A stretch of 64,000 nucleotides of DNA from positions 62,001 to 126,000 of the forward strand of contig JAHCAR010000004.1 of the NCBI GenBank assembly GCA_019634795.1, written 5' to 3'. Shown here piece by piece: positions 1-64,000 of this stretch (position 1 is the first letter of the stretch; each line of letters starts with the position of its first letter). The position numbers were made by a program, and so were the translations under genes. Source of the DNA: Dokdonella sp. (GTDB lineage Bacteria; Pseudomonadota; Gammaproteobacteria; Xanthomonadales; Rhodanobacteraceae). The notes beneath the pieces are model-generated. The model made no database searches, was not told the origin of the DNA, and was given only the letters and a program-made list of their open reading frames with translations.

Positions 1-1
1 C

Positions 2-151
2 GACGACATGGAAGTCATCGCCGCCGAGCTGCGCCAGGAAGCCCTGGCCGGCATCGACCACGGCGATTTCGAGGCCTTCCAGCGCGTGCTCGCGCAGCTT
101 CGCGCCAATCTTTCCGCGATCGAAGCCCCCAACGAATCCTCCGAATCCTGA
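2..151 (+). CDS. C-terminal end of a probable MarR-family repressor (partial)
   Basis: The reading frame is open from the first bases and stops with TGA at 149-151. The last ~49 residues form a helix-like, Leu/Ala-rich segment (…GDFEAFQRVLAQLRANLS…) followed by a polar tail, as in the dimerisation helix at the end of MarR/EmrR proteins. It ends 13 bases before an EmrA-type adaptor gene, the usual place for an EmrR/MarR repressor of an emrAB operon. The DNA-binding part is outside the window, so the family is inferred mainly from context. Confidence 0.5.
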   Translation, partial: DDMEVIAAELRQEALAGIDHGDFEAFQRVLAQLRANLSAIEAPNESSES

Positions 152-164
152 ACCCGAGCCTGTC

Positions 165-1289
165 ATGACCAGCCAACAGCCCACCGAAATTGCCGCCAGC
201 GTCGAGACCGAAGCCGCCAGGCCCCGCGGGCGATTGCGCAACCGCGTGCTCTGGATCGCCGGGCCGCTCGTGGTCGCCCTCGTTGCCGGCTGGTTCTACA
301 TCACGGCCGGGCGCTACACCTCGACCGACAATGCCTACGTACAGGCCGACCAGGTCACGATCGCGCCGCAGATCAGCGGCCGCGTGGTCGAGGTCGCGGT
401 GCGCGAGAACCAGGCCGTGCACAAGGGCGACCTGCTGTTCCGCCTCGATCCGGAGCCGCTGCAGATCGCGGTCGAGCAGATGCAGGCGCAGATCGCCGCG
501 GCCGGCGATTACCTGAATGCCTCGCGCGATACCTATCGCTCGGCCAGTGCCGACCTGCGTTCGGCCGAGGCCACCCTGCGCAACAACGAGGCCCAGCTCA
601 AGCGCGTGCAGGAATTGCGCGCCAAGGGCCTGGTCGCGCAGAAGGCGCTCGATGATGCGGCGGCCGAGGTCGCCACCGCACGCGGTACGCGCGACAGCGA
701 TGCGGCGACCCTGGCCAAGGCCCGCACCATGCTCGGCGGCGCCGTCGATACGCCGCTCGAGGAGCTGTCCGGCTATCGCGTCGCCATGGCCCAGCTGGCC
801 AAGGCCAAACTCGATCTCTCGCACGCCGAAGTGCGCGCGCCGATCGATGGCACGATCGGCAAGATGCACCTGCAACCGGGCGACTACCTGAATGTCGGCC
901 AGGCGGCGATGCCGCTGGTCTCGAACACGCTCTGGGTCGAAGGCAACTTCAAGGAAACCGACCTGACCAACGTGCGCGTCGGCCAGCCGGCGACGATCGA
1001 GGTCGATACCTTCCCGGGCCACAAGTGGAAAGCGACCGTCGCCTCGATCAGTCCGGCCTCGGGCTCGCAGTTCTCGATCCTGCCGGCGCAGAACGCGACC
1101 GGCAACTGGGTCAAGATCGTCCAGCGCATCCCGGTGCGCCTGGCCATCGAAACGGCCAGCCAGGACGGCAGGGTCTTGCGCGCGGGCATGAGCGCCGACG
1201 TCGAGATCGATACCGGCAAGCAGAATTCGCTGCTCGGCCGCTGGACGGGCGGCGACTCGCCTGAGCCGCGCGTCGCCCTGAGCCATTGA
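165..1289 (+). CDS. emrA: EmrA-type HlyD-family membrane fusion protein
   Basis: A 374-residue periplasmic adaptor that would link the inner-membrane EmrB-type pump to an outer-membrane channel. After a short cytoplasmic Arg-rich stretch there is one membrane segment (about residues 29-48), then 'TDNAYVQADQVTIAPQISG', the typical start of the HlyD/EmrA biotinyl-lipoyl half-motif. A long alpha-helical hairpin rich in Ala, Glu and Lys follows (about 95-210). The second lipoyl half ('APIDGTIGKMHLQPGDYLN') and a beta-barrel domain ('VEGNFKETDLTNVRVGQ') come next. Length fits the family (about 380-390). It is followed by the emrB-like gene, and no outer-membrane TolC partner is present here. Substrates cannot be read from sequence. 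Confidence 0.93.
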   Translation: MTSQQPTEIAASVETEAARPRGRLRNRVLWIAGPLVVALVAGWFYITAGRYTSTDNAYVQADQVTIAPQISGRVVEVAVRENQAVHKGDLLFRLDPEPLQIAVEQMQAQIAAAGDYLNASRDTYRSASADLRSAEATLRNNEAQLKRVQELRAKGLVAQKALDDAAAEVATARGTRDSDAATLAKARTMLGGAVDTPLEELSGYRVAMAQLAKAKLDLSHAEVRAPIDGTIGKMHLQPGDYLNVGQAAMPLVSNTLWVEGNFKETDLTNVRVGQPATIEVDTFPGHKWKATVASISPASGSQFSILPAQNATGNWVKIVQRIPVRLAIETASQDGRVLRAGMSADVEIDTGKQNSLLGRWTGGDSPEPRVALSH

Positions 1290-1292
1290 GAA

Positions 1293-1389
1293 GCGGGGAA
1301 TAGGGAATAGCGAATAGGGAATCGATAAAGCAGATTCCGCCATTTGTTTTGCATTCCCCATTCCCCATTCCCCATTCCCCATTCCCGCG
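1293..1389. repeat. ATTCCC-type palindromic repeat between emrA and emrB
   Basis: Heptamer-like GGGAATA/G repeats on the left arm (1293-1322) face ATTCCCC repeats on the right arm (1353-1386), with a short AT-richer centre. The element begins three bases after the emrA stop codon and ends about 27 bases before the emrB start. It can fold into a long stem. Three more copies occur in the window (26281-26380, 48256-48365, 48990-49158). Confidence 0.85.
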
Positions 1390-1415
1390 CATCCCACGAG
1401 CCACCAGGACCTCCC

Positions 1416-2948
1416 ATGAGCGCAACCGCCTCACACCGCGAGGTTCCCAACCTGCCGCTGCTGGTCGTATCGATCATGCTGGCGACGCTGATGCAGGTGA
1501 TCGATTCGACGATCGCCAATGTCGCCCTGCCCGACATGCAGGGTTCGCTGTCGGCCACCCAGGACCAGGCGGCCTGGATCCTGACCTCCTACATCGTCGC
1601 CGCCGCGATCGCCACGCCGGCGACCGGCTGGCTTGCCTCGCGCTTCGGACGCCGCCATCTGCTGATCATTGCGATCGCCGGGTTCACCGTGGCTTCGGTA
1701 CTGTGCGGCATGGCCACGAGCATCAGCGAGATGGTCGCGTTCCGAGTGCTGCAGGGTCTGTTCGGGGCGGCCCTGGTACCGATTTCGCAATCCTCCCTGC
1801 TCGATGCGTTTCCGCCCGAAAAGCACGGCGCAGCCATGGCCCTCTGGGGCATGGGCGTGATGGTCGGCCCGATCGTCGGTCCGCCGCTCGGTGGCTGGCT
1901 GACCGACAACTACAGCTGGCACTGGGTGTTCCTGATCAACGTGCCGGTCGGCATCGTCGCCCTGCTCGGCGTGCTCGCCAGCGTGCCGAAGGACGAGGTC
2001 GAGCCGAGCCGCTTCGACTGGCGCGGTTTCGCCTTCCTCGCCGTCGGCATTGCCGCCCTGCAGCTGATGCTCGACCGCGGCAATGAAAAGGACTGGTTCT
2101 CCTCGATCGAGATCCAGATCGACCTCGCCCTGGCCTTCCTCGGCTTCTATCTGTACTGGGTGCACTGGCGCAGCAGCGAGCGGACCTTCGTCAACCTGGC
2201 CCTGCTGCGCGATCGCAACTTCGGCGTTGCCACGCTGTTCATCTTCATCGTCGGCGTGCTGCTGTTCGCGACCATGGCCCTGATGCCACCCTACCTGCAG
2301 AACCTCATGAATTATCCGGTGGTGACGACGGGACTGCTGCTGGCGCCGCGCGGCGTCGGCACCCTCGTCGCGATGACCACGGTTGGCCGCCTGCTCGCGC
2401 GCGGCATCGATCCGCGCCTGCCGATGGCGACCGGCATCGTGCTGATCGCGGTGTCGCTCGGCATGAGCGCGCAATTCGGACCCGATGTGCCGATGTGGCC
2501 GATCATCAATGTCGGCGTCATCCAGGGTCTTGGCCTGGGGCTGGTCTTCGTGCCGGTATCGACCCTGGCCTATGCGACCCTGCCGGGCCGTTCGCGCACC
2601 GAAGCGGCCGGCATCTTCAGCCTGGCCCGCAATATCGGCTCGAGCTTCGGCATATCGATCATGTTCACCCTGATCGCCCGCGGCACCCAGCTCAACCATG
2701 CGGAACTGGCCTCGCGGATCACGCCCTATTCGCTCAATGTCCCGGGCGGTATCCTGAATCCGGACTCATTGCAGGGGCTGGCCGCGCTGAACGCCGAAGT
2801 GACCCGGCAGGCCGCCGCGATCGCCTACATCAATGACTTCTGGCTGATGATGTGGCTTACCCTTGGCGCGTTACCCTTCCTGCTTCTGTTCCGCATTCCG
2901 CGGCGCCAGGTGGCGAAGCCGGCGCCCGAGCTCGCCATCGACCACTGA
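1416..2948 (+). CDS. emrB: EmrB-type DHA2 multidrug transporter (MFS)
   Basis: Proton-driven drug exporter of the 14-helix DHA2 family, about 510 residues. Visible marks are motif A-like 'GWLASRFGRRHL', the motif C region 'GMGVMVGPIVGPPLGGWL' and 'VIDSTIANVALPDMQGSL' in helix 1, all typical of EmrB/QacA. The ATG at 1416 is chosen because a purine-rich AGGACC lies just upstream and the residues before it translate the palindromic repeat. A 24-codon longer in-frame start exists at 1344. It forms a unit with the EmrA-type gene upstream. Confidence 0.93.
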   Translation: MSATASHREVPNLPLLVVSIMLATLMQVIDSTIANVALPDMQGSLSATQDQAAWILTSYIVAAAIATPATGWLASRFGRRHLLIIAIAGFTVASVLCGMATSISEMVAFRVLQGLFGAALVPISQSSLLDAFPPEKHGAAMALWGMGVMVGPIVGPPLGGWLTDNYSWHWVFLINVPVGIVALLGVLASVPKDEVEPSRFDWRGFAFLAVGIAALQLMLDRGNEKDWFSSIEIQIDLALAFLGFYLYWVHWRSSERTFVNLALLRDRNFGVATLFIFIVGVLLFATMALMPPYLQNLMNYPVVTTGLLLAPRGVGTLVAMTTVGRLLARGIDPRLPMATGIVLIAVSLGMSAQFGPDVPMWPIINVGVIQGLGLGLVFVPVSTLAYATLPGRSRTEAAGIFSLARNIGSSFGISIMFTLIARGTQLNHAELASRITPYSLNVPGGILNPDSLQGLAALNAEVTRQAAAIAYINDFWLMMWLTLGALPFLLLFRIPRRQVAKPAPELAIDH

Positions 2949-3093
2949 CACGGCCCGGCTCGCCGTCATGCGGCGGCGGAACGCGCCATCATCCACCCGA
3001 TCGGCTGGCACCGAACGCCGCCCCGGGCGGGTACTCTTCCTGGTCCGCAAACGGGACCAGTATCCGCAACCATCCACGGGACCATGCACACCG

Positions 3094-4146
3094 ATGCAGA
3101 AATCGAACGCCACCTTGCTCGCCGCGCTCTTGTTGACGCTGGCCGCCTGTTCCAAGCCGAATAGCGGAGCGGACGCAAAGGCGGGCGCGGCCATTCCGGT
3201 CACGACGACCCGCGTGCAACCGATGGAATGGGTCGACACGATCGAGGCGGTCGGCACGACCAAGGCGCGCGAATCGGTGACCCTGACCGCGAAGATCACC
3301 GAGACCGTGCGCAAGGTGAATTTCAGCGACGGCCAGCGCGTCGATGCCGGCGACGTGCTGGTCGAGCTGACCTCGGGCCAGCAGGTGGCCGCCCTGGCCG
3401 AGGCCCAGGCCACCTACAAGGACGCCGAGCGCCTGATGAACCGCAACGACGATCTGGTCCGCCAGGGCACCGTGTCCAAGCAGGTCGCCGATACCGCCCG
3501 GGCCACGCATGATTCGGCCCAGGCCCGGGTCGCGCTGCTGCGGGCGCAGCTGGCCGATCGCGTGGTGACCGCGCCTTTCTCGGGTGTGCTTGGGCTGCGC
3601 CAGGTCAGCGTCGGCGCCCTGGTTACGCCGGGCACGGTGATCACCACGCTCGACGACATCGATACGATCAAGCTCGATTTCTCCTTGCCCGAACGCTATC
3701 TGGCCGCGCTCGGCCCGGGTCTGCAGCTGACCGCGAACAGCATCGCCTTTCCGGGCCGCGAATTCAGCGGCAAGGTACTGTCGGTCGATTCGCGGGTCGA
3801 TCCGATGACCCGCTCGGTCGTGGTCCGTGCCGAACTGCCGAACGCCGATCACGCACTGCGCCCCGGCATGCTGATGACCGTGCACGTATTGCAACCCGCA
3901 CGCAGCGTCCTCGCCGTGCCCGAGATCGCCATCGAGCAGATCGGCCTCGATTCGTTCGTCTATCGGGTCGCCGAAGACGACACCGTTGAACGGGTCAAGG
4001 TCACGCTCGGCGCGCGCCAGTCAGGCCAGGTCGAGATCGTCGATGGCATCGTCGCCGGCACGCGCATCGTGGTCGACGGCACGGTCAAGCTGCGTGAGGG
4101 CTCGAAGATCAGCGATGCCGGCACGCCGAAGGATGCGTCTTCATGA
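3094..4146 (+). CDS. RND efflux periplasmic adaptor lipoprotein
   Basis: A membrane fusion protein of about 350 residues for a tripartite RND pump. The N-terminus is a lipoprotein signal with lipobox LAAC (Cys19), so it is probably anchored to the inner membrane on the periplasmic side. It shows the barrel-sandwich halves ('VNFSDGQRVDAGDVLVEL' and 'APFSGVLGLRQVSVGALV'), a short helical hairpin, and a beta-barrel plus membrane-proximal domain ending near 'GTRIVVDGTVKLREGSK'. The start at 3094 gives the signal peptide; an in-frame extension to 2863 overlaps emrB and is unlikely. Its stop overlaps the pump gene start by 4 bases (ATGA), implying coupled translation. Confidence 0.93.
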   Translation: MQKSNATLLAALLLTLAACSKPNSGADAKAGAAIPVTTTRVQPMEWVDTIEAVGTTKARESVTLTAKITETVRKVNFSDGQRVDAGDVLVELTSGQQVAALAEAQATYKDAERLMNRNDDLVRQGTVSKQVADTARATHDSAQARVALLRAQLADRVVTAPFSGVLGLRQVSVGALVTPGTVITTLDDIDTIKLDFSLPERYLAALGPGLQLTANSIAFPGREFSGKVLSVDSRVDPMTRSVVVRAELPNADHALRPGMLMTVHVLQPARSVLAVPEIAIEQIGLDSFVYRVAEDDTVERVKVTLGARQSGQVEIVDGIVAGTRIVVDGTVKLREGSKISDAGTPKDASS

Positions 4147-7100
4147 ACCTCTCCGACATTTCGATACGCCGCCCGGTCTTTGCGGCCGTGGTCAGCCTGC
4201 TGCTGATCGTGCTCGGCGTCATGTCGTTCTCGCGGCTGACCCTGCGCGAGCTGCCGGCCATCGATCCGCCGGTGGTTTCGGTCGAGGTGAACTATCCCGG
4301 TGCCTCGGCGGCCGTGGTCGAGACGCGCATCACCCAGGTCCTCGAGGATGCGCTGGCCGGCATCGAAGGCGTCGACGTGGTCGAGTCGAGCAGTCGCAAT
4401 GGCAGCGCCGACGTATCGATGGAATTCAACCTGAGCCGCGACATAGAAGCCGCTGCCAACGACGTGCGCGATGCGGTCAGTCGCGTCCAGGACCGACTCC
4501 CCGAAGAAGCCGATCCGCCCGAGGTGTCGAAGGTCGAGAGCGACTCCGATGCCATACTCTGGCTCAACATGCGCTCCGATCGCATGGATGCGCTCGAACT
4601 GAGCGACTATGCCGAGCGCTACGTGACCGACCGCCTGTCGGCGATCGAAGGCGTGGCGCGTGTCTACGTCGGCGGCGGACAGCGCTACGCGATGCGCATC
4701 TGGCTCGACCGCGAGGCCCTGGCGGCGCGCGGCCTCGCCGTTTCTGACGTCGAAGCGGCGTTGCGGCGCGAGAATGTCGAACTGCCGGCCGGTCGCATCG
4801 AATCGAAGAGCCGCGATTTCACCCTGCGCGTGCAGCGCAATTACGCCAAAGCCGACGATTTCGCCAAGCTCGCCCTGGCCAAGGGCAGCGACGGCTATGT
4901 CGTGCGCCTCGGCGACGTGGCGAAGATCGAACGCGCCGCCGAAGAGCGCCGCTCCTACCTGCGCAGCAACGGCCAGCCGAATGTCGGTCTCGGCATCGTC
5001 AAGACCTCCACCGCCAACAGCCTCGATGTCGCCCGCGCTGCGCGCGCCGAAGCCGAGCGCGTGCAGAAGACCCTGCCCGAGGGCACCGAGATCTTCGTCG
5101 CCTATGACTCGACCCTGTTCATCGAGTCGGCGGTCGAGCGCGTCTATGCAACCCTGATCGAAGGCGGCGTGCTGGTCGTGCTGGTGATCTTCCTGTTCCT
5201 CGGCAGCGCGCGTTCGGCCCTGATTCCGGCCGTGACCGTGCCGGTCTGCCTGATCTCCGCCTTTATCGGACTCTATGCATTCGGCTACTCGATCAACCTG
5301 CTGACCCTGCTCGCCCTGGTTCTCTGCATCGGCCTCGTCGTCGACGATGCGATCGTCGTGCTCGAGAACATCCAGCGTCGCGCCGATCTCGGCGAGCCGG
5401 CCCTGGTCGCGGCCAAGCGCGGCGCGCGCCAGGTCGCCTTCGCCGTGATCGCGACCACGGCCGTGCTGGTCTCGGTATTCCTGCCGATCGGTTTCATGGA
5501 AGGCAACACCGGCCGTCTGTTCCGCGAGCTCTCGGTGACCCTGGCGACCGCGGTCGCGCTGTCCGCCTTCGTCGCCCTGACCCTGACCCCGATGATGGCC
5601 TCGAAGCTGGTGCGCCCGCATCGTGAGAAGCGCGGTTTCAACGCCTTCATCCACGATCGCCTCGAACGCCTGACTGCCCGTTACCGCAGTCTGGTCACGC
5701 GCAGCAGCGGCAAACCGCTGTTGTTCGGCCTGGTCATGCTCGGGGCGCTGGTGGCCAGCGCCTTCCTGTTGCGCGTGGTGCCCGCCGAACTCGCGCCGAC
5801 CGAGGATCGAGGCGTGTTTTTCGTGTCCGTGAGCGGGCCCGAAGGCGCCGGCTTCGATTACACGGTCGGGCAGATGCAGCAGGTCGAGAAGAAGTTCACC
5901 GGACTGATCGGCGAAGGCGGTCCGATCGAGCGGGTCAATTCGCGCGTGCCCGGCAGCTACGGCGCCAGCCAGGAAATGCACACGGGCCGGCTCACGGTTT
6001 TCCTCAAGGACTGGCGCCAGCGCAAGGAATCGACCTCCGAGGTTGCGGACGGTCTGCGCAAGGACCTGGCCACCTTGCCTGGCGTGCGCGCCGTGCCGTT
6101 CGTGCGCACCGGCCTCATCCGCGGCGGCGGCCAGCCCTTGAACGTCGTGCTCGGCGGCCCCGACTACAAGGAACTGGCGAGATGGCGCGACCGCATGCTG
6201 GCACGCATGGAGGCCAATCCGGGCCTGTTCAGTCCCGATTCCGACTACAAGGAGACCCAGCCGCAGATGCGCATCGATATCGACCATGGGCGCGCCGCCG
6301 ATCTCGGCGTGTCGGCCCAGGAGATCGGTCGCACCCTCGAGACGATGATGGGCGGTCGCCAGGTCACCACCTTCGTCGAAGGCGGCGAGGAATACGACGT
6401 GATCATGCAGGCGCAGCGCGATGATCGCGCCTCGCCGGCCGACCTCGACAATCTCTACGTGCGCTCGCAGCGCAGCGGCGAACTGATCCCGCTGTCGAAC
6501 CTGGTCAGCGTGCATGAGCTGGCCGAACCGGGGCGCCTGAACCGTTTCAACCGCTTGCGTGGCATCACCCTGTCGGCCGGCCTGGCCCCTGGCTACACTC
6601 TAGGCGAGGCGCTGGACTGGGTCCAGAAAACCGCAGCCGAGGAACTGCCGCCCGCGGCACAGATCGACTACAAGGGCGACTCGCGCGAGTACTTGAAGGC
6701 CGGCGGCGCGGTCGTGCTGACCTTCACCCTGGCCCTTCTCGTCGTCTACCTCGTGCTGGCCGCCCAGTTCGAGAGCTTCATCCATCCGTTCGTGATCATG
6801 CTGACCGTGCCGCTGGCCATCCTCGGCGCCCTGATCGGCCTCTGGCTGACCGGCAATTCGCTGAACCTGTTCAGCCAGATCGGCATCGTCATGCTGATCG
6901 GTTTGGCGGCCAAGAACGGCATCCTGATCGTCGAATTCGCCAACCAGCTGCGCGACGAGGGCATGAGCATCGCCGAGGCCATCGCCGAATCGGCCGCGGT
7001 GCGCCTGCGCCCGATCCTGATGACATCGGTTGCGACCATTGCCGGCGCCGTGCCGCTCGTGCTGGCCGGCGGGCCCGGCTCGGCCAGTCGCGCGGCGATC

Positions 7101-7265
7101 GGCGTGGTGGTGATCTTCGGCGTCGCGTTTTCGACCCTGCTTTCACTGTTCGTCGTGCCGTCATTCTATTCCCTGCTGGCGCCGTACACGCGTTCTCCGG
7201 ACGCCCTGGCGCGGCGCATCGACGAACTCGACGCGGAGACGCCGGCCGTCGGCGGCCATGCATGA
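4143..7265 (+). CDS. RND multidrug efflux pump, inner-membrane permease
   Basis: A 1040-residue AcrB/MexF-class (HAE1) proton antiporter. The N-terminus 'NLSDISIRRPVFAAVVSLLL' is the classic RND opening. Helix 4 carries the proton-relay Asp pair ('LVVDDAIVVLENIQR'). Two large periplasmic loops follow helices 1 and 7, and helix 11/12 motifs ('MLIGLAAKNGILIVEFAN') are intact. Full length for the family. It overlaps the adaptor upstream and the acetyltransferase downstream by 4 bases each, so the four genes from 3094 to 8691 look like one transcription unit. No outer-membrane factor gene is adjacent, so a TolC from elsewhere would be needed. Confidence 0.95.
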   Translation: MNLSDISIRRPVFAAVVSLLLIVLGVMSFSRLTLRELPAIDPPVVSVEVNYPGASAAVVETRITQVLEDALAGIEGVDVVESSSRNGSADVSMEFNLSRDIEAAANDVRDAVSRVQDRLPEEADPPEVSKVESDSDAILWLNMRSDRMDALELSDYAERYVTDRLSAIEGVARVYVGGGQRYAMRIWLDREALAARGLAVSDVEAALRRENVELPAGRIESKSRDFTLRVQRNYAKADDFAKLALAKGSDGYVVRLGDVAKIERAAEERRSYLRSNGQPNVGLGIVKTSTANSLDVARAARAEAERVQKTLPEGTEIFVAYDSTLFIESAVERVYATLIEGGVLVVLVIFLFLGSARSALIPAVTVPVCLISAFIGLYAFGYSINLLTLLALVLCIGLVVDDAIVVLENIQRRADLGEPALVAAKRGARQVAFAVIATTAVLVSVFLPIGFMEGNTGRLFRELSVTLATAVALSAFVALTLTPMMASKLVRPHREKRGFNAFIHDRLERLTARYRSLVTRSSGKPLLFGLVMLGALVASAFLLRVVPAELAPTEDRGVFFVSVSGPEGAGFDYTVGQMQQVEKKFTGLIGEGGPIERVNSRVPGSYGASQEMHTGRLTVFLKDWRQRKESTSEVADGLRKDLATLPGVRAVPFVRTGLIRGGGQPLNVVLGGPDYKELARWRDRMLARMEANPGLFSPDSDYKETQPQMRIDIDHGRAADLGVSAQEIGRTLETMMGGRQVTTFVEGGEEYDVIMQAQRDDRASPADLDNLYVRSQRSGELIPLSNLVSVHELAEPGRLNRFNRLRGITLSAGLAPGYTLGEALDWVQKTAAEELPPAAQIDYKGDSREYLKAGGAVVLTFTLALLVVYLVLAAQFESFIHPFVIMLTVPLAILGALIGLWLTGNSLNLFSQIGIVMLIGLAAKNGILIVEFANQLRDEGMSIAEAIAESAAVRLRPILMTSVATIAGAVPLVLAGGPGSASRAAIGVVVIFGVAFSTLLSLFVVPSFYSLLAPYTRSPDALARRIDELDAETPAVGGHA

Positions 7266-7822
7266 GCGTTCCTTCGCTGCCGGTCGATGGCGAGGGATTC
7301 CTGCTGCGCCCATGGCGTATCGAAGATGCCGCGGCGCTGGTCCTGCATGCCAACGACGAGGCCGTTTCCGCGCGCCTGTCGGACCGCTTTCCGTTCCCCT
7401 ACAGCGCTGATGATGCGATGCGTTTCCTCGCCCAGTCGGTCGAGCCGCCCGCGCTGAACCTGGCCATCGAGATCGATGGTGGAGCAGTCGGCGGGATCGG
7501 CCTGCGCCCGGGCAAGGGTGAACTGCGCATCGGAGCGCATTTCGGCTACTGGCTCGGTCGCCGCTACTGGGGGCGGGGCATCATGAGCCGCATCGTGCCG
7601 GTGTGGTCCGCGCACGTGTTCGCCTGCTTCGGATTCGAGCGCCTGCATACGACCGTGTTCGCCAACAACCCGGCGTCTGCGCGGGTGCTCGAAAAGAGCG
7701 GCTTCGTGCGCGAGGGTACGCTGCGCCGGGCGGCGATCAAGGGCAGCGAGGTCTTCGACCTGTGGATGTATGCCATGATCCGGCCCGAAGCGCCGGTCCG
7801 GCGCCACGGACCGTTGCAGTGA
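7262..7822 (+). CDS. GNAT family N-acetyltransferase (RimJ/RimL-like)
   Basis: A 186-residue acetyl-CoA dependent transferase of the RimJ/RimL branch. It has the 'LRPWRIEDAAAL' opening of that branch, the acetyl-CoA loop region 'YWLGRRYWGRGIMS' and the closing 'VFANNPASARVLEKSGF' motif. The substrate may be a protein N-terminus, an antibiotic or a small amine; the sequence does not decide. It overlaps the RND pump by 4 bases and the following RNA methyltransferase by GTGA, so it is probably co-translated with them. Confidence 0.88.
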   Translation: MSVPSLPVDGEGFLLRPWRIEDAAALVLHANDEAVSARLSDRFPFPYSADDAMRFLAQSVEPPALNLAIEIDGGAVGGIGLRPGKGELRIGAHFGYWLGRRYWGRGIMSRIVPVWSAHVFACFGFERLHTTVFANNPASARVLEKSGFVREGTLRRAAIKGSEVFDLWMYAMIRPEAPVRRHGPLQ

Positions 7823-8691
7823 CCGAATTTCCACGCAAGGGCGGCAAGCCGCCGCCATCACCCTGGAAGACGAAGACCCGGGCGCCGGCGCGCGAGCGCG
7901 ATCAAGGCATGGACGCGGACGCTGCGAACGCAGTCCGACCATCCCATGTGCGACCGAGTGGCGAAATGCGCCTGTATGGGCGCAATGCCTGCCTGGCGGC
8001 CTATGCGACACGGCCACAGGATCTGCGCAAGGTTTATCTGACCGAAGCCCGACTCGATGCATTCAGGCCAGTCCTGGCCTGGTGCGCGAAGAACCGTCTC
8101 GGCTACCGCATCGTCGAAAGCGGCGACCTCGACAAGCTGACCGGCTCACGCCATCATGAGGGTGTCTGTTTCGAAATGCTGCGCCCGCCAGCGCTCGAAC
8201 TTGCGGCCTTGCTGGAGAATCAGCCTCCGGCGCCCCGGGCATCCCTGCTGATCTGGCTCGATGGTGTCGGCAATCCGCACAACCTCGGCGCACTGTTGCG
8301 CAGCGCGGCGCATTTCGGGGCTGAGGGAGTGATCGTGCCGGCGACGTCGTCGCTCGACCTGTCCGGCGCCGCCGCGCGCGTCGCCGAAGGCGGCGCCGAA
8401 GCCGTACCTTTGGTTCGCGTCGAAGATGAAGCAGCGGCGATCGCGAGCCTGCGACGGGCCGGCTACGCCCTCGCGGCAACCGTGCCTCGGGAAGGCGTCG
8501 CGCTCTACGCCACGAAGTTGCCGTCGAGGATCGTGCTGGTGTTCGGCGCCGAAGGTGAAGGCATGGGACAGTCGCTGCTTGCGGCAACCGATCTGCGTAT
8601 CAGCATTCCGGGTAGCGGGGTGGTGGACAGCCTCAATATTGCGGCCAGCGCGGCAACCATTCTCGGTGAGTACTGGCGGCAGAATCGCTGA
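7819..8691 (+). CDS. TrmH/SpoU family 2'-O-ribose RNA methyltransferase
   Basis: A trefoil-knot (SPOUT) methyltransferase of about 290 residues. The GTG at 7819 is chosen because it overlaps the preceding stop (GTGA). This gives a basic, Pro-rich N-terminal tail, then a substrate-binding domain ('LYGRNACLAAYATRP') and the catalytic domain. SPOUT motif 1 is 'GNPHNLGALLRSAAHFGA', motif 2 'LVFGAEGEGM' and motif 3 'VDSLNIAASAATILGEY'. The N-terminal tail and length resemble the YfiF subgroup more than RlmB or TrmH itself. The target RNA is not evident. Confidence 0.9.
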   Translation: MTEFPRKGGKPPPSPWKTKTRAPARERDQGMDADAANAVRPSHVRPSGEMRLYGRNACLAAYATRPQDLRKVYLTEARLDAFRPVLAWCAKNRLGYRIVESGDLDKLTGSRHHEGVCFEMLRPPALELAALLENQPPAPRASLLIWLDGVGNPHNLGALLRSAAHFGAEGVIVPATSSLDLSGAAARVAEGGAEAVPLVRVEDEAAAIASLRRAGYALAATVPREGVALYATKLPSRIVLVFGAEGEGMGQSLLAATDLRISIPGSGVVDSLNIAASAATILGEYWRQNR

Positions 8692-8811
8692 AACCCGATC
8701 GGGCAGGGCGTCGCGAACGATGGGCCGCCATTCGGTGGCGGCTGTCGGCAACTGCGCCGCGCGCAGGTAATCGGAAAAGCTAGTCGGGAACAGAGCTGGC
8801 CAGGGCCAGCA

Positions 8812-8840
8812 GATCCCCGACGCATTGCGCGTCGGGGATC
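8812..8840 (-). terminator. Strong hairpin downstream of the exported-protein gene
   Basis: An 11-bp perfect stem (GATCCCCGACG, loop of 7) sits 9 bases beyond the stop codon of the minus-strand gene at 8849, in the right place to end its transcript. No clear U-run follows on either strand, so it may be an attenuated terminator or RNA stabiliser rather than a classic intrinsic terminator. Confidence 0.5.
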
Positions 8841-8848
8841 GGTTCGAA

Positions 8849-9718
8849 TCAGCGGCGAATGGCCATCAGGCCGGCGCCAGCGAGGAGCAGGCCGGCCAGC
8901 AGCAGGCCGAGGTTGCCAAGGAACGGCAGTTCGGCCGGCGGCGTGAACGGCACGCCCGCGCCGGCATTGGTATCGAGCACGACGTTGTCGAACTCGCCGA
9001 CTTCGCCGGCCTGGAAATTGTCACTGATCAGCACGACCTGCTCCATCTGCGTGCCCGCGAAAACGCCGGCGACGCTCGAATAGATCAGCGCGTTGTTGAT
9101 GTAGTAGTCCAGCGTATTGGCGACCGGATCGAGTTCGATGCGCAGGTTGAAGGTCGTGTTGACCGGCCAGTTGATGCCGGTATCGACGAAGGCCAGACCG
9201 CCACCCGTGTCGTCGAGGATCTGGATCGTGCCGAGGAAGCCGAACTTGACGCGTGCGGACAGGAAGCTCTGCGAGGGCGCCTGCGGCACGACGTCATAGT
9301 CGGCGCCACCGGTGGCGGTGATGCGGATGTCGACGCTGAGCGACGACGGATCGGTCACGTTCTGCGGGCCGAGATCGGGGCTGAAGGCACCAGTGTTGGT
9401 TCCCGCGCTGATCGTGCCATCACCGGCAATCTGCAGGTCCTGGGCGCCCGCAATCGGACTGGTCGCATTGATGACCGGTTGGGCGGAGCTGGCCGCAAAC
9501 GTCGTCCAGCCTGCCTGGCCGCCGATATATCCCGGGGCGAAACCTTCGCCGGGCTCGAAGCCCGAGGTCAGCTGGACTGCCGGAGCCGGCGCATTCGGGT
9601 TGGCCGGCACGAAGGCTTCAACGCGGTTGGCGGTCGGGTCGATCGGCTTGGCGACTGCCAGGCCCTGGATTCCCAGAACGAGAATGCTGGCGGCAGCCAG
9701 CTTGAACATCGAATTCAT
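8849..9718 (-). CDS. Exported protein with C-terminal membrane-anchor/sorting tail
   Basis: A protein of about 289 residues with an N-terminal signal peptide (through '…LGIQGLAVA') and a beta-rich Gly/Asn/Thr-rich middle. The C-terminus is tripartite: a Pro-rich linker, 'ELPFLGNLGLLLAGLLLAGA' and a short 'RR' tail. That layout (short motif, hydrophobic helix, basic end) matches PEP-CTERM/IPTL-CTERM-like sorting signals. No catalytic motif is visible; the body resembles a lectin-like jelly-roll. An alternative start three codons in (9709) is possible. Three other genes in the window (35173, 36149, 62210) share this architecture. Confidence 0.75.
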   Translation of the reverse strand: MNSMFKLAAASILVLGIQGLAVAKPIDPTANRVEAFVPANPNAPAPAVQLTSGFEPGEGFAPGYIGGQAGWTTFAASSAQPVINATSPIAGAQDLQIAGDGTISAGTNTGAFSPDLGPQNVTDPSSLSVDIRITATGGADYDVVPQAPSQSFLSARVKFGFLGTIQILDDTGGGLAFVDTGINWPVNTTFNLRIELDPVANTLDYYINNALIYSSVAGVFAGTQMEQVVLISDNFQAGEVGEFDNVVLDTNAGAGVPFTPPAELPFLGNLGLLLAGLLLAGAGLMAIRR

Positions 9719-10191
9719 CTATTGGTATCCCCTATACGATTGTTGCAGACAATCCCTGGCGCCGCTGGACTACTCGGCGTCTAAGGAAAACGGGTGGCAA
9801 AACGGAGAGTTTCGGCCGCGCAAGGACTGTCGATCGACGACCCCTGACCCTCGAATACTAGCGGGCGAGTGGCCAGGAAGATAGCCCAAAGTCGCGATTG
9901 GCCTCGATTGTCAAGGAAATGGCGCGAGAATCACCCCAACAGGGTCCGCGCAACGCCTTGCGCGAGAATCCGGGCGCCTGCCTGATCCTGCAGGCGCCGA
10001 TCGGCGAGCGGGCCGGCCGATATTGAGTGATCCGATTGGCGACGTTTTTCAGCCACGCTGATGGCCGCCAGCCCGAATCGCTGCGATGCCGGCCGCGGAA
10101 GCCGCGCTGCGGGTCTCATGGAAGGCCATGCGCCGCGCGTGCGATCAGGTCTCGCGACTCCGCTGTCTGGGCTTTGATTCGGCCCGATCGT
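9719..10191. other. 473-bp intergenic region
   Basis: This lies upstream of the minus-strand exported-protein gene and downstream of the GGDEF-EAL gene. Short open frames here have no family resemblance or plausible ribosome site. The right part should hold the promoter of the 9718 gene, but no convincing -35/-10 pair was identified. Confidence 0.5.
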
Positions 10192-13095
10192 TCAGCCGGC
10201 CAGGGTCAGTTCCAGCGCCGGACGGGGCAGGGCGAACAGGAAGCCCTGGCCGATGCTGCATTCGAGGCGCATCAGGGCGTCGCATTGCGCCTTTGTCTCG
10301 ATGCCTTCGGCGATGACTTCCATGCCGAGGGAGCCGGCCAGGGCGCGGATGGCACGAACCACCGCTGCCGCGCTGCCGCTGAGGTCGGATTGCAGCTCGG
10401 CGACGAAGGAGCGGTCGATCTTCAGCGAGTGCAGCGGAAAGCGATGCAGGTAGGAAAGCGAGGAATAGCCGGTGCCGAAGTCGTCGAGAGAGGTCAGCAC
10501 GCCCGCATCGCGCAGGCTCAGCATCGTCCGTGCCGCCTGGTCCGGGTCCTGCAGCAGCGCACCTTCGGTCACCTCGATGCGGACCCGCGAAGGCGGCACC
10601 TGGTAGGCGCGCAGCAGGTCGAGCAGACTGGCGGTCAGGTTCGGCGCGCGGAAATGACGGGCCGAGACGTTGATGCTGACATAGGCCTGCGAATCCTCGA
10701 GCCCGGGGATCGCACTGAAGACCTGCTCGTAGATCTGCCAGTCGATCTGTTCGATGTTGCCGGTGTCCTCGGCAAGGGCGAGGAAATCCGCCGGCAACAA
10801 CAATCCGCGCGAGGCATGGCGCCAGCGCAGCAGGGCCTCGTAGCCGAGCACGGCCCCGTCTGCCAAGCGCACGATCGGCTGCAGGTAGGGCTCGAATTCA
10901 TTGCGGGTCAGCGCGCGGCGCATTTCGCTTTCGAGATCGAGCATGTTGAGCGCTTCGAGGCGCAGTTGTTCATCGAACAGTTCGTAGCGCTGGCGCCCGC
11001 GTGACTTGGCCCGGTACATCGCGACATCGGCATCGCGCAACAGTTCCTCAGGCTGCGTGTAGCGCTCGTGGGCGAGGGCGATGCCGATGCTGGCCGAGGA
11101 ATAGATCTCCTTGTCGCCGAGGCGGATCGGGTCGACCAGCACGTTCAATACGCGACGGGCCAGCTGGCAGGCGTCTTCGACGCCGCGGATGTCCTCGAGC
11201 AGGATCGTGAATTCGTCGCCGCCGAGCCGCGAAATCAGTCCGTTCGAACCGACGCAACCGGAAATCCTCTGTCCGGCCTCGATCAGCAGTTCATCGCCGA
11301 GCAGGTGGCCGACCGAATCGTTGACGACCTTGAAACGGTCGAGGTCGAGGAACAGCACGGCGAACAGACGCGACGGGTCCTTGCGGTAGCGCGAGAGGAC
11401 CACGCGCAGGCGTTCGAGCAGCGAAGTGCGGTTCGGCAAGCCGGTCAGGGCGTCGTGCAGGGTTTCGTGCTTGAGCAGCGACTCCGTCATTTCCCGCACC
11501 TGGATCTGTTCGCGCAGGTCCTGGTTGGCCAGGCGCAACTCCTCCGTGCGCTCCTCGACGCGCCGTTCGAGCTCGGAGTAGGCCCTGCGCAACCGATCCT
11601 GGGCCTGCTTGCGTTCGAGGGCCGTGGCGATATGCAGCGAGGCGAACTGCAGGATTTCCTGTTCCGCAGGGCCGTAGTCATCTTCCGCGTCGTAGCTCTG
11701 TACGACCATGACACCGACGGCATGTTCGTCGAGCAGCAGCGGTACGCCGAGCCAGCATTTGGGCAGGGTGCCGAAAACCAGCAGTCCCTGTTCTTCCGCG
11801 AGGGTCCGGATCCTGGTTCGGGTCGCCAGCAGCGGACGCTTCTGCTGCAGTACCCACTCGGTGATGCCATTGGTCAGCCGGCGCGTCTGCAAGGGGCGAT
11901 CGTGTTCGTCGACGAAATACGGAAAGCTCAGTTCGCTGCCGTCGGCGGATACCAGTGCGATGAAGAAATTGCGTGCATTGAGCAGTTCCGAAACGACCTC
12001 GTGGACCCCGGAAAAGAAGGCGCCGATGCTGCCGTGGCCGCCGGCCAGTTCGGCGATGCGGAACAATGCCGCCTGCAGACGCTGCCCGCGCTGGCGCTCG
12101 CGGACTTCCTCGCGCAAGGTCCGGTTGGTCTCCGCAAGTTCGGCGGTCCGACGCCTGACCTCGTGTTCGAGCCTGTCATGGGCCTGCTTGCGGGTTACCG
12201 CGGAAAGGGTCTGCTGGGCGACGAAGGTCAGCAGGGCGCGATCGGCTTCGCTGTAGCGGCGCTTTTCGTCATAGCTCTGGATCACGACGGTTCCGCGCAC
12301 GCGGTCGCCTTCGAGCATCGGGACACCGAGCCAGTCGACGCATTCCGGACCGAGTCGTTCGTCGGGAAACATGCCCAGCGAGGCGCGCAATTCCGCGCTG
12401 GGTCCGAGCAGGGACTTGCCGCTGTGCACGACTGCGAAAGTCAGGCTGTTCGGATAGTCCCTGGCCTTCAGGTGGGTGGAGGCCGTCGAGTTGTCCGGGT
12501 CGTCGATTCCGGCGTAATAGGGGAAATAGACGACGTCGAGTATGTCGTCGTACAGGGCGACGTAGAAATTTTCGGCATAGGTCAGGGTGCCGACGACCTC
12601 GTGCACGCGGGCGAGCATTTCCGGGACGCTGATGTCCGCGTAGGAAAGGTCGGCAATCGTGTACAGCGCCCGCTGCAGGTGTTCGTTGTATCGGGCCGCG
12701 GCGATTTCCTCGTCGCGGTCCTGGAAACGCAGGATCTCTGCGAGCCGCTGGTCGACCAGGTCGATCCATGCGCAATCCTGATCCGACCATGTCCTGCCGG
12801 TCGCTTCATTCGCCTCGAGCATGAGGTGCAGGCCAGCCCTTCCATCGGCGAGCGGAACGACCCATTCCTCTTGGTCGAGGCGGACTTCGCGCAGCCGGGA
12901 ACATGCGCCCGCATCATTCAGCTGCAGCCGGGCGCCACGACAGTGCAGGTATTCGCGTGAAAAGCGTTCGGCAACGCTGGCGAGCCCCTCGAAGTCGGAC
13001 GCTTCGGTGGCCAAAGCGAGCGCACAAGCGGCACTGGCCGGGCCGATGTTGCGCACCGGCGACCGAGGTCGCAGCAGTCCGATCAGCGTTTCCAC
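10192..13095 (-). CDS. GAF-GAF-GGDEF-EAL cyclic-di-GMP signalling protein
   Basis: A 967-residue soluble sensor likely to make and/or break cyclic-di-GMP. It has a degenerate GAF-like N-terminal region (about 20-120), GAF 1 (about 130-290), a coiled coil, GAF 2 (about 330-485) and a second coiled coil ending in 'LTGLPNR'. A GGDEF domain follows (about 525-685, motif 'SRLGGDEFTILLED'), then EAL (about 705-960). The GGDEF signature is intact, but the RxxD product-inhibition site five residues upstream reads GSNG and is absent. EAL key motifs are present ('YEALLRW', 'DDFGTGYSSLSYL', 'KIDRSFV', 'AEGIET'). Start is GTG at 13095 behind GGGGAAGA. No transmembrane segment was seen, and it is monocistronic. 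Which activity dominates cannot be read. Confidence 0.93.
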   Translation of the reverse strand: METLIGLLRPRSPVRNIGPASAACALALATEASDFEGLASVAERFSREYLHCRGARLQLNDAGACSRLREVRLDQEEWVVPLADGRAGLHLMLEANEATGRTWSDQDCAWIDLVDQRLAEILRFQDRDEEIAAARYNEHLQRALYTIADLSYADISVPEMLARVHEVVGTLTYAENFYVALYDDILDVVYFPYYAGIDDPDNSTASTHLKARDYPNSLTFAVVHSGKSLLGPSAELRASLGMFPDERLGPECVDWLGVPMLEGDRVRGTVVIQSYDEKRRYSEADRALLTFVAQQTLSAVTRKQAHDRLEHEVRRRTAELAETNRTLREEVRERQRGQRLQAALFRIAELAGGHGSIGAFFSGVHEVVSELLNARNFFIALVSADGSELSFPYFVDEHDRPLQTRRLTNGITEWVLQQKRPLLATRTRIRTLAEEQGLLVFGTLPKCWLGVPLLLDEHAVGVMVVQSYDAEDDYGPAEQEILQFASLHIATALERKQAQDRLRRAYSELERRVEERTEELRLANQDLREQIQVREMTESLLKHETLHDALTGLPNRTSLLERLRVVLSRYRKDPSRLFAVLFLDLDRFKVVNDSVGHLLGDELLIEAGQRISGCVGSNGLISRLGGDEFTILLEDIRGVEDACQLARRVLNVLVDPIRLGDKEIYSSASIGIALAHERYTQPEELLRDADVAMYRAKSRGRQRYELFDEQLRLEALNMLDLESEMRRALTRNEFEPYLQPIVRLADGAVLGYEALLRWRHASRGLLLPADFLALAEDTGNIEQIDWQIYEQVFSAIPGLEDSQAYVSINVSARHFRAPNLTASLLDLLRAYQVPPSRVRIEVTEGALLQDPDQAARTMLSLRDAGVLTSLDDFGTGYSSLSYLHRFPLHSLKIDRSFVAELQSDLSGSAAAVVRAIRALAGSLGMEVIAEGIETKAQCDALMRLECSIGQGFLFALPRPALELTLAG

Positions 13096-13454
13096 ATTCT
13101 TCCCCCTGCGGCAGCCACCCTAGCACCCGACCGCGGACCTGTCGAAGCCTCAGTCCGAGGACGAATGGCCCGCGGCCGGCCGCCGACTGCAGACAGGATG
13201 CCAGTGCGTCCTGCGCATGACGGAAGCCCGACCCTGCAGTCCTCTGCCTGGTCCCGGAATCCCGTCCCGGCGTACTGCCCGATTTCTCCTGGATTCCTGC
13301 AAGTTTCGGGCCGCAGGGTGCCGTGGCGGGAATCTGCAGCTCCCTTCCACCGCAGAGCGGCGGATGGTGGGCAGTCCGGGCCGACGGGGTCGTGGCGGCG
13401 CGGACAGGGCGGCGTCGGGTTCCTCGACGCGTCTCGACCGCGCGGTGGCGCTCC
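13096..13454. other. 359-bp intergenic region
   Basis: GC-rich spacer between two minus-strand genes. It carries the promoter region of the GGDEF-EAL gene on its left and whatever ends the peptidase transcript on its right. No recognisable gene, repeat or clear hairpin terminator was found. Confidence 0.4.
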
Positions 13455-14897
13455 TCAGTGCGTGCTCTTTTCCGTTTCGAATGCCCCTGGCGCAGAGCCG
13501 AAGTCGCCTTCGGCCTGGGCGGCCAGGTACATGGCCACTGCATAGGCCGCCACGTTCTGACGCAGTTGGTCGGGATCGACCTTGTCGAGGGTGTCATTGG
13601 CCGTGTGATGCCACTCGAAATAGCGCGAGGTGTCCTGGTGCAGGGAAAGCCCGGCCATGCCGACCGCGTGCACGGCGCTGAGGTCGGAGCCGCCACTGCC
13701 GGTGGCAGTGGAGTCGTATTCGATGCCGAGTGGCTTCAGCGCGGCGGCGATCTGATCGATGGCGCCGCGTGCTTCGGGCTTGACCGATGCGGTGACCTTG
13801 AGGATGCGATCGGCGCCGCCATCGGATTCCGCGCCGAGAACCGCCTTGCCGATCTCGAGATGATGCTGGGCGGCATAGGCGAATCCGCCGAACAAGCCCG
13901 ATTCCTCGTTGGCGAAGGCGACCACGCGGATGCTGCGCGCGGGCCGCTCGGGCATCTGCCCGATCAGGTGCGCGGCGGCCGTGGTAATCGCCACTCCGGC
14001 CGCATCGTCGATGGCACCGGTGCCGAGATCCCAGGAATCGAGATGGCCGCCGGTCAGGAAATGTTCGTTCGGGCGGCGGCTGCCTGTGATCTCGGCGATC
14101 ACGTTGGCACCCGTGTAGCGGCCCTCGATGCCGCAATCGAGGGCGACATGGATTCTCACCGGCTTGCCGCGCTTGAGGATGCGTTCGAGCTGGTCGGCAT
14201 CCGGATTCGAGAGCGCGGCAGCCGGGATCGCCTTGTCCGGGTCGGAGAACTTCGTCATGCCGGTATGCGCGAGCCGATTTTCGTCGGAGCCGACCGAGCG
14301 CAACAGGAACGCCGCGGCGCCCTTGGCGGCAGCCAGTTCCGGACCCTGCACGCGCACGCTCGAGCCCGGTCCGTAGTCGCGCCCATCGACGAGTGCGTGC
14401 ATGCGCGGTATGCCGAGGTAGACGATCTTGCCGCGAACCTTGTAGTCCTCCGCGGCCTTCATCGCATCGAGCGAATCGAAGGCGATCACCTCGCTGGTAA
14501 GACCCTCGGCCGGGGTAGCCGCCGAGCCGCCCAGTGCAGTCAGGACCAGCGGCTGCTTGAACGGCTCGACGACTTCGGCGCTTTCGCTGCGCCGCACCCA
14601 TTTCGGGTAGCTGACCGGTTCGGTCCAGACCTTGTCGAAGCCGAGCGCCTTGAATTTCGCGATCATCCATTCGCGCGCCTTCGGGTCGTTCTCGCTGCCG
14701 GCGAGACGCTGCCCGACCTCGGTGGTCAGGCCCTCGATGATGGCGTAGGCGACATCATCCTTGAGCGCCTGTTCGCGCAGGATCGAAGCCTGTGCGATCG
14801 CCGCCTGCGGGATGCGCGTGGGCGTACTGCCCTGGGCGGCGTACAGGGCTGGGGCGACGACAAGGAAAAGCGATGAGAGCGCAACGAGTCGGGGCAT
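13455..14897 (-). CDS. Secreted M28 family zinc metallopeptidase (carboxypeptidase Q-like)
   Basis: A 480-residue exported peptidase. The start at 14897 gives a clean signal peptide ('LVALSSLFLVVAPALYAA'); an upstream in-frame extension to 14960 is unlikely. Co-catalytic zinc ligands of M28 are visible: 'GGHLDSWDLG' (His, Asp), 'GAIDDAAG' (bridging Asp), 'NEESGLFGG' (catalytic Glu and ligand), 'ESDGG' and the late 'EWHHTANDT' His. A protease-associated insert lies in the first half ('GKIVYLGIP…'). The layout is that of plasma glutamate carboxypeptidase relatives, which cleave dipeptides or N-terminal residues. It would act in the periplasm or outside the cell. Confidence 0.93.
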   Translation of the reverse strand: MPRLVALSSLFLVVAPALYAAQGSTPTRIPQAAIAQASILREQALKDDVAYAIIEGLTTEVGQRLAGSENDPKAREWMIAKFKALGFDKVWTEPVSYPKWVRRSESAEVVEPFKQPLVLTALGGSAATPAEGLTSEVIAFDSLDAMKAAEDYKVRGKIVYLGIPRMHALVDGRDYGPGSSVRVQGPELAAAKGAAAFLLRSVGSDENRLAHTGMTKFSDPDKAIPAAALSNPDADQLERILKRGKPVRIHVALDCGIEGRYTGANVIAEITGSRRPNEHFLTGGHLDSWDLGTGAIDDAAGVAITTAAAHLIGQMPERPARSIRVVAFANEESGLFGGFAYAAQHHLEIGKAVLGAESDGGADRILKVTASVKPEARGAIDQIAAALKPLGIEYDSTATGSGGSDLSAVHAVGMAGLSLHQDTSRYFEWHHTANDTLDKVDPDQLRQNVAAYAVAMYLAAQAEGDFGSAPGAFETEKSTH

Positions 14898-15045
14898 GGT
14901 CGATCTCTGCCGGGGCAAACGGCGATGATGCCAGAAGCGATGCGATCCGGACCATGGCAAAAGTCAGCGGGATGCGCGCGCCGGCGACACCCAAGGCAAG
15001 CTTGAAGCGAGGCACGCCATCCGGCGGGCCTCGCCGAGGGTAGGA

Positions 15046-16740
15046 TCAGGACTGATCGGCAGGCTTTTGCGCCTTGCTGCTGCCTGGTGGATCGCTTGGC
15101 GCTTCGGGTTCCGGCTTGCGCTCCGCGGCAAGTCCGCTCAGATCGGAGAGATCATTGAGTCCGACTTCCTTCAGCAGCGAGTCGATCAGCGGCCGCTGGG
15201 CGCGATAGCGCAGGGCATGGTCGACCACGGAGCGGGCGAGGTTGCCGTCGCCCGGGCCATTGCCGTCGCCGGCACTGCCGCCACCACCATTCATACCGCG
15301 CACATCGACGATCTTGATGCCCTCGATGCGCTCCATCGGCTTGACCGCCTGCTCGATGATCGAGGGTAGCTGGCGCAGCAGTTCGAGCTTGATCTCGAGA
15401 CGGATCTGCTCTTCGCTGAGTGCATTGCGCGCTTCGTTGATGCTGCGTTTGCCCTCGGCCTCGACCCGATAGCGTTCCTCGTCGGCCTGGGCCCGGATGC
15501 GCACGGCGTCGGCCTCACCGGTGGCGCTGACGCGTTGCGCTTCGGCACGGTCGTCGGATGCCTTCTTTTCCGCTTCGGCGGCCACCGTGATGCCGATAGC
15601 GTCCTGCTCGGCGTGCTCGCGGGCCTGGACCAGCTTGACCGCCTTCGCGCGTTCGGCCACGGCCGTTTCGCGGACCTTCTTGACCTCTTCCTCGGCCTCG
15701 ACCGCCTTGGCCAGCGCGCGATCGGCTTCGGCCTTGGCCGCCGACTCTTCCTGCGATTTCTGCGAGATCGCGATCTCACGCTCCTGCTGGGCGATCCGGA
15801 TGATGCGTTCGCGTTCGATCTCGCGTTGTTCGATCGAGCGGCGCTTGTCGATTTCGCTCTCGGCGATCGCGCGATCGGAGTTGATCTTGGCCTGTTCGGC
15901 TTCGCGATGGCGATCGGCTTCCTGCTGGGCGATCATCGACGCGGCCTCGGCGGCACGCACCTTGATTTCCTGGTCCTGCGACAGGCGCGCATATTCCTGG
16001 TCGCGGGCGATCTCGAGCGACTGGCGCTCGGTCTGCAGGTTCTTCAATTCCACCTGGATCTTCGTGTCGCGCTCGATGTCGTTGCGTTCCTTGCGCCGCA
16101 ACTCGATTTCCTGGGTCAGCTTGGTCAGACCCTGGGCGTCGAAGGCGTTCTGCGGGTTGAAGAAATCTGCTGCAGTCTGGTCGAGTCCGGTCAACGACAC
16201 CGATTCGAGTTCGAGGCCGTTCTTGTGCAGGTCCTCGGATACCGCGACCTGGACCTTCTGGGCGAAGTCCGAACGATTTTCGTGCAGTTCTTCCATGCTC
16301 ATGCCGGCGGCCACCGCGCGTAGCGCGTCGACGAACTTGCCCTCGACCAGTTCCTTCAGTGCCGCTGGATCCATCGTGCGCCGACCCAGGGTTTGCGCCG
16401 CGGTCGAGATGGCCTGTGCATCCGGCTTTACGCGCACGTAGAACTCGGCCTGCACGTCGACCCGCATGCGATCGCGGGTGATCAGGGCGGCCTCGCGCGC
16501 GCGCAGCACTTCGAGCTTGAGTGTGTTCATGTTGACCGGGATCGTCTCGTGCAGCACGGGCAGCACGAGCACGCCGCCATCACGCACGACTTTCTCGCCA
16601 CCGAGTCCGGTGCGCACGAATGCGATTTCCTTGCTCGAGCGTCGATACAGCCGGGCGAAGACCATGCCGAGCGCGAACAGCGCGACGAGGATGACGCCAG
16701 CCGGAAGCAGTACCGACATATAGGGCACGTTGAGATCCAT
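15046..16740 (-). CDS. yqiK: Flotillin-like SPFH membrane protein YqiK
   Basis: A 564-residue inner-membrane scaffold protein. One N-terminal membrane helix (about 8-29) leads into an SPFH/Band 7 domain ('RTGLGGEKVVRDGGVLVLPV' onward, about 40-200). A long charged coiled coil rich in Glu, Arg, Ala and Gln follows (about 210-430), then a flotillin-type C-terminal segment with a Gly/Asn-rich linker. Flotillins organise membrane microdomains and respond to membrane stress. It is the last gene of a four-gene operon after pspA and yqiJ, with 8 bases separating it from yqiJ; yqiJ-yqiK pairing is conserved in E. coli. Confidence 0.92.
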   Translation of the reverse strand: MDLNVPYMSVLLPAGVILVALFALGMVFARLYRRSSKEIAFVRTGLGGEKVVRDGGVLVLPVLHETIPVNMNTLKLEVLRAREAALITRDRMRVDVQAEFYVRVKPDAQAISTAAQTLGRRTMDPAALKELVEGKFVDALRAVAAGMSMEELHENRSDFAQKVQVAVSEDLHKNGLELESVSLTGLDQTAADFFNPQNAFDAQGLTKLTQEIELRRKERNDIERDTKIQVELKNLQTERQSLEIARDQEYARLSQDQEIKVRAAEAASMIAQQEADRHREAEQAKINSDRAIAESEIDKRRSIEQREIERERIIRIAQQEREIAISQKSQEESAAKAEADRALAKAVEAEEEVKKVRETAVAERAKAVKLVQAREHAEQDAIGITVAAEAEKKASDDRAEAQRVSATGEADAVRIRAQADEERYRVEAEGKRSINEARNALSEEQIRLEIKLELLRQLPSIIEQAVKPMERIEGIKIVDVRGMNGGGGSAGDGNGPGDGNLARSVVDHALRYRAQRPLIDSLLKEVGLNDLSDLSGLAAERKPEPEAPSDPPGSSKAQKPADQS

Positions 16741-16748
16741 GATCAGAC

Positions 16749-17456
16749 TTACTCCGTATCGATGAGGGCGTCATTGGGATTGGAGATGGCCGAGAAGCGG
16801 CCCGCTCCGATCTGGCGCACGAGCAGGACGAGGGTGCCGGCGGCGAAAGTCTGCCCAGCCTCCTCGGGTTCCACGAGGACATGATGTTCGGTGCCGAACT
16901 GGTCGCGCAATCGTGCGTCGGCGGGCAAGCCGGCGCGCGCCACTCCATTGGTTATGGTGGCCGTGCGGCCGATGAAAGTGGACGGATCGACCGCGCTGCT
17001 TTCGTCCTGCGGCAGGATGCGGTGCAGGCCTGCGGTGCAGGCGCGCACGATCGGCAACGTGGCGAACAGCACGAGCGGCGCGGCGACGATGCCCGGCGCA
17101 TGCAGGCCGGTCAGCGATTTCAGGATTCCCTGGCCGATCAGCCCGCACAACCCGAATACCGTGAGCAGCACGATCAGCACCATCAGCACCGGAACCTTGC
17201 CCACGTAGAGCCAGGCGAGAAAGCGCGCGAACAGGCCCGGGCCTTCGACGCTGACCGAATCGAGACCGTGCGAGGCATGGCCCGGCGTATCGACGTCGGG
17301 CGCGTCGAGTTCGGTGTGCGGAACGACGAATTCATCGACCATGTCATTGAGGCTGAAACCGACGAGCAGGGCGATCAGCTCGACGACGGTCAGCCCGAAC
17401 ATGACGAGCAGGGCGACGACAAAGGGCTGGTTGCCTGGAGCGCCGATCCAATCCAT
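16749..17456 (-). CDS. yqiJ: YqiJ-like inner-membrane protein with OB-fold (NfeD-like) domain
   Basis: A 235-residue protein with three or four hydrophobic segments (about 10-37, 75-105, 118-140) and a C-terminal soluble NfeD-like OB-fold ('FIGRTATITNG', 'LRDQFGTEHHVLVEPEEAG'). The pattern 'LPQDESSAV' followed by the OB domain matches E. coli YqiJ closely. NfeD-like proteins are obligate partners of SPFH/flotillin proteins, which fits the adjacent yqiK. The ATG at 17456 overlaps the pspA stop by one base; a GTG one codon earlier (17459) would overlap by four. Confidence 0.9.
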   Translation of the reverse strand: MDWIGAPGNQPFVVALLVMFGLTVVELIALLVGFSLNDMVDEFVVPHTELDAPDVDTPGHASHGLDSVSVEGPGLFARFLAWLYVGKVPVLMVLIVLLTVFGLCGLIGQGILKSLTGLHAPGIVAAPLVLFATLPIVRACTAGLHRILPQDESSAVDPSTFIGRTATITNGVARAGLPADARLRDQFGTEHHVLVEPEEAGQTFAAGTLVLLVRQIGAGRFSAISNPNDALIDTE

Positions 17457-18130
17457 CACGAGCGTGCCTTGAGCTCCGCGAGCCGCTCCTGGATCCGGTT
17501 TCTGCGCGCAAGCTCCTCGAGTTCGGCGAGTTGGGCGGCATTGCGGTCGGAAGCATTGCGCGTGGCGCTCAATCCGCTCTGGCGCTGGAAGATGCGATCG
17601 AAGGCATCGGTGGCACGCTCGGCACGTGCCGACGCGGAGTCCTTGTTCGCCGCAGAGCCGCCTGCCGATGGCGACGAGCTGGCCTGTTCCTGGGCCTTGC
17701 GGAAGTCGGCCATGGCCTCGCGCATTTCGCGCTTCTTGGCCAACAGGGCCGTTACATAGCCTTCCAGGCGGGCCTTCTCATCGGCCAGTTCGGTCAGGCG
17801 CGATTCGAGGATCGGCAGCTGCGATTCGATGTCGATCTGGCGCTCGACCGCGGCACTTGCGAGGTCCTCGCGCCCCTGCTCGAGCGCCAGTTGCGCCTGT
17901 TCGGTCAGCACTTCGTGACGCGAACCTTCCTCTGCCAGGCGTTTCGCGCTCAGATGCCGTTGCGCCTCGACCTTGCCGAGATCCGCGCGCACGTCCGCGA
18001 TGGCGGATTCGATTTCGCGGATGGCCTGCTCCATGACGCTTTCCGGGGCCGCATTCTCCACCGCGTCAACGAGGGCGTGGAAGCCCCCGGCGATGATCCT
18101 GCCTACCCGACTTGCGAGTGACTCGCTCAT
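17456..18130 (-). CDS. pspA: PspA/IM30 family membrane-stress protein
   Basis: A 224-residue, almost wholly alpha-helical coiled-coil protein of the PspA/IM30 (ESCRT-III-like) family. It has an amphipathic N-terminal helix ('LASRVGRIIAGGFHALVDAV') for membrane binding, the family's 'MEQAIREIESAIADVRADL' region, and long Glu/Arg/Ala helices to about residue 165. The Ser/Ala-rich tail and last helix are less conserved. The family coats and stabilises damaged inner membrane. It overlaps the upstream small gene by 4 bases and yqiJ by one, so it is translated within a PspA-YqiJ-YqiK operon. No pspF or pspBC is present, so control must differ from the E. coli psp system. Confidence 0.9.
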   Translation of the reverse strand: MSESLASRVGRIIAGGFHALVDAVENAAPESVMEQAIREIESAIADVRADLGKVEAQRHLSAKRLAEEGSRHEVLTEQAQLALEQGREDLASAAVERQIDIESQLPILESRLTELADEKARLEGYVTALLAKKREMREAMADFRKAQEQASSSPSAGGSAANKDSASARAERATDAFDRIFQRQSGLSATRNASDRNAAQLAELEELARRNRIQERLAELKARS

Positions 18131-18654
18131 GATGGGTTTACCTCCTCGTTGGCGGTGGGCGTTGCCTGCATGGCGAGGGCGCGCAATGCAGGTTGTGCGC
18201 GTCGGTTCAGGGCCTCCGGCTCGTAGCAGCCGGGGAAGCCGGTCAACGACATCTGCAAGATCGAATCGACGAAGCCAAGTACGCGATCACCCAGCGTTCG
18301 TTCGAGCATGCGCAGGCTTTCGGCGCGTTCGCGGGTGCTCGCCGAGCGAGCCGGTGCGCCGGCCAGGATCAGGGCGGAAACATCGGGCAGCCAGTTGGCC
18401 ACGCGTGCGATCAGCTCCGAGCGCATCTGCGCCTGCAGTTCGGCTTCGCGAATGCCGCGTTCCGGCCCCGCGAACAGTCGCCTCGTGAAATCCCATGCCA
18501 GTCCGGAATCCTGCATGCCATCCCTTTGCGCGCGTGCCTCGGCCAGCAAGGCACGGATCTTCTCGCTCAGATTTGCGGCCCCGTTCAGTTCGACCGAGGA
18601 AAGGTAGGTCAGGTCGTCCTCATCGAGCCGGATCGTAATTGTTTGCTTCGCCAC
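18127..18654 (-). CDS. First gene of the PspA-flotillin operon; ribbon-helix-helix-like N-terminus
   Basis: A 175-residue protein of unknown family. The first ~45 residues ('KQTITIRLDEDDLTYLSS…NLSEKIRALLAEAR') have the pattern of a ribbon-helix-helix DNA-binding domain: a short basic beta-strand with alternating residues, then two helices. The rest is helical, with many Arg and Glu, and has no known motif. It starts with GTG (18654) and its stop overlaps pspA by ATGA. A perfect 14-bp inverted repeat lies 34 bases upstream. Inferred role: autoregulator of the operon. Alternatively it is a structural partner of PspA whose N-terminus only resembles RHH. Confidence 0.65.
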   Translation of the reverse strand: MAKQTITIRLDEDDLTYLSSVELNGAANLSEKIRALLAEARAQRDGMQDSGLAWDFTRRLFAGPERGIREAELQAQMRSELIARVANWLPDVSALILAGAPARSASTRERAESLRMLERTLGDRVLGFVDSILQMSLTGFPGCYEPEALNRRAQPALRALAMQATPTANEEVNPS

Positions 18655-18723
18655 TGTCAGGTCCCGGTTCGGCGTTGAGCAAACAATAATGCATGTGTCT
18701 TACGTTTGCAAGACACATGCATT
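18638..18723 (-). promoter_or_regulatory. Nested palindromes upstream of the PspA-flotillin operon (putative operator/promoter)
   Basis: A perfect 14-bp inverted repeat (AATGCATGTGTCTT at 18688-18701, complement at 18710-18723) flanks an 8-bp spacer. It is strikingly AT-rich for this genome. A second 9-bp inverted pair, ATTGTTTGC (18638-18646) and GCAAACAAT (18679-18687), spans the start codon, and the spacer holds a third GTTTGC. Its position, just upstream of the GTG start at 18654, suits an operator for the first gene's product. It also lies 119 bases past the mscL stop, so a weak terminator for mscL is possible. Confidence 0.6.
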
Positions 18724-18841
18724 CAGATCCTGGCAAGACCTCCTGCCTGCCGCTTGGCCGGCAAATCACAGGGATCTGGCGAGCAAGGCCCGGTGCCCCG
18801 CAGACGCGTTCGCGCGCAACTCGCCGGAGCCGGTTGATGCG

Positions 18842-19240
18842 CTACTTGTCCTTTTTCAGCAGATCGCGGATTTCGGTGAGCAGGACGACGTCGGCCGGAG
18901 GGGCCGCCGGTGCGGCCTCCTCCTTCCTGTTCACGCGGTTGATCGCCTTGACCACGAGGAAGATCGCAAAGGCGATGATCGCGAACTGGATCATCGTGTT
19001 GAGGAATGCGCCGTACATGATCGCGACTTCGCCCTTGCCGTCGGCCCCGGCCGGGGTCAGCACGAACTTGTAGGCGGAAAAATCGATGCCGCCGATCAGG
19101 TTTCCGATCGGCGGCATGATGACGTCGTTGACCAGCGAAGTGACGATCTTGCCGAATGCCGCGCCGATGACGACGCCGACCGCGAGGTCGACCACGTTGC
19201 CGCGCATGGCAAAGGCCTTGAACTCGGAAATCATGCTCAT
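18842..19240 (-). CDS. mscL: Large-conductance mechanosensitive channel MscL
   Basis: A 132-residue homopentameric inner-membrane channel that opens under osmotic downshock. '[20 protein letters not shown]' and '[20 protein letters not shown]' are the canonical N-terminal helix and TM1 pore sequence. TM2 ('[20 protein letters not shown]') and the C-terminal bundle '[13 protein letters not shown]' are complete. Length is normal. It lies next to the PspA-flotillin operon, which also serves membrane integrity, but on its own promoter. Confidence 0.97.
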
Positions 19241-19369
19241 GTCGGGTTTCCTCAGTCAGGTGAAGGACGCCAGCGCATGGCTGCCGCGCCGGTACTTTAG
19301 CGAGTAGCCGGCCATCCTGCAGTTGCCTTGCAATGTTTCACCTTGCCTGCGGCGCAAATGCCCGATCTA

Positions 19370-19655
19370 GGGAGGCTCTGAACAAGTGGCGCAATCGTCA
19401 TGGCGTTCAGAAGGCTCGCCACAGGTGCTGCGTGGCGAAGTGAAGGCTGGTTGCCTTGACGAGGCGCGCGGTGCCTGTGGCGGGCCTTCTGAACGCCACC
19501 CGTGTTCCATCGAATCAATCGCTTGGGCGACGCCTGCCTGCGCGCAGCTCTTTGTTGCGCCGACTTGAAAGACGGCCAGTCTGTCTGCGTCGGCGCGCCG
19601 CGATCTGCACGCAGGCAGGCGTCGTGACGGTTGTGCCACTTGTTCAAAGCCTCCC
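19370..19655. mobile_element. 286-bp structured element with 33-bp terminal inverted repeats and nested stems
   Basis: The outer arms 19370-19402 and 19623-19655 pair over 33 bases with 4 mismatches, most of them G-U compatible. Inside are a 25-bp stem with one mismatch (19401-19425 with 19474-19498), a 20-bp stem with one mismatch (19528-19547 with 19605-19624) and an 8-bp stem (19557-19564 with 19589-19596). The whole folds into a branched junction. It has no coding capacity and no evident target-site duplication. Its right end cuts a class D beta-lactamase gene and supplies that gene's stop codon. It could be a MITE-like non-autonomous transposon or a mobile structured-RNA repeat. Confidence 0.75.
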
Positions 19656-20132
19656 TGGCCAGAACATGTCGATGGCGCCGCCGATGCGATGGTTGCCGTA
19701 GCCGACCTTGTCGAGCCAGCCCTTCATGCGCCCGGCACCGATGCGCCGGGCCATCTCCTGATAGAACCAGACCACCGAGTACTTCATGCCGCTGGCCAGG
19801 CTGTGGTCGCGATTCCAGATCGGGTACTGGCGTTCCTTGCCGTCCCAGCGGATCACCTCGAACTCGTCCTTGATCGCATCGCTGTCGAGGGCGGCCATCG
19901 CATTGAAGACCTTGAAGGTCGAAGCAGGCGAGTAGGCGTGCCCGGCGCGTTCGCGGTCGTGGAACAACCAGCGCTGACCGGATTCGTCGAAGATGACGGC
20001 GGTCCCTCTGAGGCCGGCTTCGCGGAATGTGCGATTCCAGTCCTGCTGCTCCTGCCCGACCGGCGTGTCGGCACTTGCCTGCATCGCAAGCGTCGCGAAA
20101 AGCACCCACCCAAGCCATCGTATGGTCGCCAC
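19644..20132 (-). pseudogene. Class D (OXA-type) beta-lactamase, truncated by the structured element
   Basis: Starts at 20132 with a signal peptide ('WVLFATLAMQASA'). It carries the class D active-site Ser-x-x-Lys as 'PASTFKVFNA', the Ser-x-Val motif in 'YSVVWFYQE' and 'YGN', then '…GGAIDMFW'. At that point native sequence ends, and the terminal repeat of the adjoining element adds four residues and a TGA. Only about 162 of roughly 260 residues remain, and the Lys-Thr-Gly motif is missing, so the enzyme should be inactive. The missing 3' part was not found on the other side of the element. It is divergent from soeA. Confidence 0.88.
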
Positions 20133-20283
20133 CGGGCATCTCCATGTGAAATGAAAGGAGGCGCAGATTCGAGTCGAAACAAGGATTTGCGCGGCCCGAA
20201 TTCTGACTTTTCCGGGGCAGTGCCCCCGTGCCCGGATTTAACCATTACCATCACTCATTCCCGAACAGCGCACGCCTGCGACC

Positions 20284-23217
20284 ATGCCGCATGCCTCACT
20301 GGCCCTGAATACGCCCACCGCTGACGAGGTCAAGACGACCACGTGCTACATGTGCGCGTGCCGCTGCGGCATCCGCGTGCATCTCAAGGATGGCCGCGTC
20401 CGCTACATCGACGGCAATCCGAAGCATCCGGTCAATCGCGGCGTCATCTGCGCCAAGGGCTCTTCCGGCATCAAGCAGCACTATTCGCCGGCGCGCCTGT
20501 CGAAGCCGCTGCTGCGGATCGGCGAGCGCGGGGCCGGCGAGTTCCGCGAGATCGAATGGGACGAGGCGCTCGCGCTGGCCGCCCAATGGCTCGGCGACAT
20601 CCGCGAGCGCAACCCCGACGAACTGGCCTTCTTCACCGGGCGCGACCAATCGCAGGCCCTGACCGGCTGGTGGGCGCAGCAGTTCGGCACGATCAACTAC
20701 GCCGCCCACGGCGGGTTCTGCTCGGTCAACATGGCCGCCGCCGGCATGTACAGCTTCGGCGGCAGCTTCTGGGAGTTCGGCGAACCGGACTGGGAGCTGA
20801 CCCGCTACCTGATGCTCTGGGGTGTCGCCGAAGACCACGATTCGAATCCGATCAAGCTCGGCCTCGGCAAGCTCAAGGCGCGCGGCGCGAAGATCGTCGC
20901 GATCAATCCGGTGCGCACCGGCTACGGTGCGATCGCCGACGAATGGGTGCCGATCAATCCGGGCACCGACGGCCTGCTCGCCGGTGCCCTGATCCACGAA
21001 CTGCTGCAGGCCGACCGCATCGATTTCGAGTATCTCGTGCGCTACACCAATGCACATCATCTGGTCATCCGCGACCCGGGCGCGGCCGACGATGGCCTGA
21101 TTGCGCGCGACGCGGAGGGCAATGCCTTGTGTGCGGCTCGCTCAAACCTCCGTCATCCCGGCGAAGGCCGGGATCCAGCGACTTCACGCTGCGCGGAACA
21201 GGCACCGGATCCCCGCCCTCGCGCGGATGACGGTGAGGAACATGAAGTCGTTCGGGCGAGTGAGGTCGGGATCGCGCCGATGGTGGTCGGCGAGTACACC
21301 CTGCCCGACGGCCGCACGGCAGTGCCGTCGTTCCAGTTGCTGGCCGAACGCTTTCTTGCCGATGACTATGCGCCGGCCACAGTCAGCGAGCGCTGCGGGG
21401 TCAGTGTCGAAACGATCCGGCGCCTGGCCCGGGAACTGGCCGAAGCCGCCTTCGACCAGGCCATCAGCGTCGACCAGCCCTGGACCGACGCCCACGGCCG
21501 CCACCACGAGACCATGCTCGGACGTCCGGTCGCGATGCATGCAATGCGCGGCATCTCGGCGCACGCCAACGGATTCCATACCTGCCGGACCCTGCATGTC
21601 CTGCAGATGCTGCTCGGCGCGATCGACACGCCTGGCAGCTTCCGCTACCAGCCGCCGTATCCGAAGCCGGCGCCGCCGCCGAACCGCCCTGGCAAGTCGC
21701 GCAAGGACAATGGCGCGCTCGATGGCGGGCCGCTCGGCTACGTGCAGTCGCCCGGCGACCTGCTGGTCGACGCCGAAGGCAGGCCGCGCCGCCTCGACAA
21801 GGCCTATTCCTGGGAGCATCCGCTGGCCGCGCACGGTCTCATGCATTCGGTGATCCGCAACGCCTGGGCCGGCGACCCGTACCGCATCGACACGCTGTTC
21901 ATGTTCATGGCCAACATGGGCTGGAACTCGTCGATGAACACCAGCGAGACGCGGGCCATGCTCTGCGATCGCGATGCCGCGAGTGGCGAATACCGCATCC
22001 CGCACATCATCTACTCGGATGCCTACCTGTCGGAAACGGTCGCCTTCGCCGACCTCGTCCTGCCCGACACGACCTATCTCGAGCGCCACGACTGCATCAG
22101 CATGCTCGACCGCCCGATCTCGGATGCCGATTGCGCGGCCGATGCGATCCGCCAGCCGGTCGTGCCGCCGGATCGCGACGTGCGGCCGTTCCAGGACGTG
22201 CTGATCGAAATCGGCGCCCGGATCGGCCTGCCCGGCCTGGTCAACGAGGACGGCACGGCGAAATACCCAAGCGGCTTCGCCCAGTACATGGTCGAGCACG
22301 AGCGCGCGCCGGGCGTCGGCATGCTCGCCGGCTGGCGCGGCGAAGACGGCACGAAGAGCGGTTTCGGCGAACCGAATCCCGATCAGATCCGGCGCTATGT
22401 CGAGCACGGCTGCGTCTGGGAAGCGCGCGTCCCCGACTCGGCGCGCTACTACAAGATGGCCAATCGCGACTACCTGGCCTGGGCCCGTTCGCTCGGCTTC
22501 CTCGGCTCGACCGAGCCGATCGTTCTGCAGCTGTATTGCGAGACGCTGCAGTGCTTCCGCCTCGCCGCGCAGGGCCATGGCCCGCAGCAACCGCCCGAAA
22601 GCGAGCGCGAACGGGTCCGGCGCTATTTCGATCCGCTGCCGTTCTGGTACGAAAAAGTATCTTCACGCGGATCCGTCCGCGAAGCGCAGAACGGAACCGC
22701 AGATCCCGGTGCTGATCTCCGGGAAAGCGCTCGATATCCCCTCTCGGCCATCACCCAGCGGCCGATGTTCATGTACCACAGCTGGGGCTCGCAGAATGCC
22801 TGGCTGCGCCAGATCACGGCGCGCAACTATCTTTACCTCAACCCGCAGACTGCAGCGGCGCATGGGGTCGCCGACGGCGACTGGATCTGGCTGGCCGCGC
22901 CGCTCGGGCGCATCCGCGTGCAGGCGAAGCTGCACGAGGCGACGGCGCCTGGCACGCTGTGGACCTGGAATGCGATCGGCAAGCGCAAGGGTGCCTGGAA
23001 ACTCGATGCCGATGCACCGGAGAGTCGCGACGGCTTCCTGCTCAACCACCTGATCGACGAACGCCTGCCTGCGGGCGCCGAGGGGCATGCCTACGCCAAC
23101 GCCGATCCGGTCACCGGCCAGGCCGCGTGGTTCGACCTGCGCGTACGCATTGAACGCGATCCCGAGCCACATCAGGATGGGCACCGCATCGAACTCCACC
23201 CTGCGAGGACCGCCTGA
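20284..23217 (+). CDS. soeA: Sulfite dehydrogenase catalytic subunit SoeA (molybdopterin, [4Fe-4S])
   Basis: A 977-residue cytoplasmic bis-MGD molybdoenzyme (no Tat signal) predicted to oxidise sulfite to sulfate and pass electrons to SoeB. The N-terminal cluster site is 'CYMCACRCG' with the fourth Cys in 'GVICAKG'. The putative Mo ligand Cys sits in 'AAHGGFCSVNMAAAG'. Downstream blocks 'AEDHDSNPIK', 'MHAMRGISAHANGF', 'LPDTTYLERHDCISMLDRP', 'QRPMFMYHSWGSQNAWLRQI' and 'WTWNAIGKRKGAW' follow the SoeA pattern. Two segments look foreign: about residues 289-320, encoded by a palindromic repeat (21150-21236), and about 793-815 before 'YPLSAITQRPM'. The frame is open throughout. The stop overlaps the permease start by one base. 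Confidence 0.9.
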   Translation: MPHASLALNTPTADEVKTTTCYMCACRCGIRVHLKDGRVRYIDGNPKHPVNRGVICAKGSSGIKQHYSPARLSKPLLRIGERGAGEFREIEWDEALALAAQWLGDIRERNPDELAFFTGRDQSQALTGWWAQQFGTINYAAHGGFCSVNMAAAGMYSFGGSFWEFGEPDWELTRYLMLWGVAEDHDSNPIKLGLGKLKARGAKIVAINPVRTGYGAIADEWVPINPGTDGLLAGALIHELLQADRIDFEYLVRYTNAHHLVIRDPGAADDGLIARDAEGNALCAARSNLRHPGEGRDPATSRCAEQAPDPRPRADDGEEHEVVRASEVGIAPMVVGEYTLPDGRTAVPSFQLLAERFLADDYAPATVSERCGVSVETIRRLARELAEAAFDQAISVDQPWTDAHGRHHETMLGRPVAMHAMRGISAHANGFHTCRTLHVLQMLLGAIDTPGSFRYQPPYPKPAPPPNRPGKSRKDNGALDGGPLGYVQSPGDLLVDAEGRPRRLDKAYSWEHPLAAHGLMHSVIRNAWAGDPYRIDTLFMFMANMGWNSSMNTSETRAMLCDRDAASGEYRIPHIIYSDAYLSETVAFADLVLPDTTYLERHDCISMLDRPISDADCAADAIRQPVVPPDRDVRPFQDVLIEIGARIGLPGLVNEDGTAKYPSGFAQYMVEHERAPGVGMLAGWRGEDGTKSGFGEPNPDQIRRYVEHGCVWEARVPDSARYYKMANRDYLAWARSLGFLGSTEPIVLQLYCETLQCFRLAAQGHGPQQPPESERERVRRYFDPLPFWYEKVSSRGSVREAQNGTADPGADLRESARYPLSAITQRPMFMYHSWGSQNAWLRQITARNYLYLNPQTAAAHGVADGDWIWLAAPLGRIRVQAKLHEATAPGTLWTWNAIGKRKGAWKLDADAPESRDGFLLNHLIDERLPAGAEGHAYANADPVTGQAAWFDLRVRIERDPEPHQDGHRIELHPARTA
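21150..21236. repeat. Palindromic intergenic-type repeat embedded in soeA
   Basis: The left half CCGTCATCCCGGCGAAGGCC… (21150-21178) and the right half ending …GCGCGGATGACGG (21206-21236) are the two inverted ends of a widespread proteobacterial palindrome. In another frame it reads 'VIPAKAGIQ', a common mis-annotation signature. Here it is read in the soeA frame without a stop, as 'RHPGEGRDPATS…RPRADDG'. A fragment of the same type lies at about 41851-41878 behind rpmG. Confidence 0.85.
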
Positions 23218-24980
23218 TGACCGCCCCGCAATGGATGACCCTGGTTCTCGTCGTCGGCGCGATAGCGCTGTTCGCCAGCGAGAAGGTGCGCATCGACATC
23301 GTCGCCCTGATCGTGCTCGTGCTGCTCGTCGTGCTGCAGCTGATCACGCCGGCCGAGGCCCTGGCCGGGTTCAGCAACGAAGCGACGATCACGGTCGCCG
23401 CGATGTTCGCCTTGAGCCTCGGCATCGAGCGTTCGGGTGCGCTCGATCCGCTCGGCCGGCTGCTCTCGCGGATCCGCCGGCCCTGGTTGCTGACCCTGTG
23501 CCTGATGCTGGCAATCGCGCCGATGGGCGCCTTCGTCAAGAACATCGCCCTCGTCGCGACCTTCCTGCCGCTGGCGCTTCGGGTCTGCGCGAATACCGGC
23601 ACCTCGCCGGCACGCGTGCTGCTGCCGATGGCCTACGCGGCGCAGATGGGCGGCGTCTGCACCCTGATCGGCACCTCGTCCAACCTGCTCGCCGACAGCC
23701 TCGCCCAGCAGCACGGGCTTTCCGGTTTCGGCGTCTTCGAATTCACCCGCCTCGGCGCCCTGCTCGCCGTGGTCGGCATCACCTACCTGATGCTGGTCGG
23801 ACGCTGGCTGCTGCCGAAGGAGATCTCGCCGGTCGCCGCCGCGGAAACCGATATCGGCAAGTACGTGACCGAGCTGAAGGTCACCGCCGATTCGCCGCTG
23901 GTCGGCCAGACCATCGCCGACGCCAAGCTCGGCGACAAGTACGGCATCTACCCCCTCGAACTGCTGCGCGGCGATCGCCACCTGTGGTCGCCACGTTCGC
24001 AGCAGCTCGAGGTCGACGACGTGCTGCTGGTCCGCGGCGACTGGGACAAGATCGAGGATTTCCGCAAGCGCGCCGTGCTCGAAATCGATCCGGAGAACCG
24101 CTACGGCCACGACAAGAGCAGCGCGCGCACCCTGGTCGAGGTCATGGTCAAGCCGGCGACGACGATCGAAGGCAGCTCGCTCGAGGAACTCGACTTCAAG
24201 AGCAACCACGATGCGATCGCCCTGGCCATCCACCAGCGCGGACGCATCCTGCGCGACAAGCTCAAGGATGTGCGCCTGACTGCCGGCGATGTGCTCCTGC
24301 TGCTGGTCAGCGACGAGGCCGCGACCGCGCTGCGCAGCGACGAGCGCTTCGTCGTGCTGAGCGAGCGCGAGGATACGCGGCGGACCTCGCGGCGGGCGAT
24401 CGCCGCGGTGCTGATCATGGCTTCGGTGGTCGTCATCTCGGGCCTGCACTGGCTGCCGATCCCGGTTGCGGCGATCGCCGGCGCCGTGGCCATGGCGGTC
24501 GCCGGATGTTACGGACGCAAGGACCTCTACCAGGGCATCGATTGGAAGATCATCGTCCTGCTCGCGGCGATCCTGCCGCTCGGCACGGCGATCGAAAACA
24601 GCGGCCTGTCGAACACCCTGGTCCAGGCCGGCATGGGCATCGTCGGTGAGCACGGCCCGCTGGCGGCCCTGCTCATGGTCTATCTGCTCACCGCACTGCT
24701 GACCGAATTGATGGGCCACAACCCCTCGGTCGTGCTGATGGTCGGCATCGCGATTTCGGTGGCGCATACGGTCGGTGCCGATCCGCGCCCGTTCGTGGTC
24801 GCCGTCGCCTTCGCCGCGGCGACCTCGTTCGCGACCCCGGTCGGCTATCCGACCAATACGATGGTCTACTACGCCGGCGGCTACCGGTTCATGGATTTCA
24901 TGCGCGTCGGCATACCGCTGATCGCGATCTTCTGCGCCCTGTCGATGTACCTGATTCCGCTGTTCTGGCCGCTGCAATGA
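23217..24980 (+). CDS. SLC13-type anion permease with two RCK_C (TrkA-C) domains
   Basis: A 587-residue inner-membrane transporter of the DASS/SAC1-like group. Hydrophobic helices (about 5-195) carry the clamshell motif 'TLIGTSSNLL'. Two soluble TrkA-C/RCK_C domains follow (about 215-295 and 300-375), then a second helix block with the repeat motif 'TPVGYPTNTMVY'. Relatives move sulfate or other divalent anions. The start overlaps the soeA stop by one base, so translation is coupled. Inferred role: handling sulfate or sulfite around the sulfite dehydrogenase. The direction of transport and the substrate are not shown by sequence. Confidence 0.88.
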   Translation: MTAPQWMTLVLVVGAIALFASEKVRIDIVALIVLVLLVVLQLITPAEALAGFSNEATITVAAMFALSLGIERSGALDPLGRLLSRIRRPWLLTLCLMLAIAPMGAFVKNIALVATFLPLALRVCANTGTSPARVLLPMAYAAQMGGVCTLIGTSSNLLADSLAQQHGLSGFGVFEFTRLGALLAVVGITYLMLVGRWLLPKEISPVAAAETDIGKYVTELKVTADSPLVGQTIADAKLGDKYGIYPLELLRGDRHLWSPRSQQLEVDDVLLVRGDWDKIEDFRKRAVLEIDPENRYGHDKSSARTLVEVMVKPATTIEGSSLEELDFKSNHDAIALAIHQRGRILRDKLKDVRLTAGDVLLLLVSDEAATALRSDERFVVLSEREDTRRTSRRAIAAVLIMASVVVISGLHWLPIPVAAIAGAVAMAVAGCYGRKDLYQGIDWKIIVLLAAILPLGTAIENSGLSNTLVQAGMGIVGEHGPLAALLMVYLLTALLTELMGHNPSVVLMVGIAISVAHTVGADPRPFVVAVAFAAATSFATPVGYPTNTMVYYAGGYRFMDFMRVGIPLIAIFCALSMYLIPLFWPLQ

Positions 24981-25080
24981 ACCCGGCGATCTCGCTTCTC
25001 CGACCGACCTGCCTTGTCGAGCCGATGAATCTGTCAGCTGCCGCGCGGAATCCGGAACGCAGCTGCGAGTATCGCCGCGC

Positions 25081-26085
25081 ATGATCCGACGCATCCTTTC
25101 GCGCCTTCGAGACGAGCCGCGCCCGCTGGACAGCGAGGCCATCGTATGGGCCTATCGACTCTTCCTCGACCGCGAACCCGAAAATCTCCAATCGGTCAGG
25201 GAGATGGCGGCTGCGCTCAGGACGTCGGCGGAGATTCGCCGCTGCTTCATGGCGTCGGAGGAATTCTCCCTTCACCCGGACACCCACCGGCGTCCCTCGC
25301 TCATCGGAAACGAAAAGCCCATGTGGATCGACGAGGTCGAGGACCCGACCGAAATCGCGCGATTGCTCGACCATATCGCCAGAACCTGGACAGGTTTCGG
25401 AGATTCGGAACCGCACTATTCCGTGATCACCGATCCCAGGTTCAAACCCGATCAGGTCGCGCAACATATCGAGGACTTCAGTGCCAGCGGCCGGGACGGC
25501 GTGGAACGGCTCGATGCCGCTCTGGCGCGCACGGGTACCACACTTGGCTCTGATGCGACCTGCCTCGAACTGGGCTGTGGGGTCGGACGCGTCACAGCGT
25601 GGCTCGCGCGCCGATGTGCGCAGGTGATCGCCACCGATATTTCGCAGAGTCACCTGGCCCTGGCCCGGCAGCACTTGAATGGCGAGGGCTCCAGCAATGT
25701 CCAATTCCACCAACTGAACCGAGTAGAGTCGCTCGACACGCTTCCGGCATTCGATTTGTTTTTTTCCGTTATCGTGCTGCAACATAATCCACCGCCGATC
25801 GTCCGGGCGATCCTCGACCGCGTTTTCGCCCGCCTCAGGCCAGGCGGCTTCGCCTATTTCCAGGTGCCGACCTTCCGGGTCGGCTATGAGTTTCGGATGG
25901 AACAGTACCTGCGCGAGGAATTCGGAAAGAAGAAGATGGAGATGCACGTTGTGCCACAGGCGACAATCATGCGCGTGGCCGCGCAACACGGGCTCGAGCT
26001 GCTCGAGGTGATCGAGGACTCTTACACCGGAATGCGACCGGGCGAAGTGTCGAACACTTTTCTTTTCAGAAAGCGGAATTCATGA
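25081..26085 (+). CDS. Class I SAM-dependent methyltransferase with DUF4214-like N-terminus, inside the soe locus
   Basis: A 334-residue protein. The N-terminal ~60 residues ('AIVWAYRLFLDREPENLQSV') resemble a DUF4214 domain, seen in surface-glycan and S-layer proteins. The rest is a Rossmann methyltransferase with motif I 'CLELGCGVGRVTAWLARR', 'VIATDISQSHL' and 'FDLFFSVIVLQH', ending in 'NTFLFRKR'. Base use is somewhat AT-richer than the neighbours (for example a run of T around 25757). The gap from the permease is 100 bases, while its stop overlaps soeB by ATGA. It has no known link to sulfite oxidation and is probably an acquired gene lodged in the operon. Confidence 0.82.
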   Translation: MIRRILSRLRDEPRPLDSEAIVWAYRLFLDREPENLQSVREMAAALRTSAEIRRCFMASEEFSLHPDTHRRPSLIGNEKPMWIDEVEDPTEIARLLDHIARTWTGFGDSEPHYSVITDPRFKPDQVAQHIEDFSASGRDGVERLDAALARTGTTLGSDATCLELGCGVGRVTAWLARRCAQVIATDISQSHLALARQHLNGEGSSNVQFHQLNRVESLDTLPAFDLFFSVIVLQHNPPPIVRAILDRVFARLRPGGFAYFQVPTFRVGYEFRMEQYLREEFGKKKMEMHVVPQATIMRVAAQHGLELLEVIEDSYTGMRPGEVSNTFLFRKRNS

Positions 26086-26912
26086 CCTCGCTTCCCCCTC
26101 GCGCCCGCCGAAAGCTCGGCCTCGTCATCGACCTCGACACCTGCGTCGGCTGCCATGCCTGCGCGGTCGCCTGCAAGGAATGGAACGACGGCGGCGCATT
26201 CGGGCCGTTGCCTGATGCGGATCCGTACGGAGCCGAGCCGAATGGCGTCTGGTTCAATCGGGTGCATAGCTACGAAGTGGCGGGAATGGGGAATGGGGAA
26301 TGGGGAATCGGTAGAAGCCAAGCCCAAAGCACGGCTCCCTGCTCTTCAACCATTTCCGATTCTCCATTCCCCATTCCCGCTTCACCCCAGACAGTCCACT
26401 TCCCCCGCTCGTGCCTGCACTGCGAGACGCCGGCCTGCGTGACAGTGTGTCCGACCGGGGCCAGCTACAAGCGCGCCGAGGACGGCATCGTGCTGGTCGA
26501 CGAGGACAAGTGCATCGGCTGCCAGTTGTGCGCCTGGGCCTGTCCGTACGGTGCGCGCGAGTTCAGCGCCAGGCGCGGGGTCATGCAGAAGTGCACGCTC
26601 TGCGTCGACCGCATCTACAACGAGACGCTCGACGAAGCGGATCGCCAGCCGGCCTGCGTGATGGCCTGCCCGACCCGGGCGCGGCATTTCGGCGATCTCG
26701 GCGACGCCGACTCCGATGTCTCGAAGCTGGTCGCCGAGCGCGACGGCTACGCGCTGATGCCCGAGCTCGGCTACGCACCGGTCAACCGCTACCTGCCCCC
26801 GCGACCGCGTCGTGATGGGACGACGGCGGCGAAGGCACCCGCGGCCGAACCGATCGACACCGTGCAGATGTCGCCGCTGCTGCGCTGGGTCGACCGTGTC
26901 CTTTCGCGCTGA
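26082..26912 (+). CDS. soeB: Sulfite dehydrogenase iron-sulfur subunit SoeB
   Basis: A 276-residue electron-transfer subunit with four [4Fe-4S] sites: 'CVGCHACAVACKEW', 'CLHCETPACVTVCPTG', 'CIGCQLCAWACPYG' and 'CTLCVDR…CVMACP'. The sequence from 'RKLGLVIDLDTCVGCHAC' through 'NRVHSYEV' and again from 'TVHFPRSCLHC' onward follows SoeB. Between these two blocks lie about 35 residues encoded by an ATTCCC palindromic repeat (26281-26380), making the protein longer than the usual ~240. The first and last cysteine sets are undisturbed. It overlaps the methyltransferase by 4 bases; soeC follows after 12 bases. Confidence 0.92.
   Translation: MTSLPPRARRKLGLVIDLDTCVGCHACAVACKEWNDGGAFGPLPDADPYGAEPNGVWFNRVHSYEVAGMGNGEWGIGRSQAQSTAPCSSTISDSPFPIPASPQTVHFPRSCLHCETPACVTVCPTGASYKRAEDGIVLVDEDKCIGCQLCAWACPYGAREFSARRGVMQKCTLCVDRIYNETLDEADRQPACVMACPTRARHFGDLGDADSDVSKLVAERDGYALMPELGYAPVNRYLPPRPRRDGTTAAKAPAAEPIDTVQMSPLLRWVDRVLSR
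26281..26380. repeat. ATTCCC palindromic repeat inserted in frame in soeB
   Basis: The left arm of GGGAATG repeats (26281-26309) and the right arm of CATTCCC repeats (26358-26380) match the elements at 1293, 48256 and 48990. Here the element is translated as 'GMGNGEWGIG' on the left and 'DSPFPIPASP' on the right, with no stop in the soeB frame. Confidence 0.92.
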
Positions 26913-26924
26913 GACCAACTGACG

Positions 26925-27950
26925 ATGCGGCCGAGCTTCTCGATCATTTTCTTCACTGTCATGTCCGGGGCCGGGTATGGGCTTTGGATGATCGTCGGCG
27001 TCGCCCTGGCCTTGTTCTGGCCGGAGGTTTCGCCCGGCAAAGGCCTTACCCTGATGCGCTACCCTGGCCTTTACCTCTACGGGCTCGCAGCCGGATTCGT
27101 GCTCGTCAGCTCGGGACTGGTGTCATCACTCTGGCATCTCGGCAAACCCGCGCGCGCATGGCGGGCGTTTTCGCAGTGGCGCAGTTCGTGGCTTTCCCGC
27201 GAGGGTGTGGCCGCGCTTTTCACCTTCATTCCAGCAATCGGAATTGCCGTAATAGTGGCTCACGATGCATGGGTCATGCGCACCGTCGGGAACGAGTTCG
27301 TGATCGGCGGCACGTTCTGGTTCAGTACGACGGCATTTTCCATTCTCGGCATGCTGCTTGCGGTCGGCTCGATGCTGACCGTGTTCTGCACGGGCAATAT
27401 TTATGCCTGCCTGAAACCGGTGCGAGCCTGGCACAACCGCTACGTCGTCGCCGGCTATCTGCTGCTCGGCATCTACAGTGGTGGCCTGCTCGCATGGGCC
27501 CTGTGCAGCTTGCCCAATGGCCACATGCGCGGCATGCGCTGGCTGCTCGCCGGCATAGCCGTGGCCGCGCTGGCCGGGGCGTTGCTGAAACATTTTTACT
27601 GGCGCTTCATCGACCGCGAACCGGACGCGACCACTGGCGACGCCACGGGCCTGAAGTCCCTCGGCGTCGTGCGCTCGTTCGAACAGCCGCACACGGAAGA
27701 AAACTACCTGACCCACGAGATGGGATTCCGCATTGCCCGCAAGCACTCGCGCAAGCTGCGGCGGATTGCGCTCGTGGCCGGATTCCTTGTGCCCGCCGTG
27801 CTCGCCCTGCTGGCCTTGTTCGTTCCGGGCTCGTGGCGCGCCGGCGCCTGGATCGCCCTCGTGCCCGGCATGGCCGGCATCTTCGTCGAACGCTGGCTGT
27901 TCTTTGCTGAGGCCCGGCATACGGTCATGCTCTATTACGGCGCCCGCTAG
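26925..27950 (+). CDS. soeC: Sulfite dehydrogenase membrane anchor SoeC (DmsC/NrfD-like)
   Basis: A 341-residue inner-membrane anchor of the DmsC type with about eight hydrophobic helices, beginning 'FSIIFFTVMSGAGYGLWMIV'. It has the family's 'SSLWHLGKPARAWRAFSQWR' loop and 'SWLSREG'. It would pass electrons from SoeB to quinone. The soluble loop 'LTHEMGFRIARKHSRKLR' before the last helices is typical of SoeC. It begins 12 bases after soeB and ends the operon. There is no clear hairpin terminator before the DUF481 gene 150 bases on. Confidence 0.9.
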   Translation: MRPSFSIIFFTVMSGAGYGLWMIVGVALALFWPEVSPGKGLTLMRYPGLYLYGLAAGFVLVSSGLVSSLWHLGKPARAWRAFSQWRSSWLSREGVAALFTFIPAIGIAVIVAHDAWVMRTVGNEFVIGGTFWFSTTAFSILGMLLAVGSMLTVFCTGNIYACLKPVRAWHNRYVVAGYLLLGIYSGGLLAWALCSLPNGHMRGMRWLLAGIAVAALAGALLKHFYWRFIDREPDATTGDATGLKSLGVVRSFEQPHTEENYLTHEMGFRIARKHSRKLRRIALVAGFLVPAVLALLALFVPGSWRAGAWIALVPGMAGIFVERWLFFAEARHTVMLYYGAR

Positions 27951-28099
27951 CGCGGCTGCGGGCAGGCTGCAAACAATCGTTTCGGCTGCGACGCCCGCTG
28001 CCCTCGTTCACTTCGCATTCAATTCGGGCCGCTAGCATCCACGGCCATCGGGCCACTCCGGCACCGACGCCCATTCCCCAAGCAAGCAAGGTATCGAAG

Positions 28100-28861
28100 A
28101 TGAAGAACGCCCTTCTGGCGAGCGCCCTATTGCTCGCGATTCCCGCTCTCGTCCACGCCGAGGATGGCGAATGGACCGGTGCCGGTGAAGTCGGCTTTGC
28201 CGCCACTACCGGCAACACCAAGTCGCAGAATCTCAATGCGAAACTGGCCTTCAAGAAGGAGGATGCGCAGTGGAAGCACAACTTCTTCCTCAATGCGCTG
28301 CGCAGCAAGGGTGAAACCGACGGCGACTACAAACTGACCGCGAACCGCTACGAGGCAGGCGCCTCGTCGGGTTACAAGTTCGACGAGCGCAGCTACCTGG
28401 TCGGTGCCGCGCGCTACGAGAACGATGACTTCTCGCCGTATTCCTACCAGTGGGTGATCTCGCTCGGCTACGGCTACACGATCATCAAGAACCAGCAGAC
28501 CGAGCTGTCTGCCGAAGTGGGTCCAGGTTACCGCCGCCTCGACAAGCGCCCGTACACCGTGACTGCCGGAGACCCGCCGGTGACCACGATCATCGATCCC
28601 GATGTCGAAGGCAACGTGGTCGGCCGCGGACTGATCACCTTCAAGCACAAGTTCAACGACGTCACCTCGTTCGAGAACACGAGCCTGATCGAAACCGGCT
28701 CGAACAACACCTTCCTGCAGAACGATGCCGGCCTCGCGGTCAGCATGAACGAGAAGCTCGCGCTCAAGCTCGGCTACCAGATCCGCCACAACTCGGACGT
28801 CAGCCCGGGCAAGAAGAAGACCGACCAGCTGGTCACGACCAACCTCGTCTACAAGTTCTGA
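28100..28861 (+). CDS. DUF481 (YdiY-like) outer-membrane beta-barrel protein
   Basis: A 253-residue exported protein with a clear signal peptide ('NALLASALLLAIPALVHA'). The body of alternating strands has 'GEVGFAATTGNTKSQNLNAK', 'ANRYEAGASSGYKFD' and the terminal aromatic strand '…TTNLVYKF', as in salt-induced outer-membrane DUF481 proteins. The final Phe fits a BAM-recognised barrel. It is followed by a strong intrinsic terminator, so it is a single-gene unit. The function of the family is not settled. Confidence 0.9.
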   Translation: MKNALLASALLLAIPALVHAEDGEWTGAGEVGFAATTGNTKSQNLNAKLAFKKEDAQWKHNFFLNALRSKGETDGDYKLTANRYEAGASSGYKFDERSYLVGAARYENDDFSPYSYQWVISLGYGYTIIKNQQTELSAEVGPGYRRLDKRPYTVTAGDPPVTTIIDPDVEGNVVGRGLITFKHKFNDVTSFENTSLIETGSNNTFLQNDAGLAVSMNEKLALKLGYQIRHNSDVSPGKKKTDQLVTTNLVYKF

Positions 28862-28882
28862 AGACGACTCTCAGGCGCAACC

Positions 28883-28914
28883 AGGAACGGACCCGCCGGG
28901 TCCGTTCCTTTTTT
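28883..28914 (+). terminator. Intrinsic terminator after the DUF481 gene
   Basis: A perfect 12-bp stem (AGGAACGGACCC with its complement, 3-base loop) is directly followed by six T residues. It separates the DUF481 gene from the convergent hemC. Confidence 0.95.
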
Positions 28915-28922
28915 ACGTGCTC

Positions 28923-29840
28923 TCAGATCCTCGCCAGGATTTCCGCGGCGCCGCGTTCGAGCAGCAGCTCGGCCACCTGCTCGCCAAGGGCAGTGCCACC
29001 CTCGCGCCCGGACGACTCGACCTCGGCCCGGACCAGATCGCCGCTGGCAGCATCGCCGACCAGGCCGTACAGGACCAGGCCGCTTTCGGTTTCCATGCAA
29101 TAGCCGGCGACCGGCACATTGCAGCTGCCGTGCAGGCGGCGGTTCATCGCGCGCTCGGTTTCGACGCAACGGCGCGTGCCGGCATCGTCGAGCACCTCGA
29201 CGAGGGCAGCGACAGCGGCGTCACCAAGCCGTTGTTCGATCGCGATCGCGCCCTGGGCGACCGCGGGAATCCAGTCGGGTGCGACCAGTCGTGAGCGGAT
29301 GCGTTCGCCGAGCCCGAGCCGCTCGAGCCCGGCACAGGCCAGGATGATCGCGTCGTAGTGTCCGTCGTCGAGCCTGGCCAGGCGCGTGTTGACGTTGCCG
29401 CGCAGGTCGAGAAGGCTGAGGTCGGGACGCAGGGCGCGCAGTTGCGCCTGGCGACGCAGCGATGAGGTGCCAACCCGGGCCCCTTTCGGCAATTGGTCGA
29501 GGCGCTCCACGGCGTTGCTGACGAAGGCATCCGCGGCATCGGCGCGCTCGAGCACGGCGCCGATGGCGAAGCCCGGCTCGAGCTCCATCGGCACATCCTT
29601 GAGCGAATGCACAGCGATGTCGGCGCGATTTTCGAGCATCGCGATCTCGAGCTCCTTGAGGAACAGGCCCTTGCCGCCGATTTCGGAGAGCGGACGATCG
29701 AGGACCTGGTCGCCCCGCGTGGTCATCGGCACGAGCTCGACTTCGAGATCCTGATGGATGGCGCGAAGGCGCGCGGCGACATGTTCGGCCTGCCACAGGG
29801 CCAGTGCGCTCTTCCTCGTGGCGATGCGCAGGTGCTTCAC
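28923..29840 (-). CDS. hemC: Porphobilinogen deaminase (hydroxymethylbilane synthase)
   Basis: A 305-residue enzyme that polymerises four porphobilinogens into hydroxymethylbilane in haem synthesis. It shows '[15 protein letters not shown]', 'TTRGD', '[11 protein letters not shown]', 'HSLKDVPME', '[11 protein letters not shown]', 'LRGNVNTRL' and the cofactor-binding Cys in '[12 protein letters not shown]'. The start is GTG at 29840, overlapping the stop of the response regulator (GTGA), so it is co-translated with algR. Order algZ-algR-hemC is conserved in pseudomonads and xanthomonads. Confidence 0.96.
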
Positions 29841-30571
29841 AGCGTTCGCACCAGCTTGCGCAGTGCCGGCAGGTTGCGCCGGCTGACTTCGAGTTCGGCG
29901 TCGACATTTTCGAGCCGGGCCAGCACGCGGCCGTCGGCCGTGCGGTCGAGGCCGGACAACTTGTCGAGTGCGACCAGGCAGTTGCGGTGGATGCGCACGA
30001 AGCGCGTGCCGAATTCGGACTCGAGCGACTTCAAGGGTTCCTCGATCAGCACTTCGCTTCCGGCATGATGCACGATCACGTATTTGTCCTCGGCCAGCAG
30101 GTAGTCGATTTCGGCGATCGGAACCAGCACCAGGTTGCCGCGGACCCGGGCGCAAAGATGGCTGCGCTCGCGTGGCGCAGCTTCGTTGCGCTCGATCATC
30201 CGCAGCGCTTCGCGATTGAAGCGGCCGGCGCGGTCGATGGCCGTGCGCAGGCGCTCGGCACGGATCGGCTTGAGCAGGTAGTCGACCGCGTTGGCATCGA
30301 ACGCGGCCAGCGCGTGTTCGTCGTAGGCGGTGCAGAAGACGATGGCCGGGGCGTTCTCGAATTCGCCCAGATGGCGCGCCGCCTCGAGTCCATCCATGCG
30401 CGGCATGCGGATGTCGAGCAGGACGAGATCCGGCTTCAAGCGTTCGACCGCTTCGATCGCCTCGCGACCGTCGCTGGCTTCGCCGACCACCTCGATCGAA
30501 TCAAGCGCGCCGAGCAGATCGGCCAGTCGCTCCCGCGCCAGTGGCTCGTCATCGACAATCAACGCTTTCAT
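29837..30571 (-). CDS. algR: LytTR response regulator AlgR
   Basis: A 244-residue cytoplasmic response regulator. The receiver domain (1-120) has the acidic pair in '[10 protein letters not shown]', phospho-acceptor Asp in '[14 protein letters not shown]' and Lys in 'YLLKPI'. The C-terminal LytTR DNA-binding domain (about 140-240) contains '[20 protein letters not shown]' and '[12 protein letters not shown]'. AlgR relatives control exopolysaccharide, motility and virulence genes. It overlaps both algZ and hemC. Confidence 0.93.
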
Positions 30572-31605
30572 GGTTTGGTTTCGTCAGGCATGCGCACAGT
30601 CACCGTGAATTCCCCGCGCGCCGGTTGCACGACCAGGGCGCCCTTGTCGCCGAAATGGTACGCGATGCGCGCCCGCACGTTGCCGAGTGCATGCGCATTG
30701 CGCGGTTGTGCCGCATCGTCGGGAACCGGATTGTGCACGACGATTTCCACCTCGCCATCCCGGCGTCGCCCGCGGATGCTCAGGGTACCGCCTTGCGGCA
30801 GACGCTGAATGCCGTGATAGACCGCATTCTCGACCAGCGGCTGCAGCAACAGCGGCGGCATCGGCAGATCGCGCGGAAGGCCCGCGACATCGAGATCGAC
30901 CTTCAGGCGATCGCCGAGGCGCAGGCCTTCGATGCGCAGGTAGTGGCCGATCAGATCGAGTTCCTCGCCGAGCGTGGCCAGGGTTTCGCGCGTGCCTAGG
31001 GCGGCGCGGAACAGATCGGACAGGTCCTCGACGGCGCGCTCGGCCTCCAGCGGCCGCTTGCGGATCAGACTGGCGATCGTGTTCATGCTGTTGAACAGGA
31101 AGTGCGGCCGGATGCGCGCCTGCAGCGCATCGACCTGGGCCTTGGCCGCGGCATGCACGCGCTCCTGCCACAGTTCGCGGATGTAGAGGTAGCGCAGCAG
31201 TGCTGCGGCGATCAGTGCGCAGATCGCGGCGTTGCCGAGGGAAAATCGCCAGCCCGCACCGGCCGGCGCGGTCAGGCCGAGACCCAGGGCGTGGTCCATC
31301 GAATAGACGACCGCGCTGCCGAGCGCTGTGGTAACCACGGCCAGCAGCCACGCCGCCACGAAGCCCCAGCGCACCGGCAGGCGCTCGAGCGATTCCCGCG
31401 ATGAGCACAGGACCACGGCGTTGAGCAAGGCCAGCCATTGCACGAAGACACTGGCAATGGCGAGCTCGCTGACCCACGAGCGCGCGACCCTATCCGGCGC
31501 CATCGCAATGACGAGGGCGACAATTTCGGCGACCACCATCAAGGCGTACAGGGTCGGCAGGCTGCAGAACTGCGGCAACCAGCGATGCTTTTCGGCTTCG
31601 GCCAT
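30568..31605 (-). CDS. algZ: LytS/AlgZ-type sensor histidine kinase
   Basis: A 345-residue membrane kinase with four to six N-terminal hydrophobic helices (about 15-140). The His_kinase domain has the phospho-acceptor in 'ARIRPHFLFNSMNTIASL' and an ATPase with N-box 'PLLLQPLVENAVYHGI'. This unorthodox type (FimS/AlgZ) pairs with AlgR, whose gene overlaps its stop by ATGA. The ligand is unknown. The promoter should lie between 31606 and 31751. Confidence 0.92.
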   Translation of the reverse strand: MAEAEKHRWLPQFCSLPTLYALMVVAEIVALVIAMAPDRVARSWVSELAIASVFVQWLALLNAVVLCSSRESLERLPVRWGFVAAWLLAVVTTALGSAVVYSMDHALGLGLTAPAGAGWRFSLGNAAICALIAAALLRYLYIRELWQERVHAAAKAQVDALQARIRPHFLFNSMNTIASLIRKRPLEAERAVEDLSDLFRAALGTRETLATLGEELDLIGHYLRIEGLRLGDRLKVDLDVAGLPRDLPMPPLLLQPLVENAVYHGIQRLPQGGTLSIRGRRRDGEVEIVVHNPVPDDAAQPRNAHALGNVRARIAYHFGDKGALVVQPARGEFTVTVRMPDETKP

Positions 31606-31751
31606 GCCGGCTCCCCAGGCAAATGCGATGCGTCGAACGACAGGGTCGGCGGCGCTGTCCGTGCAGGAACCCGATCCACTTCACCCAGCTCGCAGCTCCT
31701 GCCCGCAAAGCTTCCATCATGCCGGCCCGACAATCCAGCCGGCGATGCAGC

Positions 31752-32426
31752 TCAAGCGACCGCTGGTGCCATTCGCTCGCCCAGCCAGGTACGCAGGTCG
31801 CGGATTTCCTCGGTGCAGACCTGATGGGCCATCGCATAGCTGTGCCAGTCGACGCGGTAGCCGTGGGCGCGCAGGAAATCGCGACTGAGCATGCCGAGGG
31901 TTTGCGGAACGACCGGATCGAGGCTGCCATGGGCGAGGAAGATCGGCACATCGGCATTGGCTTCGGAGCGTTCTGCTTCGAGCTGCTGTTCCAGAGGCAG
32001 GTAGCCGGACAGGGCAATGATGCCGGCCAGCGGCTGGGAGTGGCGCAGGCCGCCGGACAGGACCATCGCCGCGCCCTGCGAGAACCCGGCCAGGAAGATG
32101 CGCGTGGACGGAATGCCACGCTCGACCTCGCGCGCGATCAGGGCCTCGAGCTGGGTCATCGAAGTGCGGATTCCGGCCTCGTCCTGACGCTGGGCGATTT
32201 CCATGCCGGTGATGTCGTACCAGGCGCGCATGGTCATGCCGCCATTGATCGTGATCGGTCGCCGCGGCGCGTGCGGAAACACGAAGCGGATCGGCGGCCA
32301 GCCGGGGGCGACCAGTTCCGGCACGATCGGCCCGAAATCGTTGCCATCTGCGCCGAGGCCATGCAGCCAGATCACCGCGAACGTCGGATTCGGGCCGGTT
32401 TCGGTTTGTACGCAATCGAGCAGCAT
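31752..32426 (-). CDS. Carboxylesterase/phospholipase family alpha/beta hydrolase
   Basis: A 224-residue cytoplasmic hydrolase of the acyl-protein-thioesterase-like family. It has the 'VIWLHGLGADGNDF' oxyanion strand, nucleophile Ser in 'LAGFSQGAAM', Asp in 'GSLDPVV' and His in 'AMAHQV'. The start at 32426 follows AGGAAG. The natural substrate is unknown; relatives cleave short-chain esters or lysophospholipids. Confidence 0.9.
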   Translation of the reverse strand: MLLDCVQTETGPNPTFAVIWLHGLGADGNDFGPIVPELVAPGWPPIRFVFPHAPRRPITINGGMTMRAWYDITGMEIAQRQDEAGIRTSMTQLEALIAREVERGIPSTRIFLAGFSQGAAMVLSGGLRHSQPLAGIIALSGYLPLEQQLEAERSEANADVPIFLAHGSLDPVVPQTLGMLSRDFLRAHGYRVDWHSYAMAHQVCTEEIRDLRTWLGERMAPAVA

Positions 32427-32606
32427 GTTGGCTTCCTGAAATGATCGACGCGGCAGGCTGCCCGAATTGGCCACGGATGCCAAGCACCGGGCGGTTCGGG
32501 TCTGGGCAAGGCAGTGGCGACTTCGGCCCTGCTGACTTTCGGCGCATGGCCAGGCCACCGCCTGCGGTTATGCTGTATGGCTTGCGACCCGATGGAGATA
32601 CTGCCG

Positions 32607-35006
32607 ATGCCCCGTTTCGCCGCTGCATCCCTGCTTGCGCTGGTCTGTGTGCTCGCCGCCCCGGCGCGCGCCATCACCCTGGATCAGGCCATGGCCGATC
32701 CGGACTGGATCGGCGCACCGGTCGAAGCGCCCTACTGGAGCGTCGACGGCAAATCGATCTACTACAACCTCAAGCGCAAGGGCTCGAGCGTGCGCGACCT
32801 GCATCGCGTCGACCTGGCCGGCTCGACCGATGTCGTCGTCGATCCCGCGGCGATGGCGGGCGCCGATGGCCCGCGTGCCGTATTCGACAATGCGCGCACC
32901 CGCGCCGCATTCGTGCGCAATGGCGACGTGTTCCTGCGCGAGATCGGCAGCGGACGCCTGACCCAGGTCACGCAAACGACCGAGAAGGAGACCTCGCCGC
33001 AGTTCTCCGCGGATGGCCGGGCGCTGCAGTTCCGCGTCGACAACGACTGGTTCAGCCATGACATCGCCAGCGGCGTGACCGGGCCGGCGGCGATCCTTCG
33101 CGCCGAAAAGGATCCGGACAGCAAGAAACCCGACGACCTCGGCGAACTGCAATTGCGCCTGTTCTCGACCCTGCGCGAGATCAGGGACGATCGCGAGGCA
33201 AAGAAGGCAAGCGAGGAGTCCTTCCGCAAGGGCGACCCGACGCGGACGCCGCTGCCGTTCTATCTCGGCGACGATGTGGCCATCGATGGTACCTCACTGT
33301 CACCTGACGGACGTCATCTGGTGGTCGTGACCAAGCCCAAGTCCTACGACGAGGGCAAGATCGGCAAGCTCCAGCACTATGTGACCGAATCGGGTTACGA
33401 GGAGCAGGAAGATGAGCGCGTCCGCGTGGGTCGCAATGCGCCGGCGCCGAACAAGCTGTGGCTGCTCGATCTCGATGCGCACGAGGCGCGGGAATTGTCA
33501 CTGGCCGACCTGCCCGGCAGCAGCGACGACCCGCTGAAAAAGGTTCGCGAGGAAAACCGGTCCGCCGATGAACAGCGCGGCAAGGGCAAGGACCCGGGCC
33601 GCAAGGAAAAGAAGTCCGGCAAAGCCGAGGTTCGCGCGATGACGGTCCCGGACATCGTCTGGAGCCGCGACGGAGGCCAGGTGGCGATCCAGTTGCGTGC
33701 GATCGACAACAAGGACCGCTGGATCGCCACGGTCGACTTCGCCAAGGGCAAGCTGGTCAGCCAGCACCGCCTGACCGATCCGGCCTGGATCAACTGGAAC
33801 TTCAACGATTTCGGCTGGACGCCGGATGGTCAGATGTTGTGGTACCTGTCCGAGGAGAGTGGCTATTCGCAACTCTACGTGAAGCGGCCCGGCGCTCGGG
33901 CGACGGCGCTGACTTCCGGAAAGTTCGAGATCGCCGAACCGGAGCTTTCGGCCGATGGCCGCTGGTTCTTTGTGCGCGCCAACGTCGAGGCGCCCTATTC
34001 CTACGACGTGTTCCGGGTCGCCTCGACGGGCGGCGCGCTGCAACAGGTCTCGCGCTCCGGCGGTGGGCTCGATGGCTTCCTGCTGTCGCCAGATGGCAGT
34101 CGCCTCGCCCTGCTGCAGTCCGGCCCCTACCTGCCCGCGCAACTGGCCGTGCAGGATGCCGCGGGTGGCAGTGCGCGATCGCTGACCGATACGCGCACTC
34201 CGGAATACAAGGCGCTTGCCTGGCCCAAACTCGACATCGTCCAGGTGCCTTCGACGCACGTCGCGCGCCCGATCTACGCCAAGTTCTACAAGCCGGCCGA
34301 TTTCGATCCGTCGAAGAAATATCCGGCCGTGCTGTTCGTGCACGGCGCCGGCTACACGCAAAACGTGCACCTGAGTTATCCGTACTACTTCCGCGAGCAG
34401 ATGTTCCACAACCTGCTGACCGAAAAGGGCTATCTGGTCCTCGACATGGACTATCGCGCCTCCGAAGGCTATGGCCGCGACTGGCGCACGGCAATCTACC
34501 GCCAGATGGGCCATCCCGAACTCGAGGACCTGGTGGATGGCGTCAACTGGCTGGTCGCCAACGAATCGGTCGACAGCGAGCGTGTCGGCCTCTATGGCGG
34601 TTCCTACGGCGGCTTCATGAGCCTGATGGCGATGTTCCGCGCACCTGAGGTCTTCGCCGCCGGCGCGGCATTGCGCCCGGTCACCGACTGGACCTCCTAC
34701 AACCACGAGTACACCTCGAACATCCTCAACACGCCGCAGATCGACCCGATCGCCTATCGCCGCTCCTCGCCAATCGAGTTTGCGGACGGACTCAAGGGCG
34801 GCCTGCTGATCGCCCACGGCATGATCGACGACAATGTGCTCTACCAGGATTCGGTGCGCCTGTTCCAGCGACTCATTGAGCTGCACAAGGACGACTTCGA
34901 ACTCGCCGGCTACCCGCTCGAGCGCCACGGCTTCGTCCATGCCGATTCCTGGCACGATGAATACCGGCGCATCCTCAAGCTGTTCGACACGCATCTGCGC
35001 CGCTGA
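32607..35006 (+). CDS. Secreted S9 family prolyl oligopeptidase (DPP IV/acylaminoacyl peptidase-like)
   Basis: A 799-residue exported serine peptidase. The ATG at 32607 follows GGAGAT and gives a signal peptide ('FAAASLLALVCVLAAPARA'). A seven-bladed propeller of WD-like strands fills about residues 30-520, with a charged Lys/Glu-rich insert near 310-345. The alpha/beta hydrolase domain has nucleophile Ser in 'GLYGGSYGGFMSLM', Asp in 'GMIDDNVLYQDS' and His in 'ERHGFVHADSW'. It cleaves short peptides; exact specificity is not shown. A bidirectional terminator follows. Confidence 0.94.
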   Translation: MPRFAAASLLALVCVLAAPARAITLDQAMADPDWIGAPVEAPYWSVDGKSIYYNLKRKGSSVRDLHRVDLAGSTDVVVDPAAMAGADGPRAVFDNARTRAAFVRNGDVFLREIGSGRLTQVTQTTEKETSPQFSADGRALQFRVDNDWFSHDIASGVTGPAAILRAEKDPDSKKPDDLGELQLRLFSTLREIRDDREAKKASEESFRKGDPTRTPLPFYLGDDVAIDGTSLSPDGRHLVVVTKPKSYDEGKIGKLQHYVTESGYEEQEDERVRVGRNAPAPNKLWLLDLDAHEARELSLADLPGSSDDPLKKVREENRSADEQRGKGKDPGRKEKKSGKAEVRAMTVPDIVWSRDGGQVAIQLRAIDNKDRWIATVDFAKGKLVSQHRLTDPAWINWNFNDFGWTPDGQMLWYLSEESGYSQLYVKRPGARATALTSGKFEIAEPELSADGRWFFVRANVEAPYSYDVFRVASTGGALQQVSRSGGGLDGFLLSPDGSRLALLQSGPYLPAQLAVQDAAGGSARSLTDTRTPEYKALAWPKLDIVQVPSTHVARPIYAKFYKPADFDPSKKYPAVLFVHGAGYTQNVHLSYPYYFREQMFHNLLTEKGYLVLDMDYRASEGYGRDWRTAIYRQMGHPELEDLVDGVNWLVANESVDSERVGLYGGSYGGFMSLMAMFRAPEVFAAGAALRPVTDWTSYNHEYTSNILNTPQIDPIAYRRSSPIEFADGLKGGLLIAHGMIDDNVLYQDSVRLFQRLIELHKDDFELAGYPLERHGFVHADSWHDEYRRILKLFDTHLRR

Positions 35007-35123
35007 CTGGCGCCGGCAGGCGATCCGGCCAGCCGAGGAACGGACCGGCCCGGCCGCCAGCCAGGGCCGCGCTTCTTGGGTCGGTCGAATGCTCACCGGC
35101 CCGCCCCTGCGTAGCGACGGACC

Positions 35124-35157
35124 AAAAAAAAACCCCGCTGAAGCGGGGTTTTTTTCG
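35124..35157. terminator. Bidirectional intrinsic terminator
   Basis: A short GC stem (AACCCCGCT/AGCGGGGTT, 35131-35150) is flanked by nine A on the left and seven T on the right. It can stop transcription of both the S9 peptidase (plus) and the exported protein at 35173 (minus). Confidence 0.93.
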
Positions 35158-35172
35158 ATCCAGCAGATCGGA

Positions 35173-35925
35173 TCAGTTCGCGCGACGGCGACGCAATGCC
35201 CCGAATCCGAGCAGGGCCAGCAGACCGCCCATGCCGATCATGGCAATCGTGCCAAGGGACGGAAGCTCGCGAGCGGCAGGCGGCGGACCGCCGGGCGTGC
35301 CTGCCGTGACCAGATCGACGTCGTCGATCCAGAAATTGGTCGTGCCGGAAACACCGTTGACGATGCTGTGGAACGCGAGGGTGTGGCTGCCACCGTCGGC
35401 GTAACTCGACACGTCGACCGAGATTTGCGTGTAGGCGGTGTCGATGTCGCAGTAGGTCGCATTGGTTGCGTCGACGCTCCAGACCTGGTTGCCGTCGATC
35501 GTCGCCTCGATGAAATCTGGGGCGTCACCGGAACAAACCGGGGCCAGGAAGTAGAAGGTCAAGGTGCCGGTGGCGGCAGCAGGAATCGTGATGCTCTGAC
35601 TGACGCTGCCTTCCTCGAATGCCGCGATGCCACCGAACCAGGCCCAGAAGGAACCCGAATTCGGACCGATCGGCGCTCCGCCCGTTCCACATCCTGCGGT
35701 ATCGCACAATGGCGTGCCGAAATTGGTCGAAGCTTCGGTCCAGTTGGCGCTCGGCGTTCCCGACTCGAATCCGCAATCCAGGACAACCGTGCTCGTGCAC
35801 ACCGAAGCACCACCCGGTGTCGCACCCGGCGTCGGAGCCGCGATCTTGTTGTTGACAGGCGCTGCGATGGCAGCCTGGGCAAGACAGAAAGCCGCACTTG
35901 CTGCGGCCAGGGACAGCTTTTTCAT
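35173..35925 (-). CDS. Exported protein with 'LPSLGTIAM' C-terminal sorting/anchor cassette (copy 1)
   Basis: A 250-residue protein: signal peptide ('LSLAAASAAFCLAQAAIA'), a beta-sandwich body with 'TSTVVLDCGFESG' at its start and several Cys, then a tail. The tail has linker 'GGPPPAARE', a hydrophobic helix starting 'LPSLGTIAMIGMGGLLALLG' and a terminal 'RRRRAN'. It is an IPTL-CTERM-like tripartite signal. Almost the same tail ends the next gene. Likely displayed at the cell surface or outer membrane; ligand unknown. Confidence 0.8.
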   Translation of the reverse strand: MKKLSLAAASAAFCLAQAAIAAPVNNKIAAPTPGATPGGASVCTSTVVLDCGFESGTPSANWTEASTNFGTPLCDTAGCGTGGAPIGPNSGSFWAWFGGIAAFEEGSVSQSITIPAAATGTLTFYFLAPVCSGDAPDFIEATIDGNQVWSVDATNATYCDIDTAYTQISVDVSSYADGGSHTLAFHSIVNGVSGTTNFWIDDVDLVTAGTPGGPPPAARELPSLGTIAMIGMGGLLALLGFGALRRRRAN

Positions 35926-36100
35926 CTTTTATTACCCCATAGTATGAGAAGCACGAACCGAAACTTCCCTGTGCCACCAGAGCTCCGCTCGCAACATGAT
36001 CGGCCAGCCGGCGCCTTGGAGCAAGTTCCCCCATGAATTTTCGTGCCTCGCTTTCCGCCGAGGTGAGTAAAAGAGGTGGATTTTGCTGCTCAAACGCAAC

Positions 36101-36127
36101 AAAAAACCCCGCCTGGGCGGGGTTTCC
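36101..36127 (-). terminator. Intrinsic terminator after the second anchored protein
   Basis: A ten-base stem (AAACCCCGCC at 36104-36113 with 36116-36125) ends in a run that reads TTTTTT on the minus strand, about 23 bases beyond the stop codon of the gene at 36149. Confidence 0.9.
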
Positions 36128-36148
36128 TGTGATCGAACGTCGAATCGG

Positions 36149-36994
36149 TCAGCTCGAGCGACGGCGACGCAATGCCCCGAACCCGAGCAGGGCCAGCAGC
36201 CCACCCATGCCGATCATGGCGATCGTGCCAAGGGACGGCAGTTCACGCGCTGCAGGGGGCGGACCGCCCTGTACGCCGCTCTCGATCGCTACACGGTCGA
36301 TGCCGATGTAGTTCGAATTCGCACCCGCCGGGCCGGCGTTGTGGACGTAGTAGCGGAAGGCCACCCTGCCGGTGCCGCTGGTCGGCAGTCCATCGGCGTT
36401 GGTGACCGTGAATTGCGTCCAGGTTTCGGGGTAGCCGCCGCCTGCTTCGGTTGAATTGATATCCAGGGCCAGACCCGTGAAGTCGCCCGTGCCCTCTCCT
36501 GCGGCGCCGAAATCGGCGCAGGCGCCCGAGGGACACACACGAACCTGGAGTCGATCCGGGAAGGTACTGCCGGTGACCGTCCGCGTGTAGAACGAGACTG
36601 ATGCCCCGGTGCCGAAATTGATCGGCGGCGAGACCAGCCATTCGCTGAGGATGCCCGAAGCGCCATCGCCACCGCCATCGGTGCCGTTGAAGTTCGCGCC
36701 GATATAGGCGGTCGTTGCGCCGTCGAAGGCTGCGAAAACCGTGTCGTTGCCCTGGAACCAGTCGGACGTGCCGACACCGGCGCTGTTGTTCTGCAAGGTC
36801 CAGCCTGCGCCGGGCAAGGTCGTGATGTCGTCGAAACCCTCGTCGACGACGATCGCCCGAGGCGCCGGGTTGGGTTGGGGTGTGCTTGGATCCGGAGAAA
36901 AAGCGCCTCGCGCCGAGGGGTCGCCAGGTGCAGCGATCGCCCCGGCTGCGCAAAACATCGCGGCGGCGGCCACGGCCAGTGTCAATTTCTTCAT
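36149..36994 (-). CDS. Exported choice-of-anchor J-like protein with the same C-terminal cassette (copy 2)
   Basis: A 281-residue protein with signal peptide ('LTLAVAAAAMFCAAGAIAA'). The body has 'VDEGFDDITTLPGAGWTLQN', 'DWFQGN', 'SEWLVSPPINFGTG' and 'RVAFRYYVHNAG', the pattern of the choice-of-anchor J (cleaved-adhesin-like) domain. The tail (residues ~244-281: PPPAARE linker, 'LPSLGTIAM' helix, 'RRRRSS') differs from copy 1 only at the very end. It has its own terminator and promoter, so the two are neighbours but not an operon. Probably a surface or secreted binding protein. Confidence 0.82.
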   Translation of the reverse strand: MKKLTLAVAAAAMFCAAGAIAAPGDPSARGAFSPDPSTPQPNPAPRAIVVDEGFDDITTLPGAGWTLQNNSAGVGTSDWFQGNDTVFAAFDGATTAYIGANFNGTDGGGDGASGILSEWLVSPPINFGTGASVSFYTRTVTGSTFPDRLQVRVCPSGACADFGAAGEGTGDFTGLALDINSTEAGGGYPETWTQFTVTNADGLPTSGTGRVAFRYYVHNAGPAGANSNYIGIDRVAIESGVQGGPPPAARELPSLGTIAMIGMGGLLALLGFGALRRRRSS

Positions 36995-37375
36995 CAGATG
37001 ACTCCCTGAATGGTTGATGGAATCGGGACCGGCCGCTCCCTGGCGAAACGCTTGTTCCTGCGATCGAATTGACTGTCAACCCGCGCCGACAGACTCCCAA
37101 CCCCGAACGTTATCAGCCCCGCGGCATGGCCTCAAGCGCGATTGTCGCGGTGCCTCCGCGCCGCCCGGGCCGGGCGAACTGGCATTGAATTTGCCTGACC
37201 TTGGTCCATCGACTGTCCATCTTTTTGACGACGCCCCCTTCGAAACTGTGATTCCGTTCAGCATTGATTGTCGCAATTCGCGCGATAGTGTTAAGACTCC
37301 GTTATTCCAGTCTGCAGAGAATTTTGTTAGGCTCAACCTGAGGTTCACTGGATAACCTCTTGTAGGTACAAGAAA
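36995..37375. other. 381-bp divergent promoter region
   Basis: This lies between the minus-strand anchored protein and the plus-strand SPFH gene. The left third is GC-rich. The right 120 bases (from about 37255) are distinctly AT-richer, with runs such as GTTAAGACTCCGTTATTCC and GAGAATTTTGTTAGGC, and should hold the promoter of the SPFH gene. No gene or repeat was found. Confidence 0.55.
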
Positions 37376-37834
37376 ATGTTAACCCCGCTGCTGTCCCTCA
37401 TGCTCGTCTCGCTGGTCCTGCTGGCGCTGGCCTGTGTGCGCCGCATCCCCGAAGGCCAGGTTTACTCGCTGCGCCGGGTCGGAGGACACACCCGCTTCGT
37501 CGGCGCCGGAATGCATTTCGTGATGCCGCTTATCGAGCGCGTTTCCCACAAGATGAGCCTGAGCGGCAGCAGCATCGAGGTCCGCGCGTCCCTGAGCAAC
37601 GGCGAAGGCTGCTCGGCTTCGGTCTACTTCCAGGTGCTGGATCCGCAGCGGGCCGACAACGTCATCGAATCAGTCGATACGCTGCTGCACGAACGTGCGA
37701 GCGACCTGCTCGGCAGCAGTGCGCTGCCGGCCGATCCAATGGAACGCCGGGCCTGGCTCAAGCAGGGACTGAACAGCGAAGTACGCGAGCGCGGCCTGCT
37801 GGTGACCCGCATCGACCTGCGTAACGCCGCCTGA
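37376..37834 (+). CDS. Small SPFH/Band 7-like membrane protein
   Basis: A 152-residue protein with an N-terminal membrane helix (about 2-21). It is followed by the start of an SPFH domain: 'RRIPEGQVYSLRRVGGHTRF', 'GAGMHFVMPLIERV', 'ASVYFQVLDPQRADNVIES'. It ends in 'GLNSEVRERGLLVTRIDLRN', the point where SPFH domains usually pass to a coiled coil, so this is a minimal SPFH unit without the tail. It is not a visible fragment, since start, stop and spacing are clean. It precedes rsmG, where mnmG is often found. Function unknown. Confidence 0.7.
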   Translation: MLTPLLSLMLVSLVLLALACVRRIPEGQVYSLRRVGGHTRFVGAGMHFVMPLIERVSHKMSLSGSSIEVRASLSNGEGCSASVYFQVLDPQRADNVIESVDTLLHERASDLLGSSALPADPMERRAWLKQGLNSEVRERGLLVTRIDLRNAA

Positions 37835-38021
37835 TCCTGCTGCGCGCATTCCCCGTGGCATACATCGGGCGCTCCGGGCGAGCAAGACTCTGCCATCAGA
37901 GTAGCCAATACGGCCTGCAGTGACCCTGTCAGGTGCCGTTACCGGCCGGATCGTTGGCGCGATGCTGGATTTCGGGCTCGCACACCCCGATACTGGCGCC
38001 CCCTTCGATTCCGAGCGACTC

Positions 38022-38681
38022 ATGTCCGAACGCGAACCGCTGCGGCAGCGGCTGCGCACGGGGCTGACGGCGCTGAACCTCGAACTGGATGATGCCGTCG
38101 TCGAGCAGTTGCTCGACTATGTCGACCTGCTGCTGCGCTGGAACGCCGCCTACAACCTGACCGCCGTTCGCGATGCGGGCGAGATGGTGACCCGCCATCT
38201 GCTCGATTCATTGGCGATCCTGCCCTACGTGCAGGGCCGGTCGCTGGTCGACCTGGGCACGGGCCCAGGCCTGCCGGGCATTCCACTGGCCCTGGCAAGG
38301 CCAGAGCTCGAAGTCTGCCTGGTCGATTCGAACGGCAAGAAGGCGCGCTTCCTGCGCGAAGCGGTTCGCCAGCTGCATCTGGCTCATGCACGGGTTGCCG
38401 AAGCCCGCGTCGAAAGCGTCAGCGGCCTTTATGATTGCGTGACGGCACGTGCATTCGCGACACTGGCCGACATGCTCGGGTGGGGAGGGCACTTGCTCGC
38501 GGGCGACGGCCGATGGCTGGCGCTGAAAGGGCGATTCCCTCAGGATGAGCTCGACGACCTGCCCGCGGGCTTTGCCGTCGAGGCCGTGCACCGTCTCGCC
38601 GTGCCCGGGCTCGACGCGGAGCGACATCTGGTCATCATCAAGCGCAGCGCGGACGGATTGGCTGCCCGGAAACCTTCATGA
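38022..38681 (+). CDS. rsmG: 16S rRNA (guanine-527-N7) methyltransferase RsmG
   Basis: A 219-residue enzyme from the ATG at 38022. In-frame earlier starts (37962, 37920) would add up to 34 residues without family support. SAM-binding 'LVDLGTGPGLPGIPLAL' and 'VCLVDSNGKKARFLREAVRQL', plus 'YDCVTARAFATLADML', are the RsmG blocks, as is the N-terminal 'LLRWNAAYNLTAVRD'. It overlaps parA by ATGA; rsmG-parA-parB is the usual chromosomal order. Confidence 0.96.
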   Translation: MSEREPLRQRLRTGLTALNLELDDAVVEQLLDYVDLLLRWNAAYNLTAVRDAGEMVTRHLLDSLAILPYVQGRSLVDLGTGPGLPGIPLALARPELEVCLVDSNGKKARFLREAVRQLHLAHARVAEARVESVSGLYDCVTARAFATLADMLGWGGHLLAGDGRWLALKGRFPQDELDDLPAGFAVEAVHRLAVPGLDAERHLVIIKRSADGLAARKPS

Positions 38682-39463
38682 CACGCATCATCGCCATCGC
38701 AAACCAGAAAGGTGGGGTCGGCAAGACCACCACGGCGGTCAACCTCGCCGCTGCGCTCGCGGAAACGCGCCGGCGCATCCTGCTCGTGGATCTCGATCCG
38801 CAGGGCAATGCGACCATGGCCGCGGGTATCGACAAGCGCGAAGCCAAACCGAACGGCTGCGACGTGCTCCTCGAGGAGGCGTCCATAGATAGCGCGATCG
38901 TCAAGACCGAGGGCGGTTTCGACCTGCTGCCCGGCAGTGGCGACCTGACCGCCGCGGAAATCAAGCTGATGGATGCGCTGGCCCGCGAGCACCGTCTGAA
39001 GGAGCAGCTCGACAAGCTCGGCGATCGCTACCACACGATCCTGATCGACTGCCCGCCATCGCTGCACCTGCTCACGCTCAATGCACTGACTGCCGCGCAC
39101 GGCGTGCTGATTCCGATGCAATGCGAGTACTTCGCCCTCGAGGGCCTGTCGAGCCTGGTCGACACGATCAAGGCCGTGCGCAAGCGGCTCAATCCGGGCC
39201 TGGAGATCGAAGGCCTGCTGCGCACCATGTACGACGTGCGCAACAACCTGAGCAATGATGTCTCGGCCCAGTTGCACAAGCACTTCGGCGAAAAGCTGCT
39301 GCGTTCGATCATTCCGCGCAACATCCGCCTGGCCGAAGCGCCGAGCCATGGCAAACCGATCAATCTCTACGACCGCGAGTCGCGTGGCGCCATCGCGTAT
39401 CTCGGCCTGGCCGGCGAGATGCTGCGTCGCGAACGCACACCAGCCGCCCAGACAGCCAGTTAG
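38678..39463 (+). CDS. parA: Chromosome-partitioning ATPase ParA (Soj)
   Basis: A 261-residue deviant-Walker ATPase: 'NQKGGVGKTTTAVNLAAALA' (with the signature first Lys), 'LLVDLDPQGNATMAAGI', 'LIDCPPSLHLLTLNAL'. It moves ParB-parS complexes along the nucleoid. It overlaps rsmG by 4 bases; parB starts 13 bases downstream. No parS-like palindrome was recognised in the window. Confidence 0.97.
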   Translation: MTRIIAIANQKGGVGKTTTAVNLAAALAETRRRILLVDLDPQGNATMAAGIDKREAKPNGCDVLLEEASIDSAIVKTEGGFDLLPGSGDLTAAEIKLMDALAREHRLKEQLDKLGDRYHTILIDCPPSLHLLTLNALTAAHGVLIPMQCEYFALEGLSSLVDTIKAVRKRLNPGLEIEGLLRTMYDVRNNLSNDVSAQLHKHFGEKLLRSIIPRNIRLAEAPSHGKPINLYDRESRGAIAYLGLAGEMLRRERTPAAQTAS

Positions 39464-39476
39464 GAAACCCACAGCA

Positions 39477-40355
39477 ATGGCAGCAAAGAAACGCGGGCTT
39501 GGCCTCGGACGCGGGCTCGACGCCCTGCTCGGCGGCGCCGACAGCGAAACCGATTCCGCCGCAGCGGCGACTGCGCACGAGGGCGAACTGCGCACGCTGG
39601 CGGTCGCCTCGATCAGCGCAGGCCGCTACCAGCCGCGCCGTCACTTCGACGAGACCCTGCTCGCGGAACTGGCCGAATCGATCAGGACCCAGGGCGTGAT
39701 CGAACCGATCATCGTGCGCACCGCGGGGGCGGGTCGCTTCGAACTGATCGCCGGCGAACGGCGCTGGCGCGCGAGCCAGCTTGCCGGCATGGCCGAAATT
39801 CCGGCCCTGGTGCGCGACATAGACGACCGCACCGCGATCGCCATTGCCCTGATCGAGAACATCCAGCGCGAAGACCTCTCGCCGCTCGAAGAGGCCCAGG
39901 CGCTGGCCCGCCTGATCGCCGAGTTCAAGCTGACCCACCAGCAGGCGGCCGATGCCGTGGGCCGCTCGCGCGCCGCCGTTTCGAACCTGCTTCGCCTGCT
40001 CGACCTTCCTGATCCGATCCGCACCCATCTTGACGACGGCCACCTCGAAATGGGCCACGCGCGCGCCCTGCTCACGCTTCCCGAAGCGCGCGCGATTGCC
40101 CTCGCACAAAAGGCCGTCGACCAGGAATGGTCGGTCCGGGAACTCGAGGAAGCGGTCCGCCGCACGACCGAACTGCCGAAAGGAAAGCCGGCAAAACCCA
40201 AGCGCGATGCCGACATCGAGGCGCTCGAAAACGAACTGGCCGGCAAGCTCGGCACGCGCGTATCGCTGAGCCATGGCCGCGGCGGTCGCGGCAAGGTCGT
40301 GATCCACTACCACAGCCTCGACGAGCTCGACGGCATCCTCGGGCGGATCCGCTGA
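39477..40355 (+). CDS. parB: Chromosome-partitioning protein ParB (Spo0J)
   Basis: A 292-residue parS-binding CTPase clamp. The start at 39477 follows AGGA and gives the usual N-terminus 'KKRGLGLGRGLDALLGG'. The ParB/Srx CTP-binding fold shows 'YQPRRHFDE', 'GVIEPIIVR', 'LIAGERRWRA', 'NIQREDLSPLEEAQA'. The HTH 'LTHQQAADAVGRSRAAVSNL' and a C-terminal dimerisation domain are complete. Confidence 0.97.
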   Translation: MAAKKRGLGLGRGLDALLGGADSETDSAAAATAHEGELRTLAVASISAGRYQPRRHFDETLLAELAESIRTQGVIEPIIVRTAGAGRFELIAGERRWRASQLAGMAEIPALVRDIDDRTAIAIALIENIQREDLSPLEEAQALARLIAEFKLTHQQAADAVGRSRAAVSNLLRLLDLPDPIRTHLDDGHLEMGHARALLTLPEARAIALAQKAVDQEWSVRELEEAVRRTTELPKGKPAKPKRDADIEALENELAGKLGTRVSLSHGRGGRGKVVIHYHSLDELDGILGRIR

Positions 40356-40462
40356 CCCGGGCTGTTTTGTCGCAGGTTTGGGGCTGAGCGCGCCGATCGG
40401 CGATAATCGGCGACGTCATCGGCGCCGCGCGGTCGCCGGATTTTCCTCACAGGATGCGGCTC

Positions 40463-41179
40463 ATGCCCCAGCTCTCCGTCGTCGTGCCGGTTTTCAACGA
40501 GCGCGACAATGTCCTGCCCCTGATCGACGAGATCGCGGCCGCGCTGCGCGGCAAGGCGGACTTCGAGATCGTCTACGTCGACGACGCGAGCAAGGACGAC
40601 ACGCTTGCCGTTCTGACCGCCGCCAAGGCCGACTTCCCCGAGCTGCGCGTGATTCGGCACCTGTCCCAGAGCGGCCAGAGCACCGCCGTGCGCACCGGAG
40701 TCAGGGCCGCACGCGGCGAGTGGATCGCCACCCTCGACGGCGACGGCCAGAACGACCCGGCCGACATCCCCAAGCTGATCGCCATGCGCGACGAATCGCC
40801 CGACACGATCAAGCTGTTCGCCGGCTGGCGCGTGAATCGCAAGGACACCGGCAGCAAACGCTTCGCCTCGAAGTTCGCCAACGGCCTGCGCAGCCGCCTG
40901 CTGCGCGACGAAACCCCGGACACCGGCTGCGGCATCAAGCTGTTCGAGCGCGCCGCCTTCCTCGACCTGCCCTATTTCGACCACATGCACCGCTACCTGC
41001 CGGCCCTGATGCAGCGCGCCGGCTGGCAGGTGAAGAGCGTGCCGGTCAACCATCGCGCCCGCGCCACCGGGGTATCCAAGTACAACAACCTCAATCGCGC
41101 CCTGGTCGGCATCTCCGACCTGCGCGGCGTGGCCTGGCTGATCCGCCGTTCGAAGCGCACCGCGACCGAGGAAATATGA
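40463..41179 (+). CDS. Family 2 glycosyltransferase (polyprenyl/dolichyl-phosphate sugar transferase type)
   Basis: A 238-residue GT-A enzyme without membrane helices: '[18 protein letters not shown]', '[18 protein letters not shown]', metal-binding '[17 protein letters not shown]', and the acceptor region '[20 protein letters not shown]'. ATG at 40463 has AGGA 8 bases upstream; ATG at 40454 is an alternative. Close relatives transfer a sugar to undecaprenyl phosphate and often sit beside a lipid A N-terminal-domain protein, which is not present here. Confidence 0.9.
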
Positions 41180-41393
41180 GCCCCGGCCCCGGCCGCAGCT
41201 TGCCAGCACCCCCGGAATCAGCTATAAAGCGCGGCTCGCTTCGGCCCTTTCCGCCGGTTTTCCGGTTGGGCAGTCCCCGGTACACGACCCCTCTGTCGCA
41301 TGGCCGAAGCCCCCCAGCATCGTGTGGCGCACTGTCGCCGCTGGGCCGCTTCCGTCCTGGCCAAGGTCGGTAACAGACTACGACGAGGTTCGC

Positions 41394-41630
41394 ATGTCCA
41401 AGGTATGCCAAGTCACCGGAAAGAGTTTCCAGTCCGGCAACAACGTTTCACACGCCAACAACAAGACGCGCCGCCGCTGGCTGCCGAACCTTCACGAGCG
41501 CCGCTTCTGGGTGGCCAGCGAGAACCGCTGGATCAAGCTCAAGGTCTCGAGCCACGGCCTGCGCACGATCGACAAGAAGGGTATCGAAGTAGTCATCGCC
41601 GAGCTGCGTTCGCGCGGCGAGAAGATCTGA
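41394..41630 (+). CDS. rpmB: 50S ribosomal protein L28
   Basis: A 78-residue ribosomal protein: '[20 protein letters not shown]', '[19 protein letters not shown]', ending 'RSRGEKI'. ATG at 41394 follows CGAGGT. It forms an operon with rpmG 13 bases downstream, the standard rpmBG pair. Confidence 0.98.
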
Positions 41631-41643
41631 GGAGTAACGAATC

Positions 41644-41808
41644 ATGGCATCCAAGCGCGACAAGATCCGCCTCGTGTCCTCCGCAGGCACTGGCCATTTC
41701 TACACGACCGACAAGAACAAGAAGACCACGCCCGACAAGATGGAGATCAAGAAATACGATCCCGTCGTGCGCAAGCACGTGGCCTACAAGGAAGCCAAGA
41801 TCAAGTGA
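41644..41808 (+). CDS. rpmG: 50S ribosomal protein L33
   Basis: A 54-residue protein reading '[19 protein letters not shown]', '[20 protein letters not shown]' and ending 'YKEAKIK'. It follows GAGGAG just after rpmB. It lacks zinc-ribbon Cys pairs, so it is the zinc-free form. Its TGA stop is already part of the repeat hairpin that follows. Confidence 0.98.
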
Positions 41809-41851
41809 AGCATTGGCCCACGCGCGCAGCGCGTGGCTCTGCCAATGCTTC
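41807..41851. repeat. 45-bp perfect-arm hairpin repeat, copy 1
   Basis: GAAGCATTGG pairs with CCAATGCTTC around an inner CACGCGC/GCGCGTG stem. It begins within the rpmG stop codon. A second copy with a degenerate left arm lies at 41935-41974 on the other side of the terminator. Confidence 0.85.
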
Positions 41852-41899
41852 ACCCCGGCGCAGGCCGGGGTCCAGCTTCTGATCAAGTACTGGAAGAAC

Positions 41900-41923
41900 A
41901 ACCCGCCGAATGGCGGGTTTTTC
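41900..41923 (+). terminator. Intrinsic terminator of rpmBG
   Basis: Stem AACCCGCC/GGCGGGTT with loop GAAT, followed by TTTTTCTTT. Confidence 0.92.
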
Positions 41924-41934
41924 TTTGCTGGTGG

Positions 41935-41974
41935 TTGGCCCACGCGCAAAGCGCGTGGCTCTGCCAATGCTTCC
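41935..41974. repeat. Hairpin repeat, copy 2
   Basis: TTGGCCCACGCGC…GCGCGTGGC…GCCAATGCTTCC repeats the core of the element at 41807-41851 in the same orientation, about 120 bases on. The left end is eroded. Confidence 0.8.
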
Positions 41975-42049
41975 ATCTCGAAGAAGCCCTGACCTGACGC
42001 GTGGCGTTTCTAACTTGCGCGTCATTCTGTGAAGCGATGGTACAGCAGA

Positions 42050-42096
42050 GCTTTCACTCGCCTGCGGCGAGCGAGTCACGTTCTCTTTGCGTGGCC
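42050..42096. repeat. Left arm of a ~47-bp inverted repeat flanking the decayed desaturase
   Basis: GCTTTCACTCGCCTGCGGCG… through …TTTGCGTGGCC. The inverse complement occurs at 43025-43070 with two single-base differences. Within it, CTCGCC…GGCGAG is itself palindromic. A diverged further copy lies near 43225. Confidence 0.88.
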
Positions 42097-42554
42097 ACTG
42101 CGCCGCAGGAGCGGCGCGAACAGCGCGGCTGGCCCGCAGGGCGAAGGGCATGAAGCCCGGAGTCAAGAAAGTAACCAAGAGAAAGACCACTCCAAAGCGA
42201 TGGTCTCCGGGCATCCTGCCCTGCGACTGCGCGGCAAGGCTACGGGGGTTCGCTGACAGCACCTCCGTGTGCTGGCAGCGAACTGGGCGCAATCCATTGC
42301 GCCCACCCTTCGGGCCTTTCCTACACCCTGCCGCCACCGCTTACGGGGCCCGGTTGGCGCGCATCCTGCGCGCCAGAGCGGAGAGCAAGGCCAAGGCCAA
42401 CGGCCAAAGCGCCCTCATCCGCCTTTGGCACCTTCTCCCGCGCGCGGGAGAAGGGGAAATCAGAAGCGAAGCGGCATCCGCCGGCTTGCGGGAATTCGCT
42501 TCGTCTTGGCTGCGCGGGATGCGCAGTGAATGGGGCCCCTATGCAGTGGCGCAG
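42097..42554. other. Gene-free part of the repeat island
   Basis: About 460 bases with no credible gene. Parts such as AGTAACCAAGAGAAAG and GGCACCTTCTCCCGCGCGCGGGAGAAGGGG (a hairpin near 42429-42456) look like xanthomonad intergenic repeat debris. Open frames crossing it have no family pattern. Confidence 0.55.
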
Positions 42555-43016
42555 CGGCGGAGACAAGGCCCGATCGTGTCGCTGTCCGGAATCGGCACGT
42601 TCGCGCGCACGTCGAGCGTCGGCGCGACGCGCAACACCTTTGGCCAGGCGCAGGAACGCGAAGAATCGGATCGCTGCCCAGCCGATGTCGAACTGAAGCG
42701 GCGCAGGGTGAACTTGGCCGAAGCTGGAAGGCATGATGATTGTTGTGCGGTGCCCCTCGCCACCACGAAGACGCCCCACGGTGACAGGTTGGTAGAGGTG
42801 TCGGCGCTCTCGAAGCTGGGTGATAGCCCCACCAGGCCAAGGCCATTTGACGACGCCGGCGGCCCAGAACGGATCCACACCATCTTAGGCCCAGATCGCC
42901 ACACCAACGGCTCCGAACAGGAAGAAGTTGATCAGCAGCAGCAGGGTCGGGCCCATCGACGGCATGCGCGCGTAGACGCTGCGCCGATCCAGTCGTCCGC
43001 GTGCTGCGGCCGTACT
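42555..43016 (-). pseudogene. Decayed acyl-CoA/fatty-acid desaturase (3' half, several frameshifts)
   Basis: Pieces of one desaturase appear in order on the minus strand but in different frames: 'KYGRS', 'ADDWIG', 'RSVYARMPSMGPTLLLLINF', 'LFGAVGVAIWA', then 'SADTSTNLSPWGVFV', the His box 'HNNHHAF', 'SAKFTLRRF', 'FDIGWAAIRFFAFLRLAK' and 'VLRVAPTLDVRAN'. At least six small indels and a stop break it, and the N-terminal half with the first His boxes is absent. It lies exactly between the inverted arms at 42050-42096 and 43025-43070. The intact parent would be a delta-9 type desaturase of the membrane di-iron family. Confidence 0.88.
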
Positions 43017-43024
43017 TTTCTCTT

Positions 43025-43070
43025 GGCCACGCAAGAGAAAGTGACTCGCTCGCCGCAGGCGAGTGAAAGC
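43025..43070. repeat. Right arm of the inverted repeat flanking the decayed desaturase
   Basis: Inverse complement of 42050-42096, differing by one substitution and one indel. It also forms the start of the first unit of the tandem composite repeat (43041-43214). Confidence 0.88.
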
Positions 43071-43430
43071 TTTGCACTTCGGTCCACGAACGCGCCGCGA
43101 AGCGATGTCGGCAAGTGCGAACAGCAAAGTCACTGGGTCCCGGCCTGCGCAGGGACGACGATGTGGAATTCCGAAACGTGCAGAAAAGCATCGCGCCTGA
43201 AGGCGCTCCTACGGTGAAGACAAAGTGACTCGCCCGCCGCAGGCGACTGAAAGCTCTGCTCTCACTCTAGGAATGCACCAAGATGCGATGCCCAACAGTG
43301 CGAACAGCAAAGGCACTGGGTCCCTGTCCGGACGAAGTCCGGCCTGTCCTGAGCCTGTCGAAGGGCAGGGACGACGATGTAGTTCGAATCGTGCAGGAAA
43401 GCATCGCGCCTGAAGGCGCTCCTACAGTGG
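43041..43430. repeat. Two diverged tandem copies of a ~175-205-bp composite repeat
   Basis: Unit A (43041-43217) and unit B (43225-43430) share the same order of modules: GTGACTCGC…CGCCGCAGGCGA…TGAAAGCT, then GTGCGAACAGCAAAG…CACTGGGTCCC, AGGGACGACGATGT, CGTGCAG…AAAGCATCGCGCC and TGAAGGCGCTCCTAC. The last module, GCGCCTGAAGGCGC, is a REP-like hairpin. The region is non-coding. Confidence 0.82.
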
Positions 43431-43472
43431 AATAGGAGTGACTGGAATAGGAGTGACTGGAATCGGAATGAC
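43428..43472. repeat. 15-bp tandem repeat, three units
   Basis: TGGAATAGGAGTGAC occurs twice and TGGAATCGGAATGAC once, head to tail. Perfect 15-base periodicity keeps a frame open toward the ABC ATPase, but the translated repeat ('TGIGV') is unlikely to be used. Confidence 0.85.
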
Positions 43473-43590
43473 TCGCTCGCCACAAGACAAAGCAAACACT
43501 GATTCAAACACCGAAAGACCAAGCCAAATGGAGCAGGAAAGCCGATTGCCGCTTGCCCTTCCCGTCCATAGCCGGAACAATCCGCCCGGC

Positions 43591-44526
43591 ATGAACGAAT
43601 CCCCCCCTGTGCTTTCCCTCGACCGCGTATCGCGCAGCCTGTCCGGCCGCGCCATCGTCGAGGAGATCGACCTCTGCCTCGATCGCGGCGAAGTGCTCGG
43701 CCTGCTCGGCGTCAACGGCGCCGGCAAGTCGACCACGTTGCGCATGGTCTCGGGCCTGCTCGCGCCGAGTTCGGGCAGCGTGCGACTCGGCGGGCGCGAC
43801 CTCTACGAGCATCCCGAAATCGCACGCACGGAGATCGGTTACCTGGCCGAGGATCCACCGCTCTACGGCGAGCTCAGTGTCGAGGAATACCTGCGCTTCT
43901 GCGCTCGCCTGCACGGACTGTCGGGTGCGGCGATAGGACCCGCGGTCGAGCGTGCGATCGAGCGCTGCGAGCTCGGCGAAATGCGCCGGCGCCTGACCAG
44001 CCTGTTGTCGAAGGGGTTTCGCCAGCGCGTCGGCCTGGCCCAGGCGATCATCCACGAGCCGGCCCTGATCGTGCTCGACGAACCGGCCTCGGGCCTCGAT
44101 CCGATCCAGGCGCTGCGTTTGCGCGAGCTGATCCGCGCCCTCGCCGATGCGCATGCGGTGATCCTGTCCACGCACGTGCTGTCGGACGTACTGGCCTGCT
44201 GCGATCGCGTCGCGATCCTGCATCGCGGGCGCCTGCGCCACACCGCGATCCTCTCCGAGCTCGATGCCGGCGGCGCGCTGCGCGTGCGCGTCGAGCGCGC
44301 GCTCGACCCACAGGACTGGGCGGCCATTGCAGCGATCGCCGAAGTGCGGGCGCTGGACACGCATCACTGGCGCATCGTGCTGAACGAAGGCGTGCCTGCC
44401 GGCGAACTGGCCAGGGCCATCAACGAGCGTGGCTTCGGCCTGCTCGAACTGCGTGCCGACGGCAATGCGCTCGAAGAGGTGTTCGTGCGCATCGCCGGCG
44501 AAGCGCACGTGGAGGCTGCCGCTTGA
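43591..44526 (+). CDS. ABC transporter ATPase (GldA/NosF-like)
   Basis: A 311-residue nucleotide-binding subunit: Walker A 'GVNGAGKSTTLRMVSGLLAP', Q-loop region 'IGYLAEDPPLYGELS', signature 'LSKGFRQRVGLAQAI', Walker B 'LIVLDEPASGLDP', switch His in 'VILSTHVLSDV'. The C-terminal domain resembles that of GldA-like proteins. ATG at 43591 begins at the expected distance; longer in-frame starts reach back into the repeat island. It heads the operon ATPase-permease-GldG-like-DUF4340-mutM. Confidence 0.9.
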   Translation: MNESPPVLSLDRVSRSLSGRAIVEEIDLCLDRGEVLGLLGVNGAGKSTTLRMVSGLLAPSSGSVRLGGRDLYEHPEIARTEIGYLAEDPPLYGELSVEEYLRFCARLHGLSGAAIGPAVERAIERCELGEMRRRLTSLLSKGFRQRVGLAQAIIHEPALIVLDEPASGLDPIQALRLRELIRALADAHAVILSTHVLSDVLACCDRVAILHRGRLRHTAILSELDAGGALRVRVERALDPQDWAAIAAIAEVRALDTHHWRIVLNEGVPAGELARAINERGFGLLELRADGNALEEVFVRIAGEAHVEAAA

Positions 44527-45281
44527 ACGCAATAGGCCTGATCGCCGGCAACGATCTCAAGCGCCGGTTCGCGCAGCCGTTCGCCTGGATCCTGCTCGCC
44601 CTGACCTGTGCCCTGCTGGCGTGGCAGTTCCTCGTTGCGCTCGACGCCTACCTGCGCATCCTGCCCAAGCTCGATGCCGTGCCCAACGCACAGGGTGCGA
44701 CCGACCTGATCGCCATTCCGCTGCTGCGCAGCCTGTCCGGCCTGCTCATGCTGATTGCGCCGCTGGCCACCATGCAGAGCCTGGCCGGCGAGCGCCGCGC
44801 GCACACCCTGCCGCTGCTGCTGTCTGCCGGTATCGGCAACCTGCGCATCGTTGTCGCAAAGTTTCTCGGTGCCTTCGGCCTGGTCGCCCTGGTCGTGATC
44901 CTGGCCGTGCTGATGCCGCTGAGTCTCGAGCTCGGCAGCAGCCTCGATCTCGGCCGCCTCGCCGCGGCCACGCTCGGCCTGCTGCTGTATGCCGCGAGCC
45001 TGACCGCGATCGGCATCGCCTGCTCGGCCTGGACCGCCTCCCCGGCCCTGGCCGCCGCCGCGGCGCTGATCCTCGGCAGCCTGCTGGCCATGCTCGACAT
45101 GGGGGCGCGGTTCCAGGGCATCGACAATGCCCTGATCAACTGGCTGTCGCTGTCGACGCACCTGGAGCCGTTCCTGTTCGGACTCGTCGCCAGCGTCGAC
45201 ATCGTCTATTTCCTGTTGCTGACCATGCTCGCCCTGCTGCTGGCTTCGCGCAGGCTCGATACCCTGCGGACGCGAGGCTGA
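44523..45281 (+). CDS. ABC-2 type permease (GldF-like)
   Basis: A 252-residue six-helix permease. It starts at an unusual TTG (44523) that overlaps the ATPase stop as TTGA. The first cytoplasmic helix 'IAGNDLKRRFAQPFAWIL' and 'APLATMQSLAGERRAHTLPL' fit the ABC-2 pattern of GldF/NosY. It pairs with the ATPase upstream and the GldG-like protein downstream. Substrate unknown. Confidence 0.87.
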   Translation: MNAIGLIAGNDLKRRFAQPFAWILLALTCALLAWQFLVALDAYLRILPKLDAVPNAQGATDLIAIPLLRSLSGLLMLIAPLATMQSLAGERRAHTLPLLLSAGIGNLRIVVAKFLGAFGLVALVVILAVLMPLSLELGSSLDLGRLAAATLGLLLYAASLTAIGIACSAWTASPALAAAAALILGSLLAMLDMGARFQGIDNALINWLSLSTHLEPFLFGLVASVDIVYFLLLTMLALLLASRRLDTLRTRG

Positions 45282-45284
45282 GCC

Positions 45285-46634
45285 GTGGGCGATCGCCTGA
45301 ACAACCTCATCCACCTCGTCTTGCTCGTTGCCGTCGTGCTGCTGGTCGGCTTCCTCAGCACACGCTATGGCTTCGTCCACGACATCAGCCGCGCCCAGCG
45401 CCTGAGCCTCGGCGCCGAATCGAAGGCCCTGCTCGAATCGATGCAGGGACCGGTCGAGATCGTTTCCTATGCGCGACCGCAGGGCAGCCTGCGCAAGACC
45501 ATCGGCGATTTCATCGCCCGCTACGAACGCGTCAAGCCCGACCTGAGCCTGCGTTTCGTCGATCCGGACGCCGATCCGAACGCGATGCGCGAGGCCGGCG
45601 TGCAGATCGACGGCGAGCTCGAGCTGCGCTTCAACGGCCGCAGCGAGCGCCTCAAGGAACTCAGCGAGAGCGCACTGAGCAGCGCCCTGCTGCGCCTGTC
45701 GCGCGCGCGCGAGCGCCTGGTCGCATTTCTCGAAGGCGAGGGCGAACGCAAGCCCGACGGCGTCGCCAACGCCGACCTCGGCCAGTTCGGCGAAACCCTA
45801 AGGCAACGCGGCATCCGCGTCCTCAACCTGGCCCTTAGCACGACGCCGCGCGTTCCCGACAATGTCGACCTGCTAGTCATCGCGAACCCGCGCGTCGCCC
45901 TGCCCGGGCCGGCCGCTCTCGAACTCGTCGACTACGTCGAGCGCGGCGGCAACCTGCTCTGGTTCATCGAGCCGGGCGAGGACAACGGCCTCGATGCGCT
46001 GGCCGAGGCCCTGTCGATCCGTGTGCTGCCCGGCGTGATCGTCGACGGCGCGGGGCAAGCCTTTGGCATCCAGGACCCCAGCTTCGTCGCGGTCAACCGC
46101 TATCCCGCGCAGCCGGCACTGGCCGGTTTCGATCTCGGCACGCTGTTTCCGCAACCGGTCGCGCTGGCCCAGCTCGCGCCGCCGCGCTGGGAGTTCAAGG
46201 CGCTCCTGCAGAGCTCGCAGCAGTCCTGGAACGAGACCGGGCACATTCCGAAAGCCGGCGAGCCGGCCGGTGACGTGCGCTACGACGGCAAGGACGGCGA
46301 AATCGCCGGCCCGCTCGATTTCGGCTTCGCCATGACCCGCCTGTCGCCGCGGCCCGGCGCGCGCGAACAACGCGTCGCCGTGATCGGCGACGGCGACTTC
46401 CTGTCCAACAGCTATCTCGGCAATGGCGGCAACCGCGAACTCGGCACGCGCATTTTCGACTGGCTGCTGGCCGATGATGCACTGATCGCGATCTCCGAAC
46501 CGAGCGTCGAGGACCGCCAGCTCGACCTGTCGGAAACGAGCCTGGCGATCCTCAGTTTCGGCTTCCTGCTCGGCCTGCCGATCCTGCTCGCCGGCAGCGG
46601 TCTGCTGATCTGGCGTCGACGCCGGCGGCGCTGA
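45285..46634 (+). CDS. GldG-like ABC auxiliary protein
   Basis: A 449-residue protein anchored at both ends: an N-terminal helix (about 8-25, 'IHLVLLVAVVLLVGFLSTRY') and a C-terminal helix ('LAILSFGFLLGLPILLAGSG') followed by an Arg-rich tail. The periplasmic body has 'LLESMQGPVEIVSYARP' and an ABC_transp_aux/GldG-like core ('LVIANPRVALPGPAALELVD…GGNLLWFIEPGE'). GTG start at 45285, three bases after the permease stop. Relatives in Bacteroidetes serve gliding; in proteobacteria the role is undefined. Confidence 0.85.
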   Translation: MGDRLNNLIHLVLLVAVVLLVGFLSTRYGFVHDISRAQRLSLGAESKALLESMQGPVEIVSYARPQGSLRKTIGDFIARYERVKPDLSLRFVDPDADPNAMREAGVQIDGELELRFNGRSERLKELSESALSSALLRLSRARERLVAFLEGEGERKPDGVANADLGQFGETLRQRGIRVLNLALSTTPRVPDNVDLLVIANPRVALPGPAALELVDYVERGGNLLWFIEPGEDNGLDALAEALSIRVLPGVIVDGAGQAFGIQDPSFVAVNRYPAQPALAGFDLGTLFPQPVALAQLAPPRWEFKALLQSSQQSWNETGHIPKAGEPAGDVRYDGKDGEIAGPLDFGFAMTRLSPRPGAREQRVAVIGDGDFLSNSYLGNGGNRELGTRIFDWLLADDALIAISEPSVEDRQLDLSETSLAILSFGFLLGLPILLAGSGLLIWRRRRRR

Positions 46635-47428
46635 TGCGACGCGCGAGCCGCAGCAATCTGATCCTGCTCGGCCTGGTGGTCCTGCTCGGCCTTGCCGCCT
46701 GGTGGCAGGTCGAGCGCGAAGTCGCCGGCTTCGAGCCGCCGCTCAGCACGCTCGATGTCGCGGCGATCCAGCGCGTCGAGGTCAGTTGCGCGCAATGCCG
46801 GCGCCGCGTGTTCGAGCGCGACGGCGCGCACTGGACAATGCGCGAACCCTACCTCCTGCCGGCCGACGATGCGGTCGTCGCGCGGCTGCTTTCGATTGCC
46901 CGATCGCCGGTGCGCCGACGGCATGCGCTGGATGCCTTCGAGGCGGCCAAGGTCGGCCTTGCGCCGCCGCTGATGAGCCTCGACCTCGACGACGAGCATT
47001 TCGACATCGGCCTGACCGATGCGCTGGGCGGCGATCGCTATGTGCGGACCGGCGATCGCATCGCCATGGTCCCCGATCGCTTCAGCCCGTTCCTCGTCGC
47101 CGCGCCCGAGAGCGAGCTCGATCGCCACTTCGTGCCGCGCGGTTCCAACCTGGCCAGCCTGCGCATCGATGGCAAGCTGCGAGCGGATCTCGTCGAAGCC
47201 TGGACCGACGCGCAGGCGACACGCCTGGTTGCAGATACGGATGCCGGCGACGCCGCGGCAGGCACGCCGGTCGAACTGCAGCTTGGCGATGGCTCGAAGG
47301 TCGAATTCACGCTCGTTGCCGACACCGACGGTGTATTCCTGCTGCGCAGGTCCCCGCGCATCCGCTACATGCTCGCGCCGGGACAGGCCGAGGCCCTGCT
47401 CGGCACCTCCATCCCCGCGTCACCCTGA
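46634..47428 (+). CDS. DUF4340-like single-pass membrane protein
   Basis: A 264-residue protein with one N-terminal helix ('NLILLGLVVLLGLAAWW') and a beta-rich periplasmic body ('VEVSCAQCRRRVFERDGAHW', 'LLSIARSPVRRRHAL', 'LGGDRYVRTGDRIAMVPDRF'), the pattern of DUF4340 proteins that accompany GldG-like ABC systems. Its ATG overlaps the stop of the GldG-like gene by one base. mutM starts 12 bases after it. Confidence 0.8.
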   Translation: MRRASRSNLILLGLVVLLGLAAWWQVEREVAGFEPPLSTLDVAAIQRVEVSCAQCRRRVFERDGAHWTMREPYLLPADDAVVARLLSIARSPVRRRHALDAFEAAKVGLAPPLMSLDLDDEHFDIGLTDALGGDRYVRTGDRIAMVPDRFSPFLVAAPESELDRHFVPRGSNLASLRIDGKLRADLVEAWTDAQATRLVADTDAGDAAAGTPVELQLGDGSKVEFTLVADTDGVFLLRRSPRIRYMLAPGQAEALLGTSIPASP

Positions 47429-47440
47429 CGGTTCCCGGCC

Positions 47441-48253
47441 ATGCCCGAACTTCCCGAAGTCGAAACCACGCGGGTCGGTATCGCACCCCATCTGGTCGGC
47501 CGCCGCATCAAGGGCCTGGTGATCCGCCAGCCGCAACTGCGCTGGCCGATTCCGGCATCGCTGATCGAGACCCTGCCCGGACAGTCGATCACTGCGATCG
47601 AACGCCGGGCCAAATACCTGCTCGTGCACACCGATGCCGGCAGTGCCGTCCTCCACCTCGGCATGTCGGGCAGCCTGCGCGTGCTCGGCGAAAACACCGT
47701 GCCGGGCAAGCACGACCACTACGACTGGCAACTCGACTCCGGCCGCGTGCTGCGCTTCACCGATCCGCGCCGTTTCGGCAGCCTGCTCTGGCAACCGCCC
47801 GGCACCACCCACGAACTGCTGGCGCGGCTCGGACCCGAGCCGCTCGGCGACGCCTTCGACGGCGACATGCTCTGGCGCCTGGCCCAGGGCCGCTCGGCCC
47901 CGGTCAAGACCTTCATCATGGACCAGGCCGTCGTCGTCGGCGTCGGCAACATCTACGCGGCCGAGGCCCTGTTCGCCGCCGGCATCCATCCGCGCCGCCG
48001 GGCCGGCGCCGTCTCGCGCATGCGCTACGCAATGCTGGCCGATGCGATCAAACGCATCCTGCGCTACGCGATCGATCGCGGCGGCACCACCCTGCGCGAC
48101 TTCATCTCGCCCGACGGCGTACCGGGCTATTTCGAGCAGGAGCTGTTCGTCTACGGCCGCGCCGGCGAACCCTGCCGCAATTGCGGCACCCCGATCCGCT
48201 CGATCACACTCGGCCAGCGCTCGACGTTCTACTGTGCGCGGTGTCAGCACTGA
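47441..48253 (+). CDS. mutM: Formamidopyrimidine-DNA glycosylase MutM (Fpg)
   Basis: A 270-residue base-excision enzyme for oxidised purines such as 8-oxoguanine. The N-terminal '[14 protein letters not shown]' provides the catalytic Pro and Glu. 'AKYLLVHTD', '[11 protein letters not shown]', the H2TH region '[17 protein letters not shown]' and a complete zinc finger ('CRNCGTP…FYCARCQH') are present. It is the last gene after the ABC system and is followed at once by a palindromic repeat. Confidence 0.98.
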
Positions 48254-48255
48254 AA

Positions 48256-48365
48256 GCCGGGAATGGGGAATGGGGAATGGGGAATGGGGAATAGGTAAAG
48301 GCAAAGGCAAAGCGGATGTGCATTTCGCTCTTATCGATTCTCCATTTCCCATTCCCCATTCCCGC
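48256..48365. repeat. ATTCCC palindromic repeat between mutM and tdk
   Basis: Five GGGAATG units (48256-48292) face GATTCTCCATTTCCC…ATTCCCGC (48336-48365). It begins 3 bases after the mutM stop and its right end meets the tdk stop codon, so it fills the whole convergent gap and probably acts as the shared transcript end. Confidence 0.92.
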
Positions 48366-48985
48366 TAAAGAGGCAATACCGGCTGCTGCAATTCGATGCG
48401 GCCTTCGCCAGCGACGATCTTCTTGAATTCGGCGCGGCTGACCGAGACGTAGCGCTCGTTGCCGCCGATCTCGACCTGCGGGCCATCGGTCAGGGCCCGG
48501 CCGTGTTCGTCGACGCGCACGACCATGGTCGCCTTGCGGCCGCTGTGGCAGATCGTCTTGATCTCGTCGAGGTGATCGGCCCAGGCCAGCAGGTACTGGC
48601 TGCCCTCGAACAGTTCGCCGCGAAAGTCGGTGCGCAGGCCATAAGCGAGGACTGGAATGCCGCGCAGGTCGACCACGTCGGTCAGCTGCCAGACCTGGGC
48701 CTTGCTCAGGAACTGGGCCTCGTCGACCAGCACGCAATCGAGCTTGCCGTGCGTGGCGATGTCGGCATCGATCAGGGCGAGCAGGTCGTCGTCGCGCTCG
48801 AAGCGCAGGCCCTCCGCCTTGAGCCCGATGCGCGAGGCGACCACGCCTTCGCCCGAACGGTTGTCGAGCTTCGGGGTCAGGATGCGCGTGCGCATGCCGC
48901 GCTCGTGGTAGTTGTAGGCGCTCTGCAGCAGGGTCGTGGTCTTGCCGGCATTCATCGCCGAGTAATAGAAATAGAGTTTGGACAT
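48365..48985 (-). CDS. tdk: Thymidine kinase (type II, TK1-like)
   Basis: A 206-residue enzyme phosphorylating thymidine. P-loop '[19 protein letters not shown]', catalytic base region '[16 protein letters not shown]', '[20 protein letters not shown]' and lasso region '[11 protein letters not shown]' are clear. The paired Cys that bind structural zinc in E. coli Tdk are replaced here ('ICHSGRKA', 'YVSVSRAEF'), so the lasso domain seems to be zinc-free. ATG at 48985; longer frames translate the repeat. Confidence 0.95.
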
Positions 48986-48989
48986 TGAA

Positions 48990-49158
48990 AAGCCGGGAAA
49001 CGGGAATGGGGAATGGAGAAACGATCCGAAGCAGGGGCGCGATTCTGTCACATCGATATCGATCGGCGTCTTCGCGCATGACGGATCGGTGCCGCACGGG
49101 CACAATTGCGGGTATCGGCTCGACCCATTCCCGATTCTCCATTCCCGATTCCCGGCTA
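48990..49158. repeat. ATTCCC palindromic repeat in the tdk-rep divergent promoter region
   Basis: The left arm 48990-49022 and right arm 49124-49158 carry the same heptamer-type repeats as the other copies. About 100 bases of unique sequence between them must contain the promoters of both tdk (minus) and rep (plus), so each transcript starts inside the element. The right arm ends 3 bases before the rep start codon. Confidence 0.88.
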
Positions 49159-49161
49159 CAC

Positions 49162-51138
49162 ATGCTCAACCCCCAACAACGCGCCGCCATCGAGTACTGC
49201 GATGGCCCCCTGCTGGTGCTGGCCGGTGCCGGCTCGGGCAAGACTCGCGTGATCACCGAGAAGATCGCCCATCTGGTCCGGCGCAAGAACCTGTCGGCTT
49301 CCAAAATCGCCGCGATCACTTTCACCAACAAGGCCGCGCGCGAGATGCGCGAGCGCGTCGGCAAGCTGATCCAGGGACCCGCTGCGGAAGGGCTGACGGT
49401 ATGCACGTTCCACGCGCTCGGCCTCAAGTTCCTGCAAATCGAACATGCGCGCGCGGGTCTGCGCCGCGGCTTTTCGGTGCTCGATGCCGATGACAGCCAG
49501 GGCCTGATCAAGGAACTGGCGCCCAAGGGCATCAAGAACGACGCGTTGTGGGCCCTGCAATCGCTGGTTTCGCGGGCCAAGAACGAAGGTTTCACGCCCG
49601 AGCAGGCCGCGCAGGCGGCCGCCGGAGCGCGCGAACGCGAGGCGGCCGATATCTATGCCGCGTACCAGAAGCGTCTCGCGGCCTTCAACGCGGTCGATTT
49701 CGACGATCTGATCCGGCTGCCGCTACGCATCCTCGAGAACGATGACGAGGCACGCGGCGCCTGGCAGGAGCGCATTCGCTATTTGCTGCTCGACGAATAC
49801 CAGGACACCAACACGGCCCAGTACCGGCTCGTACGCGCGCTGGCCGGCGAGCGCGGCATGTTCACCGCGGTCGGCGACGACGACCAGAGCATCTATGCCT
49901 GGCGCGGCGCGAATCCCGAGAACCTCGGCGAGCTGTCGCGCGACTATCCGAAGCTCCGCGTCATCAAGCTCGAGCAGAACTACCGCTGCGCCCGGCGCAT
50001 CCTGCGCGTGGCCAATGCGCTGATCGCCAACAACGACCATCTGTTCGAGAAAAAACTCTGGAGCGAAGGTGCCGAGGGCGCGCCGATCCGCGTCCTCGAG
50101 TGCCGCGACGACGAGCACGAGGCCGAACGCGTCGCTGCCGAAATCGCGCACCTGGCCGAGAAGCACAAGGCACGCTGGAACGAGTTCGCGATCCTCTACC
50201 GCGGCAACCACCAGTCACGTCCGCTGGAAAAGGCGCTGCGCATCGCCCGCGTCCCGTATCACCTGACCGGCGGCACGGCCTTCCTCGATCGCGCCGAGGT
50301 CAAGGATCTGCTCGCCTACCTGCGCCTGATCAACAATCCCGACGACGACGCCGCGTTCCTGCGCATCGTCAACATTCCGCGCCGCGACATCGGCGCGACC
50401 ACGCTCGAAAAGCTCGGCCAGCTGGCCGGTGCCCGCCACGTCTCGATGTTGCGTGCGGCCCAGCACGATGCGGTGCTGAGCGAACTCGCCGCGCGTCCGG
50501 CCTCGGCCCTGGCCGGCTTCGTCGGCCTCGTCCGCGAACTGGCCCGCAGCGCCGAGCGCGCGACCGCAGCCGAACTGGTCGACCAGTTGATCGAGCGCAC
50601 CGGCTATGTCGAACACATCGCCGCGCAGGTCAAGGAACCGGGCCTGCGCGCTCGGCGCCTCGAGAACCTCAGGGAACTCGGCGACTGGTTCCGCAGCATG
50701 CAGAAGGAGGGTGCTGCCGGCGATCTTGCGGCCCAACTCGCCCTGCTTACCCACGGCGACCGCGACGATCCGGGCAATGCCGTGCGCCTGATGACCCTGC
50801 ATTCGGCCAAGGGCCTCGAATTCCGCTACGTCTTCATCATCGGCGTCGAGGAAGGCGCGTTTCCGCACGAGGCCAGCATCGAGGAAGGCCGGCTCGAAGA
50901 GGAGCGCCGCCTGATGTACGTCGGCATCACCCGGGCCAAGGAACAGCTGGCCCTGAGCTTCGCCCGGCGCAAGCGCCGCTTCGGCGAGATCATGGCCAAC
51001 GATCCGAGCCGATTCCTGGCCGAACTGCCGGCCTCCGACCTGCACTGGTCCGGTCGTGACGCGGAACAGGATGAGGTCCAGCGCAAGGAAGTCGCCAGTT
51101 CGAGCATCGCCAAGCTGGCCGCCCTGTTCGACGACTGA
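49162..51138 (+). CDS. rep: ATP-dependent DNA helicase Rep
   Basis: A 658-residue superfamily 1A 3'-5' helicase. Motif I '[20 protein letters not shown]', Ia '[11 protein letters not shown]', II '[14 protein letters not shown]', III '[20 protein letters not shown]', IV 'LEQNYRC', V '[19 protein letters not shown]' and VI '[15 protein letters not shown]' are complete. Length and N-terminus ('[15 protein letters not shown]') match Rep rather than UvrD. It helps replication forks pass bound protein. The start is at 49162; upstream codons translate the repeat. Confidence 0.96.
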
Positions 51139-51172
51139 GGTCGCTGGGCAACGGGGCGGCGAAGCGGAGAAT

Positions 51173-52192
51173 TCAGACCAGCTTGCCGGCCTCGAGCTCG
51201 CGCTTCAGGTAGGCGTAGTAGATCGGCGCGGCGATGATGCCGGCGATGCCGAACGCGGCCTCCATGACCAGCATCGCGATCAACAGTTGCCAGGCCCTGG
51301 CCCGGATCTGACCGCCGATGATGCGTGCGTTGAGGAAGTATTCGAGCTTGTGGATGACGATCAGGAACGAGAGCGCGGCAATCGCCACCCAGAGCGAGAC
51401 CGACAGGCCGATCACGAAGATCAGGGTGTTCGATATCAGGTTGCCGATCACCGGCAGCAGGCCGCAGACAAAGGTCGCCACGACGAGGGTCTTGGCCAGC
51501 GGCAGGTTGACGCCGAACAGCGGCAGCACGATGAGCAGGAAGATGCCGGTGAACAGCGTGTTCAGCGCGGAAATCTTGACCTGGGCGAAGACGATGTCGT
51601 GGAAGGCCGTGACCAGGTTGCTGCAACGGGCGTTCAGAACGATGGTCAGGGGACCGGTGGAGTCGCGGGGCAGGCTGGTCTGCAAGGCCAGCATCGCACC
51701 GAGCACCATGCCGATCAGCAGGTGGACGAGGACGCGCGCCGCATTCTTGCCAGCCAGCTGCAGTTGCGCGGCATGCTCGCGCAGCCAGTCCATCACGGCG
51801 ATGCGGATCTGCTCGCTGTTCCCGGGCAGATGGTCGACGATGAATACCGGCATCTGCGCCCGAGCCCGCTCGATGACGGGCGTCATGCGTTCGAACAGTA
51901 GCGAGGGATTGCCGTGCTCGGAGCCGAGATAGGCGAGGCCGCCGACGATGGCGAAGGTCAGCAGGCCGACCACCAATGCCCCGAGCAGGGCGACGACCAG
52001 CCAGTGCGCTCGCGTTCCGGGCAGGTGACGCTCCAGGGACGGGGCCAGCGAGTGGACCAGGGCATAGACCAGCAGCCCTGCCAGCAGGACAGGCAACAGG
52101 TGTAGATAGAGGATCAGCCAGAGGGAAATCGCGGCCAGCACGTAACTGGCCTGGGCAACCCTCTGCGGCAGAATCGACGGGGCAGTTGGCAT
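51173..52192 (-). CDS. AI-2E family (PerM/YdgG-like) transporter
   Basis: A 339-residue inner-membrane protein with about seven to eight helices and the family blocks 'LLPVLLAGLLVYALVHSLAP', 'LFTGIFLLIVLPLFGVNLP', 'TLVVATFVCGLLPVIGNLIS' and 'EYFLNARIIGGQIRARAWQL'. The family includes the disputed AI-2 exporter TqsA and Na+/H+ antiporters; substrate cannot be assigned. It is convergent with rep and divergent from the phosphatase gene. Confidence 0.88.
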   Translation of the reverse strand: MPTAPSILPQRVAQASYVLAAISLWLILYLHLLPVLLAGLLVYALVHSLAPSLERHLPGTRAHWLVVALLGALVVGLLTFAIVGGLAYLGSEHGNPSLLFERMTPVIERARAQMPVFIVDHLPGNSEQIRIAVMDWLREHAAQLQLAGKNAARVLVHLLIGMVLGAMLALQTSLPRDSTGPLTIVLNARCSNLVTAFHDIVFAQVKISALNTLFTGIFLLIVLPLFGVNLPLAKTLVVATFVCGLLPVIGNLISNTLIFVIGLSVSLWVAIAALSFLIVIHKLEYFLNARIIGGQIRARAWQLLIAMLVMEAAFGIAGIIAAPIYYAYLKRELEAGKLV

Positions 52193-52321
52193 GGGAGACG
52201 CTTGTCGGACGACGCCGCGCAGTCTGTCAGCAGGCGCGGCGCAATGCCAGCCCGGAACGTCACGCGCATGTCGTAGACTGCGGCCAAACTCGTTCGACGA
52301 AGAATCCGCGGAGTCTCACGC

Positions 52322-53215
52322 ATGCGTAAACCCATCCTGATCGCCATTCCGCTGAGCTTGTTGCTGGCGGGCTGCCTGTCGAACACGCGCCCGGCGGCGC
52401 CGGTTGCGACCGCCGTACCGGCCGCGGTGACCGCGCCTGCCGCGGACGACAATCTGAATGCCGTGGCCTGGAGCCAGACGGCGGTCGAGCGCGATCTGAT
52501 CTACCGCCAGACCTACCATGCCGCCGCCTTGCAGCTGGACCGCGCGCTCGCCGATCCGGGCTGGGAAGCGCTGGCCAGCGGCGAACGCAAGACTGCGGTC
52601 GTGGACCCGTCGAAGACCGCCGTCATCCTCGACGTCGACGAAACCGCCCTCGACAATTCGCCCTACCAGGCCCAACTGATCGCCAATGGCACGCACTATG
52701 ACGAATTCACCTGGTCGCAATGGTGCCGCGAGGAAAAGGCCACAGCGGTGCCTGGCGCGGTCGAATTCGCGCGCCTGGCCGCCGACCGCGGGGTGACCGT
52801 TTTCTACCTCTCGAACCGGGCCAGCGATCTGGCCGAAGCGACCCTCGACAACCTGCGCAAGCGCGATTTTCCGATCGCCGAAGGCGAGCAGGTATTCCTT
52901 GGTCTCGGCACCGTCGTTTCGGGCTGCGAACAGAATGGCAGCGAAAAAGGTTGCCGGCGTGAGCTCATCTCACGCAATTACCGCGTCCTCCTGCAGGTCG
53001 GCGACCAGATCGGCGACCTCGTCGATGTGCTCGCCAATACCCCGGCAGGCCGCCAGCAGGCTGTTGCGCCGTATCTCGACTGGATCGGCGAACGTTGGTT
53101 CGTCCTGCCGAACCCGACCTACGGCTCGTGGGAACCGGCGCTGTTCAATAATGACTGGAGCCAGCCAGCCGCGGTGCGTCGGCGGGCCAAGCTCGATGCG
53201 TTGCGCCTGGAGTGA
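52322..53215 (+). CDS. HAD-family acid phosphatase lipoprotein (e(P4)/class C-like)
   Basis: A 297-residue outer-membrane or periplasmic lipoprotein with lipobox LAGC ('LIAIPLSLLLAGC'). The catalytic motif I is 'AVILDVDETALDNSPYQAQL', and motif II is near 'VTVFYLSNRASD'. Lys in 'GCRRELISRNYRVLLQVGDQ' and Asp in 'DQIGDL' form the later motifs. This is the DDDD-type class C acid phosphatase/5'-nucleotidase layout. It probably scavenges phosphate from nucleotides outside the cytoplasm. Confidence 0.92.
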   Translation: MRKPILIAIPLSLLLAGCLSNTRPAAPVATAVPAAVTAPAADDNLNAVAWSQTAVERDLIYRQTYHAAALQLDRALADPGWEALASGERKTAVVDPSKTAVILDVDETALDNSPYQAQLIANGTHYDEFTWSQWCREEKATAVPGAVEFARLAADRGVTVFYLSNRASDLAEATLDNLRKRDFPIAEGEQVFLGLGTVVSGCEQNGSEKGCRRELISRNYRVLLQVGDQIGDLVDVLANTPAGRQQAVAPYLDWIGERWFVLPNPTYGSWEPALFNNDWSQPAAVRRRAKLDALRLE

Positions 53216-53432
53216 TGAAATTCCTGAGGAAATAATGTTTATTATCAACGCATTATCTATTGCAACTTAAGGTATTGCATTAGGAATAACATCGCCGTAA
53301 CATGTGGCCCAAGAACTTCAAGGGCACCTGCAGCGCCCAACCCTGGAAACACACCGCAAAGAACCAAGAATCGATTCCCCCTCCGGCGTTGCCGGATTGA
53401 ACCCGGAAGACATCAGTCCTCCGGGTTTTCTT
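53216..53432 (+). ncRNA. Candidate small RNA or short leader with terminator
   Basis: After the phosphatase stop the sequence turns sharply AT-rich (about 53218-53292), then GC-rich, and ends in an intrinsic terminator (stem AACCCGGA 53400-53407 with TCCGGGTT 53420-53427, tail TTTTCTTTT). The stretch between AT-rich promoter-like DNA and terminator is about 130 bases, the size of a small RNA. A 32-codon frame (53302-53400) lies in it but lacks a ribosome site. Alternatively it is simply the phosphatase terminator region. Confidence 0.4.
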
Positions 53433-53433
53433 T
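53400..53433 (+). terminator. Intrinsic terminator upstream of the 53489 lipoprotein gene
   Basis: An eight-base stem with a 12-base loop is followed by TTTTCTTTT. It closes transcription from the left before the lipoprotein gene. Confidence 0.85.
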
Positions 53434-53488
53434 TGTGCGGGGTATCGGACTGGTAGAGTGCGCGCCTCACTTCCAGTGCGGATTTTCC

Positions 53489-54388
53489 ATGTCGAAGTTT
53501 CTTGCCCGCGTCTCCCTCCTGGCCATGCTTGCCTTCGTCGTCGCCGGCTGCAACCGCGACAGCGGTTCGGACACCGCGGGCGCCAAGGCCGGCCCGCAGC
53601 AAACGGTGCAGCGCTCGATCGAGCTGACCCGCAAGGGCGATATCGCCGGCCTCATCGAGCACATGCTGCCACCCGCGGAGTTTGCCCGGGTCAAGGCCGA
53701 ATGGAACGACCGCAAGAACGACGAGGAGCCGAACGAGGAACAGCGCCAGAAGTTCGCCGAAATGATGGCCAAGCTGACCGCGCCGGACGCCGTCGACACG
53801 ATCTACGCCGAAATAGAGCCCGACATTCGCCAGTTCGATGCGCAGTACCAGAAGCAGATGCCGACCATCGTCTCGATGGGCCGCGGCTATCTGCGCGGAC
53901 TGGTCCAGCAAAGCCAGGAACTGACCGCGAGCGAGAAGGAGCAGGCCAACAGCGTGATCGAAGCCCTCGCCCAGTGGGTCGAAAAGACCCGCTTCACCGA
54001 CCCCGAGCGGGTCAGGAAGGCGCTCGCCATTATCAGCGAGACCGCACGCCAGCTTGATCTGAAGACCCTCGATCAGGCTCGCGCGCTGGATTTCGACCAG
54101 TCCGCCCCGAAAATGCAGATTGCCTTCGACGGTCTCAAGAAGGTGCTCGAGGTCTACGACTTCTCGATCGACCAGACCCTCGATTCGGTCAACACCGAGC
54201 TGGTGTCGAACGAGGGCGACAAGGCCAGTGTCAAGATCTCCTATACCCTGCTCGGCACGCCGCTGGAAACGCGTTCCGAGATGGTCAGGATCGACGATCG
54301 CTGGTTTGCGCAGGACACCATCGACAAGCTCAGGGAGCGCGACGCCGGCAAGGCGGCCGCTGTCGCCCCGGCCGCCAGCGGTGGCTGA
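53489..54388 (+). CDS. Lipoprotein of unknown function
   Basis: A 299-residue protein with a lipoprotein signal (lipobox VAGC, 'LLAMLAFVVAGC'). The body is mostly helical and highly charged (Lys, Glu, Gln), with 'IELTRKGDIAGLIEHMLPPA' near the start. It ends in a small beta-rich segment with 'SVKISYTLLGTPLETRSEMV' and 'DDRWFAQDTIDKL', then an Ala-rich tail. I do not recognise the family. It stands alone, between a terminator and plsB (50-base gap). Confidence 0.75.
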   Translation: MSKFLARVSLLAMLAFVVAGCNRDSGSDTAGAKAGPQQTVQRSIELTRKGDIAGLIEHMLPPAEFARVKAEWNDRKNDEEPNEEQRQKFAEMMAKLTAPDAVDTIYAEIEPDIRQFDAQYQKQMPTIVSMGRGYLRGLVQQSQELTASEKEQANSVIEALAQWVEKTRFTDPERVRKALAIISETARQLDLKTLDQARALDFDQSAPKMQIAFDGLKKVLEVYDFSIDQTLDSVNTELVSNEGDKASVKISYTLLGTPLETRSEMVRIDDRWFAQDTIDKLRERDAGKAAAVAPAASGG

Positions 54389-54438
54389 TCGGACAGGCCC
54401 GGCGCCGGCGCAAACCGGAGCCCGGGCGAGCAACCGTC

Positions 54439-56985
54439 ATGCAACAACAACTGCCTCTCCACCGCACCTTCGATCCAGCGGCCCGCGGGCCGGCCTGGCT
54501 GAACCTGCTCGGTGCGCTCCTGCGCCCATGGATCCGCATTCGTCGTGAACCGAAGGATCCGCAGGAACTGCTGCCCGATGATGGCGTTCCGACCGTCTAC
54601 GTGGTCGAGCGCTACGGCCTGTCGGACACGCTGATCCTCGAACAGGCCTGCCGCGAGGCCGGCCTGCCCTCGCCATACGAGGCCGCCGGAAAGCTGCCGA
54701 TCAAGCGCACCCGCGCGATCATCGCACTGACCCCCCGGCCGAGCCTGTTCCGCTCGCGCCCGCATTCCTCGCGTTCGGAAACGCTGAGCCAGCTGGCCGA
54801 ACTGATCAGCGAGAATCGCCAGGACGACATCCGCCTGGTACCCGTGTCGATCTTCGTCGGCCGCGCGCCGGACCGCCAGTCCGGCTGGTTCCGCGTGCTG
54901 TTCGCCGAGAACTGGGTCGTGGTCGGCCGCTTCCGCCGCCTGCTCGCCATCCTGCTCAACGGTCGCGACACGATCGTGCAATTCTCGGCGCCGGTTTCGC
55001 TGCGCCAGACCCTCGACGAGCAGGGCGATGCCGCCCTCGAACGCAGCGTGCGCAAACTGTCTCGCGTCCTGCGCGTGCATTTCCGCCTGACCCGGACCAC
55101 GATCATCGGTGCCGACCTGTCGCACCGGCGGACCGTGGTCGATGCCGTCGTCGATGCCGATTCGGTGCGCCAGACCATCACCGCGGTAGCGGCCAAGGAA
55201 AACATCCGCGAGGAACAGGCCCGGCGCCGCGCGCGCGGCTACGCCCTCGAGATCGCCGCCGACTATTCGCACACGGTGGTGCGCTCGATCTCGTTCATGC
55301 TGATCGCATTGTGGAACAAGCTCTACGACGGCGTCGTCATGCACCACTTCGACAAGCTGCGTGCTGTGGCGCCCGGACACGAGGTGATCTACGTGCCCTG
55401 CCATCGGAGCCATGTCGACTACCTGCTGCTCAGCTACACGCTGTACCAGAACGGCCTGGTACCGCCGCATATCGCCGCCGGCGTGAACCTGAACCTGCCA
55501 GGGCTCGGCGCGATCCTGCGCCGTGGCGGCGCCTTCTTCCTGCGCCGCAGCTTCAAGTCCAATGCGCTGTATTCGGCGGTCTTCACCGAATACGTCAGCC
55601 AGCTGTTCGCCCGCGGCGTGGCCCTGGAATACTTCATCGAAGGCGGGCGATCGCGCACCGGACGGCTGCTGACTCCACGCAGCGGCATGCTCGCCATGAC
55701 CCTGCGCAGCTTCCTGCGCGAATCGCGCCGACCGGTGATCTTCCAACCGGTCTATTTCGGCTACGAAAAACTGATGGAGGGCAAGTCCTACATCGGCGAG
55801 CTGTCGGGCAAACCGAAGGAGAAGGAATCGCTGATCGGCCTGCTGCGCGCGTTCCGCGTGCTGCGCCAGCACTATGGCAAGGTCACGATCAATTTCGGCG
55901 AGCCGATCGAGCTGGCGCCGCTGCTCGACGAGGTCGCGCCGAGCTGGCGTGCCTCCACCGGCGCGCCGGAGAGCAAGCCCGAATGGTTGCCAGCGGCGGT
56001 CGATACGCTGGCCGAGCGCATCCAGTCGAACATCAACCGCGCCGTCGACGTCAATCCGATCAACCTGCTCGCCCTGGCCCTGCTGGCCATGCCCAAGCAC
56101 GCCATGGCAGAGGCCGACCTGCTCGCCCAGATCGGCCTGTGCAAGGACCTGCTGCTTGCCCTGCCGTTCGGCGACCGCATGACGATCACCGACAAGAATC
56201 CGGCCGAGATCATCGCCTACGGCGAATCGATGCAATGGGTCCGGCGCGTCGAGCATCCGCTCGGCGACGTGCTCGTCGTCGAAGGCGACAATTCGGTGCT
56301 GCTCTCGTATTTCCGCAACAACGTGCAGCACGTGTTCGTCGCCGCGGCCTGGATCGCCTGCTGCTTCCTCAACAACCGGCGCATGAGCCGGACCACTCTG
56401 TTGCGCATCGGGCGCCTGGTCTATCCATTCATCCGCGCCGAACTGTTCCTGCCCTGGAGCGAGGACGAATTCCGCGAGCGCCTGCAGGTGACCCTCGACT
56501 TCTTCGTCAAGCGCGGCCTGCTCGCCACGGATGCCGATGGCCGCGTGCTCGAGCGCGCCCCTGGCCAGAGTGACAGTGCCTTCCAGTTGCGCGTGATGTC
56601 GCACAGCCTGCTGCAGGCCGTCGAGCGCTACTACATCACGCTGGCCCTGCTGGTCAGCAATGGCCGGCATACGCTGTCGGCAGCCGAGCTGGAGAACCTC
56701 TGTTCGCTGACCGCGCAGCGCCTGTCCCTGCTGCACCAGCTGAACGCGCCGGAATTCTTCGATCGTTCGCTGTTCCGCGGCTTCATCCAGAAACTGCGCG
56801 AACGCCGGGTGATCTGGGCCGATGAAAACAACAAGCTCGATTTCGATGCCGGGCTCGAGGATCTGGTCAAGGAGTCGAAGGTCATCCTGAGCCGGGACAT
56901 CCGTCACGGCATCCTCAAGCTGACCGCCGAACTGCCGATGGCGAGCGGCGAAGCCGACGCCGGGCGCAGCGACGAAGCGGCCTGA
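54439..56985 (+). CDS. plsB: Glycerol-3-phosphate 1-O-acyltransferase PlsB
   Basis: An 848-residue inner-membrane-associated enzyme making 1-acyl-glycerol-3-phosphate, the first step of phospholipid synthesis. The acyltransferase blocks are in order: 'PCHRSHVDYLLLSYTLYQ' (HX4D), 'LRRGGAFFLRRSFKSN', 'EYFIEGGRSRTGRLLTPRSG' and 'RPVIFQPVYFGYEKLMEGKS'. Length is slightly above E. coli PlsB (about 807). It starts 50 bases after the lipoprotein gene. Confidence 0.96.
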   Translation: MQQQLPLHRTFDPAARGPAWLNLLGALLRPWIRIRREPKDPQELLPDDGVPTVYVVERYGLSDTLILEQACREAGLPSPYEAAGKLPIKRTRAIIALTPRPSLFRSRPHSSRSETLSQLAELISENRQDDIRLVPVSIFVGRAPDRQSGWFRVLFAENWVVVGRFRRLLAILLNGRDTIVQFSAPVSLRQTLDEQGDAALERSVRKLSRVLRVHFRLTRTTIIGADLSHRRTVVDAVVDADSVRQTITAVAAKENIREEQARRRARGYALEIAADYSHTVVRSISFMLIALWNKLYDGVVMHHFDKLRAVAPGHEVIYVPCHRSHVDYLLLSYTLYQNGLVPPHIAAGVNLNLPGLGAILRRGGAFFLRRSFKSNALYSAVFTEYVSQLFARGVALEYFIEGGRSRTGRLLTPRSGMLAMTLRSFLRESRRPVIFQPVYFGYEKLMEGKSYIGELSGKPKEKESLIGLLRAFRVLRQHYGKVTINFGEPIELAPLLDEVAPSWRASTGAPESKPEWLPAAVDTLAERIQSNINRAVDVNPINLLALALLAMPKHAMAEADLLAQIGLCKDLLLALPFGDRMTITDKNPAEIIAYGESMQWVRRVEHPLGDVLVVEGDNSVLLSYFRNNVQHVFVAAAWIACCFLNNRRMSRTTLLRIGRLVYPFIRAELFLPWSEDEFRERLQVTLDFFVKRGLLATDADGRVLERAPGQSDSAFQLRVMSHSLLQAVERYYITLALLVSNGRHTLSAAELENLCSLTAQRLSLLHQLNAPEFFDRSLFRGFIQKLRERRVIWADENNKLDFDAGLEDLVKESKVILSRDIRHGILKLTAELPMASGEADAGRSDEAA

Positions 56986-57022
56986 TCCGCTGGCGATGTC
57001 ATCGGTTGTTGCCCGACCCGGG

Positions 57023-57229
57023 TCAGGCGTCGAGATCCGGGATCAACTGGCTTTCGAGCAAGGCGATCGAATCCTTCAGATGCAGCTTGCGCTTCTTCAA
57101 TCGCTTCAGTTCGAGTTCGTCGTTGCCGGGGTCGAGCACCAGCCGCGCGATCATCGCGTCGAGTTCGCGATGCTCGGCCTTGAGCGCCGTCAGGCGGCGT
57201 ACGGTGGCCGCGGGGTCTTCGGGGTTCAT
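57023..57229 (-). CDS. DUF465 (YdcH-like) small coiled-coil protein
   Basis: A 68-residue helical protein: 'VRRLTALKAEHRELDAMIAR' and 'LELKRLKKRKLHLKDSIALL', the family pattern. The ATG at 57229 is preferred over an upstream in-frame start at 57268. It is convergent with plsB, and no function is established for the family. Confidence 0.88.
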   Translation of the reverse strand: MNPEDPAATVRRLTALKAEHRELDAMIARLVLDPGNDELELKRLKKRKLHLKDSIALLESQLIPDLDA

Positions 57230-57383
57230 CGGTCCGCTAGCCTCCACCCGGGGGAACACACAGGGCATGCCGGACGCAGGAGGACGGCCGGCAATTGCAA
57301 GGCGCCCAGTCTAACGCCGCCGCAGCCGCTCGCGCATGCGCGCCATGGCGGTTCGCCGTGGCCAACCGGAAACCTCTGAACCG

Positions 57384-58226
57384 ATGACCACGGAAATATC
57401 CGGGCAGGATCCGACCACGTCGCTGAAGCGCCGCCTGCGCCATCAGGTCGGCCAGGCGATCGCCGACTACCGGATGATCGGCGACGGCGACCGCGTCATG
57501 GTCTGCCTGTCCGGTGGCAAGGATTCGTGGACCCTGCTCGACATCCTGCGCGACCTGCAAGCGCGGGCGCCGGTCCGCTTCGAACTGCTCGCCGTACACC
57601 TCGACCAGAAGCAACCCGGCTACGACGCCAGCCTGCTGCCCGACGCACTGCGCGGCGCGGGCATTCCATTCCGGATCATCGAGCAGGACACCTACAGCGT
57701 CGTCCGGCGCGTCATCCCCGAAGGCAGGACCCTGTGCAGCCTGTGTTCGCGTCTGCGCCGTGGCGCGCTCTACGATTTCGCCGCGAACAACGGCTTCAAC
57801 CGCATCGCCCTCGGCCACCACCGCGACGACATCGTCGAAACCTTGTTCCTCAACCTGTTCCACCAGGCCCGGCTCAAGGCCATGCCGCCGAAGCTGCGCT
57901 CCGATGACGGCCGCAACGTGGTGATCCGTCCGCTGGCCTATTCCAATGAAGCCGACATCGCCGCCTATGCCGGGCTGCGCGGCTTCCCGATCCTGCCCTG
58001 CAACCTGTGCGGCTCGCAGGAGACCCTGCAGCGCAAGGCGATCAAGGCCATGCTGGCCGCCTGGGAGCGCGAGGCCCCCGGCCGCAGCGAAGCGATCTTC
58101 CGGGCCCTGACCCGGGTCGACCCTTCGCAGCTGGCCGATCCGCAGCTGTTCGACTTCGGCGCGCTCGGAACGGATCCCGCACAGCGGTATCCTGAGCAGG
58201 ACGGCGCCGAGGCCATCGCGCCGTAA
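57384..58226 (+). CDS. ttcA: tRNA 2-thiocytidine-32 synthetase TtcA
   Basis: A 280-residue PP-loop ATPase that thiolates C32 of some tRNAs. PP-loop '[16 protein letters not shown]', first CxxC '[14 protein letters not shown]', '[16 protein letters not shown]' and second CxxC 'PCNLCGSQE' are all present, giving the iron-sulfur ligands. The start at 57384 is chosen over an in-frame ATG at 57336, which has no ribosome site. Confidence 0.96.
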
Positions 58227-58306
58227 CACTCCCGCAATCTCAGCGCCTGATCCGCGGCACCGCCAGGATCGCGTCCCTGTCAATCCAATGGAACCCGCAA
58301 CCGCCC

Positions 58307-59224
58307 ATGTTCTTCCGCAACCTGACCCTGTTCCGATTCCCGAAAAACACCAGCAAGTCCCTGTCCGAACTGGAAACCCGTCTCGCCGATCACCGCCTGC
58401 GCCCCTGCGGACCGATCGAACTGGCGACGCGGGGATTCGTGTCCCCGTACGGACGCGAGTCGGAGGAACTCGTGCACCGCTCCGGCAAGTTCGCGCTGGT
58501 CGCTATCGGCAGCGAGGACAAGCTGCTGCCGGCCTCGGTAATTGCCGAAGCCCTGGCCGAGAAGATCTCCGCGATCAACGCAAAGGAGGGGCGACGGATC
58601 GGTGCGCGTGAGCGCAAGCGGCTCAAGGAAGAGGTCGTCACCGACCTGTTGCCGCGGGCCTTCGTGCGCCCCTCGCGCACCTTCGCCTACCTGGCCGAGG
58701 ATTCCGGCTGGCTGGTCATCGACACGGCCAGCCGCAAGTCCGCAGAAGAGGCCGTCAGCCAGATCCGCGAGGCCCTCGGGCGGTTTCCGGCCACGCCGAT
58801 GGCGCCGACCGAATCGCCGAGAATCCTGATGACGGACTGGCTCGTCGGTGGCAAGCTTCCTGCAGGGCTGAGCTGGGGCGACGAATGCGAATTGCGCGAT
58901 CCCGCGGAGGCGGGCGCCGTGGTCCGCTGCAGGCGCCAGGACCTTGAATCCGATGAGGTGCGGGAGCATCTGAAATCGGGTAAACAGGTGTTTCAACTGG
59001 GACTGGAACTCGACGGGCGCATGGCGTTCGTACTCGGCGAGGACCTGACCGTCAGGAAATTCCGCTTCCTCGATGTCGTGCTCGACGAGATCGGCGACGA
59101 GGCCTCGGAATCGGCGCAGGCCGAGCTCGATGCGCGGTTTGCCCTGATGACCCTGGAAACGAAGCGCCTTCTCGAAAAGCTGGATGAGTGGTTCGGTTTG
59201 CCGCGACCGGACGCGAAGGACTGA
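58307..59224 (+). CDS. rdgC: Recombination-associated protein RdgC
   Basis: A 305-residue DNA-binding ring protein that limits RecA activity. 'MFFRNLTLFRF', 'PCGPIELATRGFVSPYGRES', 'AINAKEGRRIGARERKRLKE' and 'LLPRAFVRPSRTFAYL' are diagnostic, and length is normal. It is followed after 28 bases by the ygjP-like gene and is probably transcribed with it. Confidence 0.97.
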   Translation: MFFRNLTLFRFPKNTSKSLSELETRLADHRLRPCGPIELATRGFVSPYGRESEELVHRSGKFALVAIGSEDKLLPASVIAEALAEKISAINAKEGRRIGARERKRLKEEVVTDLLPRAFVRPSRTFAYLAEDSGWLVIDTASRKSAEEAVSQIREALGRFPATPMAPTESPRILMTDWLVGGKLPAGLSWGDECELRDPAEAGAVVRCRRQDLESDEVREHLKSGKQVFQLGLELDGRMAFVLGEDLTVRKFRFLDVVLDEIGDEASESAQAELDARFALMTLETKRLLEKLDEWFGLPRPDAKD

Positions 59225-59252
59225 AGGAGTTGCCAGCGGCAGGAAGACACCG

Positions 59253-60014
59253 ATGAAGCTGGATACGGAAAACAGTTACCTGGAACTGCCGACCCTGGCC
59301 GGCGAAAAGATCAAGGTGCTGCGCAGGAGCCACCCGAGGGCACGGCGCCTGCGACTGACCGTGACCTCCGGCGGCGCGCGGGTCACCTATCCCGAAGGCA
59401 CCCATCCGGCCCAGGTCTTCGCCTTCCTGAGGAAGCACGGCGAATGGCTGGAGCGCAAGCTCGACGAGCTCAAGCTCGGTGCCCAGCCGCCGGCGCTCGA
59501 ACCGGGCGCGACCACGGTGATTCCGCTGCGCGGTGAAACCACGCGTCTGGTCTGGCGGGCCGGCGCCTATCCGCGCATCGAATTGAATGCCGATCGCCTC
59601 GTGCTGACTCTGCCCGAGCCGCACCGGCGTGCGCTCGAGGCGGCCCGTGGTCTGCTGCGCTCGTTTTTCGAGGCGCAGATGCGCCGCGACGTCTCGCGCT
59701 GGCTGGCCCGCATCTGCCCGCAGCTCGGCCTCGCGCCGAACGCGGTGCGCATCCGGCCCCTGAAGAGCCTCTGGGGCAGCCTCGATACGCGCGACCGGGT
59801 CACCCTCGACCTGGCCCTGGCCCTGGCCCCGCCGGCCGCCCTCAAATACGTCGTCGTGCATGAGCTCTGCCATTTGCGCATCCGCAATCATTCGCGGCGT
59901 TTCTGGTCGCTGGTCGAGACGATCCAGCCGCACTGGCAAGAGCAGCGCGACTGGCTGCGCGTGAATGGCCAGGCGCTGAAAGCCGAACTCGGCCGCCTGA
60001 TCCAGGCGCCGTAA
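59253..60014 (+). CDS. YgjP-like (DUF45) zinc metallopeptidase
   Basis: A 253-residue protein with the WLM/YgjP layout: a beta-rich N-terminal half ('RRSHPRARRLRLTVTSGGAR'), then 'RIRPLKSLWGSLDTRDRVTL' and the zinc site 'YVVVHELCHLRIRNHSRRFW' (HExxH plus a later His). ATG at 59253 follows AGGAAG. Substrate unknown. It ends 6 bases from the convergent alpha/beta hydrolase stop. Confidence 0.9.
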   Translation: MKLDTENSYLELPTLAGEKIKVLRRSHPRARRLRLTVTSGGARVTYPEGTHPAQVFAFLRKHGEWLERKLDELKLGAQPPALEPGATTVIPLRGETTRLVWRAGAYPRIELNADRLVLTLPEPHRRALEAARGLLRSFFEAQMRRDVSRWLARICPQLGLAPNAVRIRPLKSLWGSLDTRDRVTLDLALALAPPAALKYVVVHELCHLRIRNHSRRFWSLVETIQPHWQEQRDWLRVNGQALKAELGRLIQAP

Positions 60015-60020
60015 GCGGCT

Positions 60021-61016
60021 TCAGCCGGCTTCGAGAAAACGGTTGATGGCGGCAGCCACCGGTAGCGGATCCTCGAGATGCAGGTGATGGCTGCCCTGCA
60101 TGCGGACAACCTCGATATCGCCGAGCAGCGCGATGCGGGCCTGCATGGTCGCGCGCTGCAGGTAGGGCGCCTCCGGCTCGGCCAGCACGAGCAGGGTCTT
60201 GGCGACGATGTTCGGCAGGACCACCGCGAGCTGTTCCTCGGTCAGCCGGGTCGGACTCGGCAAGGTCAAGGCCGGATCGGAGGACCAACTGAGGCCAGGT
60301 AACGCCTGGTCCTTTTCGAGGCCTAGGTCTCCATCGCCGCTTTTGCTTTGCGTCCGCTGCACCCCCACACCCGACAATCCGCGCGGAACCGCATCGCCCC
60401 TCTCGAGCCCACCCTCTCCATCGCCGCCGCCCTCGCGCGCAACCCGCACCCCGCGCTCGACGATACAGCGCGCCGCCTGCCCGGAAAGCTGGCCCGCACT
60501 GCGTCGCGCCTCGATCGCCGCGTCGAGGTCCGGGAATACACGAAGACCGTTGCCCTTGAAGGCTGCGCGCGCGGTCAGCGACCGCCGCAATTGCTCGCAG
60601 GTCTTGTCCACGGCCAGGGTCAGCGGGCCCAAGCCTTCGATCAGCAGCAGGCGGCCGACCCTTTCCGGGCACAGCGCGGCAAACATGCTGACCAGGGTGG
60701 CCCCGAGCGAGTGTCCTAGAAGGTCGACAGTCGGCCAGCCGAAGCTGCGCACGACCTCGCCGAGATCGTCGAGAAAATCGACATACGGATACCAGTTGCC
60801 GGGCGGACGATGGTCGGAGCGACCGTGACCGGCCAGATCGAGGGCGATCACGCGCCGCCCGCGCAGCAAGGGCGCCAGCCGGTCGAAGCTGCCTGCGTTG
60901 TCGAGCCAGCCATGCAGGGCCAGGATCGGCGGGTCGTCGGCATGACCCCAGGCCTTGGCGGCGAGGCTCAGATGGCGCAGCGGAATGCGCAGTTCTTCGG
61001 CCTTCTGCTCGCTCAT
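60021..61016 (-). CDS. Alpha/beta hydrolase with repeat-derived internal insertion
   Basis: A 331-residue hydrolase: 'ILALHGWLDNAGSF', 'ALDLAGHGRSDHRP', nucleophile Ser in 'LLGHSLGATLVSMFAALCPE', a cap region, Asp near 'LVLAEPEAPYL' and the final His in 'MQGSHHLHLEDP'. Between 'AARCIVERGVR' and 'LSWSSDPALTLPSPTRLTEE', where relatives have a short link, lie about 50 Gly/Asp/Glu-rich residues that look like translated intergenic repeat (60290-60445). The frame is intact, so the enzyme may still fold. It overlaps hemH by ATGA. Confidence 0.85.
   Translation of the reverse strand: MSEQKAEELRIPLRHLSLAAKAWGHADDPPILALHGWLDNAGSFDRLAPLLRGRRVIALDLAGHGRSDHRPPGNWYPYVDFLDDLGEVVRSFGWPTVDLLGHSLGATLVSMFAALCPERVGRLLLIEGLGPLTLAVDKTCEQLRRSLTARAAFKGNGLRVFPDLDAAIEARRSAGQLSGQAARCIVERGVRVAREGGGDGEGGLERGDAVPRGLSGVGVQRTQSKSGDGDLGLEKDQALPGLSWSSDPALTLPSPTRLTEEQLAVVLPNIVAKTLLVLAEPEAPYLQRATMQARIALLGDIEVVRMQGSHHLHLEDPLPVAAAINRFLEAG
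60290..60445. repeat. Low-complexity repeat-like insert inside the hydrolase gene
   Basis: The segment contains a direct repeat (CTCCATCGCCGC at 60329-60340 and 60415-60426) and GC-rich imperfect palindromes. Its base composition and peptide ('GGGDGEGGLERGDAVPRG') are unlike the flanking hydrolase. Boundaries are approximate. Confidence 0.6.
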
Positions 61017-62062
61017 GCGCGAGGCGACGCTCCAGCGCCCGCCGGCAGGCCGGATTCCGGCCAGCCCTGGCAGTGACGCCGGATCAGGGCCTCGATCGAG
61101 GCGACCTGATCGTCGTTGTCGTTCAGGCACGGGATATAGCGGAAGGCCTCGCCACCGGCCTCGAGGAAGGTCTCCCGCCCTTCCATCGCGATTTCCTCGA
61201 GGGTTTCGAGGCAGTCCACGGCAAAGCCCGGGCACATCACGTCGAGGCTGCGCACCCCGAGCGCGGGCAATCCGGCCAGGGTCTGGTCGGTATAGGGCTG
61301 CAGCCACGGCTCGCGGCCGAGGCGCGACTGGAAGCTCAGCAGCAGTTCGTGCTCGGCCATGCCGAGGCGCCGGCGCAGTTGCGCCGTGGTCGCCTCGCAT
61401 TGCTCGCGATAGGGATCGCCATTGCGGATGTAGCGCTCCGGAATGCCGTGGAACGAAAGCAGCAGGCGCTCGCCGCGGCCGTGTTCCTGCCAGTGCCGCT
61501 CGACGCTGCGGGCGAGCGCCTCGATATGCCTGGATTCGCCATGGTAGTCGCTGACGAAGCGCAGTTCGGGCGTTCGTCGCCAGCGCCGGAACGCGACGCC
61601 GACCGCGTCGAGCACCGAAGCCGTCGTGGTCGCCGAATACTGCGGGAACAGCGGAACCACGAGCAGGCGCTGCATGCCGGCCCGACCGAGTTCCTCGAGC
61701 GTATTCGCGATCGAGGGCGATCCGTAGCGCATGGCATGGCGGATCGTCACGCCCTCGCCGAATGTGGCCTGCAGGCGACTGGCCAGGGAGCGCGTCTGGA
61801 CCTCCAGTGGTGAGCCATCCGCAGTCCACACCTTGGCATAGGCACGCGCCGAGCGGGCCGGCCGGATGCGCAGGATGACGCCGTTGAGGACCAGCCACCA
61901 GAGCCAGCGCGGCTGCTCGACGATGCGCGGATCCCAAAGGAATTCAGCAAGATAGCGCCGAACCGAACGGGAATCCGGCGCATCCGGGGTGCCCAGGTTG
62001 ACCAGCAGGATGGCCAGCCGCCGGGGATCGGGTGACTCGGGAAACGCAAGAAAACGCGACAT
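61013..62062 (-). CDS. hemH: Ferrochelatase HemH
   Basis: A 349-residue enzyme inserting Fe2+ into protoporphyrin IX. 'AILLVNLGTPDAPDSRSVRR', 'YLAEFLWDPRIVE', 'PLFPQYSATTTASVLDAV', catalytic His in 'LLSFHGIPERYIRNGDPY', 'FQSRLGREPWLQPYTDQTL' and Glu in 'CPGFAVDCLETLEEI' are intact. It overlaps the hydrolase gene by 4 bases. The earlier haem enzyme hemC is also in this window but in a separate operon. Confidence 0.97.
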   Translation of the reverse strand: MSRFLAFPESPDPRRLAILLVNLGTPDAPDSRSVRRYLAEFLWDPRIVEQPRWLWWLVLNGVILRIRPARSARAYAKVWTADGSPLEVQTRSLASRLQATFGEGVTIRHAMRYGSPSIANTLEELGRAGMQRLLVVPLFPQYSATTTASVLDAVGVAFRRWRRTPELRFVSDYHGESRHIEALARSVERHWQEHGRGERLLLSFHGIPERYIRNGDPYREQCEATTAQLRRRLGMAEHELLLSFQSRLGREPWLQPYTDQTLAGLPALGVRSLDVMCPGFAVDCLETLEEIAMEGRETFLEAGGEAFRYIPCLNDNDDQVASIEALIRRHCQGWPESGLPAGAGASPRA

Positions 62063-62209
62063 GCCAGGCAGTGGTCCCGACGCAGTGGAGGGATCGCAGG
62101 GAAAAACTCCAAGGCCTTGTCGGCGCAGCGAAAAATGCTAGACTCAGACCCGCCTCGCCGGCAACGGAGAGGCTGACGATTACCAATAACATAACAAAGA
62201 AACGCCGCC

Positions 62210-63160
62210 ATGCGCATGCGTGCCTGCCTCACCGCAGCTGTGCTTCTGATCGCCCCGTTTTCGCCAGCCATGGCGCAAACGGTCGGCTATGGGCTGGCGT
62301 TCGATGAACTCTACCGGATCGACCTCTCAGCTCGTCAGGCAAGCTATGTCGGCCAGGCCGGCAACTTCGCCGGGCAACCGTTCGGATTCCTCAAGGGACT
62401 GACATTCGGGCCCGGGAATACGCTCTACGCCGTTTCCGACAGCCTGAGCCAGAAGCCGCTGGTCACCATCAACACGACCTCAGGCGCAGCTTCCTATGTT
62501 GCAGCCCTGAACCTGACCGGCGGGACCGGACAATTCAATTCACTCGACTTCGGCGCCGCCTTCACCTGCGACGGCCAAATGTGGTTGTCCTCCGCGACCG
62601 CCGGAAAACTCTGGAAAGTGTCGCCTTCGAACGGTGCAACCACCGTGGTCGGCGATCTTGGCCAGACGGTTACCGGCCTCGCGGCGAGGGGAAACGAGCT
62701 GTTCGGCGCCGGTGGCCGCGGCAACAACAGCCTGTACCGGATCGACACGGCGACCGGAGCGGCACAGCTGATCGGCGGTTTTGGTGCAGCGAACAGTGGC
62801 TGGATCAGTTCGATTTCGATGAATTTCGATGCAGCCGGCGTGCTGTGGGCGGTATTCAACTACCTCCCGCCTGCACCCGGTGGAAGCACCCTGACCGACT
62901 GGAGCGATCTGGCCACGATCGATCCGACCACCGGTGCGGCGACCGTACTGGGTCCGATCACCGGGCCCGAAAGCCTGCGCGGCATCGGCTTGTCCGGCTT
63001 CGCGCTTGGTCCCACTCCCTGTGCCGCGCCACCGCCTGACGGCGGCAATGGACCTTCGGCGGCACTGCCTTCGACGTCGAATTGGAGTCTTCTGCTGCTC
63101 CTGCTGCTGACCGTCATTTTCGCCGGCTGGCGCCTCGGCGCCGCAAAGCAAAGGCCCTGA
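62210..63160 (+). CDS. Exported protein with IPTL-like C-terminal tail
   Basis: A 316-residue secreted protein: signal peptide ('CLTAAVLLIAPFSPAMA'), a propeller-like body with repeated 'LYAVSDS', 'LYRIDTATGAAQLIGGFG' and 'ATIDPTTGAATVLGPITG' units, a Pro/Gly linker, then 'ALPSTSNWSLLLLLLLTVIF' and a basic end. The tail fits IPTL-CTERM ('xPTxSxW' then hydrophobic helix). The repeated units suggest a DUF4394/SMP30-like beta-propeller. Function unknown. The upstream 60 bases are AT-richer and should contain its promoter. Confidence 0.8.
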   Translation: MRMRACLTAAVLLIAPFSPAMAQTVGYGLAFDELYRIDLSARQASYVGQAGNFAGQPFGFLKGLTFGPGNTLYAVSDSLSQKPLVTINTTSGAASYVAALNLTGGTGQFNSLDFGAAFTCDGQMWLSSATAGKLWKVSPSNGATTVVGDLGQTVTGLAARGNELFGAGGRGNNSLYRIDTATGAAQLIGGFGAANSGWISSISMNFDAAGVLWAVFNYLPPAPGGSTLTDWSDLATIDPTTGAATVLGPITGPESLRGIGLSGFALGPTPCAAPPPDGGNGPSAALPSTSNWSLLLLLLLTVIFAGWRLGAAKQRP

Positions 63161-63365
63161 ATCGCATCGATCCCTGAATCCGGCAGGGCGGATGGCCGGC
63201 TGCCGGCCGTTCCGATTGCGCGAATCGCCACCACACTGCACCGGCGCCCCCCATCGCCGCGACGGGAAGAAGTCGAACGTCGTCGCCGGGGCCGTCGAGT
63301 CCTTCATCGCAGACTCAGGTTCACCTGCTAGCGTGCTCCGGTTGACCCAGCCCCGGAGTTCCCCG

Positions 63366-64000
63366 ATGCGCCTGACGATCCGCCTCGCTTCTGCCCTTCT
63401 CCTGCTCTGCGCCAGCGTCGCGCAGGCTGCCGAGCCACCGCTCAAGCGCGCCGAAAACGCGGTCCGTGTGCTCGGCGAAATCATGCAGGCGCCCGACAAG
63501 GCGATTCCGCGCGATCTGCTCCAGGCCGCACATGCCATCGTCGTCGTTCCGGACGTGCTCAAGGCCGGATTCGTCATCGGCGGGCGTCGCGGCGAGGGCC
63601 TGATGTCGGTCAAGACCCGCGACGGGGTCTGGTCGAATCCGAGCTTCGTCAACCTGACCGGCGGCAGCGTCGGCTTCCAGGCCGGCGTGTCCTCGACCGA
63701 CGTGGTCCTCGTGTTTCGCACCGAGCGCGGCGTCGACTCGATCGTGCACGGCAAGTTCACCCTTGGTGCCGATGCCTCGGCCGCCGCCGGTCCGGTCGGC
63801 CGCACCGCCCAGGCATCGACCGATGCGCAGCTCAAGGCAGAGATCTATTCCTATTCCAGGGCCCGTGGCCTGTTCGCCGGGGTCGCCCTCGACGGCTCGG
63901 TGCTGTCGATCGACAACGACAGCAACCAGCTGATTTTCGGCGAGGGTGTGACACCGCGACGCATCTTCGAAGGTGGGGTCAGCAATGTGCCAGACGTCAT
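63366..64000 (+). CDS. YSC84-like lipid-binding protein (3' end outside window)
   Basis: The frame is open from ATG at 63366 to the window end, at least 211 residues. It has a signal peptide ('RLASALLLLCASVAQAA'). The body 'AENAVRVLGEIMQAPDKAIP', 'AHAIVVVPDVLKAGFVIGGR', 'GEGLMSVKTRDGVWSNPSFV' and 'SYSRARGLFAGVALDGSVLS' follow the YSC84/SYLF domain that binds phosphoinositide-type lipids in eukaryotes. Bacterial members are exported, with unclear roles. Confidence 0.9.
   Translation, partial: MRLTIRLASALLLLCASVAQAAEPPLKRAENAVRVLGEIMQAPDKAIPRDLLQAAHAIVVVPDVLKAGFVIGGRRGEGLMSVKTRDGVWSNPSFVNLTGGSVGFQAGVSSTDVVLVFRTERGVDSIVHGKFTLGADASAAAGPVGRTAQASTDAQLKAEIYSYSRARGLFAGVALDGSVLSIDNDSNQLIFGEGVTPRRIFEGGVSNVPDV

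Follow-up and report, generated by a model that had tools for sequence, protein, structure and literature searches.

The stretch of DNA analysed here (the window, 64,000 nucleotides in its entirety) belongs to a draft genome of Dokdonella sp. (G000). On its plus strand a soeA-like gene (20284–23217), assigned to the molybdopterin subunit by Pfam matches to Molybdopterin, Molybdop_Fe4S4 and Molydop_binding, is followed by two ORFs (23217–24980 and 25081–26085), a soeB-like gene (26082–26912), and a soeC-like gene for a membrane anchor of the DmsC type (26925–27950; Pfam DmsC, 6.1e-12). The soeB-like ORF is stop-free throughout its 276 amino acids, and its product is recognized as a four-cluster [4Fe-4S] electron-transfer subunit from the ORF, Pfam (Fer4_11, 2.3e-24), NCBIfam and relatives in the PDB (2vpw_B and 4ydd_B); the named sequences that match the gene best come from a Lysobacteraceae MAG and from Dokdonella fugitiva. 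The best NCBIfam match, TIGR02951 (6.7e-41), falls below that model's cut-off, and none of the 25 matches listed reaches its own. Since the curated equivalog cut-off is unreached among these matches, the name soeB is used only as a label carried over from the first-pass annotation, and sulfite dehydrogenase activity is putative. As in SoeB and other iron-sulfur subunits of the DMSO-reductase family, four sets of [4Fe-4S] cysteines are present, with molybdopterin and DmsC-type subunits encoded close by. The 16 cysteines (residues 21, 24, 27, 31; 111, 114, 119, 123; 144, 147, 150, 154; 171, 174, 192, 196) are unchanged across 39 aligned sequences, so the view that all four cluster sites remain is well founded.

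Inside this gene lies a palindrome of 99 bp (26281–26379, plus strand), defined by its sequence, its arms and its folding, in which a (GGGAATG)n array faces a (CATTCCC)n array in a hairpin layout. The G arm (26282–26309, plus strand) consists of three GGGAATG units, starting at 26282, 26289 and 26296, and one GGGAATC, followed by GGTAGAAGC; the C arm (26351–26378), read on the minus strand, consists of two GGGAATG units, GAGAATC and GGAAATG, with the reverse complement of GGGAATG at 26365 and 26372. The first-pass annotation had placed an element of about 100 bp in frame and without a stop within soeB, between the first and second ferredoxin blocks, and the ORF and the alignment agree on each point, the insert lying between cysteine blocks one and two. 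The element spans residues 67–100 and shares both end codons with its flanks. The estimate of about 35 added residues is somewhat too high: the loop as a whole, with 58 residues, exceeds the order's shortest loops (28–30 residues) by 28–30. A structure model of SoeB had a mean pLDDT of 60 and was set aside for judging loop exposure. As RNA the element forms a long hairpin of -67 kcal/mol (z -8.8, with 0 of 200 shuffles equally low), a motif search finds a G-quadruplex motif on its coding strand, and Rfam returned nothing at the gathering threshold for window positions 20000–28000.

The soeB element belongs to a kind of repeat described in Xanthomonas (Rehm et al. 2015), in which two arrays of GGGANNN heptamers converge. 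Two or more tandem GGGANTN units stand at 26282–26309 and at 26351–26378, the two arrays converge on opposite strands, and in G000 the repeat is dispersed, high in copy number and mostly intergenic. GGGAATG occurs 23 times in the window, where 8.4 occurrences would be expected and none of 100 shuffles gives as many, and the 20-mer GGGAATGGGGAATGGGGAAT has 74 matches in the genome, overlapping within arrays, with 0 for its reversed control. Besides the soeB element the window holds three two-armed copies, located between genes or at a gene edge (1296–1386), just 3′ of an ORF that ends at 48253 (48259–48363), and ahead of a gene for a UvrD/Rep-type helicase (48995–49153). The claim that the element elsewhere in the window sits strictly between genes clearly holds for 48259–48363. 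It also holds for the other two if start codons are placed downstream of the elements; in the ORFs beside them the first TTG falls within the element or ahead of it, and next to 48995–49153 the helicase domain starts at residue 61 of its ORF. The claim does not extend to the genome, in which lpxB and hrpA hold one copy each. In the fetched stretches, two-armed copies have arms of about four GGGANNN units each, share by eye an inner GGNNRARGC-like step, and enclose site-specific spacers, about 20 to 310 bases long.

Of copies within coding sequences, the count of which was proposed earlier as a check, three were confirmed, in soeB, lpxB and hrpA, among 38 two-armed pairs listed in G000 (two overlapping duplicates included). 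Some dozen other ORFs that run through elements were covered by a domain scan, and most were rejected as domain-free or as having domains that start after the element; one patatin-like ORF (L138), with a single array outside the domains, is a candidate.

Heptamers occupy the same soeB loop in a number of relatives, written in different units. GGGAAT units are found in G003, G004, G007 and G034, GGGATT units in G002 and G009, and a mixture of the two in Dokdonella fugitiva (two AAT and one ATT in the G arm); G032 has GGGACT, L042 GGGAGA and L046 GGGACC. Eroded heptamers remain in G005 and in Mizugakiibacter (L057, whose loop is identical to that of G010), and the insert is absent from the fetched Lysobacter, Tahibacter, Rudaea and Rhizobiales sequences. 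The comparison of SoeB among relatives suggested by the first-pass annotation, which looked for presence or absence of the insert, was answered in part: some relatives lack it, and the carriers hold the same kind of palindrome in the same or in other units. Misassembly, or a split gene mistaken for a continuous one, might be suspected in a 3.87-Mb draft of 51 contigs that is 85% complete, but stop-free frames with heptamer inserts at the same position in other genomes make it highly improbable.

A tree was built from SoeB minus the loop together with SoeC (63 rows, ten of them without SoeC) as a quick build with no bootstrap. It places the carriers in one clade (SH-aLRT 99) in which 13 of 17 rows have the insert; half an element is also present in one distant row, L051. 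The history of the insert takes a minimum of 4 changes over all rows and, with L051 omitted, a minimum of 3, which includes a separate gain in G009; one gain with three losses takes 4 steps. Because the insertion site is identical among carriers, a single gain in the ancestor of the Dokdonella-centred clade is nevertheless preferred over a second gain in G009 and would be the simplest account of these sequences, even though it is one step over the minimum.

Heptamers in soeB go together with heptamers in the rest of the genome. Counted as arrays of 2.5 units, G000 holds mostly GGGAATG (84) and G002 mostly GGGATTS (177), G010 holds GGGACTC (26) and GGGAGAC (21), and G032 holds GGGAATC (37) and GGGACTC (34). 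In G001, G006, G008 and G058 there are zero arrays for five tested units, and in G064 (Tahibacter) zero for three; the soeB insert is absent from these genomes too. Among the genomes with any tested array, which are related and so non-independent, 14 of 15 have soeB heptamers (eroded in G005 and G010, half in G063), the exception being G022; two of the five units were tested in G024 and three in G060–G064. In G058 the reversed GGGACTC control itself matched 5 + 13 times, owing to AGGGCTC-type heptamer arrays, a unit of similar style. Gene-level unit class correlates with the class that prevails genome-wide (Spearman 0.61, p 0.007, n=18, non-independent), and concordance of unit class among soeB, lpxB and hrpA within a genome gave p=0.053.

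Such observations would suit a mobile, MITE-like element that repeatedly enters the same protein loops with the genome's current unit, old copies being replaced whole. Differing units at one site in relatives, the tracking of genome heptamer state by soeB, the class correlation and the separate G009 gain in the shortest history all speak for it. The explanation requires repeated hits on one codon region, however, and the one family of mobilisers that was sought, the Y1 transposase PF01797, is present in the heptamer-free (as tested) genomes G001, G006, G008 and G058 and in G024 (two units tested), and is missing from the heptamer-bearing G005, G022 and G061. A Y1/RAYT transposase was accordingly rejected as mobiliser, its distribution not following that of the heptamers.

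In G000 both lpxB (TIGR00215, 359.8 bits against a cut-off of 190.25) and hrpA (TIGR01967, 1469.3 bits against 722.75) hold in-frame heptamer palindromes, at loops common to relatives among which the units vary. Counting G000, heptamers are found in 8 of the 14 lpxB loops read (eroded in G005, one arm in G010, partial in G061) and in 7 of the 13 hrpA loops read (eroded in G005; traces in G009 were counted as without). Text patterns left unread the lpxB loops of G032 and G060 and the hrpA loops of G001, G006, G032, G061 and G062, and the lpxB search gave no match in G008 or G062. The lpxB loop of G004 has GGGACG-like units. At L130:2046 the mechanical lpxB frame starts within an upstream heptamer element; either the N-terminus may come from the repeat, or translation may truly start further on.

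The loops of the three genes fold strongly in G000 (soeB z -6.2, lpxB z -6.0, hrpA z -8.6). This strong folding, retained despite differing units, and the co-variation of the arms are what would be expected if hairpin or G-quadruplex potential acted in the soeB, lpxB and hrpA messages, through pausing or mRNA stability, and were kept by selection. Against this, the element is missing or eroded in soeB of G001, G005, G006, G008 and G010, and the G-quadruplex motif is inconsistent in strand, being found among 14 soeB loops on one strand, on both or on neither (neither in 3 of the 14). Matching arms are seen as well in the G002 elements described below, most of which are intergenic, so that pairing needs no gene-specific selection. 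A role in the messages is therefore quite unlikely.

The differences in unit are best seen in the comparison of G000 with its sister genome G002. Elements of G000 were matched to sampled G002 stretches by both flanks; sites were chosen by GGGAATG in G000 and by array presence in G002, among the places listed, which puts the rate of empty sites outside the scope of the comparison. There are 27 matched sites, and at 21 of them the element is two-armed in both genomes. At 11 of these 21, soeB, lpxB and hrpA included, the majority unit of both arms is AAT in G000 but ATT in G002; the other 10 have AAT in both genomes, and none is mixed. Flanks are conserved at both kinds of site, with a median identity of 92.1% where the class differs and 91.1% where it is alike (83.7% at soeB). 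At L203 (G002:C38:86800-90700) one C arm holds 16 GGGAAT and 3 GGGATT units against about 4 in G000, an expansion that is confined to one arm and mixed in class. At L120:4155-4543 the heptamer arms in G000 are separated by about 295 additional bases bounded by inverted ends (GGGAGGCTCTGAACAAGTGGC...GCCACTTGTTCAGAGCCTCCC); the matched G002 site lacks them, which makes a filled/empty pair for another repeat.

In G002, both arms belong to a single class in all 45 two-armed elements sampled (independent arms would give 23.4), and only 5 of 104 arrays there mix classes (82 expected); the agreement in 35 of 35 G000 elements carries no information, since almost every unit there is AAT. For 18 gene-borne elements with clear arms, a set outside which the window's soeB element falls through the arm cut-off, pairing is 0.835 within elements against 0.757 across them (0 of 5000 permutations), and tests gene by gene gave p values of 0.014, 0.044 and 0.028.

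Spacers are less well kept where the class differs (median identity 0.56 against 0.69 at alike sites; z 1.0–5.5 against 2.0–14.5, p=0.0014), yet they still resemble each other somewhat more than spacers of non-orthologous copies do (p=0.0013). That most are unrecognisable at the differing sites is compatible with whole-element replacement and counts for the MITE-like element. Site L127 counts against it, since both arms there differ in class and the spacer is clearly kept (local z 11.4), as do the spacers of non-orthologous copies, which share only short stretches: comparing 79 spacers all-against-all for donors gave, outside orthologous pairs, only matches of 13–35 bases, most at arm edges. 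Target-site duplications are none evident in the soeB loops, which are too variable for the ends of the element to be placed. On these grounds, and since the carriers form one clade, recent transposition was rejected as the main reading, and repeated entry of a mobile element is possible but not probable. The earlier statement that the element moves or spreads likewise finds little footing, as the same loop is occupied in 13 of the 17 clade rows, spacers are unshared beyond short stretches, and no strain-level presence or absence was seen.

It is fairly likely, instead, that a heptamer pair entered a permissive soeB loop long ago, most simply once, and was inherited in frame while its arrays were rewritten in place, the peptide probably being just tolerated. 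The sequences themselves show the in-frame insert, its site common to relatives, the unit class that varies among them, the matching arms and the conserved flanks; the single entry, the way of rewriting and the lack of function are inferred from these. Because seven is not a multiple of three, an intact GGGAATG array yields one and the same cycle of seven residues whatever the frame, GNGEWGM from one strand and HSPFPIP from the other; being stop-free on both strands, it is unusually harmless within genes. (GGGAATA units, common in other copies, contain TAG.) Slippage of units would keep each array uniform, copying between arms by way of the hairpin would keep the arms complementary, and the unit class may now and then be altered through conversion by other arrays. 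Local rewriting of this kind, by slippage and hairpin-templated copying, appears to be the most economical mechanism.

Besides the mostly unlike spacers at differing sites and the extra step on the tree, several observations count against this account of a single entry followed by local rewriting. Each of the 11 differences is between AAT and ATT; slippage without bias should not be so restricted, and the pattern suggests that other arrays are sometimes donors. Some arrays are not uniform (soeB of D. fugitiva, lpxB of G002 and G005), the two arms of the G003 lpxB element are unlike each other, in G004 and G007 soeB has GGGAAT although GGGATT is commoner genome-wide, and agreement in class among the three genes of a genome reaches only p=0.053. 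Inversion of the spacer, expected of template switching, was not seen, no differing site having a clearly better reverse-complement match. A dedicated process, such as targeted conversion or templated repeat synthesis, that actively brings dispersed palindromes, also those within coding sequence, into line with a shifting genome 'dialect' of GGGANNN is unlikely; were it true, a genome-wide short DNA motif would dictate part of the sequence of unrelated proteins.

Protein loops also hold palindromes of other families. In the window an 84-bp palindromic repeat (CCGTCATCCCGGCGAAGG...GGATGACGG) lies in frame in soeA (21150–21233, plus strand) and encodes ...LRHPGEGRDPA...; of 43 sources tried, 16 gave a soeA loop that could be read, and 5 of these loops (the window, L046, L057, L076 and L081) have, by eye, palindromic inserts, of several families. 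The hrpA loop of G008 (L179), a genome from which the tested heptamers are absent, has a long in-frame GGGGTCAGAGTCAC.../...GTGACTCTGACCCCC palindrome. Certain loops thus gather palindromes from more than one family, as would be expected if the heptamer peptide were tolerated and not put to use, and the soeB loop looks permissive rather than domesticated, the term applied to it earlier; nothing indicates a function of the peptide, whose sequence turns over between sister genomes.

A mostly intergenic class of repeat therefore lives inside conserved enzymes across several genera, and GNGEWGM, HSPFPIP and RHPGEGRDP in proteins can be products of DNA repeats, not protein signals. How dispersed bacterial repeats stay alike, by copying, conversion or hairpin-templated correction, is an old question, made directly testable by the G000/G002 pair, in which many palindromes differ on both arms between like flanks.

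Among known systems, REP sequences are dispersed bacterial palindromes that are not known to contain tandem heptamers and are associated with RAYT transposases; the elements described here consist of tandem heptamers, and presence of the Y1 transposase does not follow them. Rickettsia palindromic elements, of about 150 bp and about ten sequence families, are found in frame within unrelated genes (Ogata 2000, 2002, via PMC10969869). Judged by its open frame, the soeB element would likewise be a palindromic repeat in frame within a conserved gene, and the parallel that the first-pass annotation drew with these tolerated inserts is sound in principle; here, however, the arms alone are shared, built from heptamer units around site-specific spacers. 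Long inverted repeats also occur within translated genes of Nematomorpha mitochondria (PMC6649704), where both arms encode conserved protein, whereas the present palindrome forms an extra loop. Template switching between inverted repeats equalises the two arms, coding DNA included (PMC8604942), and in making arms alike it resembles what is seen here, but alone it leaves the same class difference at many loci unexplained, and its other mark, the inverted spacer, was not seen here. The closest relatives are the GGGNATC and GGGAATC heptamers of Xanthomonas, which form convergent pairs and are 89–93% intergenic, with 11% and 7% intragenic in the sense of at least partly overlapping genes (Rehm et al. 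2015, PMC4692102). The accessible part of that paper holds no description of a conserved in-frame protein insert, and a literature search covering few subscription papers found no heptamer palindrome conserved inside proteins of this group. In contrast to the Xanthomonas repeats, those described here lie within conserved proteins, in loops common to relatives, and from one sister genome to the next the two arms change unit class jointly. What is new is thus the occurrence of Rehm-type heptamer pairs inside conserved proteins, with a unit that differs on both arms from one sister genome to the other.
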